Source: Pseudomonadota bacterium (lineage in GTDB: Bacteria; Pseudomonadota; Alphaproteobacteria; Rhizobiales; Pleomorphomonadaceae). From it: a DNA stretch of 64,000 bases. The stretch spans positions 1 to 64,000 of the forward strand of contig JAGSYU010000003.1 of NCBI GenBank assembly GCA_018262575.1, written 5' to 3'. A program made the position numbers and the translations under genes. Within the stretch, counting starts at the first letter, position 1, and the number at the start of each line of letters is the position of its first letter. Shown here piece after piece: positions 1-64,000 of the stretch. A model generated the notes under the pieces. The model saw nothing but the letters and a program-made list of their open reading frames with translations, did no database searches and had not been told where the DNA came from.

Positions 1-108
1 GCCGGCGACAAGGTGCTGTTCGGCAAGTGGTCGGGCACCGAGGTGAAGATCGACGGTCAGGACCTCCTGATCATGAAGGAATCCGACGTGATGGGCATCA
101 TCGGCTGA
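1..108 (+). CDS. groES: Co-chaperonin GroES, C-terminal fragment (5' end outside window)
   Basis: Frame 1 reads [35 protein letters not shown], a typical GroES C-terminus, directly upstream of groEL. Confidence 0.95.
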
Positions 109-137
109 TCCGATCAAGCCGCTCTGTCCTCCGTTAA

Positions 138-1793
<1,656 letters not shown>

Positions 1794-1828
1794 TCCAGAG
1801 GATCGAAGTTCTTCCGAACAGTAAAGTG

Positions 1829-1859
1829 GGGCGTCGCGCGAGCGGCGCCCTTTCTTTTG
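1829..1859 (+). terminator. Intrinsic terminator after groEL
   Basis: 9-bp stem GGGCGTCGC/GCGGCGCCC (one G-T wobble), GCGA loop, then TTTCTTTT. Confidence 0.8.
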
Positions 1860-2041
1860 CCGATTGCAGACCGCGCCTTACCAAAGCTTCATCCGCGCCG
1901 CCGCAATATCGCCGCGATCGGGCAGTGCTGTCGCAGTCGCGAAACTTGGCGAATTTCTTGCGGCAGCAATGATTTTCATTGTCTGTGTGGCGGGATTCTG
2001 CGTCAGTTCGCCGAACCGATCCGCCGTTCCGGGGACAATCG

Positions 2042-3847
2042 ATGAAAGCACTTCTTGCGACGCTCGCGCTGGCCTGGCGTCTCGCCATTCCCTATTTCAA
2101 GGAAAGGCAACAGGGCGAACTCGCCTTCCGATGGTTCAAGATCCGCCTGCAGGAACGCTGGATCGGCCTCGGCTTCCTGGGGCTGATCCTCTCGCTCAAC
2201 GTGGCGCAGGTCTACCTCAACGTCCAATTCAACAGTTGGTACAATCGCTTCTACACGGCGATGCAGGATCGCAACGGTCCGACCTTCTGGACCGAACTCG
2301 TCTTCTGGTGCGTGATCGTCGCCCCGCTGATCACCTCCCTCGTCGTCGAGGTCTACCTCACCAACTGGCTGCGCATCCGCTGGCGGGACTGGATGACCGA
2401 ACATTTCGTCAACCGCTGGATGAGCAATGCCAATTACTACCGTCTCTCGCAGCTTGCCGCTGGCACCGATAACCCCGACCAGCGCATCGCCGAGGACATC
2501 CGCGACTTTATCCTCAGCACGCTGACCATCTTCGTCCAGATCTTCAACACGGTGCTGACGCTCTACGCCTTCACCATGGTTCTGTGGACGATCTCGGCGG
2601 AGTTTCCCTATTCGATCGGCGGGTTCGATCTTTCCACCATTCCCGGCTATCTCGTCTGGGCGGCGGTCATCTACTCGATCATCGGCACCTATTTTACCCA
2701 CCTCACGGGCCGCAAGCTGATCGTGCTGCGCTTCCGCCAGCAGCATGTGGAGGCCGACTTTCGCTTTGCCATGATGCGATTGCGCGAGAACGCCGAGGAA
2801 GTGGCCCTCTTGAAGGGTGAGGAGCCCGAAAAGCGGGTCTTCAGAGGCGCCTTCGAGCAGTTGAAGGCGAACTTCTACGAAATCATGGACGTCACACGGA
2901 ACCTCAACATCGTCACGGGGCTCTACGGCAACTTCTCCGTCATCTTTCCTCTCATCATGCTGGCTCCGGCCTATTTCCTGGCGGGCTCGACCATGCAGCT
3001 CGGCGTGCTGATGCAGACCGCGCAGGCCTTCGGCAAGGTGCAGGATAATTTCTCCATCTTCGTCTCCCTTTATGACACCATCGCCAACTGGAAGGCGGTT
3101 CTTGATCGCCTCACCACTTTCGAGCGGGCGATGTCGATCGTTGAAGCCGACGCCGCTCGACCGGGCGTGGTGCTGAAGCCAGTCAACGGCGACGCCATCA
3201 CCGCCGATGGCGCCATCGTTGCCCTGCCCGACGGCCGACCGCTCGTCCGCCTCGACGGGGTCGCCTTCCAGAAGGGAAAATCGGTGCTGATTTCCGGTCC
3301 GTCCGGCGCCGGCAAAACGTCGGTGTTCCGGGCGCTATCCGGAATCTGGCCGTTCGGTGCCGGCGAACTCGGCATCCCCGAGGACGCGCGCGTCATGGTG
3401 TTGCCGCAGACCGCCTACCTGCCGCTCGGCACGCTTCGGCAGGCGCTCGCCTATCCGCAACCGGCCGAGGTCCACGACGACGCCGAAGTGCGCGACGTAT
3501 TGTCCGCCGTCGGCCTCGGCGCCTTTGCCGACCGGCTCGATGATCTCTCCGAGGGTCCCAACCTCGCCTCGCGCCTGTCCGGCGGCGAGCAACAGCGCGT
3601 CGCCATCGCCCGGGCCATCCTGGCCGAGCCCGATTTCCTGCTGCTCGACGAGGCCACCGCCTCGTTGGACGAGACCTCGGAAGCAACGCTCTATCGGCTG
3701 CTCAGGGAGCGGTTGCCAACGGCGGCGATTGTTTCCATCGGTCACCGCTCGTCGCTCAAGCCGCTTCACGACGAGCTCGTAGCGCTGCGGAAGCAGGACG
3801 GCGGCCCCTTCGTGCTGGGCGCGGCAACGGCCATCGCCGCCACCTGA
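2042..3847 (+). CDS. SbmA/BacA-like (YddA-type) ABC transporter, fused permease and ATPase
   Basis: N-terminal membrane region (ABC_membrane_2-like) plus Walker A GPSGAGKTS and signature [14 protein letters not shown]; start chosen at MKALLATLALAWRL. Confidence 0.85.
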   Translation: MKALLATLALAWRLAIPYFKERQQGELAFRWFKIRLQERWIGLGFLGLILSLNVAQVYLNVQFNSWYNRFYTAMQDRNGPTFWTELVFWCVIVAPLITSLVVEVYLTNWLRIRWRDWMTEHFVNRWMSNANYYRLSQLAAGTDNPDQRIAEDIRDFILSTLTIFVQIFNTVLTLYAFTMVLWTISAEFPYSIGGFDLSTIPGYLVWAAVIYSIIGTYFTHLTGRKLIVLRFRQQHVEADFRFAMMRLRENAEEVALLKGEEPEKRVFRGAFEQLKANFYEIMDVTRNLNIVTGLYGNFSVIFPLIMLAPAYFLAGSTMQLGVLMQTAQAFGKVQDNFSIFVSLYDTIANWKAVLDRLTTFERAMSIVEADAARPGVVLKPVNGDAITADGAIVALPDGRPLVRLDGVAFQKGKSVLISGPSGAGKTSVFRALSGIWPFGAGELGIPEDARVMVLPQTAYLPLGTLRQALAYPQPAEVHDDAEVRDVLSAVGLGAFADRLDDLSEGPNLASRLSGGEQQRVAIARAILAEPDFLLLDEATASLDETSEATLYRLLRERLPTAAIVSIGHRSSLKPLHDELVALRKQDGGPFVLGAATAIAAT

Positions 3848-3880
3848 TGGGTGCCGCGCCCCGTAGAGACAGCACGCCAT

Positions 3881-3924
3881 GCGACGCATTGTTTCCTTGA
3901 CGGGAACAATGCGTCGCTCTTTTT
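3881..3924 (+). terminator. Strong intrinsic terminator
   Basis: 16-bp stem GCGACGCATTGTTTCC/GGGAACAATGCGTCGC, 5-nt loop, followed by TCTTTTT. Confidence 0.9.
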
Positions 3925-4014
3925 ATGTCTATGCTGACCGTTTATGCGTAGCTATACGGATAGCAACGGCGTCAGGCGATGCCGCCCGCATCTCTCGATC
4001 GTGGAGTTTCCAAT

Positions 4015-4431
4015 ATGGACAGCATCAAGGCCCCGGCCCTGCTCGCCGGACGCATTCTTCTCTCTATTCTTTTCATCACGTCCGGCTGGGGCAAGATCAC
4101 TGGCTATGCCGGCATCGCCGGCTACATGGAGTCGATGGGCGTGCCATCCCTCCTGCTGCCGCTGGTCATCCTGACGGAACTCGGTGGCGGCCTCGCCATT
4201 CTGGTCGGCTTCCAGACCCGCATCGCTGCCTTCCTGCTGGCTGGCTTCTGCGTCGTCTCCGGTTACCTCTTCCACTACAAGGCGATCTCCGGCACTGCCG
4301 GCCAGGAGATGATGGATATGATGAACTGGCTAGCCTTCATGAAGAACGTCACCATCGCCGGTGGTTTTCTGGCGCTGGTCGGCTCGGGCGCTGGCGCGCT
4401 GTCGGTCGACGCCAAGCTCGGCAAGGCCTGA
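4015..4431 (+). CDS. DoxX family membrane protein
   Basis: MDSIKAPALLAGRILLSILFITSGWGKITGYAG..., DoxX-like hydrophobic protein. Confidence 0.85.
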   Translation: MDSIKAPALLAGRILLSILFITSGWGKITGYAGIAGYMESMGVPSLLLPLVILTELGGGLAILVGFQTRIAAFLLAGFCVVSGYLFHYKAISGTAGQEMMDMMNWLAFMKNVTIAGGFLALVGSGAGALSVDAKLGKA

Positions 4432-4513
4432 CCAGACAACACAACCGAAAGGGCGGGCGACAGGCCGGAACGACCGCTTCGCCTTGCCCTTTTGGCGCTT
4501 ATCGATTACTTGG

Positions 4514-4540
4514 AAACCCGCGCGCCCCGCTCGCGGGTTT
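4514..4540 (+). terminator. Hairpin terminator between doxX-like gene and hisS
   Basis: AAACCCGCG / CGCGGGTTT 9-bp stem; weak downstream T run. Confidence 0.55.
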
Positions 4541-4587
4541 TCGCGCGTTTTGGCTGTTGTCGGCCACTATCCCAGGATACAGGACTG

Positions 4588-6081
4588 ATGTCGGATTATC
4601 TCAAGGCGCGCCTGCCGCGCGGTCTCGTCGATCGGACCCCCGCCGAACTCAAGGCGACCGAGGCCATGATCGAGACCATCCGACATACTTATGAACTCTA
4701 CGGTTTCGAGCCGGTGGAGACGCCGCTCATCGAGTATACCGATGCGCTCGGCAAGTTCCTGCCCGATCAGGATCGGCCGAACGAAGGCGTATTCTCCTTC
4801 CAGGATGATGACGAGCAGTGGCTGTCGCTGCGGTATGACCTGACGGCGCCGCTCGCACGCTTCTATGCCGAGAACCATGAGAAGCTGCCGAAGCCCTATC
4901 GTAGCTACAGAAATGGCTGGGTGTTCCGCAACGAAAAGCCCGGCCCCGGTCGTTTCCGCCAGTTCATGCAGTTCGACGCCGATACGGTCGGCGCGCCGTC
5001 GGTAGCCGCCGATGCCGAGATCTGCATGATGATGGCCGACACCATGGAGGCGCTCGGCCTCAAGGGTCAGTTCGTCGTCCGCGTCAACAACCGCAAGGTG
5101 CTGGACGGGGTGATGGAAGTGATTGGCCTGGCCGGCGACGACAAGGCCTCGGCGCGCCTGACCGTGCTCCGCGCCATCGACAAGCTCGACAAGATCGGCG
5201 CCTCCGGGGTGCGCGACCTGCTCGGTGCCGGCCGCTGGGAGAATCCGGAGGAAAAGTCCGGCGACTTCACCAAGGGGGCCGGTCTTCAGTCCGAGGCGGT
5301 CGACGTGGTGCTGGCCTTCGTGGCTAGCGGCACCGACAGCGCGGCAACGACCGTCGACACTCTCGGCAAGCTGGTCGTCGGCAGTGCTCGGGGCAGCGAG
5401 GGCGTCGAGGAACTGAAGCTGATTGCCAGCCTGGTCGACGCCGCCGGTTATGCCGACCGGGTGAAGATCGATCCGTCGGTGGTGCGCGGGCTCGAATATT
5501 ACACCGGCCCGGTGTTCGAGGCGGAGCTTACCTTTGAAGTAACCGGCGACGATGGCCGGCCGGTGCGCTTCGGCTCGGTGGGCGGCGGCGGCCGCTACGA
5601 CGGGCTGGTTGGCCGCTTCCTGAAGGAACCGGTGCCGGCCACCGGCTTCTCGATTGGCGTCTCCCGCCTGATGGCGGCGCTGCGGACGCTCGGCAAGATG
5701 GGTGCCGACAAGGTCAACGGCCCCGTCTGCGTCCTCGTCATGGATAAGGGACCGGAGGCGCTCGCCGGTTACCAGAAGATGGTGGCCGAGTTGCGGGCCG
5801 CCGGCATCGCCTCCGAGATGTATCTCGGCGCGTCCGGCATGAAGGCGCAGATGAAATACGCCGACCGCCGCAATGCCCCTTGCGTCATTATCGAAGGTTC
5901 GAACGAGCGCGAGGCCGGCATCGTCCAGATCAAGGACCTCGCCCTCGGCAAGGAACTGTCGGCCGGCATCACCGACAACGCAGAATGGCGGGCGGCGCGC
6001 CCGGCCCAGAAGGAAGTCGCCCGCGCCAACCTCGTTGCCGAAGTGAGAGCGATCGTCGAGGCGATCGGAGGCGCCGCATGA
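4588..6081 (+). CDS. hisS: Histidyl-tRNA synthetase
   Basis: [21 protein letters not shown]..., class II aaRS motifs, [12 protein letters not shown]; overlaps hisZ by 4 nt. Confidence 0.95.
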
Positions 6082-7214
6082 CAGACGCCACCCAGATCGC
6101 CCTCGACAGCTTCAAGGCCGCCGGGTTTGCCGTCGTCGACGTGCCGGTGCTGCTGCCGATGGAGGATTTCGTCCGCATCTCCGGTGAGGAATTCCGTCGC
6201 CGCATCTTCGTGACCTCGTCGAACAACGGCCACGACTGGTGCCTCAGGCCGGAGTTCACCATCCCCGTGGTGCGCACCATGCTCAGCGCTGAGCCGGCCG
6301 GTGGCCGCTTCTGCTACTCCGGCCGCGTCTTCCGGAACGGCCGCCCCGGCGAGGCCGACGAGGTGTGGCAGGTGGGCGGCGAGATCCTGGGCGACCACGA
6401 TCCCGTGACGACCGACGCCGCCGCTCTGGCCCATGCCGTGGCGATCACCGCGGCGTGCGGCGTTTCCCGTCAACGCATCGTCGTCGGCGACGTGGCGCTG
6501 TTCTCGGCGCTGCTTGCCGCGCTCGACATTCCGCCGGCCTGGCGAGCCCGCCTCACCGCGCTGTTCGGCGAGCCCGAGAAGATCGCCGACACGCTGGCGC
6601 GCCTTGAGCAGCGCCGTTTCGGCTTTCCCGGCTTTGCCGCCCATGCCGAGATCATCGAGGCGCTGTCCGTATTCCCGGCCGAGAAGGTCGGGCAGCTGTT
6701 CGCCGATATCCTGTCGATTGCCGGCGTGAAGACGGTTGGTGGCCGCACCACCGGCGAGATCGCCGAGCGGGTGCTCGAACAGGCCATGCTCGGCGCCTCC
6801 GACGGGGTGCCGGCCGGGACCATCGCGGCCATCGCCGAGTTCATGTCGATGCAGGACGACAATGGCAGCGACCTGTCCATTGCGGACGGCGTCCTTCGTC
6901 TTGAAGCGCTATCGAGCCGCATCGGCGACCGTGCCCCGTTCCGCGCTGCCGTCGACCGTTTCAAGGCGCGCGTTGCGGCGATTGCCGCGCTCGGCGTCGA
7001 CCTTTCGACGCTGCACTATGCCGCCGGCTTCGGCCGACGCCTCGGCTATTACGACGGCTTCGTGTTCGACATCCACGACGCCAACCGCGTCGAGGTCGGC
7101 CAGGTGAGCGGCGGCGGCCGCTACGATGGCTTGGTCCGCCACTTCAGGGCCGCCGAGGCGGTCAAGGCGGTCGGCTTCGCCGTCTGGCCCGAGCGCTTCC
7201 GGAGGGCGTCATGA
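6078..7214 (+). CDS. hisZ: ATP phosphoribosyltransferase regulatory subunit
   Basis: HisS-like paralogue lacking the anticodon domain, between hisS and hisG with ATGA overlaps on both sides. Confidence 0.9.
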
Positions 7215-8203
7215 CCGAACCGTTGATCGTCGCCGTGCCGTCCAAAGGGCGGTTGCAGGAGCAGACGCTGGCCTTCTTCGAGCGCTCCGGTCTGCCGGTT
7301 CGCCAAGCCCGCGGCGCGCGTGACTATTTCGGCACGATCGATGGCCTCAACGGCGTCGAGGTGCAGTTCCGCTCGGCCTCCGAGATCGCCCGCGAGATCG
7401 GCGCCGGCAATGTCCATCTCGCCGTCACCGGCATCGACCTGTTGCACGAGACGCTGGGTGGCGACGATGGCGCCCGCGTGGTTGCCGAGGAGGCGCCCTA
7501 CCCCGCCCATATCGTGACGCGGCTCGGCTTCGGTCGTGCCGACGTGGTGGTGGCCGTGCCGCAGGCCTGGCTCGACGTGCAGACCATGGCCGATCTCGCC
7601 GACGTCGCCGCCCGCTTCCGCCTCAAGCACTACCGCCCCCTGCGCGTTGCCACCAAATACGTTGCCTTGACGCGGCGCTTTCTGACCGCCCATGGCGTCC
7701 ACGATTACCTGATCGTCGAGAGCCCCGGTGCCACCGAAGGTGCGCCGGCCGCCGGCACCGCCGAACTGATCGTCGACATCACCTCGACCGGTCAGACGCT
7801 GGTCGAGAATGGACTCAAGATTGTCGATGATGGCGTCATCATGCGCTCGGAGGCGGCGCTCGCCGCCTCGCTGGCCGCCCGCTGGACGAACGCCACCCGC
7901 GCCGCCTGCCGCGGCATGCTCACCCGCATCGCCGCCGATGACAGGGCGCGTTCGGTGCGGCGCATCGACGCCGTCATGCGGCCGTCGTCGATGCTGCCCG
8001 ACGAACTCAGAGGGCGCGACGACCTGACGCTCCTGTCGCTGCACGACGAAGGGCTCAGCCTGCTGGCACCGAAGGCCCACGCCCAAGCGGAAGCCGAGGC
8101 GCTGATCACCCGCGGCGCCACGACGGTAACCATTTCGGCGGTGGAATACGTGTTCGAGGCGAAGAACGCGCTCTACGAGACGCTCGAGGCGAAGCTCGGG
8201 TGA
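7211..8203 (+). CDS. hisG: ATP phosphoribosyltransferase
   Basis: [27 protein letters not shown]..., HisG-type; order hisS-hisZ-hisG. Confidence 0.93.
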   Translation: MTEPLIVAVPSKGRLQEQTLAFFERSGLPVRQARGARDYFGTIDGLNGVEVQFRSASEIAREIGAGNVHLAVTGIDLLHETLGGDDGARVVAEEAPYPAHIVTRLGFGRADVVVAVPQAWLDVQTMADLADVAARFRLKHYRPLRVATKYVALTRRFLTAHGVHDYLIVESPGATEGAPAAGTAELIVDITSTGQTLVENGLKIVDDGVIMRSEAALAASLAARWTNATRAACRGMLTRIAADDRARSVRRIDAVMRPSSMLPDELRGRDDLTLLSLHDEGLSLLAPKAHAQAEAEALITRGATTVTISAVEYVFEAKNALYETLEAKLG

Positions 8204-8355
8204 ACGATGGCGACAACCGCCGAGGTATCGACGATCATTTGGGCCGGCCGCGTTCGCCGTAGAGCAGTTCGGCATGATCTGAAATTCGACCACACCGTCT
8301 CGCTACATGCGTGGGGCCGGACCACGAGAACGGGAGATTGGTTTGGTCTGCAACC

Positions 8356-8976
8356 TCACCTCGGCCGGACGAAGACGGCACGGTCCTTCTCGACGGCATC
8401 GCGGATATCGCAGCCCTCGAGATGGTCGTTGACGAGGCCCATGGCCTGCATGAAGGCATAGACGGTGGTCGGGCCGACGAAGCCCCAGCCACGCTTCCTG
8501 AGTTCCTTGGACAGCGCCGTCGATTCCACCGTCTTCGGCAGGATATCCTTCGGCGTGAAGACGGCCGGCCGACTCCCCGGATCGGGCTCGAATCGCCAGA
8601 CGAAGGCGGCGAGCGAGCCGGCCTCCTGCTGCAACTCCAGCGCCCGACGGGCGTTGTTGATCGTCGAGACGATCTTGCCGCGATGGCGGACGATACCGGC
8701 GTCACCCACCAGCCGCTCGACGTCCTCGTCGGTGAATGCGGCGACGGTCGGGATGTCAAAGCCGGCGAAAGCCGCACGGAAATTCTCGCGCTTTTTCAGG
8801 ATAGTGATCCAGGCAAGGCCCGACTGGAAGCCCTCGAGGCAGAGCTTTTCGAACAGACGCCGGTCATCGCTGACCGGCCGGCCCCATTCCTCGTCGTGAT
8901 AGCGGCGGTAGAGTGGGTCGTGGCCCGCCCAGAAGCAGCGACTGACGCCGTCGTCGCCGGTGATGATGCCATCCAT
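8356..8976 (-). CDS. tag: DNA-3-methyladenine glycosylase I
   Basis: RCFWAGHDPLYRRYHDEEWGRPVSDDRRLFEKLCLEGFQSGLAW is a Tag signature. Confidence 0.92.
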   Translation of the reverse strand: MDGIITGDDGVSRCFWAGHDPLYRRYHDEEWGRPVSDDRRLFEKLCLEGFQSGLAWITILKKRENFRAAFAGFDIPTVAAFTDEDVERLVGDAGIVRHRGKIVSTINNARRALELQQEAGSLAAFVWRFEPDPGSRPAVFTPKDILPKTVESTALSKELRKRGWGFVGPTTVYAFMQAMGLVNDHLEGCDIRDAVEKDRAVFVRPR

Positions 8977-9054
8977 GCCCGCTGTCCTTCGCCCGGTGGT
9001 CGTGGTTTCCCAACCCTAGCGGCACAGTTGGTCGCAAATTGGCAGCAGCAAAAA

Positions 9055-9075
9055 GGCGGCCGGAGACCGGCCGCC
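9055..9075 (-). terminator. Terminator for minus-strand cheZ
   Basis: GGCGGCCGG/CCGGCCGCC stem; on the minus strand followed by TTTTTGCTGC. Confidence 0.8.
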
Positions 9076-9100
9076 GCAAGCTTTCTTCGTCAAGGAACGG

Positions 9101-9805
9101 TCAGGCGAACAGTGCGTCGATGTCGTCCTGGCTGGCGCAATCGGCGGTCGGCAGCGCCGGCCCGTTGAGCAGTGCGGCGTCGCCAACACGGCGCAGCGAC
9201 TCGTCGGCTTCGATCGAGTTGAACGCCTCCATGCCGCCCCAGATCTCCATCATGCGGTTGACGCGATCTTCGATGAAGCGAAGCACGTTGACCACCTTGG
9301 TGATGCGCTGACCGGTGAGGTCCTGGAAGTTGCAGGCCTCGTAAATGGCCAGCACGCGCTCCTGGATGTCGGCGGCCATTGCCTGCTGGTCGCCCTTGAG
9401 ATGGGCGACGAGATTGTTGGCGTCCTCGTCGATCCTCTCCACCGCCGACAGGATGCTTTCGGTGGCCTGCTCGGTCCCATGCACCACCGCGCCGAGTTCG
9501 TCGGTAACGCGGCTCATGTCCTCGCCCTTGAAGCCAGATACATGAAGGCTGGCGATTTCCTGCTTGGTGCGGGAGATCGCTTCGGTGATGGTGTCCATCT
9601 CGGCCTTAAGCTTGTAGGCCTCGTTGAACTGCTTCTGATAGTCGGCGATGATGTCCCTGCTGATCTCCTGATGCGGCTTGACCAGCCTCTTGATCTCGTT
9701 GAGTTCGTGGAGGATCGCGTCGGCGCGGAAGTCTCCTGCCGGCTCGGACACCGCGCCGACGCCAAGCATAGCTTCGATACGATAAGCCTTGCGAGCCAAC
9801 CCCAT
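9101..9805 (-). CDS. cheZ: CheZ-like chemotaxis protein phosphatase
   Basis: EACNFQDLTGQRITKVV core motif and C-terminal SQDDIDALFA typical of the CheY-binding tail. Confidence 0.8.
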   Translation of the reverse strand: MGLARKAYRIEAMLGVGAVSEPAGDFRADAILHELNEIKRLVKPHQEISRDIIADYQKQFNEAYKLKAEMDTITEAISRTKQEIASLHVSGFKGEDMSRVTDELGAVVHGTEQATESILSAVERIDEDANNLVAHLKGDQQAMAADIQERVLAIYEACNFQDLTGQRITKVVNVLRFIEDRVNRMMEIWGGMEAFNSIEADESLRRVGDAALLNGPALPTADCASQDDIDALFA

Positions 9806-10094
9806 ATTTCACTCCTCGCATCCGCGTCCGGGAAACATCGCCAAGACTTGACGACGCCACCGATTGATCGAACTCTACGAGCCCGGCGGTTAACAACGCG
9901 TATTGCGGAAACAATCGCAGGCAAATTTTCCCGTAGAATTTCAGATAGTTGGCGTAAATATTTATACTTTTTCTTAACCATGACGGCAGGTCGATCGATT
10001 TGAACGGAATTAGGTTGCATCCCGTTCACCATTCCTAGAGCGGCGGTCCATAGCCTTGTCTTCGCTGTGCGGACGGCGAGGCCGCCGACCGTAC

Positions 10095-10829
10095 ATGGAC
10101 ATCCATCAATCGAGGTTCCCACCGATGAGAGCTGCCGCCTTGTTCCTCGCCGGGGTTGCCGCCGTCGCGGTCACGACGGGTTCGGCCGTCGCCCAGGCGG
10201 GCCGTTATCTCGCGCCACCGCCGATCGTGCTGTCACCCAATCTCACCGACCCCTGGGTGATGCAACTTCAACCCGGCAACGTACCGATTTATGCGGCGCC
10301 CCAGGCGCGCACCCCCAGCGCATGGTCGACACCGACCGCCGAAGCCCCCCCGACGCGCAAGGTCGATCCGCGCACGCTGCCGCTTTCGCCCGAACTCCTG
10401 CCGCAGGAAGTCGCCTACGACGGTCCCGGCGCTCCCGGGGCCATCGTCATCGATACCGTCAACCGCTTCCTTTACCTCGTCGAGGCAGGTGGCACGGCGC
10501 GCCGCTACGGTGTCGGAGTCGGCCGACCCGGCTTTACCTGGGCCGGCGAACACCGCATTACGCGCAAGGCCGAATGGCCCGACTGGCATCCGCCAACCGA
10601 GATGCGCCAGCGCCAGCCCGGTCTGCCGGTGATGATGCCCGGCGGCCCGAAGAACCCCCTCGGAGCCCGCGCCATGTATCTCGGCTCGACGCTCTATCGC
10701 ATCCACGGGACTGCCGAACCCTGGACCATCGGTCGCGCCGTTTCCTCCGGCTGCATTCGTATGCGCAACGAAGACGTGAGCGATCTCTACGAGCGGGTGA
10801 AGGTCGGCACCCGGGTCATCGTGTTGTAG
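10095..10829 (+). CDS. L,D-transpeptidase (YkuD/ErfK family)
   Basis: YRIHGTAEPWTIGRAVSSGCIRMRNEDVSDLYERVKVGTRVIVL, YkuD catalytic motif; N-terminal signal-like segment. Confidence 0.9.
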   Translation: MDIHQSRFPPMRAAALFLAGVAAVAVTTGSAVAQAGRYLAPPPIVLSPNLTDPWVMQLQPGNVPIYAAPQARTPSAWSTPTAEAPPTRKVDPRTLPLSPELLPQEVAYDGPGAPGAIVIDTVNRFLYLVEAGGTARRYGVGVGRPGFTWAGEHRITRKAEWPDWHPPTEMRQRQPGLPVMMPGGPKNPLGARAMYLGSTLYRIHGTAEPWTIGRAVSSGCIRMRNEDVSDLYERVKVGTRVIVL

Positions 10830-10884
10830 CCGCCTCACTCCAACCTTTTTCGCTCAAGATTGGGCGGCGCGTACCCTTTTCGGC

Positions 10885-10923
10885 GGCGGCGGTCTCGACA
10901 GCCGAGACTGCCGCCTTCTAGTT
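10885..10923 (+). terminator. Terminator between tandem L,D-transpeptidases
   Basis: 13-bp stem GGCGGCGGTCTCG/CGAGACTGCCGCC (one wobble) followed by TTCTAGTTT. Confidence 0.65.
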
Positions 10924-10988
10924 TCCGGAAACTGTTGTGATTCGCTTTGCTGCGCCGCCAAGCGGCGCTTCCTCCTTCAGGTCTGTCC

Positions 10989-11660
10989 ATGGTGAAAATG
11001 TCCGTTGTTCCGGCGCACCCGCTGATGCTGGCGCTCGCTGCCGGTCTCGTCCTCTCCGCTTGCGTTTCATCGCAGCCGGTGGAGCCGCCGAAGCCTCCCG
11101 TCGTCGAAAAGCCCGTCGCGCCACTGTCGTATCTTCCTGACGACACCGCCGACGATCCGCGCGACCTCAACCTCGCTGGCGATCAGTTGCCGCCCGAGCC
11201 CTTCCGTCGGGCCGAGATCGACTTTCCGACCGACGAGCCGCCGGGAACGGTGATCGTCGATACGACCGAGAAGCATCTCTATCTCGTCGAGGAGGGTGGC
11301 AAGGCGCTCCGCTATGGGGTCGGCGTCGGCCGTTCGGGCTTTGCCTGGAAGGGCACAGTGGAGATTGGCAGCCGGCAAAAGTGGCCGCGCTGGTTCCCAC
11401 CCAAGGAAATGATCGCCCGTGAGGCCGGACGCGGGCACAATATTCCCGACATGATGGAAGGGCAGATCGGCAACCCGCTCGGCGCCCGCGCCCTCTATCT
11501 CTACGACGGCCCCAAGGACACGCTCTTCCGCATCCACGGCACCTTCGATCCGAAGAGCATCGGCACCAACGCCTCCTCGGGCTGCATCCGCATGGCCAAC
11601 GCCGACGTGATGGACCTCTATGAGCGCGTCAAGGTTGGTGCGCGCGTGGTGGTGCGCTGA
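10989..11660 (+). CDS. L,D-transpeptidase, probable lipoprotein
   Basis: Signal with LSACVSS lipobox-like sequence; FRIHGTFDPKSIGTNASSGCIRMANADVMDLYERVKVGARVVV. Confidence 0.9.
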   Translation: MVKMSVVPAHPLMLALAAGLVLSACVSSQPVEPPKPPVVEKPVAPLSYLPDDTADDPRDLNLAGDQLPPEPFRRAEIDFPTDEPPGTVIVDTTEKHLYLVEEGGKALRYGVGVGRSGFAWKGTVEIGSRQKWPRWFPPKEMIAREAGRGHNIPDMMEGQIGNPLGARALYLYDGPKDTLFRIHGTFDPKSIGTNASSGCIRMANADVMDLYERVKVGARVVVR

Positions 11661-11795
11661 GCGCTGGCGCCGCCCTGGAGCCGACCTCCGACTCGCCGAG
11701 GTGCGTCGGAGGAACGATCTCGAGCCAAAGAAAACTCTGTTCGCGACCGCCGAAAGCGTAGCGAGCCATCCTGGCAGAATTTGGGGTGGCGTTTC

Positions 11796-12152
11796 CTAAA
11801 ACTGGGCAATCCGCTTGGTGTAGGCGTCCAGTACGCAGCCGCGCGGATTGCCGGTCTGGGCGCATTTCAGCATCTGCGTCCGCCATGCGCGCTGCGATGC
11901 CCTGAGCTCCGGTACCGTGTCGGCCCGAGCACGGGCAAGCGCCCGCGAGAAATCCCGGGCAAGGCGCAGGTCAAGATCGGCGAGCGCGTCGTCGCCACAG
12001 ATCATCCTCTCGACTTCGGATTTGGCACCGTCGCAGTCGAAGCTGGGCTGTGCAGCGTGAGCCGGTAGTGCCAGCATCGCCAAAAGGACGATGGCAACGA
12101 TGCCGGTACCTGCCGCCAATCCACTCATGCCCGGCTCCCCTTGGTTGGACAT
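11796..12152 (-). CDS. LprI-like (DUF1311) secreted protein
   Basis: Signal peptide then SFDCDGAKSEVERMICGDDALADLDLRLARDFSRAL...LRASQRAWRTQMLKC, LprI-type Cys pattern. Confidence 0.7.
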   Translation of the reverse strand: MSNQGEPGMSGLAAGTGIVAIVLLAMLALPAHAAQPSFDCDGAKSEVERMICGDDALADLDLRLARDFSRALARARADTVPELRASQRAWRTQMLKCAQTGNPRGCVLDAYTKRIAQF

Positions 12153-12448
12153 ACCACTTTCGGCCGGCAAGACATCTTGCCGCCCGCATCGACGCGCCAG
12201 CTTCCGGAAGATTAGCGCATGAACCCGCTGCCCGTCCATGGTCGCCTGCATGGACCGCGGCAGTTATTAGTCAAGCAGAAATACCAGAAAGGCGACGCTT
12301 TTGAGGGCGAAAGCGGGCTTTTGCTGGCCGACGCTGCTTTACGTGTCCGTTGGCGGAAACCGCATGGCCGCCTGCGCGGGTCGCCGATTGCGAAGTTCGA
12401 TCGTTGCGCGTATCACCTTGGCCGCGAAATAAATAGAACGGGGCCACC

Positions 12449-13216
12449 ATGACCACGTCGAAACCGCGGGTCGGACTGTTCGTGACCTGCCTCGTCGACT
12501 TCTTCCGCCCAACCGTCGGCTTTTCGGCCGTCAAGCTCCTTGAAGATGCCGGCTGCGAAGTGTCCGTTCCCCCCGCCCAGACCTGCTGCGGCCAGCCCGC
12601 CTACAATTCGGGCGACCGGGCCGGCGCGCGGGCGCTGGCCGAGCAGGTGATCGCCCTCTTCGAGGGGTTCGACCACGTGGTTATCCCCTCCGGCTCCTGC
12701 GCCGGCATGATCAAGGTGCACTATCCGAACCTGTTTTCCGGCGAGCCCGCCTGGCAACTCAGGGCCGAGCGGCTCGCGTCCAAAACGCACGAGCTCACCT
12801 CATTCCTGGTCGACGTGCTTGGCGCTGCACCGATGCTGGTCGCCTGGGAGGGCACGGCGACCTATCACGACTCCTGCTCGGGCCTCAGGGAGCTCGGCGT
12901 CAAGGCGCAGCCTCGCCATCTGCTTTCGGCCGTCGATGGCCTCGCCGTCAGGGAGATGCGAGATCCGGAAGCCTGCTGTGGCTTCGGCGGCGCCTTCTGC
13001 GTCAAGTATGACGAGATTTCCAACGCCATCGTCGACCGCAAAGCCACCGACGTCAGGGCGACTGGCGCCGACCTGCTGTTGTCGGGCGATCTCGGCTGCC
13101 TCCTCAACATCGCCGGCAAGCTGAAGCGCGAGGGATCGAAGGTCGAGGTCCGTCACGTGGCCGAGGTGCTGGCCGGCATGACCTCTGGCCCGGCCATCGG
13201 GGAGGGGCGGAAATGA
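12449..13216 (+). CDS. lutA: Lactate utilization Fe-S protein LutA (YkgE)
   Basis: CCG-motif protein (CGQPAYNSGD, DSCSGLRELG, CCGFGGAFCVKY). Confidence 0.92.
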   Translation: MTTSKPRVGLFVTCLVDFFRPTVGFSAVKLLEDAGCEVSVPPAQTCCGQPAYNSGDRAGARALAEQVIALFEGFDHVVIPSGSCAGMIKVHYPNLFSGEPAWQLRAERLASKTHELTSFLVDVLGAAPMLVAWEGTATYHDSCSGLRELGVKAQPRHLLSAVDGLAVREMRDPEACCGFGGAFCVKYDEISNAIVDRKATDVRATGADLLLSGDLGCLLNIAGKLKREGSKVEVRHVAEVLAGMTSGPAIGEGRK

Positions 13217-14637
13217 GTGGCAGCCTGACGTCATCATCCTTCCCGAAGAATGCAAGCGCGGCGCTCGCCAACCCGCCGCTCCTGAAAGCCATCGCCCATA
13301 TCGAAGAGACACTGGTCAGCGGCCGCCGACGGGCAGTCGACGCGCTGCCGGAATTCGAGGCGCTGCGCGATGCCGGCCGCGATATCAAGGCGCATACGCT
13401 GAAGCACATCGATCTTTATCTCGAAACCTTCGAGAGGAAGGTGGTGGAGGCTGGCGGCTTCGTTCACTGGGCGGCCGACGCTGCCGAGGCGAACCGTATC
13501 ATCCTGGAGATCTGCCAGGCGACCGGCGCCCATCGGGTCACCAAGGGCAAGTCGATGATCACCGAGGAGGTCGGGCTCAACGCCTTCCTCAAGGAGAACG
13601 GCATCACCCCGGTCGAGACCGACCTCGGCGAATACATCATCCAGTTGAGGGGCGAGACGCCCAGCCACATCATCGCCCCGGCCGTGCATGTCAACAAGGA
13701 GCAGGTGGCGGCCGACTTCCGGCGGGCCCACGCCGACCTCGACCCCACGCGCAACCTCGATGAGCCGGTATCTTTGCTGGCCGAGGCCCGCGGCGTGCTG
13801 CGCGAGCGGTTCCTCTCGGCCGATGTCGGCATCACCGGCGCCAACTTCCTGGTCGCCGAAACGGGATCGACGGTGATCGTCACCAACGAAGGCAACGGCG
13901 ACCTGACGCAGATCCTGCCGAAGACGCATATCGTGCTCGCCTCGATCGAAAAGGTGGTGCCGACGCTCGAAGACGTCGCCACCATCATGCGCCTGCTGGC
14001 CCGCTCGGCCACCGGGCAAGAGATGAGCGTCTACACCACCTTCTCCACCGGTCCGCGCCGCGCCGACGATCCCGATGGACCCGAGGCCTTCCACGTCGTG
14101 CTGCTCGACAACGGCCGCTCGGCCATGCTCGGCAGCGAGTTCGAGGACATGCTGCGCTGCATTCGTTGTGGCGCCTGCATCAACCACTGTCCGGTCTACC
14201 GGTCGATCGGTGGTCACGCCTATGGCTCGGTCTACCCGGGACCGATGGGATCGGTGCTGACGCCGTCGCTTCAGGGGCTCGAAAAGTCGGCTCACCTCGC
14301 CAACGCCTCGACGCTATGTGGTCGCTGCGAGAGCGTCTGCCCGATGCGCATCCCGCTGCCGAAGATGCTGCGCCACTGGCGCGAGAAGGAGTTCGAACGG
14401 CATCTGACGCCGAAGAAAGCCCGCTTCGGCCTCGCCGCCTGGCGCTTCCTGGCCGCGCGGCCGCGTCTCTACGGCGTGGCGACGCGGCTCGCCGCCTGGA
14501 GCCTTGCCCGATTGGCCGGCAAGGACGGGGCGCTCGGCCAGGTGCCGCTCGCTGGCGGCTGGACGCGCTGGCGCGACCTGCCGGCGCCGGAGGGAGGCAC
14601 GTTTCGCACCGAATGGGCCAAGCGGGGGAGAAAATGA
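13213..14637 (+). CDS. lutB: Lactate utilization iron-sulfur protein LutB (YkgF)
   Basis: Two ferredoxin-like motifs CIRCGACINHCP and CGRCESVCP; overlaps lutA and lutC. Confidence 0.94.
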   Translation: MSGSLTSSSFPKNASAALANPPLLKAIAHIEETLVSGRRRAVDALPEFEALRDAGRDIKAHTLKHIDLYLETFERKVVEAGGFVHWAADAAEANRIILEICQATGAHRVTKGKSMITEEVGLNAFLKENGITPVETDLGEYIIQLRGETPSHIIAPAVHVNKEQVAADFRRAHADLDPTRNLDEPVSLLAEARGVLRERFLSADVGITGANFLVAETGSTVIVTNEGNGDLTQILPKTHIVLASIEKVVPTLEDVATIMRLLARSATGQEMSVYTTFSTGPRRADDPDGPEAFHVVLLDNGRSAMLGSEFEDMLRCIRCGACINHCPVYRSIGGHAYGSVYPGPMGSVLTPSLQGLEKSAHLANASTLCGRCESVCPMRIPLPKMLRHWREKEFERHLTPKKARFGLAAWRFLAARPRLYGVATRLAAWSLARLAGKDGALGQVPLAGGWTRWRDLPAPEGGTFRTEWAKRGRK

Positions 14638-15308
14638 TGTCGAGCCGTGACGCCATCCTTGGTCGCATCCGGCGGTCCCTCGGCGCGTCGGGCGTCGACG
14701 CCACGCGGCTTGCCGCCGTCCGTCATCGCCTCACCGAGACACCCGTCAATGTCGTGCCGGCGCGCGGACAACTGCCGGCCGCCGAAAGGGTCGAGCTGTT
14801 CGTTCGCAAAGCCAGCGACATATTCGCCACCGTCGCCCGTATCGACCATCGCGACGACATCCCCGCTGCCGTCGCCGACTATCTGCGTGGCCGCAACCTG
14901 CCGCAGGCGATCCGGCGCGGCGAAGATCCGCGCCTTGCCGGCCTGCCGTGGCAGCGGGAGGCGCAGCTTGCGGTGGCGATCGGTCCGAGCGCCGGGCAGG
15001 ATCTTGCCGGCCTCAGCTACGCCGACGCCGGTGTCGCCGAGACGGGAACGGTGGTGCTGACCTCAGGTGTCAACAATCCCACGACGCTCAACTTCCTGCC
15101 CGATCACCACATCGTCGTGGTCGACGCCTCGACGGTAGCCGGCGACTATGAGACGGTGTGGGCAGATCTCCGTCGGCGCTTCGGTGCCGGGGCGATGCCG
15201 CGTACGGTCAACCTCGTCACCGGTCCGTCCCGCTCGGCCGATATCGAAGAAACGCTGCTGCTCGGCGCCCATGGTCCGCGCAGCCTGCACATTCTGGTGG
15301 TGGGATAA
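14634..15308 (+). CDS. lutC: Lactate utilization protein LutC (YkgG)
   Basis: MMSSRDAILGRIRRSLG... LUD domain; 4-nt overlap with lutB. Confidence 0.92.
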   Translation: MMSSRDAILGRIRRSLGASGVDATRLAAVRHRLTETPVNVVPARGQLPAAERVELFVRKASDIFATVARIDHRDDIPAAVADYLRGRNLPQAIRRGEDPRLAGLPWQREAQLAVAIGPSAGQDLAGLSYADAGVAETGTVVLTSGVNNPTTLNFLPDHHIVVVDASTVAGDYETVWADLRRRFGAGAMPRTVNLVTGPSRSADIEETLLLGAHGPRSLHILVVG

Positions 15309-15312
15309 TCCG

Positions 15313-15927
15313 ATGCCGATCCTGACGCTTGTCTTCTACACCGGCGCCCTCGCCATCGCGGCGGCCTCCCCTGGTCCCGGCATGACGGCGGTGGTGGCGC
15401 GGGCGCTCGGCGGCGGCTTCCGGGTCGGCATGACCTTCATCATCGGCATCGTCTTCGGCGATCTGTTCTACCTGACGCTGGCCATCTTCGGCCTCGCCTC
15501 ATTGGCGCAGGAGTTCAATCTCGCCTTCCTGGTGGTCCGCTACGTCGGCGCCGCCTATCTTCTCTATCTTGCCTACAAGCTCTGGACCTTGCGAGCAGAC
15601 CCAGCCGACGTTGCTGCCAAGGTGCGCTCTGAAAGCCCCTGGCGGACGGTGCTGGGCGGCTTCACGCTGACGCTCGGCAATCCGAAGACCATCGTCTTCT
15701 ACATGGCGCTGCTGCCGTCGCTGATGCCGATCGAGCAGATTACGCTCACTGGCTATGTCGAGCTGATCGGCATCTCCATCGTGACGCTCAGCGCCGTCGG
15801 CGTCGTCTATGCCGCAGCGGCAGCCGGCGCCCGCGAGTTCTTCCGCAGCCCCAGGGCGATGCAACGCCTCAACCGCACCGCCAGCGCCATGATGGCTGGC
15901 GCGGCGGCGGCCGTGGTGGCGCGATAA
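15313..15927 (+). CDS. LysE/RhtB family translocator
   Basis: MPILTLVFYTGALAIAAASPGPGMTAVVARALGGGFR...GNPKTIVFYMALLPSL. Confidence 0.88.
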   Translation: MPILTLVFYTGALAIAAASPGPGMTAVVARALGGGFRVGMTFIIGIVFGDLFYLTLAIFGLASLAQEFNLAFLVVRYVGAAYLLYLAYKLWTLRADPADVAAKVRSESPWRTVLGGFTLTLGNPKTIVFYMALLPSLMPIEQITLTGYVELIGISIVTLSAVGVVYAAAAAGAREFFRSPRAMQRLNRTASAMMAGAAAAVVAR

Positions 15928-15948
15928 GCGGATTCCGTCGTTCGGAAA

Positions 15949-16842
15949 TCACTCGGCGGCGAGGTTCATCGCCTGCTCGGCGGCACCAAGGTTGCCGAGC
16001 GAGGTAACGATGTGCTTGGCCAGCGCGTCGTGAATCGGGCTCTTGGCGTGGTCGGCTCGCAGCAGGCCGATCTCGGCCGGCTCGAGTTCGGGGAAGCCTT
16101 CTCGCAAGCCAAGGATGCGCATGTTGGCCTTGAGAGCGCTTTCCGGCAGCACCGATACGGCGAGACCGGCCAGCACGGCGCCCGACAGGGCCAGCGCAGC
16201 ACTGGAAATATAGGCGACGCGGAAGCGCCGCCCTTCCCGGTCAAGGGCGCGGACGACGTTGGCGCGCCAGCAGCAGTCATCGGGGCCGAGGGCCAGCGGC
16301 ACCGGATCGAGTTCGTGGACGCTGTGATCGCGTGAACCGACCCAGAACAGCGGCTCGCGTCGGATCACCTCGCCGCGCAGCGAGCCGTGATAGCCGTGGT
16401 TGATGATGCCAAGATCGAGCCGACCGTCGCGGATCATGTCGGAGACGGTGACAGAGCGCTGGCACTCGACTGTGATCTCGATCAGCGGATTGATGCGCGA
16501 GAAGCCGGCTAGGACCGGCGGCAGCAGCCGATCGGCATAGTCGTCGGGAATGCCAAGGCGGACCGAACCGGTCAGGCCGGGATCCTCGAAGGCAGCCAGC
16601 GTCTCGTCGTTGAGACGAATGAGGCGGCGCGCATATTCGAGAAGACGGCGGCCGTCCTCGGTGAGCCGGCTCTGGCGGCCATCGCGCGCAAAGATCGGCT
16701 TGCCGACGCGGTCCTCGAGACGGCGCATCTGCATGGAGACGGCCGACTGCGTCTTGTGGACAACGTCGGCGGCGGCCGTGAACGAGCCGACCTCGGCGAT
16801 GGCGACGAAGGTCCTGAGTTGATCAAGGTCGAGAACGTTCAT
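15949..16842 (-). CDS. LysR family transcriptional regulator
   Basis: MNVLDLDQLRTFVAIAEVGSFTAAADVVHKTQSAVSMQMRRLEDRVGK, LysR HTH. Confidence 0.92.
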   Translation of the reverse strand: MNVLDLDQLRTFVAIAEVGSFTAAADVVHKTQSAVSMQMRRLEDRVGKPIFARDGRQSRLTEDGRRLLEYARRLIRLNDETLAAFEDPGLTGSVRLGIPDDYADRLLPPVLAGFSRINPLIEITVECQRSVTVSDMIRDGRLDLGIINHGYHGSLRGEVIRREPLFWVGSRDHSVHELDPVPLALGPDDCCWRANVVRALDREGRRFRVAYISSAALALSGAVLAGLAVSVLPESALKANMRILGLREGFPELEPAEIGLLRADHAKSPIHDALAKHIVTSLGNLGAAEQAMNLAAE

Positions 16843-16946
16843 CTTCAACAATCCTGATGAATGGCCGGTCCGCGGCTAGCCCAGGCGTCACCGCCGGTTT
16901 TCGGGTGGCGTCCCATCGCCACGCGTGATCTCATGATGTCAGACGA

Positions 16947-16989
16947 TTGATATCAAGTTTCGTCATGGAACGCATCAAAAACATGCGTT
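16947..16989. promoter_or_regulatory. Dyad-symmetric elements upstream of lysR and the DUF1127 gene
   Basis: TTGATATCAA (16947-16956) palindrome and AACGCAT-N7-ATGCGTT (16969-16989). Confidence 0.4.
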
Positions 16990-17113
16990 GGACTGATTGA
17001 TGGGCCCATGAGATAAATCCACTATCGAAACACCGCAGCGGCGTTCCTATCTCAGTTACGCAAGTCTGCCATGCTCCGCCCACGGGCAGCTCAAGTTCGC
17101 AGGAGCCAAGACA

Positions 17114-17437
17114 ATGACCCTGATTCTCGATCATGCGTCCTCGCGCCGCGCTTCTCCCCTTCGCCCCGTTCATGAGGCGATGCGCCTTGCCGGCGCCCTG
17201 CTTAGCCACCTTGGCGCCCTGATTTCCGCGGAAATCGACCGCCGGCAAACAATGCAGCTGCTCGAGTTCGATGCGCGCGCCCTGAAGGACATGGGCATTT
17301 CCCACGCCGATGTCGAAGGCGCGCTGCTGGTGCCGATCGAGCGTAAGCCGAGCTACACGCTGGCCGCCCGCCGCGCCGAGGCGCGCCGTGCCACGCGGGA
17401 GCAGGCACTCGAGGCCGCTGCCGCACTGCGTGACTAA
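17114..17437 (+). CDS. DUF1127 domain protein
   Basis: LLEFDARALKDMGISHADVEGAL matches DUF1127. Confidence 0.8.
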   Translation: MTLILDHASSRRASPLRPVHEAMRLAGALLSHLGALISAEIDRRQTMQLLEFDARALKDMGISHADVEGALLVPIERKPSYTLAARRAEARRATREQALEAAAALRD

Positions 17438-17517
17438 CACGTACGTATTTCATAAGAGATCCGGATTGGTCAGGCCTCAAACATTCGTTGGGCTGATGAT
17501 CTGGTAAACGAAATCCA

Positions 17518-17544
17518 AACGGGGCTTCCAGGTGAAGCCCCGTT
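17518..17544 (+). terminator. Hairpin between the two DUF1127 genes
   Basis: Perfect 11-bp stem AACGGGGCTTC/GAAGCCCCGTT, loop CAGGT; no good T-tract. Confidence 0.5.
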
Positions 17545-17612
17545 GGTGCCTTCACCCCTCAACCTCACCCCTGACCCAACACGCAACGCACCGAACCATC
17601 CCAAGCCCCTTG

Positions 17613-17963
17613 ATGGAGCCGATCATGTCCACGACCCTCGCGTCCAACACCCACGCCGCCGCTTCCGTCACGACGTCCGCCTCGCTGGTGCGCGCCGCTG
17701 CCGGGCGAACCGTGTCTGTCGCGAAGATCCTGGTCAATCGCTGGATGGCCAAGCAACTCTGCGACTTCACCGACTATGAGCTGGCCGATATCGGCCTCAG
17801 CCGGTCCGACTTGCGCGAAGCCTTTGACGGCCCGCTGCACGCCGATCCGTCGCTCAGGCTCGCCGCCATCGCCCATGGCAATTCGGTAAAGATGAACAGT
17901 GTTGTCGTGCGCCGCGCGGAGAGCGTGGATTTCACGCCCTTGGTCAGGGGGAGGGAAGAATGA
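17613..17963 (+). CDS. DUF1127 domain protein
   Basis: RWMAKQLCDFTDYELADIGLSRSDLREAF; start MEPIMSTTLASN chosen. Confidence 0.78.
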   Translation: MEPIMSTTLASNTHAAASVTTSASLVRAAAGRTVSVAKILVNRWMAKQLCDFTDYELADIGLSRSDLREAFDGPLHADPSLRLAAIAHGNSVKMNSVVVRRAESVDFTPLVRGREE

Positions 17964-18196
17964 TCGTTCCCAGACTAGAAGACTGCGTCAATGATCTGTG
18001 CCCCCTCACTCGTCGTCCTGTCAGCCCCGACGCCCTGACCTTCTACAAAGGCAAGGTGGTCGGTTTTGCCGACCGGCAGGCGCGCGACACCTTCCTCGCA
18101 GCGATGCTGACCTTCGAGACGGCCATTCAGCCGCCACCGGTGGTTCACTACTCGATGCCGCTTGCCAAGCGGCAGAAGGAGTTTGAAGCGGCCTGA
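17960..18196 (+). CDS. Small conserved-looking protein with CPLTRRPVSPDALTFYKGKVVGFADRQARDTF (YHS-like metal-binding fold suspected)
   Basis: 78 aa; ATGA overlap with the upstream DUF1127 gene. Confidence 0.65.
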   Translation: MIVPRLEDCVNDLCPLTRRPVSPDALTFYKGKVVGFADRQARDTFLAAMLTFETAIQPPPVVHYSMPLAKRQKEFEAA

Positions 18197-18300
18197 TCTT
18201 CGCTTTGCGGGCGCACCGCCACCCCGACGCGCCCGTTCCGGGGTCCGGATCCGCCTCCCTTCCGGACCCTTTCCCATCCCGGCCCCCTGCCGGAACACCT

Positions 18301-18331
18301 GGCGGCGTCGCAAGGCGCCGCCTCTTTTTTT
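18301..18331 (+). terminator. Strong intrinsic terminator
   Basis: GGCGGCG/CGCCGCC stem followed by TCTTTTTTT. Confidence 0.9.
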
Positions 18332-18361
18332 GCCCCTCACGGACGTGCTATTGGCGTGATC

Positions 18362-19105
18362 ATGGCCCATTCCGATTTCCGCACGCCGCGCGTCTTCGTC
18401 GCAGCGCCACTCGATGGCGCGCCGGTGTCCTTCGACCGCGACCAGAGCAACTATCTTCTCAACGTGCTGCGCCTCAGGGAAGGCGACGACGTGCTGGTGT
18501 TTGATGGCCTGAACGGCGAGTGGCGGGGCCGACTCGGCCTGGCCGGTCGAAGGTCGGCCGAACTCCTCGACCTTCGGCTGAGCCGGCCGCAGCCGCCCGT
18601 CCCCGATCTTCTCTATCTCTTCGCGCCGCTGAAGCATGCCCGGCTCGACTACATGGTGCAGAAGGCGGTGGAGATGGGCGCCGGCCGGATGCGCCCCGTG
18701 CTGACGCAACACACACAGACGAGCCGGGTGAACATCGAGCGAATGCGGGCCAATGTCATCGAGGCGGCGGAGCAGTGCGGCGTGCTGCACGTTCCCGCCG
18801 TCGAGGACGAGGAAAAGCTCGACCGGGCGCTCGATCGCTTCGGGCGCGACGAGCCCCTTCGCCGCTTGATCTTCTGCGACGAAGGCGAGGCGACAACCAA
18901 TCCGCTTGCCGCCCTATCGGCACTGCCCCGCGGGCCGCTGGCCGTGTTGATCGGACCGGAGGGCGGTTTCTCCGAAGACGAGCGGCACGCGCTGAGAGCC
19001 CTTCCCTTCGTCACACCAATTCCCCTCGGCCCGCGCATTCTCCGGGCCGACACGGCGGCGGTGGCCGCGCTTGCCGTCATCCAGGCGATGCTCGGCGACT
19101 GGTAG
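18362..19105 (+). CDS. rsmE: 16S rRNA (uracil(1498)-N(3))-methyltransferase
   Basis: [46 protein letters not shown], RsmE SPOUT knot motif. Confidence 0.92.
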
Positions 19106-19227
19106 TTTCCCCTCCTGACATGACCGCGCCGACGCGAGGAGCAAAACGTTACCTGCCGACCGCTCAGCGCCAATTGAACAAACGCCGCCGGGCGGCTAGG
19201 TTGCCGCCCAATCCGAGGGAGCCTCTC

Positions 19228-20616
19228 ATGGCGCGCGACACGTCCGATACCACGCCGATCACTTCCGTCGCCGATCTCGTCGAGCGGATCGCCGGTGGCT
19301 GCAAACCGAAAGACCGCTGGCGGATCGGCACCGAGCACGAGAAAGTCGGCTTCCGCAAGTTCAGCCACGCGCCCGTGCCCTACGAAGGGCCCGGCGGTAT
19401 CCGCCAGCTGCTTGACGGCATGGAAGGACTGCTCGGCTGGGAGCCGATCGCCGACCAGGGCCGTCCGATCGGCCTCCTTGATCCGACGCACGGCGGTGCC
19501 ATCAGCCTTGAGCCGGGCGGTCAGTTCGAATTGTCTGGCGCCCCCCTCACCAATCTTCATCAGACGGCGACCGAGTTGCAGGCGCACATGATGCAGGTGC
19601 TGGAGATCGCGACGCCGCTGCGGATCGGCTTTCTCGCCCTCGGCGCCAGCCCGGTGTGGACATTGCCGGAGACGCCGGTGATGCCGAAATCGCGCTACGC
19701 CATCATGTCAGACTACATGCCGACGGTCGGTACGCGCGGCCTCGACATGATGTTCCGCACCGCCACGGTGCAGGTGAACCTCGACTTTGCTTCCGAAGCC
19801 GACATGCGCCGGAAGATGCAGGTGTCCATCGCCTTGCAGCCGATCGCCACGGCGCTGTTCGCCAACTCGCCCTATCTCGATGGCAAGGCTACTGGCCGCC
19901 TGTCCGAACGCTCGGAGATCTGGCGCGACACCGATAACGCCCGCGCCGGCATGATCCCCTTCGTGTTCGAGGAGAGCTTCGGATTCGAACGCTATGTCGA
20001 ATGGGCGCTCGATATCCCGATGTATTTCGTCAAGCGCGGCGACACGTACCATCGCGCCACCGAAGTCACCTTCCGGCAGTTCATGGCCGGTGCCTTCCGC
20101 AACCGACTGCCCGGCGTCGAGCCGACCATCGGTGACTGGGACAATCATCTCGGCACATTGTTCCCGGAGGTGCGACTCAAGCGCTATCTCGAGATGCGCG
20201 GCGCCGATTCCGGCTCGACCGATCACATTCTGGCGCTGCCAGCCTTCTGGGTCGGCCTGCTTTATGACCAGGCCTCGCTCGATGCCGCCTGGGACCTCAT
20301 CAAGGGCTGGAGCACCGAGGAACGGCAGCGCCTGCGGGACGATGTGCCGGCGCTGGCACTCAAGGCGGAGATTGGCGGGCGGACGGTGCGCGACATCGGT
20401 CGTGAGGTGGTGGCGCTGTCGCGGGCCGGCCTTGCCCGGCGCGCTCAGCTCAACCGGTGCGGCCAGGACGAGACCCAGTATCTCCGGCCACTCGACATCA
20501 TCCTCGATCGCGGCAAGACCGAAGCCGAGGTGCTGCTCGAGAAATTCGGCGCCAATCTCGACGGCCTGTTCTGTGCACTCGACATGCAGCCAATGGGCGA
20601 CCTCGGCTGCCTCTGA
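19228..20616 (+). CDS. gshA: Glutamate-cysteine ligase (GCS2/EgtA-like, alphaproteobacterial/plant type)
   Basis: WRIGTEHEKVGFRKF..., GGAISLEPGGQFELSGAPL, PVMPKSRYAIMSDYMPTVGTRGLDMMFRTATVQVNLDF. Confidence 0.9.
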   Translation: MARDTSDTTPITSVADLVERIAGGCKPKDRWRIGTEHEKVGFRKFSHAPVPYEGPGGIRQLLDGMEGLLGWEPIADQGRPIGLLDPTHGGAISLEPGGQFELSGAPLTNLHQTATELQAHMMQVLEIATPLRIGFLALGASPVWTLPETPVMPKSRYAIMSDYMPTVGTRGLDMMFRTATVQVNLDFASEADMRRKMQVSIALQPIATALFANSPYLDGKATGRLSERSEIWRDTDNARAGMIPFVFEESFGFERYVEWALDIPMYFVKRGDTYHRATEVTFRQFMAGAFRNRLPGVEPTIGDWDNHLGTLFPEVRLKRYLEMRGADSGSTDHILALPAFWVGLLYDQASLDAAWDLIKGWSTEERQRLRDDVPALALKAEIGGRTVRDIGREVVALSRAGLARRAQLNRCGQDETQYLRPLDIILDRGKTEAEVLLEKFGANLDGLFCALDMQPMGDLGCL

Positions 20617-20730
20617 TCGATTTCCGTCAACGAGCCGATGTTTGACGCCCCGGTTCCGCGCCGCCATGATCGCGCGACCTTTCCCGAGTCGCCGCGCGCG
20701 GCTTGCCACAGCAATGCCGGATAACCATCG

Positions 20731-22164
20731 GTGACCGACACCCCCTCCAACGCCGCTGACTACACGGTTTCGGAAATCTCCTTTGCCCTCAAGCGCCGCA
20801 TTGAGGACGAGTTCGGGTTCGTGCGCGTGCGTGGCGAAATCTCCGGCTATCGCGGGCCGCATTCGTCCGGCCATGCCTATTTCACCCTGAAGGACGAGGG
20901 CGCCCGCATCGAGGCCGTGGTCTGGCGCGGCGTGATGGGCAAGCTGCGCTTCAAACCCGAAGAAGGCATGGAGGTGATCGCCACCGGCCGGCTGACCACC
21001 TATCCCAATTCGTCGAAATATCAGATCGTCATTGACGCGCTGGAGCCAGCCGGCGCCGGCGCGCTGATGGCGCTCCTCGAAGAGCGCAAGCGCAAGCTGG
21101 GCGCCGAGGGGCTGTTCGACCCCGAGCGTAAGCAGCTCCTTCCCTACCTGCCGCGTGTCGTCGGCGTCGTCACCTCGCCAACCGGTGCGGTCATCCGCGA
21201 CATCCTGCACCGCCTTGCCGATCGCTTCCCGGTGCACGTGCTGGTCTGGCCGGTGAAGGTGCAGGGCGAAGGCTGCGGCGACGAAGTGGCAGCCGGCATC
21301 GCTGGTTTCAACGCGCTGCCCGAAGACGGCTCCATTCCGCGCCCGGACGTGATCATCGTGGCGCGTGGCGGCGGCAGCCTCGAGGACCTCTGGGGGTTTA
21401 ACGACGAGGCGGTGGTACGCGCGGCGGCGGCCAGCGACATCCCGCTGGTCTCCGCCGTTGGCCATGAGACCGACTGGACGCTGCTCGATCTTGTCGCCGA
21501 CGTGCGTGCGCCGACGCCAACCGGCGCCGCCGAAATGGTGGTGCCGGTGCGTCGCGACCTCATGGACCGCATCGACGATCTCGGCCGCCGGCTCACCGGC
21601 GCCAGCCTCCGGGCGGTCGATCTCCGGCGGACGAGGCTCATTGCCGCCACGCGCGCCCTGCCGCGCGCCTCCGACATCCTCGCCCTGCCGCGTCAGCGCT
21701 TCGATTCCGCCGCCAACGCCCTGCCCAAAGCCCTTCTTGCCAACACGACGCTGCACGCCCGGCGGTTCGAGCGCGTCGGAGCTCGCCTCACGCCGACGAG
21801 CCTTCTCCGAACGCAGGCCCAGCTCGCCGAACGGCTGGCGGTCCTGTCGGCGCGCGGCGGCCGGGCAGTGGCCGAACTGGTCGCCCGCCGACGGGCGCGG
21901 CTTGATCAGGTGGCGTCGGTGTTCGAGGCGGTCAACCACATGGCAACGCTCCGGCGCGGCTATGCGCTGGTGCGCGATGGCGAAGGCAGGCCGGTGTTTC
22001 GCGCCGCAGATCTCGCCTCGGGCGCGGCGATCGAAATCGAATTCGCCGATGATCGGGTCCGCGCCCGGGTCGGTGAAGCGGCGTCCTTGCCAGTCGAATC
22101 GAAGCCAGCACCGCGCCGCGTGAGGGGGAAGCCTGATCTGGACGATCAGGGCAATCTCTTCTGA
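20731..22164 (+). CDS. xseA: Exodeoxyribonuclease VII large subunit (GTG start)
   Basis: [64 protein letters not shown]. Confidence 0.96.
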
Positions 22165-22180
22165 CACTGCGAATCGTGCG

Positions 22181-23857
22181 TTAGCTCGAATAAACCCGCC
22201 CGTCGCCAAGTTCGTTGGGCTGACGGGCGACGACAACCCGGTTGCGGCCGGCCCGCTTGGCGGCGTAGACCGCCTTGTCGGCCTGCTGCAGCATTTGCTC
22301 GAACGACGCAGCGGTGTCGGGATAGGCGGCAATGCCCGCCGAGAAGGTGATCTCCGCCGCGCCCTGGCTGGTCGCCACGGGCTGCGCACGGATGACCGCC
22401 CGCCAAGCTTCGGTGCGGGCGCGTGCCTCTTCGATGTCGGCGTGGGGCATCAGCACCAGGAACTCCTCGCCGCCCATGCGCACGGCCACTTCGCCAGGAC
22501 GGAGCGAGCGGCTGAGGACGGCCGCAACCGCCATCAGCGCATCATCACCGGCCTTGTGACCGAAGGTGTCGTTGAGGCGCTTGAAATGGTCGAGGTCGAG
22601 CGAGACGGCAACCAGCGACCGTCCGACATCGTCGGCGCTTTCCACCAGCCGGTCGGCGATATTCTCAAGAATGCGACGGTTGTTGAGACCGGTGAGGCTG
22701 TCGCGGTGCGCCATCTCGTGCAACTGCTCCTGCAGGCGCAGATTGGCTTCGAGGCGCTCCTCTATCAGCCGCGTCGACAGGTGCAGGCCTTCCTGGGCGC
22801 GAAGATAATCGGTGATGTCGCGCAACACATAGGCAACGCTGTGCGAATAGCGCGCGCCATCGATGACAACGGTCCGCACCTCGTAGGTACGATCGCCCCT
22901 GTGCCAGCGGCGCACCAGTTCGCTGCCATCAAACAGGCTTGCCCGGTCCGCCGGTCCGAAGGTGGTGCCAAGCCCCGAAAAAGACTGGCCGACGAGTTGC
23001 CCGCCGCCGAAGATCCGTCGCATCGCCGCGTTGGCCTCGGCGATCAGGCCAGTTCCGGAGACCACCAGAATGCCATCGGGGTGGGCGGCGACCACCGCAC
23101 TGAGGGCGACGGGCGCCAGTGTCAGGAAGTGATTGCGGCTGACCAGGAAACTGTAGATCACCGGGACCACGACGTAGGCGAGTGGCGTCGGATCGAAGCC
23201 GAAAACGCGCAGTCCGGCGAAGTTGTAGGCAGCGTTGGCCGCCCAGGGCACCATGGCCGAGAGAAGAAGGCCGGCAAACTGGGCGCGATGGACCGGCGGC
23301 GCCTTGATCGCCGCCCAGAGTGTCCGGATCGCCGTCAGTGTCATGAAAACGTAGATGGCGATCATCGCCGCGAAGAACACCGACCCATGCTCATAGAGCA
23401 ACTGATGCGGATAAGCCGGAGTCGGATCGGGCGTTACCGCGACATAGATGAGGTGATGCAGGTCGTTGGTGATGGCGATCGCCAGCACCGTGACACCGGC
23501 GGCAATGCAAAGGCCGGTGTGCGATGACGCGTTTGGCAGATCGGAACCGCGAATGTAGGCGGCCATGAACAGCATCCACGAGACCGGCGTGGTGATGATG
23601 CCGTACCAGGCGAGTTCCGAGTAGAACAGCTTCATCGCCGGTTCGTCGGCGCTGACATCGAGAATGGCGCAGATCGCCCACCAGCACCCCGAGGCCATCA
23701 GCATGAGATAGTCGGTGCGTCCGGGAAAGCTGCCAATGCGCAACGTGTGCCAGGTGGTCGCGCACGTCCCGACCACGACGAGAGCCAGGATGACGGCGGC
23801 GGGCTGCACGGGGATTGGGCTCCGCGGAAAATGTTCGATGAAAATGATTCTCAGCAT
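22181..23857 (-). CDS. Membrane-anchored diguanylate cyclase (N-terminal 7TM histidine-kinase-like region, PAS-like, GGDEF)
   Basis: Multiple TM segments, then [14 protein letters not shown] and [15 protein letters not shown]; start taken at [13 protein letters not shown] inside the longer ORF. Confidence 0.88.
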
Positions 23858-24022
23858 ATATCCTGCGGAATCTTTCCATTTGGTTTCATTTTCATGCATC
23901 CATGGTCGGCACCCACGGCAGCCGGATGTGTTCTGGGCTGGACAGCGGCGAGCGCAACGGCTTTTGTGGGGACCTGCCCCATGCGGGTTTTTCCGGAACC
24001 CCCAATAAACCAGGACGCCGAA

Positions 24023-26191
24023 ATGACCGCCTATCGCACGTTGAACGGCTTCAAGGTCGCCACTGAGCTCGCCGACTTCATCGAAGGCGGGGCACTGCCC
24101 GGCACCGGCCTCGAGCCTGGTCGCTTCTGGGCGGCACTCGCCGACATCATCGGTCGCTTCGGCCCGGAGAACCGGCGTCTTCTCGACCGGCGCGATGCGC
24201 TGCAGCAGCAGATCGATACCTGGCATGTCGCTCACCCCGGCGCCATCGACCCCATCACCTACCGGGCCTTCCTGACGGAGATCGGCTATATCGTTCCCGA
24301 GCCGGCGCCCTTTTCCATCGAGACCACCGGTGTCGATCCGGAGATCACCGACGTGGCCGGGCCGCAGCTCGTCGTCCCGGTCATGAACGCCCGCTACGCG
24401 CTCAACGCCGCCAACGCCCGCTGGGGCAGCCTCTATGACGCCCTCTACGGCACCGACGCCCTCGGCACGCCGGTGCCGAAAGGCGGTTTCGACGCCGAAC
24501 GGGCGAAGGCGGTGGTAGCGCGGGCCAAGGCCGTACTCGACGGAGCAGCGCCACTCGAATCCCGCAGCCACGCCGATGTCGCCGCTTACTTCATCACCGA
24601 GGATGGCCTCAAGGTGCGCTTTGCCGACGGCAACGAGGAAGAGTTCGCCGATCCCGAGGCTTTTGTCGGCTATCGCGGCGAGCCGGAGGAGCCGGCCGGC
24701 ATTCTCCTGAAGCGAAACGGCCTGCACATCGACATCCACTTCGACCGGAGGAGCCCGATCGGGGCGGGCGATCCCGCCGGTATCGTCGACATCCTGGTCG
24801 AGAGCGCGCTCACTACCATCATGGACTGCGAGGACTCGGTGGCCGCCGTCGACGCCGAAGACAAGGTAGCGGTCTATCGCAACTGGCTCGGGCTGATGCG
24901 CGGCGATCTCGAGGCGAGCGTCGACAAGGGCGGCGTCACGACGACGAGGCGGCTCGCCGCCGACCACAATTTCATCCGGCCCGACGACTCGGATGGCGCG
25001 CTGAAGGGACTCAGCCTGATGCTGGTGCGCACCGTCGGCTCGCTTCTCACCACCGACGCCGTGCTCGATGCCGACGGCAACGAGACAGCCGAATGCCTGC
25101 TCGACGCGCTGGTGACCTCGGCGATCGCCCTCCACGACATCGGCCCGAACGGCCGGCGCGTGAACAGCCGCAGCGGCGCCGTCTACATCGTCAAGCCGAA
25201 GATGCACGGCCCTGAAGAGGTCGCCTTCGCCGACCGGCTGTTTTCTGCCGTCGAAGCGGCGCTCGGCCTTAAGCCGCTCACCCTCAAGATGGGCATCATG
25301 GACGAGGAACGGCGCACCTCGGTCAATCTCCGGGCGTCGATCGCTGCGGCGAAATCGCGCGTGTTCTTCATCAACACCGGCTTCCTCGATCGTACCGGCG
25401 ACGAGATCCACACCTCGATGCTGGCCGGCCCGATGGTGAGGAAGGGCGACATGAAATCGGCCGCCTGGATTACCGCCTACGAGGCCGGCAACGTCGACGC
25501 CGGTCTTGCCCTCGGCTTTTCCGGCCATGCCCAGATCGGCAAGGGCATGTGGGCGGCGCCCGACCGTATGGCGGCGATGCTCACCGAGAAGATCGGCCAT
25601 CCGCGGGCCGGTGCCTCCACCGCCTGGGTGCCGTCGCCGACGGCGGCGACGCTGCATGCCCTGCACTATCTCGAGGTCGACGTCGCCGCCCGGCAGGCCG
25701 AACTCTCCAGTCGCCAACGTGCCTCGCTCGACGCGCTCCTGACGCTGCCGATCGCTCCGGATCGGCCATGGAGCGCCCAAGAGATCGCCGAGGAACTCGA
25801 CAACAACGCACAGGGTCTTCTCGGCTATGTCGTTCGCTGGATCGACCAGGGCGTCGGTTGCTCCAAGGTGCCCGACATCCACGACGTCGGCCTGATGGAG
25901 GACCGGGCGACGCTGCGCATCTCCAGTCAGCATATCGCCAACTGGCTGAAGCACGGCGTCGTCAGTCGCGAACATGTGATGGAGACGCTGAAGCGGATGG
26001 CGGCCGTCGTCGACAGGCAAAACGAGGGCGACCCCGCCTACCGGCCAATCGGCACGGATTTTGAGGGATCACTGGCCTTTCAGGCCGCCGTCGCGCTTGT
26101 CCTGACCGGCGACCGTCAGCCAAACGGCTATACCGAACCGGTACTCACCGCCTTTCGGCGTAAGCGAAAAGTCGAGATCGCCATGAGATGA
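24023..26191 (+). CDS. glcB: Malate synthase G
   Basis: [36 protein letters not shown]...[17 protein letters not shown]. Confidence 0.95.
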
Positions 26192-26315
26192 ATTGATCGG
26201 GGCGAAGACCTATCTAAGGATTATGGCGCTCGGCGGTTTTCCATCTTTGGACAAGACCTTGCCGCCGGGAGCCGGGTCGCCTGGACCCATTTGAAGTCGC
26301 TGAGGAGGCGCCGCC

Positions 26316-27146
26316 ATGACCGTCCGGGACATCTTCACGATCATCGATATTTACAATGACAAGATGAACGCCTCGACGGCAGCGCTGGAGTTCGCGTCGC
26401 GACGAAAAGCCCATGTCACCGGCCTCGCGCTGGCGCTCGAGCCGATCGCGCCCGGCTTCCTCGCTTCGCCGGTGCCGGCAGAATATCTCGTCGAGGCCAT
26501 CACCAACGCCGAGACTTCGGCCAAGGAGGCCGCTGCCGCCTTCGCCGCGGAGGCGGCGAAACTTGGTGTCGACGCGGAGGCCCGCAATGCCACCGTCTAT
26601 TCCGGCGGTACGCCGGCCATCGTTCGGCAAGCGCAGCTTTCCGACCTGATCGTCGTCGGTCAGGACGACTCCGAGCACGGCGAGCCGATGCGCGCCGCCA
26701 TCATTGAGACGTTGCTGTTCGAATCCGGCGTCCCGGTGCTGATCATCCCCTCGGCGTGGAACAAGCCGATCACCTCCGAGAAGGTGATGATTGCCTGGGA
26801 TGGCTCGTCGACGGCAGCTCGCGCCGTGCATGCCGCCTTGCCGGCGCTGAGGGTCGCCACGTCGATCGAGGTGGTGATGGTGGCCGGCTCCAAGCACTGG
26901 TCCGGCGAACCGGGTGCCGATGTCGCCGCCTATCTCGCCCGCCACGACCACAAGGTCACCGTGACGACGCTGCCGCGTTCGGCACCGGAAGTATCGACGG
27001 TGCTTATCAACCACGCCGCCGAAAGCGGCGCCACCATGCTGGTGATGGGCGGCTACGGCCACAACCGCTTCCGCCAGTTCGTGCTCGGTGGCGTCACGCG
27101 CGACATGCTGGAAAAGATGACCATCCCGACGCTGATGACCCACTGA
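26316..27146 (+). CDS. Universal stress protein, tandem UspA-like domains
   Basis: VMIAWDGSSTAARAVHAALP and C-terminal MGGYGHNRFRQFVLGGVTRDMLEKMTIPTLMTH. Confidence 0.88.
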   Translation: MTVRDIFTIIDIYNDKMNASTAALEFASRRKAHVTGLALALEPIAPGFLASPVPAEYLVEAITNAETSAKEAAAAFAAEAAKLGVDAEARNATVYSGGTPAIVRQAQLSDLIVVGQDDSEHGEPMRAAIIETLLFESGVPVLIIPSAWNKPITSEKVMIAWDGSSTAARAVHAALPALRVATSIEVVMVAGSKHWSGEPGADVAAYLARHDHKVTVTTLPRSAPEVSTVLINHAAESGATMLVMGGYGHNRFRQFVLGGVTRDMLEKMTIPTLMTH

Positions 27147-27210
27147 TCTTCAATGCCGGAACGCGGCCAGCCGTGTTCCGGTCCCCCGCACCGCCGAGCC
27201 CTGGCCCGAC

Positions 27211-29916
27211 ATGAGCTTTCAGAGCCTCGACCCTTTCTTTCGGCCGAAGCGCGTGGTGCTGATCGGCGCGACGGCGCGGCCGAATTCGGTCGGCTCGGTG
27301 CTTGCTCGCAACCTCGCCACCTTCGGCCGCGACCGGATTGCCTTCGTCAATCCCTTTGTTGAGGAAATCGACGGCATCGTCGTCCACCCCTCGCTCGCCG
27401 ACCTTGCCGCCCCCGTCGATCTTGCGGTGGTCGCCGTGCCGCCGGAGGCCATCGTCGGTGTCATGGAGGAGCTCGGCACCGCCGGCATCCGCCACGCGGT
27501 GGTGATCACCACAGGTCTTGGTCACGGGCCGGACAGCCGTCTCGAGGCGATGACCGACGTGGCCCGGCGACATGGCATCCGGATACTCGGCCCCAATAGC
27601 GCCGGCCTGCAGATCCCATCGATCGGCCTCAACGCCAGTTTTGCCCAACGAGCGGCGGTACCGGGCGATCTCGCCTTCATTTCGCAATCCGGCACGCTCA
27701 CCCACGCCGCCCTTGACTGGGCGGCACGGCATGGCGTCGGCTTCTCCGGCATTGCCGTGCTGGGGGATGCTGTCGACGTCGACTTCGACGAAATGCTCGA
27801 CCATTTCGCCCTCGACCACCGCACCCGGGCGATCCTGCTTTATCTCGAGAGCATCCGCGACGCCCGTGCCTTCCTGTCGGCGGCGCGTGCCGCTGCCCGC
27901 TCGAAGCCGGTGGTGGTGATCAAGGCCGGCCGCCACGCCGCCGGCGCCCGTGCCGCCCGCTCGCACACCGGCGCGCTGGCCGGCGTCGACGCCGTCTATG
28001 ATTGCGCCTTTCGCCGGGCCGGTCTTCTGCGGGTGGCCGATCTCGATGAGATGTTCGCCGCCGCCGAGACGCTCAGCCTCGTGCCGCGCATCCAGGGCAA
28101 GCGCATCGCCGTCGTCACCAATGGCGGTGGCGCCGGGGTGCTGGCTGCCGACCGCGTCATCGACCTCGGCGGCGAGATCGCCACGCTCGGCGACGACACG
28201 ATCGCCACGCTCGACAAGCTGCTGCCGCCGGGCTGGTCGCGCAGCAATCCGGTGGACCTCATCGGCAATGCAGCCGCTGACCGCTATGGCGCAGCGACGC
28301 GGGCAGTGCTGGCCGACAGCGGCGTCGACGCGGTGGTCGCCATCAACTGCCCGACGCCGCTTGCCCCGTCCAAGCTCGCCGCTGAGGCGGTGGTTGACGC
28401 CTTCGCCGACTACCGGCACGGCCGCTACGATGGCAAGCCGCTGATCGCCGCCTGGCTCGGTGAGGACGATGGCTGGAGCGCCACCTTTGCGCGCGCACGC
28501 ATTCCGGCGCTCGAAACGCCGCACGGCGCGGTCGAGGGATTGATGCAACTGGTCCATCATGCCGAGGCGCAGGCGGCACTGACGGCAACGCCAGCCGACG
28601 TCCTCGCCGGCTTTTCGCCCGACCGGAGCCGCGCAGCGGCGGTAATCGCCGGAGCGCTTGCTGACGGCCGCCTATGGCTCAAGGCGAGCGAAGTGGTCGA
28701 GCTTTTGGCCGCCTACAGCATTCCCATCGTACCGGCGCTGGCCGCCGCCGATGCCGCTGAAGCCCGGCTTCTTGCGACTGGCCTTCTCGGCGAGCACCGC
28801 TCGTTGGTGGTGAAGATTGCCTCGCCCGATATCGTCCACAAATCCGACGTGGGCGGCGTGGAGCTGGAGCTTTCCAGCCCCGAAGCCGTAGGCGTGGCGA
28901 CCGAGGCGGTGATCGCCCGCGCCAAAGCCGCCCGGCCCGACGCCCGCATCGACGGCGTGACGCTTCATCCGATGATCGTGGCCCCCAAGGCGGTGGAACT
29001 GATCGCTGGTGTCACCGACGATCCGGTGTTTGGGCCGGTGATGGTCTTCGGGCGCGGCGGCACAGCCGTCGAGGTGATCAACGACCGCGCGCTGGCCCTG
29101 CCGCCGCTCGACGCCAACCTTGCCCGCGACCTGATTGCCCGCACGCGCGTCGCCCGCCAGCTCCAGGGCTATCGCGACCGGCGCCCGGTCGACGTCGAGC
29201 GCCTGGCCGGAATCCTGCAACGGCTCGCCCAACTGGTCGCCGAGCACCCGGCGATCAGCGACATCGATCTTAATCCGCTGATCGCCGAGGCCGACAGACT
29301 GACGGTCGTCGACGCGCGCGTGACGCTCACCGCCGGTCCGACCACGCCGAGCGGCGCCGCGTATCATCCGCGTCTTTCCATCCGTCCCTACCCGACCGAA
29401 TGGGAGGAGTCCCTCAGATTGCCCGGCGGCCGATCTGTCTTCCTGCGGCCGGTTCGGCCAGAGGACGAAGGACGCTACCTTGCCTTCTTCTCGAAAATGA
29501 CCGCCGAAGACATGCGGCTGCGCTTTTTCCAGCGTGTCCACGATCTCGGTCATGCCTTCGTCGCCCGCTTGACTCAGATCGATTACGCCCGCGCCATGGC
29601 CTTCATCGCTCTTGATCCAGACAGTGGCGACATGCTCGGTGGTGTCCGGCTGCACGGCGACCCGGGTGGCGGCGACGGGGAGTATGCCGTATCGGTGCGC
29701 TCCGACCTCAAGGGGCTCGGCCTCGGTCGCGCGCTGATGGCCCAGATCATCCGCTATGCCCGCCGCGAACGCTACGCCCGCATCCACGGCGAAGTGCTCT
29801 CCGAAAACCGCCAGATGCTCCAGATGTGCACGCGGCTCGGCTTCGTTCTGACACCGGATCCGGACAGCCCGGAGATCATCAAGGTGTCCCTCGACCTCAG
29901 GACAATCGCGGACTGA
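27211..29916 (+). CDS. Acyl-CoA synthetase (ADP-forming)-like protein with C-terminal GNAT domain (Pat-like protein acetyltransferase)
   Basis: N-terminal CoA-binding, ligase-CoA and ATP-grasp_5-like regions; C-terminal ...VRSDLKGLGLGRALMAQIIRYARRERYARIHGEVLSENRQMLQMCTRLGF (GNAT). Confidence 0.9.
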   Translation: MSFQSLDPFFRPKRVVLIGATARPNSVGSVLARNLATFGRDRIAFVNPFVEEIDGIVVHPSLADLAAPVDLAVVAVPPEAIVGVMEELGTAGIRHAVVITTGLGHGPDSRLEAMTDVARRHGIRILGPNSAGLQIPSIGLNASFAQRAAVPGDLAFISQSGTLTHAALDWAARHGVGFSGIAVLGDAVDVDFDEMLDHFALDHRTRAILLYLESIRDARAFLSAARAAARSKPVVVIKAGRHAAGARAARSHTGALAGVDAVYDCAFRRAGLLRVADLDEMFAAAETLSLVPRIQGKRIAVVTNGGGAGVLAADRVIDLGGEIATLGDDTIATLDKLLPPGWSRSNPVDLIGNAAADRYGAATRAVLADSGVDAVVAINCPTPLAPSKLAAEAVVDAFADYRHGRYDGKPLIAAWLGEDDGWSATFARARIPALETPHGAVEGLMQLVHHAEAQAALTATPADVLAGFSPDRSRAAAVIAGALADGRLWLKASEVVELLAAYSIPIVPALAAADAAEARLLATGLLGEHRSLVVKIASPDIVHKSDVGGVELELSSPEAVGVATEAVIARAKAARPDARIDGVTLHPMIVAPKAVELIAGVTDDPVFGPVMVFGRGGTAVEVINDRALALPPLDANLARDLIARTRVARQLQGYRDRRPVDVERLAGILQRLAQLVAEHPAISDIDLNPLIAEADRLTVVDARVTLTAGPTTPSGAAYHPRLSIRPYPTEWEESLRLPGGRSVFLRPVRPEDEGRYLAFFSKMTAEDMRLRFFQRVHDLGHAFVARLTQIDYARAMAFIALDPDSGDMLGGVRLHGDPGGGDGEYAVSVRSDLKGLGLGRALMAQIIRYARRERYARIHGEVLSENRQMLQMCTRLGFVLTPDPDSPEIIKVSLDLRTIAD

Positions 29917-30206
29917 CCTAAAGTCTAGCAACGCCATGCCGAGAGGGCGCGACTGGGGCCTTGGCGAAGGAAGGGGCAGAACAGGTTTGGTTTTCAAGCC
30001 TTTTCCGGCTGCGAACCAGACAGCTTTACAACTTTACAACTGCCTGGATGGAGACTGCCGTCCGCAAACGATTGTGGAGCTGACAAATTTTCCCGTTTTT
30101 GGCGTGTTCCATCCACTGTTTCTTTACCGGACCGCAGCAGAGTTCACAAAAGTGCGCGTGGAGTACGCGCGCCGTCTCGTGGCGGGCGCCAATCCGGGGG
30201 GAATAG

Positions 30207-32594
30207 ATGTCGCTCACGGCTTTTCTGTCGAACCGTTCGATTTCGATGAAAATCGGCGGTGGTCTTGTTTCCCTCGCAGTACTGGCCATCATCGTCGGCG
30301 GGGCGGGTTTCCTGGGGCTCAGCCGACTGGGGCTGGCCGTCGACATGACGTCGAAATCGGCCTCGGTGCTGGCGACCGTCAACGACGCCGGCAACGCCAT
30401 TACCACCTTCATCCAGGACCGTGACAACGGCGCAGCTTCCCAGGCCAGCCATCTGCTCGATCAGGTGACCGCCAGCCTCGACGAGCTCGGCGGCACGTCC
30501 GACCCTGGCCTCGCCCCGGCCTATGGGGCCGTCGACCAATTCCGCGCGTCCATCGGCGTCCTGTCCTCGTCCTCGGACGCGGTGGCCGCCAGCGCCGCCG
30601 CCACCATGGAACTGCTCTCCAACATGCAGAACCGGGCCGGACAGATCGAGTCCGACGCCGCGACCAAGGCCAAGGAGTTCCAGACCAAGGCCAGTGAAGC
30701 CGCCCTTGCCACCAACTCCGCCGCCAACCTGGCGGTCACCGCCTACAAGATCGAGATTTCCGCGGTCAAGGCCAGCGAACTCCTGGCCAAGTTCGCGGCC
30801 AACCAGGACACCGCCAACGTCAACGCCGCGTTGAAGGCCGTCATGTCGGTCCGGGCGATCGTCAACCAGATCAGAGCCCTCGGCGCCGACGATGAGATCA
30901 AGGCGCAGGCGAGTGCCATCGAGACGGCCGCCAAAGGGCTGGTGCCGCTGCTGGACGAGATGCGAAAGGGCGACAATCCATTCGCGGTCGAGCAGAAGCG
31001 TCTCTTCGCCCTCGACGGTCTTGCCAAACTCAGCAGCGGGACCGATGAGATCATCCGCCTGGCCGGCCAGCAGAGGGATCTTGCCAGCTACAACATGCAG
31101 GCGCTTTTGGACGACGCCACCAAGGCGCGCGAACTTTCCGACCTCGCCACCACCTTCGGCAGCGAGATCGACCAGCTAGCACTGCAGACCACGACCTATC
31201 GCTACGACCCGGAAGCGGTCAGCACCAAGGGGATGCTGAAGGCCGCCGACGGCGCCAAGGAGACGGGCCAGAAGATCGTCGCGGCCGGCGGCGTCGACCC
31301 CTCCAAGGACATCGACCGTTTCAAGGAGGCATTCACCAAGCTGGTTGATGCGTCCAAGGCGTTCATGGGCGCCCGTGCGGAGTCGCGCAGCCAATCCGCT
31401 GCCGCCATTTCCGCCATCAAGACGGTGGTCGACGATCGCGCCACCGCCGCCAGCCGCAACCGCGCCTCGAGCACATTCACCATGTCCGGCACACTGGGTG
31501 TGGCGCTGGTGCTTGCGCTGATCATCGGCATCGTGCTGTCGCGCCTCATCACCCGTCCGATCACCAGCCTCACCGCCGCCATGCGGCGGCTGGCCACCGG
31601 CGACACCGACATGGCGCTCGACCTTGCTGGCCGCAAGGACGAAATCGGCGGCATGTTCGGGGCTGTCCGGGTCTTCCGCGACAATGCCATCGAGCGTCGC
31701 CGCCTCACCGAGCAGACCGAGGTCGAACAGCAGGCGCGGACGCATCGGCAGGAAACCATCGAAGGCGTGATCAACGAGTTCCGCCTGGAAATCGAGCAAC
31801 TCGTCGGCGTCGTTGCCGGCAATGCCGACCAGATGGAAGCCACCGCACGAGCGCTGGCCGCCATCGCCGAAGAAGCCCGTGACCGCGCCAGTACTGCCGC
31901 CTCGGCCTCCGAGCTTGCGTCCGACGGCGTTCAGACGGTTGCCGCCGCCGCCGAGGAGCTGTCGGCGTCGATCGGCGAGATCTCGCGTCAGACCGATACG
32001 GCGACTGCGGTTGCCCAGCGTGCCACCGGCGAGGCAAAGAAGACCGATGCCACCATTTCCGGCCTTGCCGACGCGGCAACGCGCATCGGCAACGTCATCA
32101 CCCTGATCAAGGCGATCGCCGAGCAGACCAACCTTCTCGCCCTCAACGCCACCATCGAGGCGGCCCGTGCCGGCGAGGCCGGCAAGGGCTTCGCCGTCGT
32201 CGCCTCCGAGGTGAAAAACCTCGCTGGCCAGACCGCCAAGGCCACCGAGGAGATCGCCTCGCAGATCGCCCAGATTCAGGCGTCGACCGGCGAGGCCGTC
32301 ACGGCCATCCGCGCCATCTCCGACATCATGGGCGAAGTCGACCGGACGACCAACGTGATTGCCACCGCCGTGGGCGAACAGGGTCACGCCACAGCCGAGA
32401 TTTCGCTGAACGCCCAGAAGGCGGCTGGCGGCACCAAGTCGGTGGCTGACGAGACGCAGGCGCTGACCCGCGTCGTTGGCGAGACGTCGCAGTCGGCGAG
32501 CCAGGTCCTGGCGGTTTCCAACGACATGAACGATCAGGCGAGCCGCTTGCGCGAGGTGGTCGAGAACTTCATCAACAGGGTGATGGCGGCCTGA
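30207..32594 (+). CDS. Methyl-accepting chemotaxis protein
   Basis: N-terminal TM, HAMP ([24 protein letters not shown]), hairpin [36 protein letters not shown]. Confidence 0.96.
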
Positions 32595-32617
32595 CCGATG
32601 TTCGGGGGGAGAGGCAA

Positions 32618-32645
32618 GTGGGCGGGTTCCGAAAGGGCCCGCCCA
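32618..32645 (+). terminator. Hairpin after the MCP gene
   Basis: GTGGGCGGG ... CCCGCCCAC stem. Confidence 0.55.
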
Positions 32646-32784
32646 CTCCATTCGCATTCTGAAAATGCAATTATTTTCTTTTTATTGATTTCTTGCATTT
32701 TGACGACGTCGGAGCCATATTTTCGACGGACGGAGAGCGGCCGCCGCATCGCAGGATGCATTGGCCGGATATGGAGTTGAGGAT

Positions 32785-33744
32785 ATGGCTTCCAAGCTGG
32801 ACCAATTGCGCGAGATGACCGTGGTGGTTGCCGATACCGGCGACATCGACGCCATCAAGAAATTCAAACCGGTCGATTGCACGACCAACCCGACGCTGGT
32901 GTTGAAGGCCATCGGCCTGCCGGCTTACGAGCCGATTCTGGCGGACGCTGTCGCCTGGGGCAAGAAAAAGGGCGGCAACCAGGACGCGACGATCAAGGCC
33001 ATCGGCGATCGCCTCGCCGTCGCCGTCGGCACCGAACTCACCAAGCTGGTTGAGGGCCGCGTATCGACCGAGGTCGACGCCGACCTGTCCTTCGATACCG
33101 CCGCCACTGTTGAAAAGGCGCGCGCCATCATTGCCGCCTACAAGGCCAATGGCGTCGAGCGCGACCGGATCCTGATCAAGGTGGCCGGCACCTGGGAAGG
33201 CATCCGCGCCTCGGAGATCCTTCAGAAGGAAGGTATCGACACCAACATGACGCTGATCTTCGACATCGCCCAGGCCATTGCCTGCGCCGATGCGAAGGCC
33301 TTCCTGATTTCGCCCTTCGTTGGTCGTATCCTCGACTGGTATGTCAAGGCCGAGGGCCGCACCTTCACGCCGGCCGAAGATCCGGGCGTCGTCTCGGTGC
33401 ACGCCATCTACGACTACTACAAGGCGCATGGCATCCCGACCGTGGTAATGGGCGCATCCTTCCGCTCGCAGGGTGAGGTCGAGGCGCTGGCCGGTTGCGA
33501 CCGCCTGACGATCTCGCCGGCACTGCTCGACGCGCTGGCCGCCGACACCGGCACGCTGCAGCGCGCTCTGTCGCCGCACAAGCCCGGCCCGAAGCCGCCG
33601 GAAGTCAAGCTCGACGAGAGGGCCTTCCGCTGGGCCATGAACCAGAGCCCGATGGCCACCGAGAAGCTGGCCGAGGGCATCCGCCTGTTCGCCAAGGATC
33701 TCGGCGAGCTGCGCAAGATCGTCGCCACGCGCTTCACCGCCTGA
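32785..33744 (+). CDS. tal: Transaldolase
   Basis: [42 protein letters not shown]...[32 protein letters not shown]. Confidence 0.95.
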
Positions 33745-33801
33745 CGACCAGGGCCGGCGGGGCGCCTTTCAAGTCGGCGCCCCATCAGCCATCTCCCCGG
33801 G

Positions 33802-33831
33802 CCGGCACGTCGACGACGGACGACGTGCCGG
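33802..33831. promoter_or_regulatory. 11-bp inverted repeat between tal and the SorC-family regulator
   Basis: CCGGCACGTCG-N8-CGACGTGCCGG perfect dyad, no T-tract. Confidence 0.5.
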
Positions 33832-33876
33832 ACGCCGGTGACAGACGACCTCCTCTTCCCCGTCCAAGGCGCACAT

Positions 33877-34827
33877 ATGCCCCGGCCCCGCCGCAGCGAA
33901 GACATGATCGTTGAGATCGCCCGCCTCCGCTACGAGCAGCGCCTGCCGCAGACCGAAATCGCCCGCCTGCTCGAGATTTCCGAGGCCACCGTCAGCCGGG
34001 CGCTGAAGTCGGCGCTGGACCTTGGCTATATCGAATTCCAGGTAACGCCCAAGGCGTTCCGCGACGCCGCTGTCGAACAGCGGCTGAAAGCCTATCTCGG
34101 CCTCCGCCTCGCCGTCGTTGTCGAAAGTCGGGCCGGCACCCACGCCCCGGCCGATACGCTGGGCAAGGCGGTCGCCCGCGTCATTGAGGACACGCTGAAG
34201 AGCGGCGACGTGCTGGGCGTTTCCGATGGCGCCACGGCCGCCGCCATCGCTGCCGCTGCCCGCCGGCCACCGGCCCGCGACATCAATGTCGTGGCGCTGG
34301 TCGGAGGTGTCGGCGCACCGGAACACTACACCCACTCCTCCGAAGTGTGCCGCCGTCTGGCCGCCGGGCTCGGTGCCCAGGCCTGGCAATTGCCGGTGCC
34401 GGCCATCGTCGATGACGCCGGTGCGGCGCGCCTCATGCGCGATACCGGCGCGGTACGCGGTGTCTTTTCGATGATGGACCACCTCGCCATCGCCGTGGTC
34501 GGCGTCGGCGCCATCTCAGCCACCGCCATGGTGTTTCGCGAGGGCTTCATCGCCCCCGGCAAGCTCGCGGAAATCCGCGCCCACGGCGCCGTCGGCACCA
34601 TCTGTGGCCGCTTCTTCGGCCGGGACGGCCGACCGGTCGGTACCGAGTTCGACGACCGAACCCTCTCCATTTCGCTTGAGCGCCTGACGCGGGTGCCGCT
34701 GTCCATCGCCGCCGCGCTGTCGCCGCAGAAGGCCGAAGCGATCCGCGCCGCCGTTGCCGGCGGTCTTGTCAACGCCGTGGCAACCGACGTCGAGACCGCC
34801 GAGGCGCTGATGGCAATGCCCCGGTGA
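33877..34827 (+). CDS. SorC/DeoR-type sugar-binding transcriptional regulator
   Basis: MPRPRRSEDMIVEIARLRYEQRLPQTEIARLLEISEATVSRALKSAL HTH plus sugar-bind region (GTG start at 33838 also possible). Confidence 0.85.
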   Translation: MPRPRRSEDMIVEIARLRYEQRLPQTEIARLLEISEATVSRALKSALDLGYIEFQVTPKAFRDAAVEQRLKAYLGLRLAVVVESRAGTHAPADTLGKAVARVIEDTLKSGDVLGVSDGATAAAIAAAARRPPARDINVVALVGGVGAPEHYTHSSEVCRRLAAGLGAQAWQLPVPAIVDDAGAARLMRDTGAVRGVFSMMDHLAIAVVGVGAISATAMVFREGFIAPGKLAEIRAHGAVGTICGRFFGRDGRPVGTEFDDRTLSISLERLTRVPLSIAAALSPQKAEAIRAAVAGGLVNAVATDVETAEALMAMPR

Positions 34828-35003
34828 GGGGGTGCCTGCCCGCAAGCCCTTGCGATTTCTGGCGGGATTGCACTGCGTACCGGTCCGCATGTTTGGCCAG
34901 CCCCCTTCGGCACATCTGGCCTTGACCGACGGCTCGGTCGATGCTGACAAGCGCCGTCGTAACGCCGGTCTAGTCTTCTCCTGACACCACACGGGAGACC
35001 ATC

Positions 35004-35408
35004 ATGACCATTGCCGACGACATCATTGCACTCGAAAAGGGCGCCCTCGACCGCTGGTGCGTCGGCGACCCCGACGCCTTCCTGGCGCTGTCGGCCGAGG
35101 ACGTCAGCTATTTCGATCCATTCCGGGAAAGCCGCCTCGATGGCCACGCGGCGCTTAGTGCGCTTTACGGCGGCCTGCGCGGCCAGATCGACGCGCCGCG
35201 CCACGAGATGATCGACCCGAAGGTGCAGGTGGTGGGCGATGCCGCCGTGCTCACCTTCCGCTTCGTATCCTGGAACGGCAGCGAAGGCGCCCGCGTCGCC
35301 TGGAACTGCTCTGAGGTCTACCGGCGCGATGCCGAGGGCTGGCGGGTCATCCACACCCATTGGTCGTTCACCGGCGCCGGCCTTGCCTCGGGGCAAGCGA
35401 GCACTTGA
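35004..35408 (+). CDS. SnoaL-like / NTF2-fold small protein
   Basis: DDIIALEKGALDRWCVGDPDAFLALSAEDVSYFDPFRE...WRVIHTHWSFTG. Confidence 0.75.
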   Translation: MTIADDIIALEKGALDRWCVGDPDAFLALSAEDVSYFDPFRESRLDGHAALSALYGGLRGQIDAPRHEMIDPKVQVVGDAAVLTFRFVSWNGSEGARVAWNCSEVYRRDAEGWRVIHTHWSFTGAGLASGQAST

Positions 35409-35567
35409 GGAACCAGAGCGCCCGCTTTCGCCAGCGCTCTATCCTGTTGGATCAACGCATCTTCCTTACGCGCATCGGTGCCTGCTTTGCTCGAAAATGC
35501 TCTATTGGGTTTTCCGCTTAGGCGTTGCTATGTTGGAAGACAAGCGCAACAGCGGGTGGATGGAATC

Positions 35568-35966
35568 ATGGCGGATGTCAGGGCAATCTGCGCGATCGGC
35601 CAACACGGCCAGATCGGGCTCAACGGCGAGTTGCCCTGGGAGGGCAATCCGGAGCGGGAATTCCGCGCCGACGTCGAGCGCTTCTACGAGGTGACGCGCG
35701 GCCACGTCATGCTGGCCGGGCCGCACACCATCTCCACCCTGCCCAACTTCATGCAGTTCGACCGCACGCTCTGCGCCGTTCGCTCCAGCGACCGGCCGGA
35801 AGAGGTGCTGGCCCGCTTCCCCGACCGCGTCGTCTATGTCGCCGGTGGACCGGCGGTGTGGGCGGCCTACGCGGGCTTCATCCGCCATTGGGACATCAAC
35901 CGCCTGCCCTATGACGGCCCAGCCGACCGCTGGTTCAAGCCGGAATGGCTGGTGTCAGCACGCTGA
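35568..35966 (+). CDS. Short DHFR-like protein
   Basis: MADVRAICAIGQHGQIGLNGELPWEGNPEREFRADVERFYEVTRGHVMLAGPHT...VVYVAGGPAVWAAYAGF; 132 aa. Confidence 0.7.
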   Translation: MADVRAICAIGQHGQIGLNGELPWEGNPEREFRADVERFYEVTRGHVMLAGPHTISTLPNFMQFDRTLCAVRSSDRPEEVLARFPDRVVYVAGGPAVWAAYAGFIRHWDINRLPYDGPADRWFKPEWLVSAR

Positions 35967-35987
35967 CTGGCCGACGACACACAGCAG

Positions 35988-36018
35988 AAAGGCGCCAGAG
36001 CACTGCCCTGACGCCTTT
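35988..36018. terminator. Hairpin between convergent genes
   Basis: AAAGGCG...CGCCTTT arms flanking additional pairing. Confidence 0.45.
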
Positions 36019-36080
36019 GTTGTTTCCAGTTTCCCGAAAAGCGTTTCCAAAACCTCGACGCGACAGTGTTTGTTTCTGCG

Positions 36081-36779
36081 TCAGAGGCTCTTCAGCCACT
36101 CCATGCGCTTGCCGAGGTCGGGAGTGTCGAACACGAGCTTGCCGGCGACGATCGCCTGGGCACCAGCCTTGCGCAGCACCGGCACGGTATCCTCGCGAAT
36201 GGCACCGTCAGCGACCAGCACGATGCGGTGATCGGTGGGAACACCAGCAATGTATTTCTGCGCCTCTTCGAGGCGCTGCGTGGCGGCCCGGTTGATGCCT
36301 TCGCGCTCGCCGATCTCGGCGCCGAACAGCGTGACAAAGCCGACGCGCGGCAGATGGCGGATCAGCTTGGCAACCGGCGTATCAACCTTCAGCACGATTC
36401 CGGCGACGAGGCCAAGCTCGTTGATGCGGGCGATACCGCTGTCGGTGAGCAGCGTGTTCTCGGCGTGAATCGAGATGGCATCGGCACCGGCCGCAGCGAA
36501 TTGATTGATTTGGTTGATGAGTGCCGGCTCGCCCACCATCAGGTGGACGTGAATGGGCTTGTCGGTGATGGACCGGATGCGGGCGACGATTTCCGGAAAC
36601 ATCAACAGCGTGTCGGCGAAGATGCCGTCCGACGCGTCGATGTGAATGACGTTGGAATAGGGATCGATGCGGGCCACTTCGTCGGCAATGCGCAGGAGAT
36701 CAGACGACCACATTGAGAATTCGGTGATCAGGTGGTCGGTCGGGAGGCGGTCGATCCATCCGGCGGCGGGGCGGTTCAT
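36081..36779 (-). CDS. Ribulose-phosphate 3-epimerase family protein (Rpe / allulose-6-P epimerase-like)
   Basis: IDPYSNVIHIDASDGIFADTLLMFPEIVARIRSITDKPIHVHLMVGEP...LVADGAIREDTVPVLRKAGAQAIVAG. Confidence 0.85.
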   Translation of the reverse strand: MNRPAAGWIDRLPTDHLITEFSMWSSDLLRIADEVARIDPYSNVIHIDASDGIFADTLLMFPEIVARIRSITDKPIHVHLMVGEPALINQINQFAAAGADAISIHAENTLLTDSGIARINELGLVAGIVLKVDTPVAKLIRHLPRVGFVTLFGAEIGEREGINRAATQRLEEAQKYIAGVPTDHRIVLVADGAIREDTVPVLRKAGAQAIVAGKLVFDTPDLGKRMEWLKSL

Positions 36780-36883
36780 CAGGCGTTTCTCCGGGTGTCA
36801 GAACATGCGGGGCATCCGCCGGCCGACGGCCCTCGCCGGCCCGCTGGCGCGCCATGTTCAAGATTGCGCACAAGGACTTGGAT

Positions 36884-36915
36884 AGCACTAGTGCTTTCGT
36901 AGGGAAGAGTGCTTT
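36884..36915. promoter_or_regulatory. Palindrome plus direct repeats upstream of the epimerase gene
   Basis: AGCACTAGTGCT (36884-36895) and AGTGCTTT at 36890 and 36908 (18-bp spacing). Confidence 0.45.
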
Positions 36916-37012
36916 TTTCGCGCGGCCGGCATGCCACAGCATGCCTCCCCTGCCCGCAACGCAAAACGGCGGAGCCAAGCCCCGCCGCTTCATGCGCGAT
37001 CCTAAGCGTCTA

Positions 37013-37561
37013 TCAGGCAACCAGATCGAACAGGTAGCTGGTGCTGTTCGACGAGGTCGAAGAGCCGCTGGCGCTGTAGGCGGTCTGGTTGCTCTCGGTG
37101 AGAGCCTCCTGGAGTTCCTTCAGCAAGTCGGCGATCGAACTGCCGGACGACGAACTGGTCGAGGCTTCGGTCGACTCTTCGCCCTCAGGCGGCGGCCCGG
37201 GAGGCGGCCCGCCGGCCCCCTTCGGTCCACCGGCACCCTGGGCGCCCTGGCCTTGGGAGAAGGTCTCATCGAAGACCTCGGCGAGTTCGTCGGCCTGGTC
37301 GGCGGTCAGCGTGCCGGCGTCGACCTGCTGCTGGATAAGATCGGCGATCTTCTCCTTCATCTCGTCGGGAGACGGCGGCTTGCTGCCGGACGTCTCACTC
37401 GACCGGCCGCTCGACAGCGTCTCATCGATGCTCTCGAGCGCCGTGGCGAGCGCGGACTGGTCGCTGGACTGGATGCTGCCGGTGCTGATGTCTGACTTGA
37501 GCGTCGACTGCAGCCGGGTGAGCGGCGACTGGTAGGCAGTGGTGGAAGAAATCGAGGTCAT
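37013..37561 (-). CDS. Hypothetical Ser/Gly/Pro-rich protein
   Basis: 182 aa; SPDEMKEKIADLIQQQVDAGTLTADQADELAEVF helical core flanked by low-complexity Ser and GGPPPGPPP segments. Confidence 0.6.
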   Translation of the reverse strand: MTSISSTTAYQSPLTRLQSTLKSDISTGSIQSSDQSALATALESIDETLSSGRSSETSGSKPPSPDEMKEKIADLIQQQVDAGTLTADQADELAEVFDETFSQGQGAQGAGGPKGAGGPPPGPPPEGEESTEASTSSSSGSSIADLLKELQEALTESNQTAYSASGSSTSSNSTSYLFDLVA

Positions 37562-37618
37562 TTTCCCCCTCGGGCTAGAGTCTTACGCATTACATTCGAC
37601 AAGCCAAGCGCTCCGTCC

Positions 37619-37679
37619 GTTAACGAGCGGTAACCAATGGGCTGGCGTGGTAACGACACGTTTCGATAGTCACGAAACG
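37619..37679. promoter_or_regulatory. 10-bp-phased direct repeats and adjacent dyad upstream of the two-component system
   Basis: GTTAAC at 37619, GGTAAC at 37629 and 37649; CGTTTCG-N7-CGAAACG at 37659-37679. Confidence 0.5.
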
Positions 37680-37761
37680 AAACATTGAGATACAAAATAA
37701 CTGCTATGACCAACCGCCCGAATGCTAATGCTCGGCCGTTTAATGGGGATGGCCTTTCTTC

Positions 37762-38475
37762 ATGCAGAACCACATCCTGCTCGTCGAAGATGACAATGAC
37801 ATCAATACGCTGGTCTCGCGCTACCTGAAGGCCAACGACTGCCGAGTGTCTGTGGCCCGCGATGGTCGCGAGATGGATCGCATCTTGTCGACCTCGCGCG
37901 TCGACATCGTTCTGCTCGATATCATGTTGCCAGGCGAGGACGGGCTCAGCATCTGCCGGCGCCTGCGCAACACCTCGACCATGCCGATCATCATCCTGTC
38001 GGCGCGCGGCGAAGAGATCGACCGGGTGGTCGGCCTTGAGATCGGTGCCGACGACTATATCGCCAAGCCGTTCAGCGCCCGTGAACTCCTGGCGCGCATT
38101 CGTGCCATCCTGAGGCGCAGCAGCCTGCCAGCCGCCAAGACGACGCGGTCGGAGGCGCGCCACCTCGGCTTTGCCGGCTGGGTGATCGACACCCGTGAAC
38201 GCAGCCTGACGACGCCGTCGGGTGCCAAGGCGACTCTGACCGGCGCGGAGTTCGACCTGCTGGTTGCTTTCGCCGAGCGGGCGGGCATCACGCTCAGCCG
38301 CGACCAGCTTCTGGAACTGACGCAAGGCCGGCTCGCCGCGCCGTTCGAGCGATCGATCGACATCCTGGTGAGCCGCCTGAGGCGCAAGCTCTCCCCCGAC
38401 GACGAGAAGTCGGAGTTCATCCGCACCATCCGTTCGGAGGGCTACCTGTTCACGCCGGAAGTGACGACCTCATGA
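37762..38475 (+). CDS. OmpR-family response regulator
   Basis: ILLVEDDNDINTLVSRYLKAND receiver and C-terminal winged helix RSIDILVSRLRRKLSPDDEKSEFIRTIRSEGYLF. Confidence 0.95.
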   Translation: MQNHILLVEDDNDINTLVSRYLKANDCRVSVARDGREMDRILSTSRVDIVLLDIMLPGEDGLSICRRLRNTSTMPIIILSARGEEIDRVVGLEIGADDYIAKPFSARELLARIRAILRRSSLPAAKTTRSEARHLGFAGWVIDTRERSLTTPSGAKATLTGAEFDLLVAFAERAGITLSRDQLLELTQGRLAAPFERSIDILVSRLRRKLSPDDEKSEFIRTIRSEGYLFTPEVTTS

Positions 38476-39788
38476 TCCGCAGAATCCTGCGCCTGGTCTT
38501 CGATTCGGTCGCGGGCCAGGTCATCGTCCTGCTGGTGGTGTCGATCGCCACCATGCATGGCGTACTGACTGCCTATTTCTTCCTGTCCAACCCGCGTGGC
38601 GCCTTTGCCGTTTCACCGGCCGAGACCGCTGGCGAGATCGGCGCGACCGCCCATCTGCTGGCCGCCGCTAGCCCCGACGAGCGGCCGCGGCTCATCGAAC
38701 TGATGATGAAGGGCACGCTGCCGTCGATCGCTGTCTGTGCAGAGCCGGTGCCGAAGGAGGCCGACGAGGTCAGATTCGGACCGCTCGCCTCCCGTCTCGG
38801 CACCGCGGCCACCGCCCGCAAGGTGTTCGGCACCCATTCAGCGCCGGGCGACGAACTGATCGGCCCGCTGTATCTGACGCTCACCGATGGGGCTTGCTAC
38901 CGGCTTGATCTGCCGGAAGCCGAAGCACCGCATTTCTTCGGTCCCGGGACGACGATGCTTGGCTTTCTGCTGATTACCACCGTGGTGCTGGTAAGCTGGG
39001 CGATGGTGGTGATCATCGGCCCGCTCCGGCGCTTCGAAGCCGCCGTCGAGCGACTGCGCGACATGCGCTCCGGGGTATCCGTTCCCGAGATCGGCCCGCG
39101 CGAACTGCGCTCCGCCATCTCCGCCTTCAATCGCATGCGCGCCCGCATCGGCAAGCTGATGGCAGAGAAGACCACCATGCTGGCCGCCGTCAGTCACGAC
39201 CTCAGGACGCCGATCACCCGCCTGAGATTGCGCGCCGAGTTCATCGAAGACGAGACCATTCGCGAGCCGATGCTGGCCGACCTCGACCACATGGCGGCGC
39301 TGACCCAGGTCGCCCTCGTCCACCTGTCGGGCACCGACAGTCCCGAGCCGTTCGTCCAGACCGATCTGCCGAGCCTGTTGCAGACGATTGCCGACCAGTT
39401 CGCCGATCTCGGCCATGCGGTCTCCTACGAGGGGCCGAGCCGGCTCGCCGCCCGCGTTCGCCACCGCGACATCCTGAGGGCGGTGACCAACCTCGTCGAG
39501 AACGCCGTGCGTTACGGCGACAAGGTGGTTGTGTCGCTGAAGACCCTGCCGGGCCATCGGCTGACCATCTCCGTCGCCGACAACGGCCCCGGCATACCGG
39601 CCGCCGAGCGCGAGCACTTGCTCGAGCCCTTTGTGCGCGGCGACAGCGCCCGCAGTACGCTGCCAAACTCCGGCTTCGGGCTCGGCCTCACCATCGCCCG
39701 CGACGTTGCCGAGGCACACGGCGGCTCAATCGTGCTGGCCGACAACTCTCCCCGCGGCCTGCTGGCCACGCTGGAGATCGAGGGATAG
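38472..39788 (+). CDS. Sensor histidine kinase (HAMP/HisKA/HATPase)
   Basis: AAVSHDLRTPITRLRLRAEFIED, DNGPGIPAAEREHLLEPFVRGD, GFGLGLTIARDVAEAHGG; overlaps the response regulator by 4 nt. Confidence 0.95.
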   Translation: MIRRILRLVFDSVAGQVIVLLVVSIATMHGVLTAYFFLSNPRGAFAVSPAETAGEIGATAHLLAAASPDERPRLIELMMKGTLPSIAVCAEPVPKEADEVRFGPLASRLGTAATARKVFGTHSAPGDELIGPLYLTLTDGACYRLDLPEAEAPHFFGPGTTMLGFLLITTVVLVSWAMVVIIGPLRRFEAAVERLRDMRSGVSVPEIGPRELRSAISAFNRMRARIGKLMAEKTTMLAAVSHDLRTPITRLRLRAEFIEDETIREPMLADLDHMAALTQVALVHLSGTDSPEPFVQTDLPSLLQTIADQFADLGHAVSYEGPSRLAARVRHRDILRAVTNLVENAVRYGDKVVVSLKTLPGHRLTISVADNGPGIPAAEREHLLEPFVRGDSARSTLPNSGFGLGLTIARDVAEAHGGSIVLADNSPRGLLATLEIEG

Positions 39789-39800
39789 CCACCGGAAATG

Positions 39801-39838
39801 GCGCGGCCGGCGAGTTCCCCCGCCGGCCGCGCATTTTC
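39801..39838 (+). terminator. Strong terminator between convergent histidine kinase and DUF4340 gene
   Basis: 12-bp perfect stem GCGCGGCCGGCG/CGCCGGCCGCGC followed by ATTTTCTC. Confidence 0.85.
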
Positions 39839-39853
39839 TCGAGTTGGCCGCCG

Positions 39854-40861
39854 TCAGCCTTCCTTGGCAAGGCTCCCCACCGTCCAGCCGAACATCTCGG
39901 TGTGGATGGTGTTGACCTTGAACTCGTAGCCCGCCGCCTTGTCGTTGATCGCCTTGGCGGCGTCGGCCGCCTTGGGGTCGATCGCCTCGGCGCTAAGGCG
40001 GATCCAGCCCTTGCCGGCGTCGTCCGCCGCCGGTACCGCCGTGGCGGTCACCGCGAGGCCATCGGTGGTTTCGTAGCGAAGCCGCGTCGCGGTGCCGATG
40101 GACGCCGGCGTTTCCTTGCGGACGTCGGTGAAATCGAAGCCCTGCAAGAAGGCGGTGACACGGTTGGCCTTGCCTTCGTCCGGAACCTTGCCGTCCGGCA
40201 ACGTCGCCGGCAGCAGCTTGTCGCCGCTGCGCAGGAAATCGGCGGTAGTACCGGTGGTGTCGGTCAGCGTCACCTTCAACAGCGCCGCCGGCTTGATGTC
40301 GGTGAGGCGGGCGTCAAACCAGTCGGCGCGGGCCGTCGGCACGTCGAGCGAACCACGCACCAGATAGGACTGCGGGCCGCCGTCGAGGCGAACATACTGG
40401 CCGCCGCGACTGCCGCCGACCGTATAGTCCTTGGTGCCGGCGTAGACGGCGACGACCGGCTTGCCCTGTTTGTCGAGGAGCGCCACCTTGGTGGCGGCGC
40501 CCTTCTCCGCTCCGGGATCGGCGAGACCGAGGTCGACATAGCGGTCGGGCTTGCTGGTCTTGTCCTCGTCGATGGTCAGCGTCGCCAGCGACGACACCAG
40601 CTTGCGCACGCTGTCGATCCGCGCCGGATAGCCCGAGGCGTCGACGAAACGATCGCCGTCTCGGCTGAGTGTCGTCGTGTCCTTGCCGACGGTCACCGCG
40701 AGGGTTTCAACCGAAGCAGATGTTTTGACGAGGTCGGGCAGCAGTGCCCGGCCACGGTCGGCAACCGCGCTGTCGGCGGCGCTTCCGCCGGCGACCACCA
40801 CAGCGGCCACAACGGCGGCGGCGGTGACGGCGGCAAGACCGATGAGCGATTTCGGCGTCAT
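39854..40861 (-). CDS. DUF4340 domain-containing protein
   Basis: Last gene of the ABC cassette; DKQGKPVVAVYAGTKDYTVGGSRGGQYVRLDGGPQSYLVRGSLDVPTARADWFDARLTDI typical DUF4340. Confidence 0.8.
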   Translation of the reverse strand: MTPKSLIGLAAVTAAAVVAAVVVAGGSAADSAVADRGRALLPDLVKTSASVETLAVTVGKDTTTLSRDGDRFVDASGYPARIDSVRKLVSSLATLTIDEDKTSKPDRYVDLGLADPGAEKGAATKVALLDKQGKPVVAVYAGTKDYTVGGSRGGQYVRLDGGPQSYLVRGSLDVPTARADWFDARLTDIKPAALLKVTLTDTTGTTADFLRSGDKLLPATLPDGKVPDEGKANRVTAFLQGFDFTDVRKETPASIGTATRLRYETTDGLAVTATAVPAADDAGKGWIRLSAEAIDPKAADAAKAINDKAAGYEFKVNTIHTEMFGWTVGSLAKEG

Positions 40862-40883
40862 GTGAAGGAACTCCTCGCTTTAA

Positions 40884-42761
40884 TCAGGCTTTGCGAACCG
40901 GCACCGGCCGGCGGGGTCGGCGCACGGCGAAGACGAGGGCGATGAGCGCCACCGCCGCCGGCACGACACCGATGATCAGAATCATGATCCAGTTCTTGAG
41001 CTTGGCGACATCGGCGCGGAGGTTGTACTGCACCTCGCGCAGTTCGGCCCGGGCCGACAGCAGGTCGGACCTGAAACTCTCGATCGCCTTCGCCTGCTCG
41101 GCGGAGACCAGTTCGCCCTCCTTGGCCTCACCGGCGGTGGAGGCATCCTTCAGCTTCTTCTCGGTATCGGCGATGCGCTGCGTCAGCTCCTGCTGCTTGG
41201 CGAGAAAGCGCTCCTCGGCGACCCGCTCCAGTGCGTCGATACGGGTGAACGGCCGCCAGGAAACGGTACGACTGCGGAGATCGGCCAGTGCCACGCCGCC
41301 GGCCATCTGCTCGACGGCGTTGAGCAGGAAGTCGCCATTGTTGGCAAAGGCCTGCGCCACCTGCCGGCCAAGCACGGTCTGCATCTGCAGCCAGTTGCGG
41401 TCGGCCAGCATGTCGGCATCGCCAACCAGGACGACGTTGGGCGCCGAGGCGCTTTCCTTGAGCGGCGTTCCATCGGCCGCCGAATCCTTCGGCTTGCCAT
41501 CAGGGAAGGCGCTGCGGAGCTTGCCCTCAAGACGGGCGGCGACCACTGGCCGGTCGCCCGTCTTTTCGATCTTGGACAGCAGGGCGCGCGGATCGCCATA
41601 GGGGTCGGCCGCCTCGCCAGCCGAAAGAAGGCCGGCATCGGCGGAGGCATACATCAGCGGCTTCAGCGTCGCGTCCTTGCCGGTGGCGGTAAACGTACCG
41701 GCAGTGGTCATCACGATGGCGTTGAGTTTGGAAGTAACGGCATCACCCCGATCGAAGCCGTCATCGTGGATGGCAAACCAGGGATAGTTGGCGACCTCGG
41801 CCTGCCGACCGCCGATGTTGCGGACGGTACGGATCGCCCAGTCGGGGTCACCAACCGCCTTCTTGGCGTCGAAGCCGACGCCCCAGGCGTCGAACATCTT
41901 CTGGAAGTCGGCGGCATTGTTCTCCACCGGCACGCCGGGCTGCGGCCCGGCCTGCGTTTCCGCGAAGGGATCGGCGAATACCAGCGTGGCGCCGCCTGAC
42001 AGCACCCACTGGTCAAGGGTGAAGAGCGTGCGGTCCGACAGCTTCTGCGGCTGCACCACCAGCACGACGCGGGTGTTGTCAGGCAGCTTGTCGATGTCGC
42101 CGCCGATGGTCTCGACGCTGTAGGTCTCCTTCAGCATCGCCAGGATCTGGGCCGGTGCCTGCCCGGCCATCGGATTGCCGGCCATGCCGAGGCCGTCGAG
42201 AAGCGCGACCACCGGCTTCTGCGGCTGGCCCAACTCGGCGACGAGGCGCGTCAGATCATATTCCAGGAACGGCTCGCGGTCGGGCGTGAACACCGGAATG
42301 CTGGCCGTGCCACTGGTCGAGTTGGTGGCGGCGAGGCCGAAATAGATCGGGTCGGAGGTGCCGTCGAGGCTGATGCGGTTGATGCCGAAGCCGACGGCGC
42401 GATCCTCCTCCTCCGAATAGGGCTGGGGATCGATCACTTCGAGGGTGATCTGACCGTGCGACAGGCTCTCGTAGGTGTCGAGCATGGCGCGGACACGCGC
42501 GGCATAAGCGGACAGCGCCGGTGCCGACTCGTGCAGCCCCGCCGACATGAACAGGCGCATGTGGATCGGCTCGTCGAGCTTGTCGAGCATCGCCACCGTG
42601 CCATGGGAGAGCGAATAGAGGCCACCGTCGGTGAGATCGAGGCGGCTGGAGCGGAACAGCGTCGCCGACAATGAATTGACGGCGAGGTAGAGGATGACCG
42701 CCAGAACGGCGCCGACGGCGACGAGACGGGACTTGGGGACCCGGTTGAGCTTCGACATCAC
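40884..42761 (-). CDS. GldG-like ABC-type auxiliary membrane protein
   Basis: N-terminal TM, MHMRLFMSAG-like region, VTLEVIDPQPYSEEEDRAV, C-terminal TM; between permease and DUF4340. Confidence 0.85.
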   Translation of the reverse strand: MMSKLNRVPKSRLVAVGAVLAVILYLAVNSLSATLFRSSRLDLTDGGLYSLSHGTVAMLDKLDEPIHMRLFMSAGLHESAPALSAYAARVRAMLDTYESLSHGQITLEVIDPQPYSEEEDRAVGFGINRISLDGTSDPIYFGLAATNSTSGTASIPVFTPDREPFLEYDLTRLVAELGQPQKPVVALLDGLGMAGNPMAGQAPAQILAMLKETYSVETIGGDIDKLPDNTRVVLVVQPQKLSDRTLFTLDQWVLSGGATLVFADPFAETQAGPQPGVPVENNAADFQKMFDAWGVGFDAKKAVGDPDWAIRTVRNIGGRQAEVANYPWFAIHDDGFDRGDAVTSKLNAIVMTTAGTFTATGKDATLKPLMYASADAGLLSAGEAADPYGDPRALLSKIEKTGDRPVVAARLEGKLRSAFPDGKPKDSAADGTPLKESASAPNVVLVGDADMLADRNWLQMQTVLGRQVAQAFANNGDFLLNAVEQMAGGVALADLRSRTVSWRPFTRIDALERVAEERFLAKQQELTQRIADTEKKLKDASTAGEAKEGELVSAEQAKAIESFRSDLLSARAELREVQYNLRADVAKLKNWIMILIIGVVPAAVALIALVFAVRRPRRPVPVRKA

Positions 42762-42766
42762 GGACC

Positions 42767-43513
42767 TCAGGCGGCTTTCTTGGCGTCGATGACCTGGACG
42801 TTGATCCAGAGCGCCAGCACGATTGTCGACAGGAACAGGATGACGGCCGGCGCCTCAAGGACGCCGCGCGTCAGCCGGTCGAAGTTGGTGATGAAGGACA
42901 GCGATTGCACGAGGTCGACCACGAAGGCCGGCGCCCAGCCGCGCAACGCTGCCAGCACCAGATTGGTGCCGGACATCACCAGCAGGAAGGACACGATGGC
43001 GGCGAGAATGAAGGCGATCACCTGGTTCTTGGTCATCGCCGAGATGCAGGCGGAAATCGCCAGAAACGCGCCAGCCATCAGGAAGGAGCCAATGTAGCTC
43101 GCCAAGACGATGCCGTTGTCCGGCGAGCCGAGGTAGAGCGTCACCAGCCAGAAGCTCATGGTGAGCACCAGGGCCACCGCCGTGAAGGCCCAGCCGGCCA
43201 GGAACTTGCCGATCACCACTTCATGGGCGCGCACCGGCAGCGTCATCAACAGTTCGATCACGCCGGATCGGCGCTCGTCGGCCCACAGCCGCATGCCGAT
43301 GGCCGGCATCAGGATGAGGAATATCCAGGGATGCCAGGCGAAGAATGGGCCAAGGTCGGCCTGTCCGCGCTCGAAGAAGCCGCCGGCAAAGAAGGCAAGG
43401 CCAGCCGAAAGAGCCAGAAAGACCAAAAGGAAGACGGCGGCGAGCGGCGTCGCGAAATAGGCGCGGAATTCGCGGCCGAACACCAGCGCGATGGTGCGGA
43501 AGGAGGTTTTCAT
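42767..43513 (-). CDS. GldF-like ABC transporter permease (ABC-2 type)
   Basis: MKTSFRTIALVFGREFRAYFATPLAAVFLLVFLALSAGLAFF... multiple TMs. Confidence 0.87.
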   Translation of the reverse strand: MKTSFRTIALVFGREFRAYFATPLAAVFLLVFLALSAGLAFFAGGFFERGQADLGPFFAWHPWIFLILMPAIGMRLWADERRSGVIELLMTLPVRAHEVVIGKFLAGWAFTAVALVLTMSFWLVTLYLGSPDNGIVLASYIGSFLMAGAFLAISACISAMTKNQVIAFILAAIVSFLLVMSGTNLVLAALRGWAPAFVVDLVQSLSFITNFDRLTRGVLEAPAVILFLSTIVLALWINVQVIDAKKAA

Positions 43514-43542
43514 CTCGGATCGTCTCCGGAGGGGAAGCGGCA

Positions 43543-44283
43543 TCAGGCGGCCTTGCTGCCGGTGATGGAGCGGAAGACGGCTTCGAGCGTCGGCCGTTGG
43601 CCATCGACGATGGCCGCATCAAGAAGGGCAGCCGGCGCTGCGTCGGCGACCACCCTGCCCTCGGCGATGATGACGACGCGGCTGCAGATCGCCTCGACTT
43701 CCTCAAGAATATGCGTCGAGATGACGATCGCCTTGCCCGGCGCGATGGCCGCGATCAGCTCGCGCATGTCGTGCTTCTGATTGGGATCGAGGCCATCGGT
43801 CGGCTCATCGAGGATCAGCACTTCCGGGTCATGGATCAGCGCCTGGGCAATGCCGACGCGGCGCTTGAAGCCCTTGGAGAGGGCATCGATCGGGCGGGTC
43901 CACACGGCGGCGAGGTTGACGCGCTCCACCATCTCGACAAGGCGCTCGTTGAGCGTGGCATTTGACAGGCCCCGCATACGCCCGACGAAGGTCAGGAAGT
44001 CAGCCACCGTCATGTCGCCATAGGCCGGCGCACCCTCGGGGAGATAGCCAAGGCGGCGGCGGGCGGCGATGGGATCGGCGAACACGTCGTGGCCAGCGAT
44101 CGACGCAGTGCCGGCGTCCGGCTCGAGAAAGCCGGTCAGCATCTTCATGGTCGTCGATTTGCCGGCGCCGTTGGGGCCGAGAAAGCCCACAACCTCACCA
44201 CGGCTCACCTCGAGGCTGACGCCGTCGACGGCGCGCACTCTCGAAAACGTCTTCACCAGGCCGTTGGCCTGAACGAGTTGCAT
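43543..44283 (-). CDS. GldA-like ABC transporter ATP-binding protein
   Basis: MQLVQANGLVKTFSRVRAVDGVSLEVSRGEVVGFLGPNGAGKSTTMKMLTGFLEPDAG; ILDEPTDGLDPNQ. Confidence 0.93.
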   Translation of the reverse strand: MQLVQANGLVKTFSRVRAVDGVSLEVSRGEVVGFLGPNGAGKSTTMKMLTGFLEPDAGTASIAGHDVFADPIAARRRLGYLPEGAPAYGDMTVADFLTFVGRMRGLSNATLNERLVEMVERVNLAAVWTRPIDALSKGFKRRVGIAQALIHDPEVLILDEPTDGLDPNQKHDMRELIAAIAPGKAIVISTHILEEVEAICSRVVIIAEGRVVADAAPAALLDAAIVDGQRPTLEAVFRSITGSKAA

Positions 44284-44539
44284 GCCTTTTCCTCCAGCGT
44301 TCGAAATCGTCCATCCGGGTGCCTGGCAGCGCCGAACCGAAGCCAGCCGTCGCTTACCGCAGGCAGGCAAGCAGGGATATCGGATTCTTGGCGAAATCGT
44401 GTTCAAAAACAGACCTTACCGATTGTTCATCAACAGGCCGTCTGCCCATCGGTAACCTCCCGTAGGTGACCGCACGCGAGGCGGTACCTGCCCAACAAAA
44501 CGCCTTGGCCATTGTCTGGGCGATGGTAGACTGACGATC

Positions 44540-45943
44540 ATGCCTAGCTATGCCATCCTGCTCGGTCGTCAGCGCCACGTCTTCGAGGATCTCAAGGCCG
44601 TCATGGCGGCCGCCTCACCGGAGAAATCCGGCGATCGGCTGGCCGGCATCGCCGCCGATACCAACGAGCGCCGCGTCGCCGCCCGCTACCTCCTGGCCGA
44701 CATTCCGCTCCGAACCTTTCTCGACGAGCCGCTGATCCCCTACGAGGTCGACGAGGTCACCCGCCTGATTGTCGATAGCCACGACACGGCTGCGTTCTCG
44801 CCGGTCGCCCACATGACGGTCGGCCAGTTCCGTGACTGGCTGCTCTCCTACGAATGCACCACCGCGCAGCTTTCCGCCCTGGCGCCCGGCCTGACGCCGG
44901 AGATGGTCGCCGCCGTTTCCAAGATCATGCGCAACCATGATCTGATCGTCGTCGCCGCCAAAACCAGCGTTGTCACCGGCTTCCGCACCACCATCGGCCT
45001 CAAGGGGCGCCTGTCCAGCCGCCTGCAGCCCAACCACCCGACCGACGATCCCGAGGGCGTTGCCGGCTCGACGCTCGACGGCCTGACCTACGGCGTCGGT
45101 GACGCCGTGATCGGCATCAACCCGGCCGGCGACAATCTCGACGCCTGCATCCGGCTGATGGAGTTGTTCGACCGGCTCCGCCAGCGCTTCGACATCCCCA
45201 TGCAGTCCTGCGTGCTGACGCACGTGACGACATCGATCAAGGCGGTGGAGGCGGGTGCGCCGCTCGATCTCGTCTTCCAGTCGATCGCCGGCACGGAAGC
45301 TGCCAACCGCGGCTTCGGCGTCGACCTCAAGGTGCTGGAGGAGGGGCGCGAGGCGGCGCTCAGCCTGAAGCGCGGCACGGTCGGCGACAATGTCATGTAT
45401 CTCGAAACGGGCCAGGGCTCGGCGCTGTCCGCCGACGCCCACCACGGCGTCGACGAGCAGACCGTCGAAGTGCGCGCCTATGCCGTTGCCCGCCACCTGA
45501 AGCCGCTGATCGTCAACACCGTCGTCGGCTTCATCGGCCCAGAGTATCTCTACGACGCCAAGCAGATCATCCGGGCCGGCCTCGAGGACCACTTCTGCGG
45601 CAAGGTGCTCGGCGTGCCGATGGGCGTCGACGTCTGCTATACCAACCATGCCGAGGCCGACCAGGACGACATGGACAACCTGATGTTCCTGCTCGCCTCG
45701 GCCGGCGTCAACTTCCTGATCGCCGTGCCCGGTGCCGACGACGTCATGCTGAACTACCAGTCATTGAGCTACCACGATATCGTCAGCCTGCGGCATTCCT
45801 TCGGCCGCCCACCGGCGCCTGAGTTCGAGGCCTGGCTCTACCGCATGGGCCTCTTCGACGACGAGGGGCGCCTGGCACCACAGGCGAGTTCCGTCGCCCG
45901 CCGCCTCATCGATTATCGTCCTGACGTCCGAGCCTTGGCATGA
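44540..45943 (+). CDS. eutB: Ethanolamine ammonia-lyase large subunit
   Basis: LTYGVGDAVIGINPAGDNLDACIRLMELFDRLRQRFDIPMQSCVLTHVTTSIKAVEAGAPLDLVFQSIAGTEAANRGFGVDL. Confidence 0.96.
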   Translation: MPSYAILLGRQRHVFEDLKAVMAAASPEKSGDRLAGIAADTNERRVAARYLLADIPLRTFLDEPLIPYEVDEVTRLIVDSHDTAAFSPVAHMTVGQFRDWLLSYECTTAQLSALAPGLTPEMVAAVSKIMRNHDLIVVAAKTSVVTGFRTTIGLKGRLSSRLQPNHPTDDPEGVAGSTLDGLTYGVGDAVIGINPAGDNLDACIRLMELFDRLRQRFDIPMQSCVLTHVTTSIKAVEAGAPLDLVFQSIAGTEAANRGFGVDLKVLEEGREAALSLKRGTVGDNVMYLETGQGSALSADAHHGVDEQTVEVRAYAVARHLKPLIVNTVVGFIGPEYLYDAKQIIRAGLEDHFCGKVLGVPMGVDVCYTNHAEADQDDMDNLMFLLASAGVNFLIAVPGADDVMLNYQSLSYHDIVSLRHSFGRPPAPEFEAWLYRMGLFDDEGRLAPQASSVARRLIDYRPDVRALA

Positions 45944-46689
45944 GCACCCCCGTCGACCTCGATCCGTTCGCCCGCTTCCGCGCCGTGACCCGCGCCCGCA
46001 TCGGCTTGGGACGGGCCGGCGATTCGCTGCCGATCCGCGCCGTGCTCGACTTCCAGCTCGCTCACGCCCGCGCCCGCGACGCTGTGCATGGCCACGTCGA
46101 TTTCGCGGCCATGGCAGCCCGGATCGGCGAGAAGCAGCCGGTGATCTGCTTGAAGTCGTGCGCCGCCGATCGCTCGATCTATCTGGCCCGTCCCGACCTT
46201 GGCCGCCGGGTCGACCCGATGGCGCTCGCCGGCATCGAAACAGGCGACTTTGACGTCGCCTTCGTCATTGCCGACGGCCTCTCCGCCGCCGCGGTGGAAG
46301 CGCACGCCGAAATCGTGCTGTCCGCCTGCCTGCGCCGGCTCGGCGATGTCAAGGTTGCGCCGATCGTGCTGGGCGAACAGGCGCGCGTCGCCTTTGGCGA
46401 CGAGGTCGGCGAAGCGCTCGGCGCGCGCCTCGTGGTGGTGCTGATCGGTGAGCGGCCCGGCCTGTCGGTTCCCGACAGCCTTGGCGCCTATCTGACCTTC
46501 GACCCGAAGGTCGGCCGGCGCGACAGCGAGCGCAACTGCCTCTCCAACATCCACGCCGACGGGCTGCCACATGAGTTGGCGGCCGACAAGATCGTCTGGC
46601 TGATTCGCCAAGCGCTGCGGCTCGGCCTCACAGGCGTTGACCTCAAGGAGGAGATGGGCGGTCCGGCGGCACTGCCCGCCGATCTCTGA
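45940..46689 (+). CDS. eutC: Ethanolamine ammonia-lyase small subunit
   Basis: TRARIGLGRAGDSLPIRAVLDFQLAHARARDAVH...GRRDSERNCLSNIHADGLPHELAADKIVWLI; 4-nt overlap with eutB. Confidence 0.95.
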   Translation: MSTPVDLDPFARFRAVTRARIGLGRAGDSLPIRAVLDFQLAHARARDAVHGHVDFAAMAARIGEKQPVICLKSCAADRSIYLARPDLGRRVDPMALAGIETGDFDVAFVIADGLSAAAVEAHAEIVLSACLRRLGDVKVAPIVLGEQARVAFGDEVGEALGARLVVVLIGERPGLSVPDSLGAYLTFDPKVGRRDSERNCLSNIHADGLPHELAADKIVWLIRQALRLGLTGVDLKEEMGGPAALPADL

Positions 46690-46810
46690 ACCGAAATTTT
46701 TTGAACAATCTCACGCCGACACGACCCTTCGCCAATACCTTGGTATCTGTCATTGCACTAGCATCCCTCCATCGTAGACGAGCAGAATCGAATCGGTGGA
46801 GAGGACGACG

Positions 46811-48130
46811 ATGCGCCGAGGCGCACTTTTGGGAGTTGTGGCGCTGATCGGGGCGGCTCAAGCCGCGATGCCTGCGGAAGTGCTGACGATCGCCGCCGTC
46901 GACAATGCCGACATGAACAGGATGCAGGAGCTTGCCGACGACTTCGTGGCGGGCAACCCGGACATCCATCTCAACTGGGTCCTTCTGAAGGAAGACGTTC
47001 TTCGACAGAAGGTGGCCACCGACATCGAGACGCGCGGCGGTCAGTTCGACATCATGACCATCGGCAACTACGAGGTGCCGATCTGGGCGCAGCAAGGCTG
47101 GCTCAAGCCACTCGACGACCTTGGCGACAAGTATGACGAGGATGATCTCCTGCCGGCCATCCGCAAGGCGGTTTCCTACGACGGCAAGCTCTACGCCTCG
47201 CCCTTCTACGGCGAGAGCGCCATGCTGATGTATCGCATCGACCTGTTCCGCGCGGCTGGACTGGAAATGCCACCGTCGCCGACCTGGACCTTCGTGCGCG
47301 AGACGGCGACGAAGCTCACCGACAAGGCCGCAGGTCGCTACGGCATCTGCCTGCGCGGCAAGGCGGGCTGGGGCGAGAACATGGCGTTGCTGACCGCCGC
47401 CGCCAACTCCTTCGGCGCCCGCTGGTTCGACCTGGATTGGCGCCCGGAGTTTGATTCGCTGGAGTGGCAGCGGACGCTCACCTTTTACGTCGACCTGCTG
47501 CAGGCGGCGGGGCCGCCGGGTGCCGCCTTCCTCGGCTATACGGAGAATCTCGACCTGTTCCGGACGGGCAAGTGCGCCATGTGGATCGATTCCACCGTTG
47601 CCGCCTCGACGCTGAGCAACCCCAAGACGTCCGATGTCGTCGGCCGCGTCGGCTATGCGCCGTTTCCGACCTACGGCGGCCTCGGCAACCACGGCAACTG
47701 GCTATGGACCTGGAACCTCGCCATTCCCGCCAGCACGACCAAGGCCGGGCCGGCGCAGCGCTTCATCGCCTGGGCGACCGACCGGGACTATGCCGATCTG
47801 GTCGCCGCCCATGAGGGGTGGGCCTATGCGCCGCCGGGCACGCGCATATCGCTCTACAACAATCCCGCCTATCGGTCGGCGGCGCCGTTTTCCGGCTACA
47901 CGCTGACTGCCATCGACACCGCCAATCCCGACCAGCCAACCGTCAAGCCAGCGCCGTATACGGGCAGCCAGTTCGTGGCGATCCCGGAATTCCAGCGCAT
48001 CGGCAACGCCGTCGGCCAGATCTTCGCCGCCGCCGTCGTCGGACAGATGAGTGTGACGCAGGCGCTCGCCTCGGCAAACGACCTGACGCTCAGGGAGATG
48101 ACGCGGGCAGGATACGTCAAGCAGCCGTGA
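46811..48130 (+). CDS. Extracellular solute-binding protein (polyol/sugar ABC type)
   Basis: Signal peptide; NPDIHLNWVLLKEDVLRQKVATDIETRGGQFDIMTIGNYEVPIWAQQGWL. Confidence 0.87.
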   Translation: MRRGALLGVVALIGAAQAAMPAEVLTIAAVDNADMNRMQELADDFVAGNPDIHLNWVLLKEDVLRQKVATDIETRGGQFDIMTIGNYEVPIWAQQGWLKPLDDLGDKYDEDDLLPAIRKAVSYDGKLYASPFYGESAMLMYRIDLFRAAGLEMPPSPTWTFVRETATKLTDKAAGRYGICLRGKAGWGENMALLTAAANSFGARWFDLDWRPEFDSLEWQRTLTFYVDLLQAAGPPGAAFLGYTENLDLFRTGKCAMWIDSTVAASTLSNPKTSDVVGRVGYAPFPTYGGLGNHGNWLWTWNLAIPASTTKAGPAQRFIAWATDRDYADLVAAHEGWAYAPPGTRISLYNNPAYRSAAPFSGYTLTAIDTANPDQPTVKPAPYTGSQFVAIPEFQRIGNAVGQIFAAAVVGQMSVTQALASANDLTLREMTRAGYVKQP

Positions 48131-48250
48131 AACCACCGGCAATTTGTCGCCGCGCAACGTCGTTGACCGGCGCTGCCCCTAGGTTCCCCTCCATTCCGCC
48201 GGCCCGGCCGGCAAGAAGGGCTGAAAGCCCCCGAGGATGGAGACGGACAA

Positions 48251-49834
48251 ATGTTTTGCTACCAGTGTGAACAGACCGCCCGCGGCACCGGTTGCGTGAC
48301 CCGCGGCGTCTGCGGCAAGTCGCCGGAGGCCGCCGATCTGCAGGACGTGCTCGTCCATGCCGCCAAACGCCTGGCAACGCGCTACGCCAACGTGCCCGCC
48401 GCCGAGCGGCCGGCGAATCTCGCGCCGATGCTTGAGGATGCGCTGTTCGTCACCGTCACCAACGTCAACTTCGACACCGCTTCGATCCTGAACAAGATCC
48501 GCGAAGTGGTCGCCGCCGCCGGGACTGCCGCCGACGTTGCCGTCGAGGCCCCGGAAGCCGCCCTGGTCTCCTGGTCGCGCGACTCGATGATCGATTCCCG
48601 CAAGGCAAGCCTCGGCGACGACGTCACCGGCTTGCAGGAACTGTTGCTCTACGGCCTCAAGGGTATGGCAGCCTACGCCCATCATGCCCGCCAGATGCAT
48701 CGCACCGACCCCGTCGTCGACGCCTTCACGGTCGAGGCGCTGGCCAAGCTCGACGCCGGTGTCGACACCGTCGACGAACTGCTTGCTCTCAACCTCAAGT
48801 GCGGCGAAGTCACCATCAACGTGCTGGCGCTGCTCGACGCCGCCCATTGCGACACCTACGGCAAGCCGACGCCGACGCCGGTGCTGATGGGCCACGTGCC
48901 GGGCAAGGCGATCCTCGTCTCCGGCCACGACATGGTCGACCTCCAGGCACTGCTCGAGCAGACCGAGGGCAAGGGCATCAACATCTATACCCACGGCGAG
49001 ATGCTGCCGGCCCATGGCTATCCTGAGCTCAAGAAATTCAAGCATCTGGCCGGCCACTTCGGCGGCGCCTGGATGCTGCAGCAGCGGGAGTTCCCGAACT
49101 TCCCCGGCGCCATCCTGATGACCACCAACTGCCTGATGCAGCCGTTCGAGGACTATGAGGGTCGCCTGTTCACGCGCAACCTCGTCGCCTGGCCGGGCAT
49201 CGCCCACATCGATGGCCGCGACTTCTCGGCGGTCATTGAGTCCGCACTGGCCGCTCCCGGCTTCACCGACACCGTCAAGACCGGCGAACATCTGGTCGGC
49301 TTCGGCCATGACGCCGTGCTGGGCGCTGCCGACAAGATCATCGGCGCCGTCAAGGCCGGCGAGATCAAGCACTTCGCCGTCATCGGCGGTTGCGACGGTT
49401 CGGAGGGCGAACGCTCCTACTATACCGATCTTGGCACGACCATTCCCAAGGATTGGGTGATCCTGACGCTTGGTTGCGGCAAGTACCGCCTGCTCGGCCA
49501 TGACTATGGCACGGTTGCCGGCCTGCCGCGCCTCCTCGACATGGGCCAGTGCAACGACAGCTTCTCGGCCGTCAAGGTGGCGCTGGCGCTCGCCGACGCT
49601 TTCGGCTGCACCGTCAACGAGCTGCCGCTGTCCATCGTGCTGTCGTGGTTCGAGCAGAAGGCGGTCTGCGTTCTGCTCGCCCTCCTGCACCTCAACGTCA
49701 AGAACATCCGCATTGGGCCGCGCCTGCCTGCCTTCCTGACGCCAGCCGTCCTGAAGGTGCTGGTCGACACCTTCGGTCTCAAGCCGGTGGGCGATGTGGA
49801 TGCCGACCTCCAGGCGATGGCCAACGCCGCCTGA
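48251..49834 (+). CDS. hcp: Hybrid-cluster protein (hydroxylamine reductase)
   Basis: MFCYQCEQTARGTGCVTRGVCGKSPE (CX2CX8CX5C), GHDMVDLQALLEQTEGKGINIYTHGEMLPAHGYPELKKF. Confidence 0.96.
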   Translation: MFCYQCEQTARGTGCVTRGVCGKSPEAADLQDVLVHAAKRLATRYANVPAAERPANLAPMLEDALFVTVTNVNFDTASILNKIREVVAAAGTAADVAVEAPEAALVSWSRDSMIDSRKASLGDDVTGLQELLLYGLKGMAAYAHHARQMHRTDPVVDAFTVEALAKLDAGVDTVDELLALNLKCGEVTINVLALLDAAHCDTYGKPTPTPVLMGHVPGKAILVSGHDMVDLQALLEQTEGKGINIYTHGEMLPAHGYPELKKFKHLAGHFGGAWMLQQREFPNFPGAILMTTNCLMQPFEDYEGRLFTRNLVAWPGIAHIDGRDFSAVIESALAAPGFTDTVKTGEHLVGFGHDAVLGAADKIIGAVKAGEIKHFAVIGGCDGSEGERSYYTDLGTTIPKDWVILTLGCGKYRLLGHDYGTVAGLPRLLDMGQCNDSFSAVKVALALADAFGCTVNELPLSIVLSWFEQKAVCVLLALLHLNVKNIRIGPRLPAFLTPAVLKVLVDTFGLKPVGDVDADLQAMANAA

Positions 49835-49863
49835 TCGAAGTCCGACGAGGAGGGAAAAACGAA

Positions 49864-49889
49864 CCGGCCGGGCATCACAGCCCGGCCGG
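49864..49889. terminator. 10-bp GC-rich hairpin downstream of hcp
   Basis: CCGGCCGGGC-ATCACA-GCCCGGCCGG; A-rich 5' flank (GGGAAAAACGAA) would make it an intrinsic terminator on the minus strand. Confidence 0.55.
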
Positions 49890-50018
49890 CGGTCGCCAGA
49901 GTATTTCCGGTGAAAACCGGTTCACCGGAGATGTTTTCTATTTGCTTTCACGCAACTCCGGACGCAAACCGCGACACATGTTTGCTGGAGTTGCTTCAAA
50001 ACAGTCGCAAAGCGCGGA

Positions 50019-50153
50019 TCAGACGCCGACGGCGAAGGCTTGAAGACCAAACAGGACCGTCAGGAATGCCGCGGCAACAGCGATCCGCAGGCATAAACCA
50101 GCGGACGGACACGTGAGGGCCCGCCCCATTTCCTTGACCATGGTGACAATCAC
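50019..50153 (-). CDS. Possible 44-aa single-TM small protein (GTG start)
   Basis: (M)IVTMVKEMGRALTCPSAGLCLRIAVAAAFLTVLFGLQAFAVGV, preceded by AGGGAGG Shine-Dalgarno-like sequence on the minus strand. Confidence 0.35.
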   Translation of the reverse strand: MIVTMVKEMGRALTCPSAGLCLRIAVAAAFLTVLFGLQAFAVGV

Positions 50154-50369
50154 GGCCGCCTCCCTTTTGCGTTCGCAGGTCACCGATAAACCATGAGGCC
50201 CGGCAAGCTCCTCCACGCCGGACCGCAGGTCGTGAAAAATTAGAATCGAATCGCGCGAAGTGCCAATCAAAACGTTTCGCCTACGTATTCGGAGGGATGG
50301 CCGTCGCCTGTCCCCGGAGGACCATCCAAGCTATAACTTTCACAACACATGTAAGTTTTCGGACAGCCG

Positions 50370-51416
50370 ATGAGCACTGCAGCCCTTCTGAAAGAGATCT
50401 CCGACGGAGACGTTTTCGACCGAGCCGCCGTCAAGGCGCTGTTCGACCTGCCGCGCGAAGACCTGTTTGCCCGCGCCGATGCGGTGCGCAAGGACAACAT
50501 GGGCGACGAGGTGTTCCTGCGCGGCATCGTCGAGTTCTCCAATGTCTGCGCCAACGACTGTCTGTATTGCGGCATCCGCAAATCCAACCACGACGTGCGC
50601 CGCTATCGCATCGAGGAAGAGGAAATCCTCGAGGTGGCTCACCGCATGGAGGGCTGGCAGCAGACCACCATCGTGCTGCAGTCGGGCGAAGTGGCGGCCG
50701 ACAAGGAGGATGAGCGCATCGAGCGCATTATCCGCCGGATCAAGACGGAAACGCGGCTGGCGGTGACGATGAGCGCCGGCAACCGGCCGCATGACACCTA
50801 CGCCCGCTGGCGGGCGGCCGGCATGGACCGCTACCTGCTGCGCTTTGAAACATCCGATCCCGATCTTTTCGCCTTCCTGCATCCGGACTGCGACCTTGAG
50901 GAACGCATCGGCTGCCTCAAGGACCTGCGCGGCCTCGGCGTGCAGGTCGGCTCCGGTTTCATGATCGGCGTGCCGGGTGAGACGTCGGACATCCTCGCCG
51001 ACAACATCCTGCTGTGCCGCGACCTCGACCTCGACATGATCGGCATCGGGCCGTTCATCGCCCATCCGGACACGCCGCTCGCCGGACAGGCCAACGCCTA
51101 TGCCGGCGACACCGACATGTTCTTCGCTGCCGTGGCGGCGCTGCGTATCGTCAATCCGAAGGCGCACATCCCGGCAACGACGGCCTTCGACGCCATCTTC
51201 CCGCACGCCGGCCGCGATCTCGTCCTGCAGCGCGGCGCCAATGTGTTCATGCCCAACGCCACGCCCGGCCGCTTCCGCAAGAACTACATGCTCTACCCGG
51301 ACAAGCCCTGCGTCGACGAGGACGACCACCAGTGCTCGGGCTGCGCCGCCGCCCGCGTCTGGTCGATCGGTCGGGTAATCGGCCAGGGGCCGGGGCATTC
51401 GATCAAGGTCAGGTGA
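50370..51416 (+). CDS. hydE: [FeFe]-hydrogenase H-cluster radical SAM maturase HydE
   Basis: FSNVCANDCLYCGIRKSN (CX3CX2C), LQSGEVAADKEDERIERIIRRIKTETRLAVTMSAGNR, FMIGVPGETSDILADNILLCRDLDLDMIGIGPFIAHPDTPL. Confidence 0.95.
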   Translation: MSTAALLKEISDGDVFDRAAVKALFDLPREDLFARADAVRKDNMGDEVFLRGIVEFSNVCANDCLYCGIRKSNHDVRRYRIEEEEILEVAHRMEGWQQTTIVLQSGEVAADKEDERIERIIRRIKTETRLAVTMSAGNRPHDTYARWRAAGMDRYLLRFETSDPDLFAFLHPDCDLEERIGCLKDLRGLGVQVGSGFMIGVPGETSDILADNILLCRDLDLDMIGIGPFIAHPDTPLAGQANAYAGDTDMFFAAVAALRIVNPKAHIPATTAFDAIFPHAGRDLVLQRGANVFMPNATPGRFRKNYMLYPDKPCVDEDDHQCSGCAAARVWSIGRVIGQGPGHSIKVR

Positions 51417-51484
51417 TCGCTGTTCTCTCTGCCGGGCTGCATAGATCCTTCTATATTTCCGGTTAGAGAAAGCCGGAGAGCCCT

Positions 51485-51580
51485 ATGAGCAGTTCCGCCC
51501 AGACCCGCGCCGTCAGGACCGATTGCCGCCGCCTTGCCGACAAGGAGCTGGACATCTTCAACCCCATCCGCGCGAGTTGA
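51485..51580 (+). CDS. Possible 31-aa ORF or gene remnant between convergent hydE and hydF
   Basis: MSSSAQTRAVRTDCRRLADKELDIFNPIRAS*, preceded by GCCGGAGAG SD-like sequence. Confidence 0.25.
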   Translation: MSSSAQTRAVRTDCRRLADKELDIFNPIRAS

Positions 51581-51616
51581 GGTAGCCGATCGGAAGCCCC
51601 ACGGTGCTGCAGGTCA

Positions 51617-52852
51617 TCAACTGGCGTCGGCGTTGGCCCGCTCGAAGGCGATCCGCGCCGAGGGGAAGGGGCCGAGCGACCGGTGGAGGACGCCCTGCAC
51701 GCGGCTGATGGCGACACCGTAGTTGGTGATCGGCACGCCCTGCCGCTCTGCCTGACGGATGCGAAGCAGCACCTGCTTGCGATTGACGGTGCAGGCGCCG
51801 CACTGAACGACGAGAGCATAGGGGCTGAGATCATCGGGGAAGGCGCGGCCGGCCATCGTCTCAAATTCGATATCGCCGCCGGCATACTGGCGGAACCAGC
51901 GGGGGATTTTCACCCGGCCGATATCGTCGGCCATGGAATGATGGGTGCAGGCCTCGGCGATCAGCACCTTGTCGCCGGGCTTCAATCGATCGATCCGCGC
52001 CGCACCTTCGGCGAGGCGGACAAGGTCGCCCTTGAAGCGGGCCATCAGGATCGAGAAGGTGGTGAGCGGCACGTCGTCCGGCGTGTCGGCCGCCGCCTTC
52101 AGCACGATCTGGCTGTCGCAGACCACGAGGTCGGGCTTTCTGCCAAGCGACTTCAGCGTTGACGCCAGTTCGCGCTCCTTGACCACCGTGCAACTGGCGT
52201 CGGCGTCGAGAATGTCGCGGATGGCCATCACCTGCGGCAGGATCAACCGTCCCTTGGGGGCGGAGAGATCGATCGGCACCACCAGCACCACGTGGCCGCC
52301 GGCCGGCACCAGATCGGCGAGGAGATGCGGCACCTCGAAGGAGCTTTCCGGCGCCGCCTCCAGGATGAGTTCGCGCACGCGGGCGGCGTCCGCCTTTATC
52401 GCCGTCGAGATCGAGGCGAAGGGAACATCGCGAGCCCTGACCGCCGCCAGCGCCTCGGCCGGCGGGGCGGCAAGATCGGCCTTGGTGAAGACGACGCAAT
52501 AGGGCGTCTCGCGGTCGGCGAGCGCATCCATCAGCTTCACTTCGTCGTCGCCGATCGGCCCCTCGGTAACGATGATGCCGAGGTCGGTATGGTCGAGCGC
52601 CTTGAGAGTCTTCTCGACGCGCATCCCGCCGAGATCGCCGACGTCGTCAATGCCGGCGGTGTCGACGAACAGGACCGGCCCGATCGGCAGCAGCTCCATC
52701 GCCTTCTCGACCGGGTCGGTCGTGGTGCCGGCGACGTCGGAAACGATCGATACGTCCTGCCCGAGCAACAGGTTGACCAACGACGACTTGCCAACGTTGC
52801 GGCGGCCATAGACGCCGATGTGCAGGCGAAGACCTTTTGGCGTGGCAAGCAT
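51617..52852 (-). CDS. hydF: [FeFe]-hydrogenase H-cluster maturation GTPase HydF
   Basis: HIGVYGRRNVGKSSLVNLLLGQDVSIVSDVAGTTTDPVEKAMELLPIGPVLFVDTAGIDD; C-terminal EACTHH...QCGAC cluster-binding region. Confidence 0.95.
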   Translation of the reverse strand: MLATPKGLRLHIGVYGRRNVGKSSLVNLLLGQDVSIVSDVAGTTTDPVEKAMELLPIGPVLFVDTAGIDDVGDLGGMRVEKTLKALDHTDLGIIVTEGPIGDDEVKLMDALADRETPYCVVFTKADLAAPPAEALAAVRARDVPFASISTAIKADAARVRELILEAAPESSFEVPHLLADLVPAGGHVVLVVPIDLSAPKGRLILPQVMAIRDILDADASCTVVKERELASTLKSLGRKPDLVVCDSQIVLKAAADTPDDVPLTTFSILMARFKGDLVRLAEGAARIDRLKPGDKVLIAEACTHHSMADDIGRVKIPRWFRQYAGGDIEFETMAGRAFPDDLSPYALVVQCGACTVNRKQVLLRIRQAERQGVPITNYGVAISRVQGVLHRSLGPFPSARIAFERANADAS

Positions 52853-52866
52853 GGTCTGGTCCTTGT

Positions 52867-54258
52867 CTATTTCGTACCGAGGGCTGTCATGGCATTGGCG
52901 GAGAGCAGGCGATCGAGCTCGGCGGGCTCGATCAGCTTGCGGTCGAGGACGATCTCGATCACCGATCGACCACTGTCGCGCGCCGCCGTCGCCACCTCGG
53001 TCGCCGTCTCATAGCCGAGACGCGGCAGCAACGCCGTAACGACGGCACGGCTCTCGCCGACCTGTCGACGGCAGGCCGCCTCATCGACGGACAGGCCCTC
53101 GACGCAGCGCGTCCGGAAGATGGTCGCGGCGGCCTCGAGCAGGCTGATACTGTCGAGCAGGGCGTCGGCCAGCAGCGGCAGGAAGGCGTTGAGCTCGAGT
53201 TGGCCGTTTTGCGCGGCGAGCGTCACCATCTGGTCGTTGCCCATCACCCGCATTGCCGCCTGCCCCACCGCCTCCGGGATCACCGGATTGACCTTGCCGG
53301 GCATGATCGACGAGCCGGCCTGCACAGCCGGTAGCCGGATTTCGCCGAAGCCGGCCTGCGGGCCTGACGACAGCAGGCGAAGATCAGAGGAAATCTTGAA
53401 CAGGTTGACGGCGTTGGCTTTCAGAATGCCCGACACCTCGACGAAGGCATCGGCGTTCTGGGTGGCATCGACGAGGTTGTCGGCCCGGGCAAGGCCGAGG
53501 CCGGTCACCTCGCGCAACACCTCGGTGACCATGAAGACATAGTCGCGCGGCGCGGCGATGGCGGTGCCGACGGCGGTGCCGCCGAGGTTGACGACGCGCA
53601 ACCGCTCCTCGCACTTGAAGACGCGCCAGCGGTCGCGCGACAACGCTTCGGCCCAGGCCGAAAACACCGCGCCGTAGGCGATCGGACAGGCGTCCTGCAA
53701 CTCGGTGCGGGCGATCTTGACGACGCCGGACCACGTCCGCTCCTTCTCCTGGAAGGCGACCTGCAGGTCGGCAATGGCCTTTTCCAAGCGGTGCAGCAGG
53801 CGAATGGCGGCGATCTTCAGCGCCGTAGGAAACGTGTCGTTGGTCGACTGGTTGAGGTTGACCTGATCGTTGGGATGAACGCGGGCATGCTGACCACGCC
53901 GGCCGCCGAGCAGTTCCTCGGCGCGGTTGGCGATCACCTCGTTGACGTTCATGTTGAGCGACGTGCCGGCACCGCCTTGCAGCGCATCGACGTCGATCTC
54001 GGATAACAGCGTGCCGTCCTCGATCTCGCGGGCGGCGCGCAGGATCGCCTCCGCCACCTCGTCGGTGAGAAAACCGAGACGATGATTGGTGCGGGCGGCA
54101 GCGATCTTCACCGCCGCGTAGGCGCGGACGAGTTCGGGATGCACCGGCCGGCCGGCGAGCGGAAAGTTTTCGCGCGCCCGCGCCGTGTGGATGCCCGACA
54201 GGGCGTCCGCCGGGATGTCACGCTCGCCGATCAGGTCGGTCTCGCGCCGCGTCGCCAT
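52867..54258 (-). CDS. aspA: Aspartate ammonia-lyase-like protein
   Basis: GGAGTSLNMNVNEVIANRAEELLGG, VHPNDQVNLNQSTNDTFPTALKIA, GSSIMPGKVNPVIPEAVGQ; embedded between hydF and hydG. Confidence 0.93.
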   Translation of the reverse strand: MATRRETDLIGERDIPADALSGIHTARARENFPLAGRPVHPELVRAYAAVKIAAARTNHRLGFLTDEVAEAILRAAREIEDGTLLSEIDVDALQGGAGTSLNMNVNEVIANRAEELLGGRRGQHARVHPNDQVNLNQSTNDTFPTALKIAAIRLLHRLEKAIADLQVAFQEKERTWSGVVKIARTELQDACPIAYGAVFSAWAEALSRDRWRVFKCEERLRVVNLGGTAVGTAIAAPRDYVFMVTEVLREVTGLGLARADNLVDATQNADAFVEVSGILKANAVNLFKISSDLRLLSSGPQAGFGEIRLPAVQAGSSIMPGKVNPVIPEAVGQAAMRVMGNDQMVTLAAQNGQLELNAFLPLLADALLDSISLLEAAATIFRTRCVEGLSVDEAACRRQVGESRAVVTALLPRLGYETATEVATAARDSGRSVIEIVLDRKLIEPAELDRLLSANAMTALGTK

Positions 54259-54281
54259 CCTTTACCTCCGGCGACACCGCG

Positions 54282-55682
54282 TCAGCGGTAAACGTCGCGC
54301 TTGCCCTCACGCACCTTGCGCATCATCGTCTCGGAATAGCGGGCGATCTTCGGTTCCATGGTGGCGACCTCGGCGGCCACCGCCTTCTCGCCGGCCGCGC
54401 AGGTGTCCTCGGAACCGTAGTCGATCATGTATTCCATAAACGACGACAAGGCATTCGGCCCGCACATTTCGCGGATAAGGCCTGGCTTTGCAAGGTCCAT
54501 GAAGTCGGCACCGGTACGGCCCATGCGATAGCAGGCGGTGCAGAAGGACGGCACGCAGCCGCTGGCGGCGATGTCGCGCACCACTTCGTCGAGCGGGCGG
54601 TGGTCGCCGCGGGTGAACTGGGCGGCCTGCTCCTCGACCGGCGTGGCGTAGCCACCGGGATTGGTACGGCTACCGCCGGAGATCTGCGACACGCCGAGCC
54701 GGAAGGCATCGCGGCGCATTTCCGGGTTCTCGCGCGTCGACAGGATGATGCCGGTGTACGGCACGGCGAGGCGCAGGATGGCAATGATCTTCTTGAAATC
54801 GGTATCGGACACGGCATGGGGCGGCGCCATCGACACGTCGGAGCCGAAGGCCGGCTCCATGCGCGGCACCGAAAGGGTGTGCGGACCGACGCCAAAGGCG
54901 TCCTCCAGATGGGCGATGTGCTGCATGGTGGCCAGCACCTCGAAGCGCCAGTCGTGCAGCCCGAACAGCGGACCGATGCCGACGTCGTCGATACCGGCCG
55001 CCATGGCGCGGTCCATCACCGACACGCGCCAGTCGAAGTCGGCCTTGGCGCCCGACGGATGCATCGCCTCGTAGACCTTGCGGTTGTAGGTCTCCTGGAA
55101 CAGTTGGTAGGTGCCGATGCCGGTTTCCTTCAGGCGACGGAATTCATCGGTTTCCAGCGGGGCGACGTTGACGTTGATGCGGCGGATCTCGCCGCGGCCG
55201 CGCTTGACCGAATAGATGCGCTCGATGGCATCGACGAGATACTGGAAGCCGGTCTTGGGGAAGGCTTCGCCGCCGATCAGCAGCAGGCGCTTGTGGCCCT
55301 GGTCGATCAGCGCAGCCGTCTCCGCCTCGATCTCCTCCATGGTCAGGATCTTGCGATCGAGTTCCGTGTTGGACCGGCGGAAGGCGCAGTAGACGCATTC
55401 GTTGAGGCAAATGTTGGAGAAATAGAGCGGCGCGAACAGGACGATGCGCGGGCCGTAGATTTCCGTCTTCACCTTCTCGGCGGTGTGGAACAACTCGGCC
55501 ATCAGGTCGGGATCGGTGACGGCGCAGAGAACGGCAACGTCGTCTTCCGACAGGCCGCCGAGCGTCGCCGCCTTGTCGAGGATCTCGCGCACCCGCAACC
55601 GGTCGGCGCCAGCGGTGGTGGCGGCGATCTCCGCCTCGATGCGGGTTTCGTCGAGCCAGGTGATCCGTTCGGTCTTCGTCAT
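54282..55682 (-). CDS. hydG: [FeFe]-hydrogenase H-cluster radical SAM maturase HydG
   Basis: FSNICLNECVYCAFRRSNTELDRKILTMEEIEAE (CX3CX2C) and C-terminal CTACYRMGRTGADFMDLAKPGLIREMC (CX2CX22C). Confidence 0.96.
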   Translation of the reverse strand: MTKTERITWLDETRIEAEIAATTAGADRLRVREILDKAATLGGLSEDDVAVLCAVTDPDLMAELFHTAEKVKTEIYGPRIVLFAPLYFSNICLNECVYCAFRRSNTELDRKILTMEEIEAETAALIDQGHKRLLLIGGEAFPKTGFQYLVDAIERIYSVKRGRGEIRRINVNVAPLETDEFRRLKETGIGTYQLFQETYNRKVYEAMHPSGAKADFDWRVSVMDRAMAAGIDDVGIGPLFGLHDWRFEVLATMQHIAHLEDAFGVGPHTLSVPRMEPAFGSDVSMAPPHAVSDTDFKKIIAILRLAVPYTGIILSTRENPEMRRDAFRLGVSQISGGSRTNPGGYATPVEEQAAQFTRGDHRPLDEVVRDIAASGCVPSFCTACYRMGRTGADFMDLAKPGLIREMCGPNALSSFMEYMIDYGSEDTCAAGEKAVAAEVATMEPKIARYSETMMRKVREGKRDVYR

Positions 55683-55757
55683 CGTCTCAGCCTTTCACCG
55701 GCCCGTCCGCCGGAGCTTGTCCGCAAGTGACACTGCCCGAACTCGATCAACAACGAT

Positions 55758-55771
55758 TTGCGCGAGATCAA
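55758..55771. promoter_or_regulatory. Candidate FNR/FixK-type box upstream of hydG
   Basis: TTGCGCGAGATCAA fits TTG(A/C)-N6-(T/G)CAA, 76 bp before the hydG start. Confidence 0.45.
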
Positions 55772-55925
55772 TCCTAACTCGGTTAAACTGGACCTGCGGA
55801 GTAATAAAAGCGGGGAAGTCATGTCCGGGTAGCTTCGACCCCAACGGTCTCACGGTTTGTGGTCCGGCGTTTCCTGTCAGTGCAAAAGCGGATAGGGTTT
55901 AGGTGATTCAGCGAGGATTGTTCGA

Positions 55926-56471
55926 ATGAACGAAAGGGACAACGAAGCCTTGTCCGGCAGCGCGGCGCGCCGGGAGAATGGCCTCCGCGACCGGGGCCGC
56001 CTCCGGGACGTGTCCCGTTCGCTGCCGATCGCCCTTTTGAGGACACGGGAAGCGGTGATGCGGCAGTTCCGACCGGTGCTCAGGTCGGTTGACCTTACCG
56101 AGCAGCAGTGGCGGGTGCTGCGGGCGCTCGATTCGGTGCCGGAAATCGACGCGACAGGCCTTGCGATGGCGACCTTCCTGTTGCCTCCGTCGCTGTCGCG
56201 CATCCTCCGCGATCTCGAGGGGCGGCAACTGATCAGCCGGCGTCCCGATCCCGCCGACCTCCGGGCCTGGCTAATCTCGCTGACACCCGAAGGACGGAAA
56301 ACCATCGACGCGGCGGGAGTCTGGGCCGAGACTGTCTATGCGGCGATGACGGCCCGGATCGGCCAGGAACGCCTCGACACGCTGATGCAGCTCTTGCGAG
56401 ATATCGAGCAGGACCTTGATGTGCCGCTCACCGGCCACGGCGGCGTGGCGTCTGACCCACGCGCCGAGTAA
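55926..56471 (+). CDS. MarR-family regulator, HpaR-like
   Basis: LRSVDLTEQQWRVLRALDSVPEIDATGLAMATFLLPPSLSRILRDLEGRQLISRRPDPADLR. Confidence 0.85.
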   Translation: MNERDNEALSGSAARRENGLRDRGRLRDVSRSLPIALLRTREAVMRQFRPVLRSVDLTEQQWRVLRALDSVPEIDATGLAMATFLLPPSLSRILRDLEGRQLISRRPDPADLRAWLISLTPEGRKTIDAAGVWAETVYAAMTARIGQERLDTLMQLLRDIEQDLDVPLTGHGGVASDPRAE

Positions 56472-56483
56472 TCAGGAGGAGAC

Positions 56484-57071
56484 ATGTTGAAGACAGGATT
56501 TACCGGCGGGGCTTGGCTGAACGAGCCCTCCCGCTGGAGCATCGACGGCGATCAACTGACGCTGACCACCGAGGCCGAGACCGACTTCTGGCGCGAAACC
56601 TATTATGCCTTCGTTCACGACAACGGCCACGCCTACACGCTGCCGGCCGACGACGGCTTCACCGCCATGGTGCGCGTCCGCGCCGACTATACGGCCAACT
56701 TCGACCAGGCCGGCCTCATGCTTTACCTCGACGAGCGGCACTGGCTGAAATGTGGCGTCGAGCTGACCGACGGCGACCGCTTTCTGTCGGTGGTGGTAAC
56801 CAATGGTCGCTCCGACTGGTCGGTCTGCCAGCCGTTCCGCGAACTCGACGATTTCCGGCTGCGCCTGACGGTGAAAGATGGCTCGGTGCTGGTCCATGCC
56901 TCTCGCGACGGCGCCGTCTGGTCGATGCTGCGGGTTGCCGCCTTTGCGCCGGCGCCGCGCTATCGCGTCGGGCCGATGGCCTGCTCGCCGTCGCGGGCCG
57001 GTCTTGATGTGACATTCTCCGACTTTTCAATCGGCCCAGCCTCCACCGAGCCGCTGCACGCTGACGCCTGA
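56484..57071 (+). CDS. DUF1349 domain-containing protein
   Basis: DQAGLMLYLDERHWLKCGVELTDGDRFLSVVVTNGRSDWSV typical DUF1349 (concanavalin-like fold). Confidence 0.85.
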   Translation: MLKTGFTGGAWLNEPSRWSIDGDQLTLTTEAETDFWRETYYAFVHDNGHAYTLPADDGFTAMVRVRADYTANFDQAGLMLYLDERHWLKCGVELTDGDRFLSVVVTNGRSDWSVCQPFRELDDFRLRLTVKDGSVLVHASRDGAVWSMLRVAAFAPAPRYRVGPMACSPSRAGLDVTFSDFSIGPASTEPLHADA

Positions 57072-57088
57072 CATATCGGAGGTTTTCC

Positions 57089-57892
57089 ATGTTTGCTGCA
57101 CCTGCCATCCAGTTGGCCGGCGTCGGAAAGTTGTTTTCGGCCGAGGCGGGCGGAAGCGTGACGGCATTGAGTGGCGTCGATCTCAAAGTGGCGACCGGCG
57201 AGTTCGTGGCGCTGATCGGCCCGTCCGGCTGCGGCAAGAGCACCATCCTGAGGCTGGTCGCCGGTCTTGACCGGCCGAGCGACGGGTCGGTGACCGTCCA
57301 TGGCGGCGATCCGGAGGCGCTCAGCCGGGCCCATAAGCTGGGATTCGCCTTCCAGGACGCGGCGCTGCTGCCGTGGCTCGATGTCCGCAACAACATCGCC
57401 ATGCCCTTCCGCCTTGCCGGCGTCGACCAGAACATGGATCGCGTGGCGGCGCTGATCGACCTCGTCGGTCTTGCCGGCTTCGAGCGGGCCCGGCCGGACG
57501 AGTTGTCCGGCGGCATGCGCCAGCGGGTCGCCATCGCCCGGGCGCTGGTGCTCGAACCGGAGGTGCTGCTGCTCGACGAGCCGTTCGGCGCGCTCGACGC
57601 GGTGACTCGGCGGCAGATGAACCTTGAGCTGCAGCGTATCTGGAGCGCCGCGGGGACGACGACGCTGCTGGTCACCCATGCGGTCGATGAGGCGCTGTTT
57701 CTCGCCGACCGTGTGTTGGTGATGAGCCCGCGTCCCGGCCACATCGTCGAGGCGGTGACGGTGCCCTTCGGCCGGCCACGCGGGCCGGCGCTGCTGCGCG
57801 AGGCTGCCTTCCATGCGCTAGAGGACCGGCTGACCGAGGCGCTGATTCCGGATGTCACAGATCAACCGGAACGCATCCAGCCTATTGCGTAG
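57089..57892 (+). CDS. ABC transporter ATP-binding protein (nitrate/taurine/SsuB type)
   Basis: [82 protein letters not shown]. Confidence 0.92.
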
Positions 57893-57932
57893 CCGCTTCT
57901 GAGACGCTAGGTAAACTCCCACGTTTCGGTCG

Positions 57933-58009
57933 CGGGGCATAGCGCAGCCTGGTAGCGCACCTGCTTTGGGAGCAGGGGGTCGCAAGTTCGAATCTTGCTG
58001 CCCCGACCA
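57933..58009 (+). tRNA. tRNA-Pro (TGG)
   Basis: Acceptor CGGGGCA/TGCCCCG, anticodon loop CTTTGGGAG, T-loop TTCGAAT, encoded CCA. Confidence 0.95.
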
Positions 58010-58080
58010 AACGTCGGCCCTCGATCGCGGCCCCGCCCGCGAATGGCGGGTCGGGACGGCGACAGAGGAGAAGGGCCATC

Positions 58081-58386
58081 ATGACGGCGCGAATCTACAA
58101 GCCTGCCAAGACTGCCATGCAGTCCGGACGTGGTCGTACCGAGCGCTGGCTGCTGGAATTCGAGCCCGAGACGCCCAAGAGGATCGAGCCTTTGATGGGC
58201 TACACCTCCTCCGCCGACATGCGCCAGCAGGTGCGTCTTTCCTTCGACACACGCGAGGAGGCGATCGCCTATGCGGTGCGTGAGGGCCTCGCCTATCAGG
58301 TGATGGAGCCCAAGGAGCGGACGCCGAAGAAGCTGTCCTATTCCGACAATTTCAAATACGCCAAGGCGGAAACCTGGACGCACTGA
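58081..58386 (+). CDS. ETC complex I subunit (NDUFS4-like)
   Basis: MTARIYKPAKTAMQSGRGRTERWLLEFEPETPKRIEPLMGYTSSADMRQQVRLSFDTREEAIAYA. Confidence 0.92.
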   Translation: MTARIYKPAKTAMQSGRGRTERWLLEFEPETPKRIEPLMGYTSSADMRQQVRLSFDTREEAIAYAVREGLAYQVMEPKERTPKKLSYSDNFKYAKAETWTH

Positions 58387-58432
58387 CGCGGCCATCCCTA
58401 GCCATTTCCAGCCGGCCGCCCACCGGCCCGAT

Positions 58433-58509
58433 GACTCCATAGCTCAGCTGGATAGAGCAGCCGCCTTCTAAGCGGCAGGTCGCAGGTTCGAGCCCTGCTG
58501 GAGTCGCCA
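58433..58509 (+). tRNA. tRNA-Arg (TCT)
   Basis: Acceptor GACTCCA/TGGAGTC, anticodon stem GCCGC/GCGGC with loop CTTCTAA, T-loop TTCGAGC, encoded CCA. Confidence 0.95.
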
Positions 58510-58622
58510 TTCTCAGCCCTATGCTCGTTTCAATGAGCCAGCGCTTCGCCAGTGCCGTTTTCCAGGTACTCTGTGAAATGGCGCCGGAATTGCTTGCCGA
58601 TAACGATTGCAGGAGTGGATCC

Positions 58623-58997
58623 ATGGACGTGACGCGTGTCGGACGGCGGCTTTTTCAGGTGGCGGGCGTCATGTCTCTCAGCGCAATCGCGGTGCTGTCC
58701 ATCCTGCCGGGGGCCGAGCGCCCGCACGTCTTCGGCTCGGGGAATGTCGAGCATTTCCTTGCCTATGCCGGCGCGGCCTTCTTCGCCTCGTCGCTGCCGG
58801 CGCTGCGCGGATGGCGGATCGTGCTGTGGCTATCGGCCGCCTCGCTGCTCTTTGAGGGGCTGCAGATGTTCATTCCCGGTCGCGGTCCCGGTCTCGACAA
58901 CTGGATCGCCTCGTCCGTTGGCGCCGCCACCGGCCTTGTCCTCGCCCGCGCCTTTGCCACCATCGCTCGCGCGACCGTGTCGATCGCCTCGCGCTGA
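58623..58997 (+). CDS. VanZ-like family membrane protein
   Basis: SILPGAERPHVFGSGNVEHFLAYAGAAFFASSLP...EGLQMFIPGRGPGLDNWIASSVGAATGL. Confidence 0.75.
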   Translation: MDVTRVGRRLFQVAGVMSLSAIAVLSILPGAERPHVFGSGNVEHFLAYAGAAFFASSLPALRGWRIVLWLSAASLLFEGLQMFIPGRGPGLDNWIASSVGAATGLVLARAFATIARATVSIASR

Positions 58998-59000
58998 GCC

Positions 59001-59777
59001 TCAGCCGGCCACCACCAGTTCCACGCCGGACTGCCGGAGCGCCGCTGCCAGCTTGTCCGGTGGCGCGGCGTCGGTGACCAGCGCGTCGACGTCCCGCCAC
59101 GGCGCATAGCGCGAGGGAAAAATGGCGTCGAACTTGGATTGGTCGGCCACCACCACGCATTTGGCCGCCCGCGCCACCATCGCCGTATAGACGGCACCGC
59201 ATTCGAGCAATGCTTCCGACGGACCGTCGGCGGCAAGGCCCGAGGCGCCGGTGATGGCATAGTCGGCGTAGAAATTGCTCAGGAAGGAGACGGTGTGCAC
59301 GCCAACGGTGGCGCCTTCGCTGGCGTGATAGTCGCCGGGCAGCATCAGTACCTTGATGGTCGGGTTGAAGGCCAGCACCGTCGCCACGCCGAAGGAATGG
59401 GTGATGACGGTGATGTTCTTCATCTCGACGGCGATGCGGCGGGCAACATGAACGGTGGTGGCGCCCGAGCCGATCATCAGCACGTGGCCGTCGCCGATCA
59501 CTTTCAGCGCGGCGCGCGCCATGCGCTGGCGCTCATCGACAAACAGCCGATGGCGCTCGGTGACCGACGGCTCGCTGGACAGCGGCCGGACGGCACCGCC
59601 ATAGGTGCGGTTCAACAGGCCCTGCGTCGTCAGTTCGTCGAGGTCGCGGCGGATGGTCTCGGTGGAGACGGCGAGCCGGCGAGCGAGTTCGGCGACGCGA
59701 AGCGACGGGCTCGAATCGAGTTCGGCCAGGATCTGCGTCTGCCGCGATGACTTGGTTCGCTTCATGCTACGCGCCAT
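59001..59777 (-). CDS. DeoR/GlpR-family transcriptional regulator
   Basis: RQTQILAELDSSPSLRVAELARRLAVSTETIRRDLDELTTQGLLNRTYGGAV. Confidence 0.94.
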   Translation of the reverse strand: MARSMKRTKSSRQTQILAELDSSPSLRVAELARRLAVSTETIRRDLDELTTQGLLNRTYGGAVRPLSSEPSVTERHRLFVDERQRMARAALKVIGDGHVLMIGSGATTVHVARRIAVEMKNITVITHSFGVATVLAFNPTIKVLMLPGDYHASEGATVGVHTVSFLSNFYADYAITGASGLAADGPSEALLECGAVYTAMVARAAKCVVVADQSKFDAIFPSRYAPWRDVDALVTDAAPPDKLAAALRQSGVELVVAG

Positions 59778-59978
59778 GTTTCCGTTTGGCGGTCCGGCTC
59801 CGCGCCGACTCGGCCATCCCCTTGATCAGTGAGGTTTTCAGGTCGGGGTGGGGGTGGTCAAGGTGCCTTTATTCCAGCCTCAGTTGCTGGCGACTTCCGG
59901 CCTTGGCCCTCGCGCTCCGCGCGGGTGCTGCTTGGCGCCGAACGCCGCCGACGCGGCGTTACGCGCGTGTCTTGCTGC

Positions 59979-60797
59979 TCAGCCCTCGCGCGCCCGGAGG
60001 TCGGCGCGCTTTTTGAGGAGAAGGCGGACGAGCCCCCCAGCGAGAAGAAGCGCCGCCGCGGTCAGCGTGCTCATGGTGCCGAGCGCCGGCACCATCGGCG
60101 TATAGCCGGCGACCATCTTGGAATAGAGCCATTTCGGGATCGTCGAGTCGGCACCCGCCGTGTAGAGCGACAGCGGAAAGTTGCCCCAGGACAGCAGGAA
60201 GGCAAACAGCGCGCCCGACCAGATGCCCGGCCAGAGGATCGGCAGCGTCACCGTGCGGAGCGTGAACAGACGCGAGGCGCCAAGGTCGCTCGCTGCCTCC
60301 TCCAGCACCGGATCGAAGCTGAACACCTGGATGGCGATGACCAGCGTCACCACCGGCACGATCCAGACGAGGTGGGCGACCACGGCCGTCTTCCAGCTGG
60401 GGCTGATGCCGAGCGCGTTGAACCACAGGAGCAGCGCGAGGCCGAGCACCGGTTGCGGGAAGAAGATCGGCAGCAGCAACAGGCGCTGGAAGGCGCGGCG
60501 CCCCTTCCAGGGATAGCGGGCGAAGGCCAGCGCGCCGAAGAAGGCGAACAGAACGCTGAGCACGGTGACGATCAGGGCGATCAGCACCGAGTTCTGCACG
60601 AGGACGTGGATTTCGAAGGAGTCCCAGGTCTTGCCCCACCATTCGCCGGAGAAGACCCTGATGGGAAAGGCGAAGTAGCGGCCCTTGGACAGACCGGCCA
60701 GCGCGCCGCAGGCGATCGGCAGGTAGATCGCCAGCACGACGAAGGCGGTCCAGGCGCGGATAAGGAAATGGGTGCGGGTACGGCCGACGGTCTGCAT
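59979..60797 (-). CDS. ABC transporter permease (spermidine/putrescine PotC-like)
   Basis: TM protein with EEAASDLGASRLFTLRTVTLPILWPGIWSGALFAFLLSWGNF EAA loop. Confidence 0.92.
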   Translation of the reverse strand: MQTVGRTRTHFLIRAWTAFVVLAIYLPIACGALAGLSKGRYFAFPIRVFSGEWWGKTWDSFEIHVLVQNSVLIALIVTVLSVLFAFFGALAFARYPWKGRRAFQRLLLLPIFFPQPVLGLALLLWFNALGISPSWKTAVVAHLVWIVPVVTLVIAIQVFSFDPVLEEAASDLGASRLFTLRTVTLPILWPGIWSGALFAFLLSWGNFPLSLYTAGADSTIPKWLYSKMVAGYTPMVPALGTMSTLTAAALLLAGGLVRLLLKKRADLRAREG

Positions 60798-60800
60798 GGA

Positions 60801-61637
60801 TCAGCGCTTTCCGAGGATCTTGTCGAGGTCGATCCGGGCCATGGCGGTGAGCGCCAGCCCCGAGACGATGAGGACGAGGATGAGGGCGAGCGCCGATCCC
60901 ATTGGCCAGTTCTGGGCGTAGGTGAAGGCCACTTCGATGTCCTGGGTGATGGTGATCACCGACTGTCCGCCGAGGATCTTGGCCTCGGCCACGGCACCGG
61001 CGGCCAGCACGAAGGTGAGCAGCGCGCCAATCAGAATGCCGGGCATGGCGAGCGGGAGTTCCACCTCGCGCCAGATCATCAGCCGCCCTGCCCCAAGGTC
61101 GCTGGCAGCATCGACGAGGTCGCGCGGGATCATGGCGATGCCGAGCGTCATCGGGAACAGCATGAACGGCAGGTAGACATAGACCATGCCGAACAGCGTG
61201 ATGCCGGGCGTGTAGAGCAGCTCTGGCCCGCCGGAAAAGCCGAACCACTTCAGCGCGCCATCGAGCACGCCGTTCTTGATGAAGAACAGCACCCAGCCGT
61301 AGAGGCGGACGTTTTCGGAGACGAACAGCGGGAAGACGAACAGCACCGACGCAATCGGATAGCAGATCACAAGCAGGATGGCGACGCAGCAGAAGGCCAG
61401 CGCCAGCGCCCAGACGAAAGACGTCCAGACGGTATTGGAGGGATCGACGATCGCCGCGAAATTCGCCAGCGTGAAGGAGCGGAAGACGTCGAAGCTTTTG
61501 GGCGTCGCAAAGGCATAGGCGGCGACGGTAACGAGCGGGGCGAGGAACCCGGCGATGAGCAGGACCAGCACCGGCAGCGAAGCGCGGAGGCCGGGCGTGA
61601 GCTTCGCCTCAGGCGCGGACAGGGAGGTGTCGGCCAT
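60801..61637 (-). CDS. ABC transporter permease (PotB-like)
   Basis: DAASDLGAGRLMIWREVELPLAMPGILIGALLTFVLAAG EAA loop, 6 TM pattern. Confidence 0.92.
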   Translation of the reverse strand: MADTSLSAPEAKLTPGLRASLPVLVLLIAGFLAPLVTVAAYAFATPKSFDVFRSFTLANFAAIVDPSNTVWTSFVWALALAFCCVAILLVICYPIASVLFVFPLFVSENVRLYGWVLFFIKNGVLDGALKWFGFSGGPELLYTPGITLFGMVYVYLPFMLFPMTLGIAMIPRDLVDAASDLGAGRLMIWREVELPLAMPGILIGALLTFVLAAGAVAEAKILGGQSVITITQDIEVAFTYAQNWPMGSALALILVLIVSGLALTAMARIDLDKILGKR

Positions 61638-61638
61638 C

Positions 61639-62745
61639 TCAGCCTCCCACCACGATGGCGTTCCGGGCGTCCCAGCCGATCGTCACCTCGCCGGTACCCT
61701 TCCAGGCAGCGGCGCGCGGCACTTCGACCAGGAAGGTGCGGCCGGTGCGGCTCCGCACCTGATACTGCAGGCGCGAGCCCAGCGAGTATTCGTTGAAGAT
61801 GGTGCCGACAATCGTGTTGTCGGCGACGGCGTCGTCGGTGACGAAGCGCATGTATTCGGGACGGATGACGACGGTCGCCTCGTCACCGTCGATGGAAAGG
61901 CCTGATGTCACCGCCACCGGCCTGCCGTCGCGGCGTAGCCAGCCGTCCGCCGAGCGGCGGATCGGCACGGTGTTCACCTCGCCGAAGAACTCGGCGACGA
62001 AACGGTCGGCCGGTGTCGAGTAGATCTGCTCGGGCGTGCCGATCTGCACCACCTTGCCGGCCCGCATGACGCCGATGCGGTCGGACATCACCATCGCCTC
62101 TTCAAGCGAGTGAGTGATGTAGACGAAGGTTTTGCCGCTTTCGCGGTGGAGGTCCTTGAGCTCCTTTTCCAGGAGCTTCTTGAGCTTGTAGTCCAATGCG
62201 GACAGCGGTTCGTCGAAGAACAGGACGTCTGGGTCGTAGGCGAAGGCGCGGGCCAGCGCCACGCGCTGCTTTTCGCCGCCCGAGCAGAGCATGACATTCT
62301 TGGCGTAGTAATCCTCGGGCAAGCGCACCTTGGCCATCAGTTCGAGCGCCCGCCTGCGCCGTTCCTCGGGCGCCATCTTGCGGACGCGCAGCGGGAATTC
62401 GATGTTGTCGCCGACCGTCATATGCGGAAAGAGCGCCAGCGACTGGAAGACGAGGCAGGTCGGCCGGCGATTGGAGGGGACGTCGTTGATCAGTTCACCG
62501 CGCAGCGTGATGTAGCCGTCGCTGGGGCTTTCGAGACCGGCCAGCATCCTGAGCAGCGTCGTCTTGCCGGAGCCGGACGGGCCGACGATGGTGACGAACT
62601 CGCCCTCCTCGATGTCGAGGTTGATGCCGTCGACCGCCGCGAAGCCATCGAACACCTTGCGGACGTCAACGAGCTGCAACACCGGCCGCGGCGTCTTTGA
62701 AACGGCGGGTGAAGCGGACACGGGAGAGACAGCAACAGACGACAT
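61639..62745 (-). CDS. ABC transporter ATP-binding protein (PotA-like, TOBE domain)
   Basis: VGPSGSGKTTLLRMLAGLESPSDGYI; CSGGEKQRVALARAFAYDPDVLFFDEPLSALDYKLKKLLEKELK. Confidence 0.94.
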   Translation of the reverse strand: MSSVAVSPVSASPAVSKTPRPVLQLVDVRKVFDGFAAVDGINLDIEEGEFVTIVGPSGSGKTTLLRMLAGLESPSDGYITLRGELINDVPSNRRPTCLVFQSLALFPHMTVGDNIEFPLRVRKMAPEERRRRALELMAKVRLPEDYYAKNVMLCSGGEKQRVALARAFAYDPDVLFFDEPLSALDYKLKKLLEKELKDLHRESGKTFVYITHSLEEAMVMSDRIGVMRAGKVVQIGTPEQIYSTPADRFVAEFFGEVNTVPIRRSADGWLRRDGRPVAVTSGLSIDGDEATVVIRPEYMRFVTDDAVADNTIVGTIFNEYSLGSRLQYQVRSRTGRTFLVEVPRAAAWKGTGEVTIGWDARNAIVVGG

Positions 62746-62821
62746 ATGGGGCAATCCTGACGGCGAAGACTGAGGGAAGAAACCGTCCGCTGGCAGCGGA
62801 CGGCGATCTTGAAAGGCGCGA

Positions 62822-63961
62822 TCAGCCGCGCTGCCGCTTGGCACCGAGCATGATTTCCAGCGCCTTGTCGTAATCCGGCACAATGTCGTATTCCGCCGAA
62901 CGGGCCATCTCCTCCTCGACGCTGTCCCACTGGATGGCGTCAAGCTCATCCTTGGTGAACAGGTCGAAGCAGGCCTTGTTGCCCATCTGCGCCACCGGAT
63001 TGAAGGTACCCTCGGCAAACGCCACGGTGTGCGCGACCTCCGGGGTCTGCACATACTGAAGGAACTCGGCGGCGAGCGGCGACAGCTGCGGGTTGTTGAC
63101 GATTGAGGTGATCTCGATCCAGGAAACGCCGCCCTTGCCGTCAATCGGCCCCTTCAGCGGCGTGATGGCGCGCAGGTTGGGGTAACCGTCGGCGCGAGCC
63201 GGCGACACGGAATACGTGCCGCCGGTGAAGTGCAGGTCGATCTCGCCGGAGATCAGCGCCTGGTTCATGGTGGCGATGTCACCGATCATCTTGGCACCCT
63301 TGAAGATGCGGACGGCGGTATCCTCGAAGGCCTTGAAGTCGGCTTCGCTATGTTCGACGAAGGGGTTGATGCCGGCGGTGAGGAAGATGTCGAAGACGTT
63401 CCAGTCATCGGATTCCAGGATGCCGTACCTGCCGGCCAGCGACGGATCGTTGAACAGGTTCCAGCCCTGCTCTTCTGCCGTGGCGCGACTGATCTTGTCG
63501 GTGTTGACGACGAAGGAATAAGGCCCGAACCGCTGGGCCATGCCCAGGAGATCCTTGCCGTCATCACTCATCGCCCAGCGGTAGGGCGGCTTGAAGGACG
63601 GCAGCATCTTGTCGAAATAGGGCTCGAAGGTCTCACGCGGCAGCGGCTTGATCAGGCCGGCCGGCGCCATCACCTTGCGCGCCCAGGGATTGTTGACGTT
63701 GATCAGGTCCCAGATTTTGGTCTCACCGGCCCGGAGGCGGTTGATCATCGTCGGGTCGTTGGTCAGGCTCTCAGCCTTCACCGTGGCGCTCTTGGCAGCC
63801 CGAAACGGGTCGAGCACCTGCGCCGAGTTGTAGCCCTCCCAGCAAAGGATGTTGAGCTCGCCCTCGCGGGCGGCGAAGGCACGGCTCGCGGACAGAAGCG
63901 GGCCGGCGAAGGCCGCCGCCCCCATCATCTGCAGCATGTTGCGCCTGGACATCGGACCCAT
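62822..63961 (-). CDS. ABC transporter substrate-binding protein (PotD-like), possible Tat signal
   Basis: MSRRNMLQMMGAAAFAGPLLSASRAFA then ELNILCWEGYNSAQVLDPFRA. Confidence 0.92.
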   Translation of the reverse strand: MGPMSRRNMLQMMGAAAFAGPLLSASRAFAAREGELNILCWEGYNSAQVLDPFRAAKSATVKAESLTNDPTMINRLRAGETKIWDLINVNNPWARKVMAPAGLIKPLPRETFEPYFDKMLPSFKPPYRWAMSDDGKDLLGMAQRFGPYSFVVNTDKISRATAEEQGWNLFNDPSLAGRYGILESDDWNVFDIFLTAGINPFVEHSEADFKAFEDTAVRIFKGAKMIGDIATMNQALISGEIDLHFTGGTYSVSPARADGYPNLRAITPLKGPIDGKGGVSWIEITSIVNNPQLSPLAAEFLQYVQTPEVAHTVAFAEGTFNPVAQMGNKACFDLFTKDELDAIQWDSVEEEMARSAEYDIVPDYDKALEIMLGAKRQRG

Positions 63962-64000
63962 TGGAAAACCCTTTCCTGCTGACGGTTGGTCTGTTCCCTT

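Follow-up and report, generated by a model that had tools for sequence, protein, structure and literature searches.

An ordinary [FeFe]-hydrogenase maturation locus whose client hydrogenases very probably lie elsewhere on the chromosome of a Pleomorphomonas-type alphaproteobacterium

Introduction

Which enzyme is served by a set of [FeFe]-hydrogenase maturases that has no hydrogenase gene beside it? The question is raised by a 64-kb stretch of DNA (hereafter the window; bases 1-64000 of contig C265, which has 75,479 bases) from the draft genome of a Pleomorphomonas-type alphaproteobacterium. The source assembly comprises 295 contigs and 4.40 Mb, and is estimated to be 86% complete, with a contamination estimate of 3.95%. 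An earlier note on this DNA had placed intact hydE, hydG, aspA and hydF genes at 50370-55682, had pointed out that no HydA-like gene accompanies them in the 64 kb, and had proposed that the client lay elsewhere or was an unrecognised enzyme. The order in which HydG, HydE and HydF act in maturation is established (summarised in PMC11736057). Aspartate plus AspA can provide the bridge nitrogen in vitro, supporting maturation, and aspA is often found at most 10 genes from hydF (Pagnier et al. 2024, PMC11736057).

Results

The maturation genes of the window

Five genes of the region are referred to below:

48251-49834, + strand: hcp, hybrid-cluster protein (hydroxylamine reductase), upstream of hydE (TIGR01703)
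50370-51416, + strand: hydE, 348 aa, [FeFe]-hydrogenase H-cluster radical SAM maturase (TIGR03956, motifs)
51617-52852, - strand: hydF, 411 aa, H-cluster maturation GTPase/scaffold (TIGR03918, motifs)
52867-54258, - strand: aspA, 463 aa, aspartate ammonia-lyase between hydG and hydF (PRK12273, signature)
54282-55682, - strand: hydG, 466 aa, H-cluster radical SAM maturase (tyrosine lyase) (TIGR03955, motifs)

Proteins were assigned to families using NCBIfam models with curated cut-offs. HydE scored 302.8 bits (TIGR03956, cut-off 254.6), HydG 511.2 bits (TIGR03955, cut-off 312.15) and HydF 535.9 bits (TIGR03918, cut-off 325.55). The expected motifs were found in all three: the radical-SAM CX3CX2C at residue 60 and CX7CX2C at 314 in HydE; the radical-SAM CX3CX2C at 92 and the auxiliary CX2CX22C at 381 in HydG; and the P-loop GRRNVGKS at 16, TKAD at 123 and the C-terminal cysteine motifs CTH at 302 and CGAC at 351 in HydF. 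The HydEFG set is complete, and the genome also encodes a HydA client (see below). AspA scored 619.7 bits with PRK12273 (cut-off 510), which identifies it as an aspartate ammonia-lyase, and its sequence GSSIMPGKVNP matches the signature GSSxMPxKxNP; with the narrower model TIGR00839 it remained below the cut-off (510.4 versus 681.2). The positions and intactness of the four genes, and the maturase motifs that the earlier note had listed, were thus confirmed by family scores and motif positions.

The hcp gene (TIGR01703, 701.1 bits; cut-off 360.8) immediately precedes hydE, as it also does in the congeneric genomes G012, G002 and G013; it is a conserved neighbour that stands outside the maturation machinery. 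On the other side, a gene for a MarR-family regulator (55926-56471) is divergent from hydG and scored 137.8 bits with the HpaR model (cut-off 121.2). The window was also searched for FNR-type sites (TTGATNNNNATCAA, one mismatch allowed); a single match was obtained, at 45107, against a chance expectation of 0.89, and none near hydE or hydG.

HydA in the window and in the rest of the assembly

A six-frame scan of the 64-kb window for T[SA]CCP, MPCxxK and [MA]CxGGC rendered zero matches, and the claim that it contains no HydA-like open reading frame therefore holds. When the whole assembly was searched with the Pfam H-cluster domain, as the earlier note had proposed for the rest of the genome, one full HydA was found (E = 1.2e-89; domain match at G000:C290:905-1759) on another contig, C290, of 5,870 bases. 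This protein, HydA1, has 616 aa, contains TSCCP, MPCTAK and MACPGGC as well as the small-subunit domain, and scored 521.6 bits with the group A model TIGR02512 (cut-off 405.95); judged by its sequence, it is a canonical group A [FeFe]-hydrogenase. With the model for group A6, the NADH-dependent enzymes (NF040763), it scored 737.9 bits, under the cut-off of 765.

The gene upstream of hydA1 encodes a partner protein which in G012 has 698 aa, most of its length matching GltD-type NAD(P)H oxidoreductases. HydDB defines group A2 by a GltD-type neighbour without NuoF; HydA1 may belong to this subgroup, although part of the N-terminal region of its partner also aligns weakly with a NuoF-like protein (C227). 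The start of contig C290 falls within the last 55 codons of the partner gene, whose first 33 codons are present at the end of contig C206; the location of these pieces at contig edges indicates that the assembly broke within the hydA1 operon.

A second hydrogenase operon

Two strong full HydA genes were found in 11 of the 13 congeners; in G007 a single HydA is accompanied by a far more divergent homologue, and in G011 by a fragment at a contig end. In G012 the second hydrogenase is encoded by a hydA-hydB-nuoE trimer operon, and its HydA2 passes the group A6 model NF040763 (786.2 bits; cut-off 765). Beside this operon lie two PLP-enzyme-like genes (L119:4124-5752 and 5703-7040), possible ammonia-lyases, for which no NCBIfam match was obtained at E 1e-30.

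In the five congeners that have both loci on one contig, the hydA2 operon is located past the hydG end of the maturase locus, at a distance from hydG of ∼44 kb in G002, 58 kb in G012 and 67-70 kb in G005, G006 and G013. Contig C265 aligns with G012 along its length, and with G002 and G013 from hcp onward. Its end corresponds to positions 5,022,927 (G012), 239,397 (G002) and 1,050,775 (G013), from which 28, 23 and 49 kb, respectively, are still to go before hydA2 is reached.

In the assembly under study, part of this operon is present on contig C41, which carries nuoE2 together with the first 102 codons of hydB2 and stops inside the latter; hydA2 itself is absent from the 295 contigs (86% complete). 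Farther along, C41 has the same chemotaxis-receptor gene that follows in G012, with other genes in between. These genes (L175, on C41, 2428-7445, from nuoE2 to the chemotaxis-receptor gene) resemble, on visual inspection, an arsenic-resistance set, with a permease, an ArsR-type regulator with a phosphatase, an Acr3-type transporter and an ArsC-type reductase; the set is missing from the same place in G012. The HydB2 start and NuoE2 of C41 are 81-83% identical to those of G012, while the values between G012 and G002, G010 or G013 are 93-98%; the NuoE2 proteins of G004 and G008 are equally distant (81-82%). Given this identity and the contamination estimate, a contaminating congener may be the source of C41.

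Conservation in the genus and in the class

Each of the 14 genomes of the genus has hydG, with aspA adjoining it every time, and at least one full HydA was encoded by each of the 13 congeners. In G012, G002 and G013, in which a wider region was read, the order hcp, hydE and the convergent hydF-aspA-hydG is identical, so the comparison of synteny among related genomes that had been suggested showed the arrangement to be kept. Maturases apart from their hydrogenases are in fact a constant of the Pleomorphomonas-type genomes read, and the absence of hydA from the window is not remarkable.

In the class as a whole, HydG above the cut-off was found in 12 of 385 sampled alphaproteobacterial genomes, that of the window included. 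The description of [FeFe] systems as uncommon among Alphaproteobacteria is therefore correct class-wide, while within this genus they are universal. Orphan maturases as a wider alphaproteobacterial pattern were also considered and rejected: HydA was present in all 12 further HydG-bearing genomes (11 above the cut-off plus G041, in which hydG is split). In other bacteria, related maturases lie directly beside a hydA of this type (L023, L024, L047, L058, L060, L063, L067, L069 and others).

The HydE of the genus groups with a subset of sequences (L132, L150, L058, L044 and L048), among which identities are 57-77%. Against the HydE of a further group of bacteria, those that mostly share 50-67% identity with the genus in HydF and AspA, it reaches only 38-49%. 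From these comparisons, hydE seems to have followed its own evolutionary course, as would be consistent with its being a separate transcription unit.

Discussion

The data point almost with certainty to an ordinary [FeFe]-hydrogenase maturation locus, the clients of which are conventional group-A hydrogenases encoded elsewhere on the chromosome. The client appeared to be missing because a single window of a fragmented 295-contig, 86%-complete assembly was considered. Of the two possibilities raised in the earlier note, that of a client elsewhere was borne out by the HydA on C290 and the partial hydABC operon on C41, while that of an unrecognised client found no support. The note had added that a hydA immediately outside the window would make this an ordinary dispersed hyd locus; hydA does not lie there, but it is in the genome, and the locus is thus of that kind.

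Two other explanations have to be weighed. If C290 were a contaminant, the strain would have maturases without a hydrogenase, an idea favoured by the fragmentation of the assembly, its contamination estimate of 3.95% and the small size of the contig (merely 5.9 kb). However, the nearest relatives of HydA1 are from Pleomorphomonas and mostly 94-97% identical to it, C290 shares with G012 the fabF-like neighbour of hydA1, its G+C content matches (65.0% versus 65.4%), the absent parts of the partner gene were located at contig edges, and HydA occurs in 13 of 13 congeners. Contamination was rejected as the source of C290, which very probably belongs to this genome although it is short; that the strain lacks a hydrogenase is very improbable. 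Even less credible is the idea that the maturases serve an unrecognised client carrying an H-cluster-like cofactor: the one point in its favour is the lack of hydA in the window, against which stand the canonical HydA of the same assembly, those of every congener, and those of every HydG-bearing alphaproteobacterium tested. That the maturases of the genus might additionally serve some further unrecognised enzyme is likewise extremely unlikely, since nothing found points there.

For an ordinary maturation locus with group-A clients, what is known of these protein families predicts the following activities. HydG would convert tyrosine into an Fe(CO)2CN unit, HydE would process this unit, and HydF, as a GTPase scaffold, would finish the [2Fe] subcluster, dithiomethylamine bridge included. 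The position of aspA suggests that in this organism AspA may supply the ammonia for the bridge nitrogen. One predicted recipient would be HydA1 with its GltD-like NAD(P)H subunit; the other would most likely be a HydABC trimer.

These results remove a false lead, in that maturases without hydA in one window of a fragmented assembly do not amount to an orphan maturation system. They also provide a further instance of aspA inside a hyd cluster, which agrees with the supply of ammonia for the H-cluster bridge that has been proposed. The system itself is already known, the maturase set having been recorded for the genus in 2016 and aspA in hyd operons in 2024. A Pleomorphomonas-like isolate has been reported to convert CO into H2 and CO2, the responsible hydrogenase not being assigned there (PMC5603099). 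For Pleomorphomonas oryzae, HydE (WP_051228492), HydF (WP_026790854), HydG (WP_026790852) and two hydrogenases (HymC) were listed in 2016 (PMC4967309, Table 1). By relatedness, the present genome is of the same genus and, like P. oryzae, has a full maturase set and group-A (M3, HymC-type) hydrogenases; the species is another, and no functional difference was seen. With the aspA-containing hyd operons of Pagnier et al. (2024, PMC11736057) the locus shares the presence inside the maturase cluster of aspA, the proposed source of ammonia for dithiomethylamine; it differs from them in that hydE is transcribed separately, in convergent orientation, and that the hydrogenase genes lie far away.
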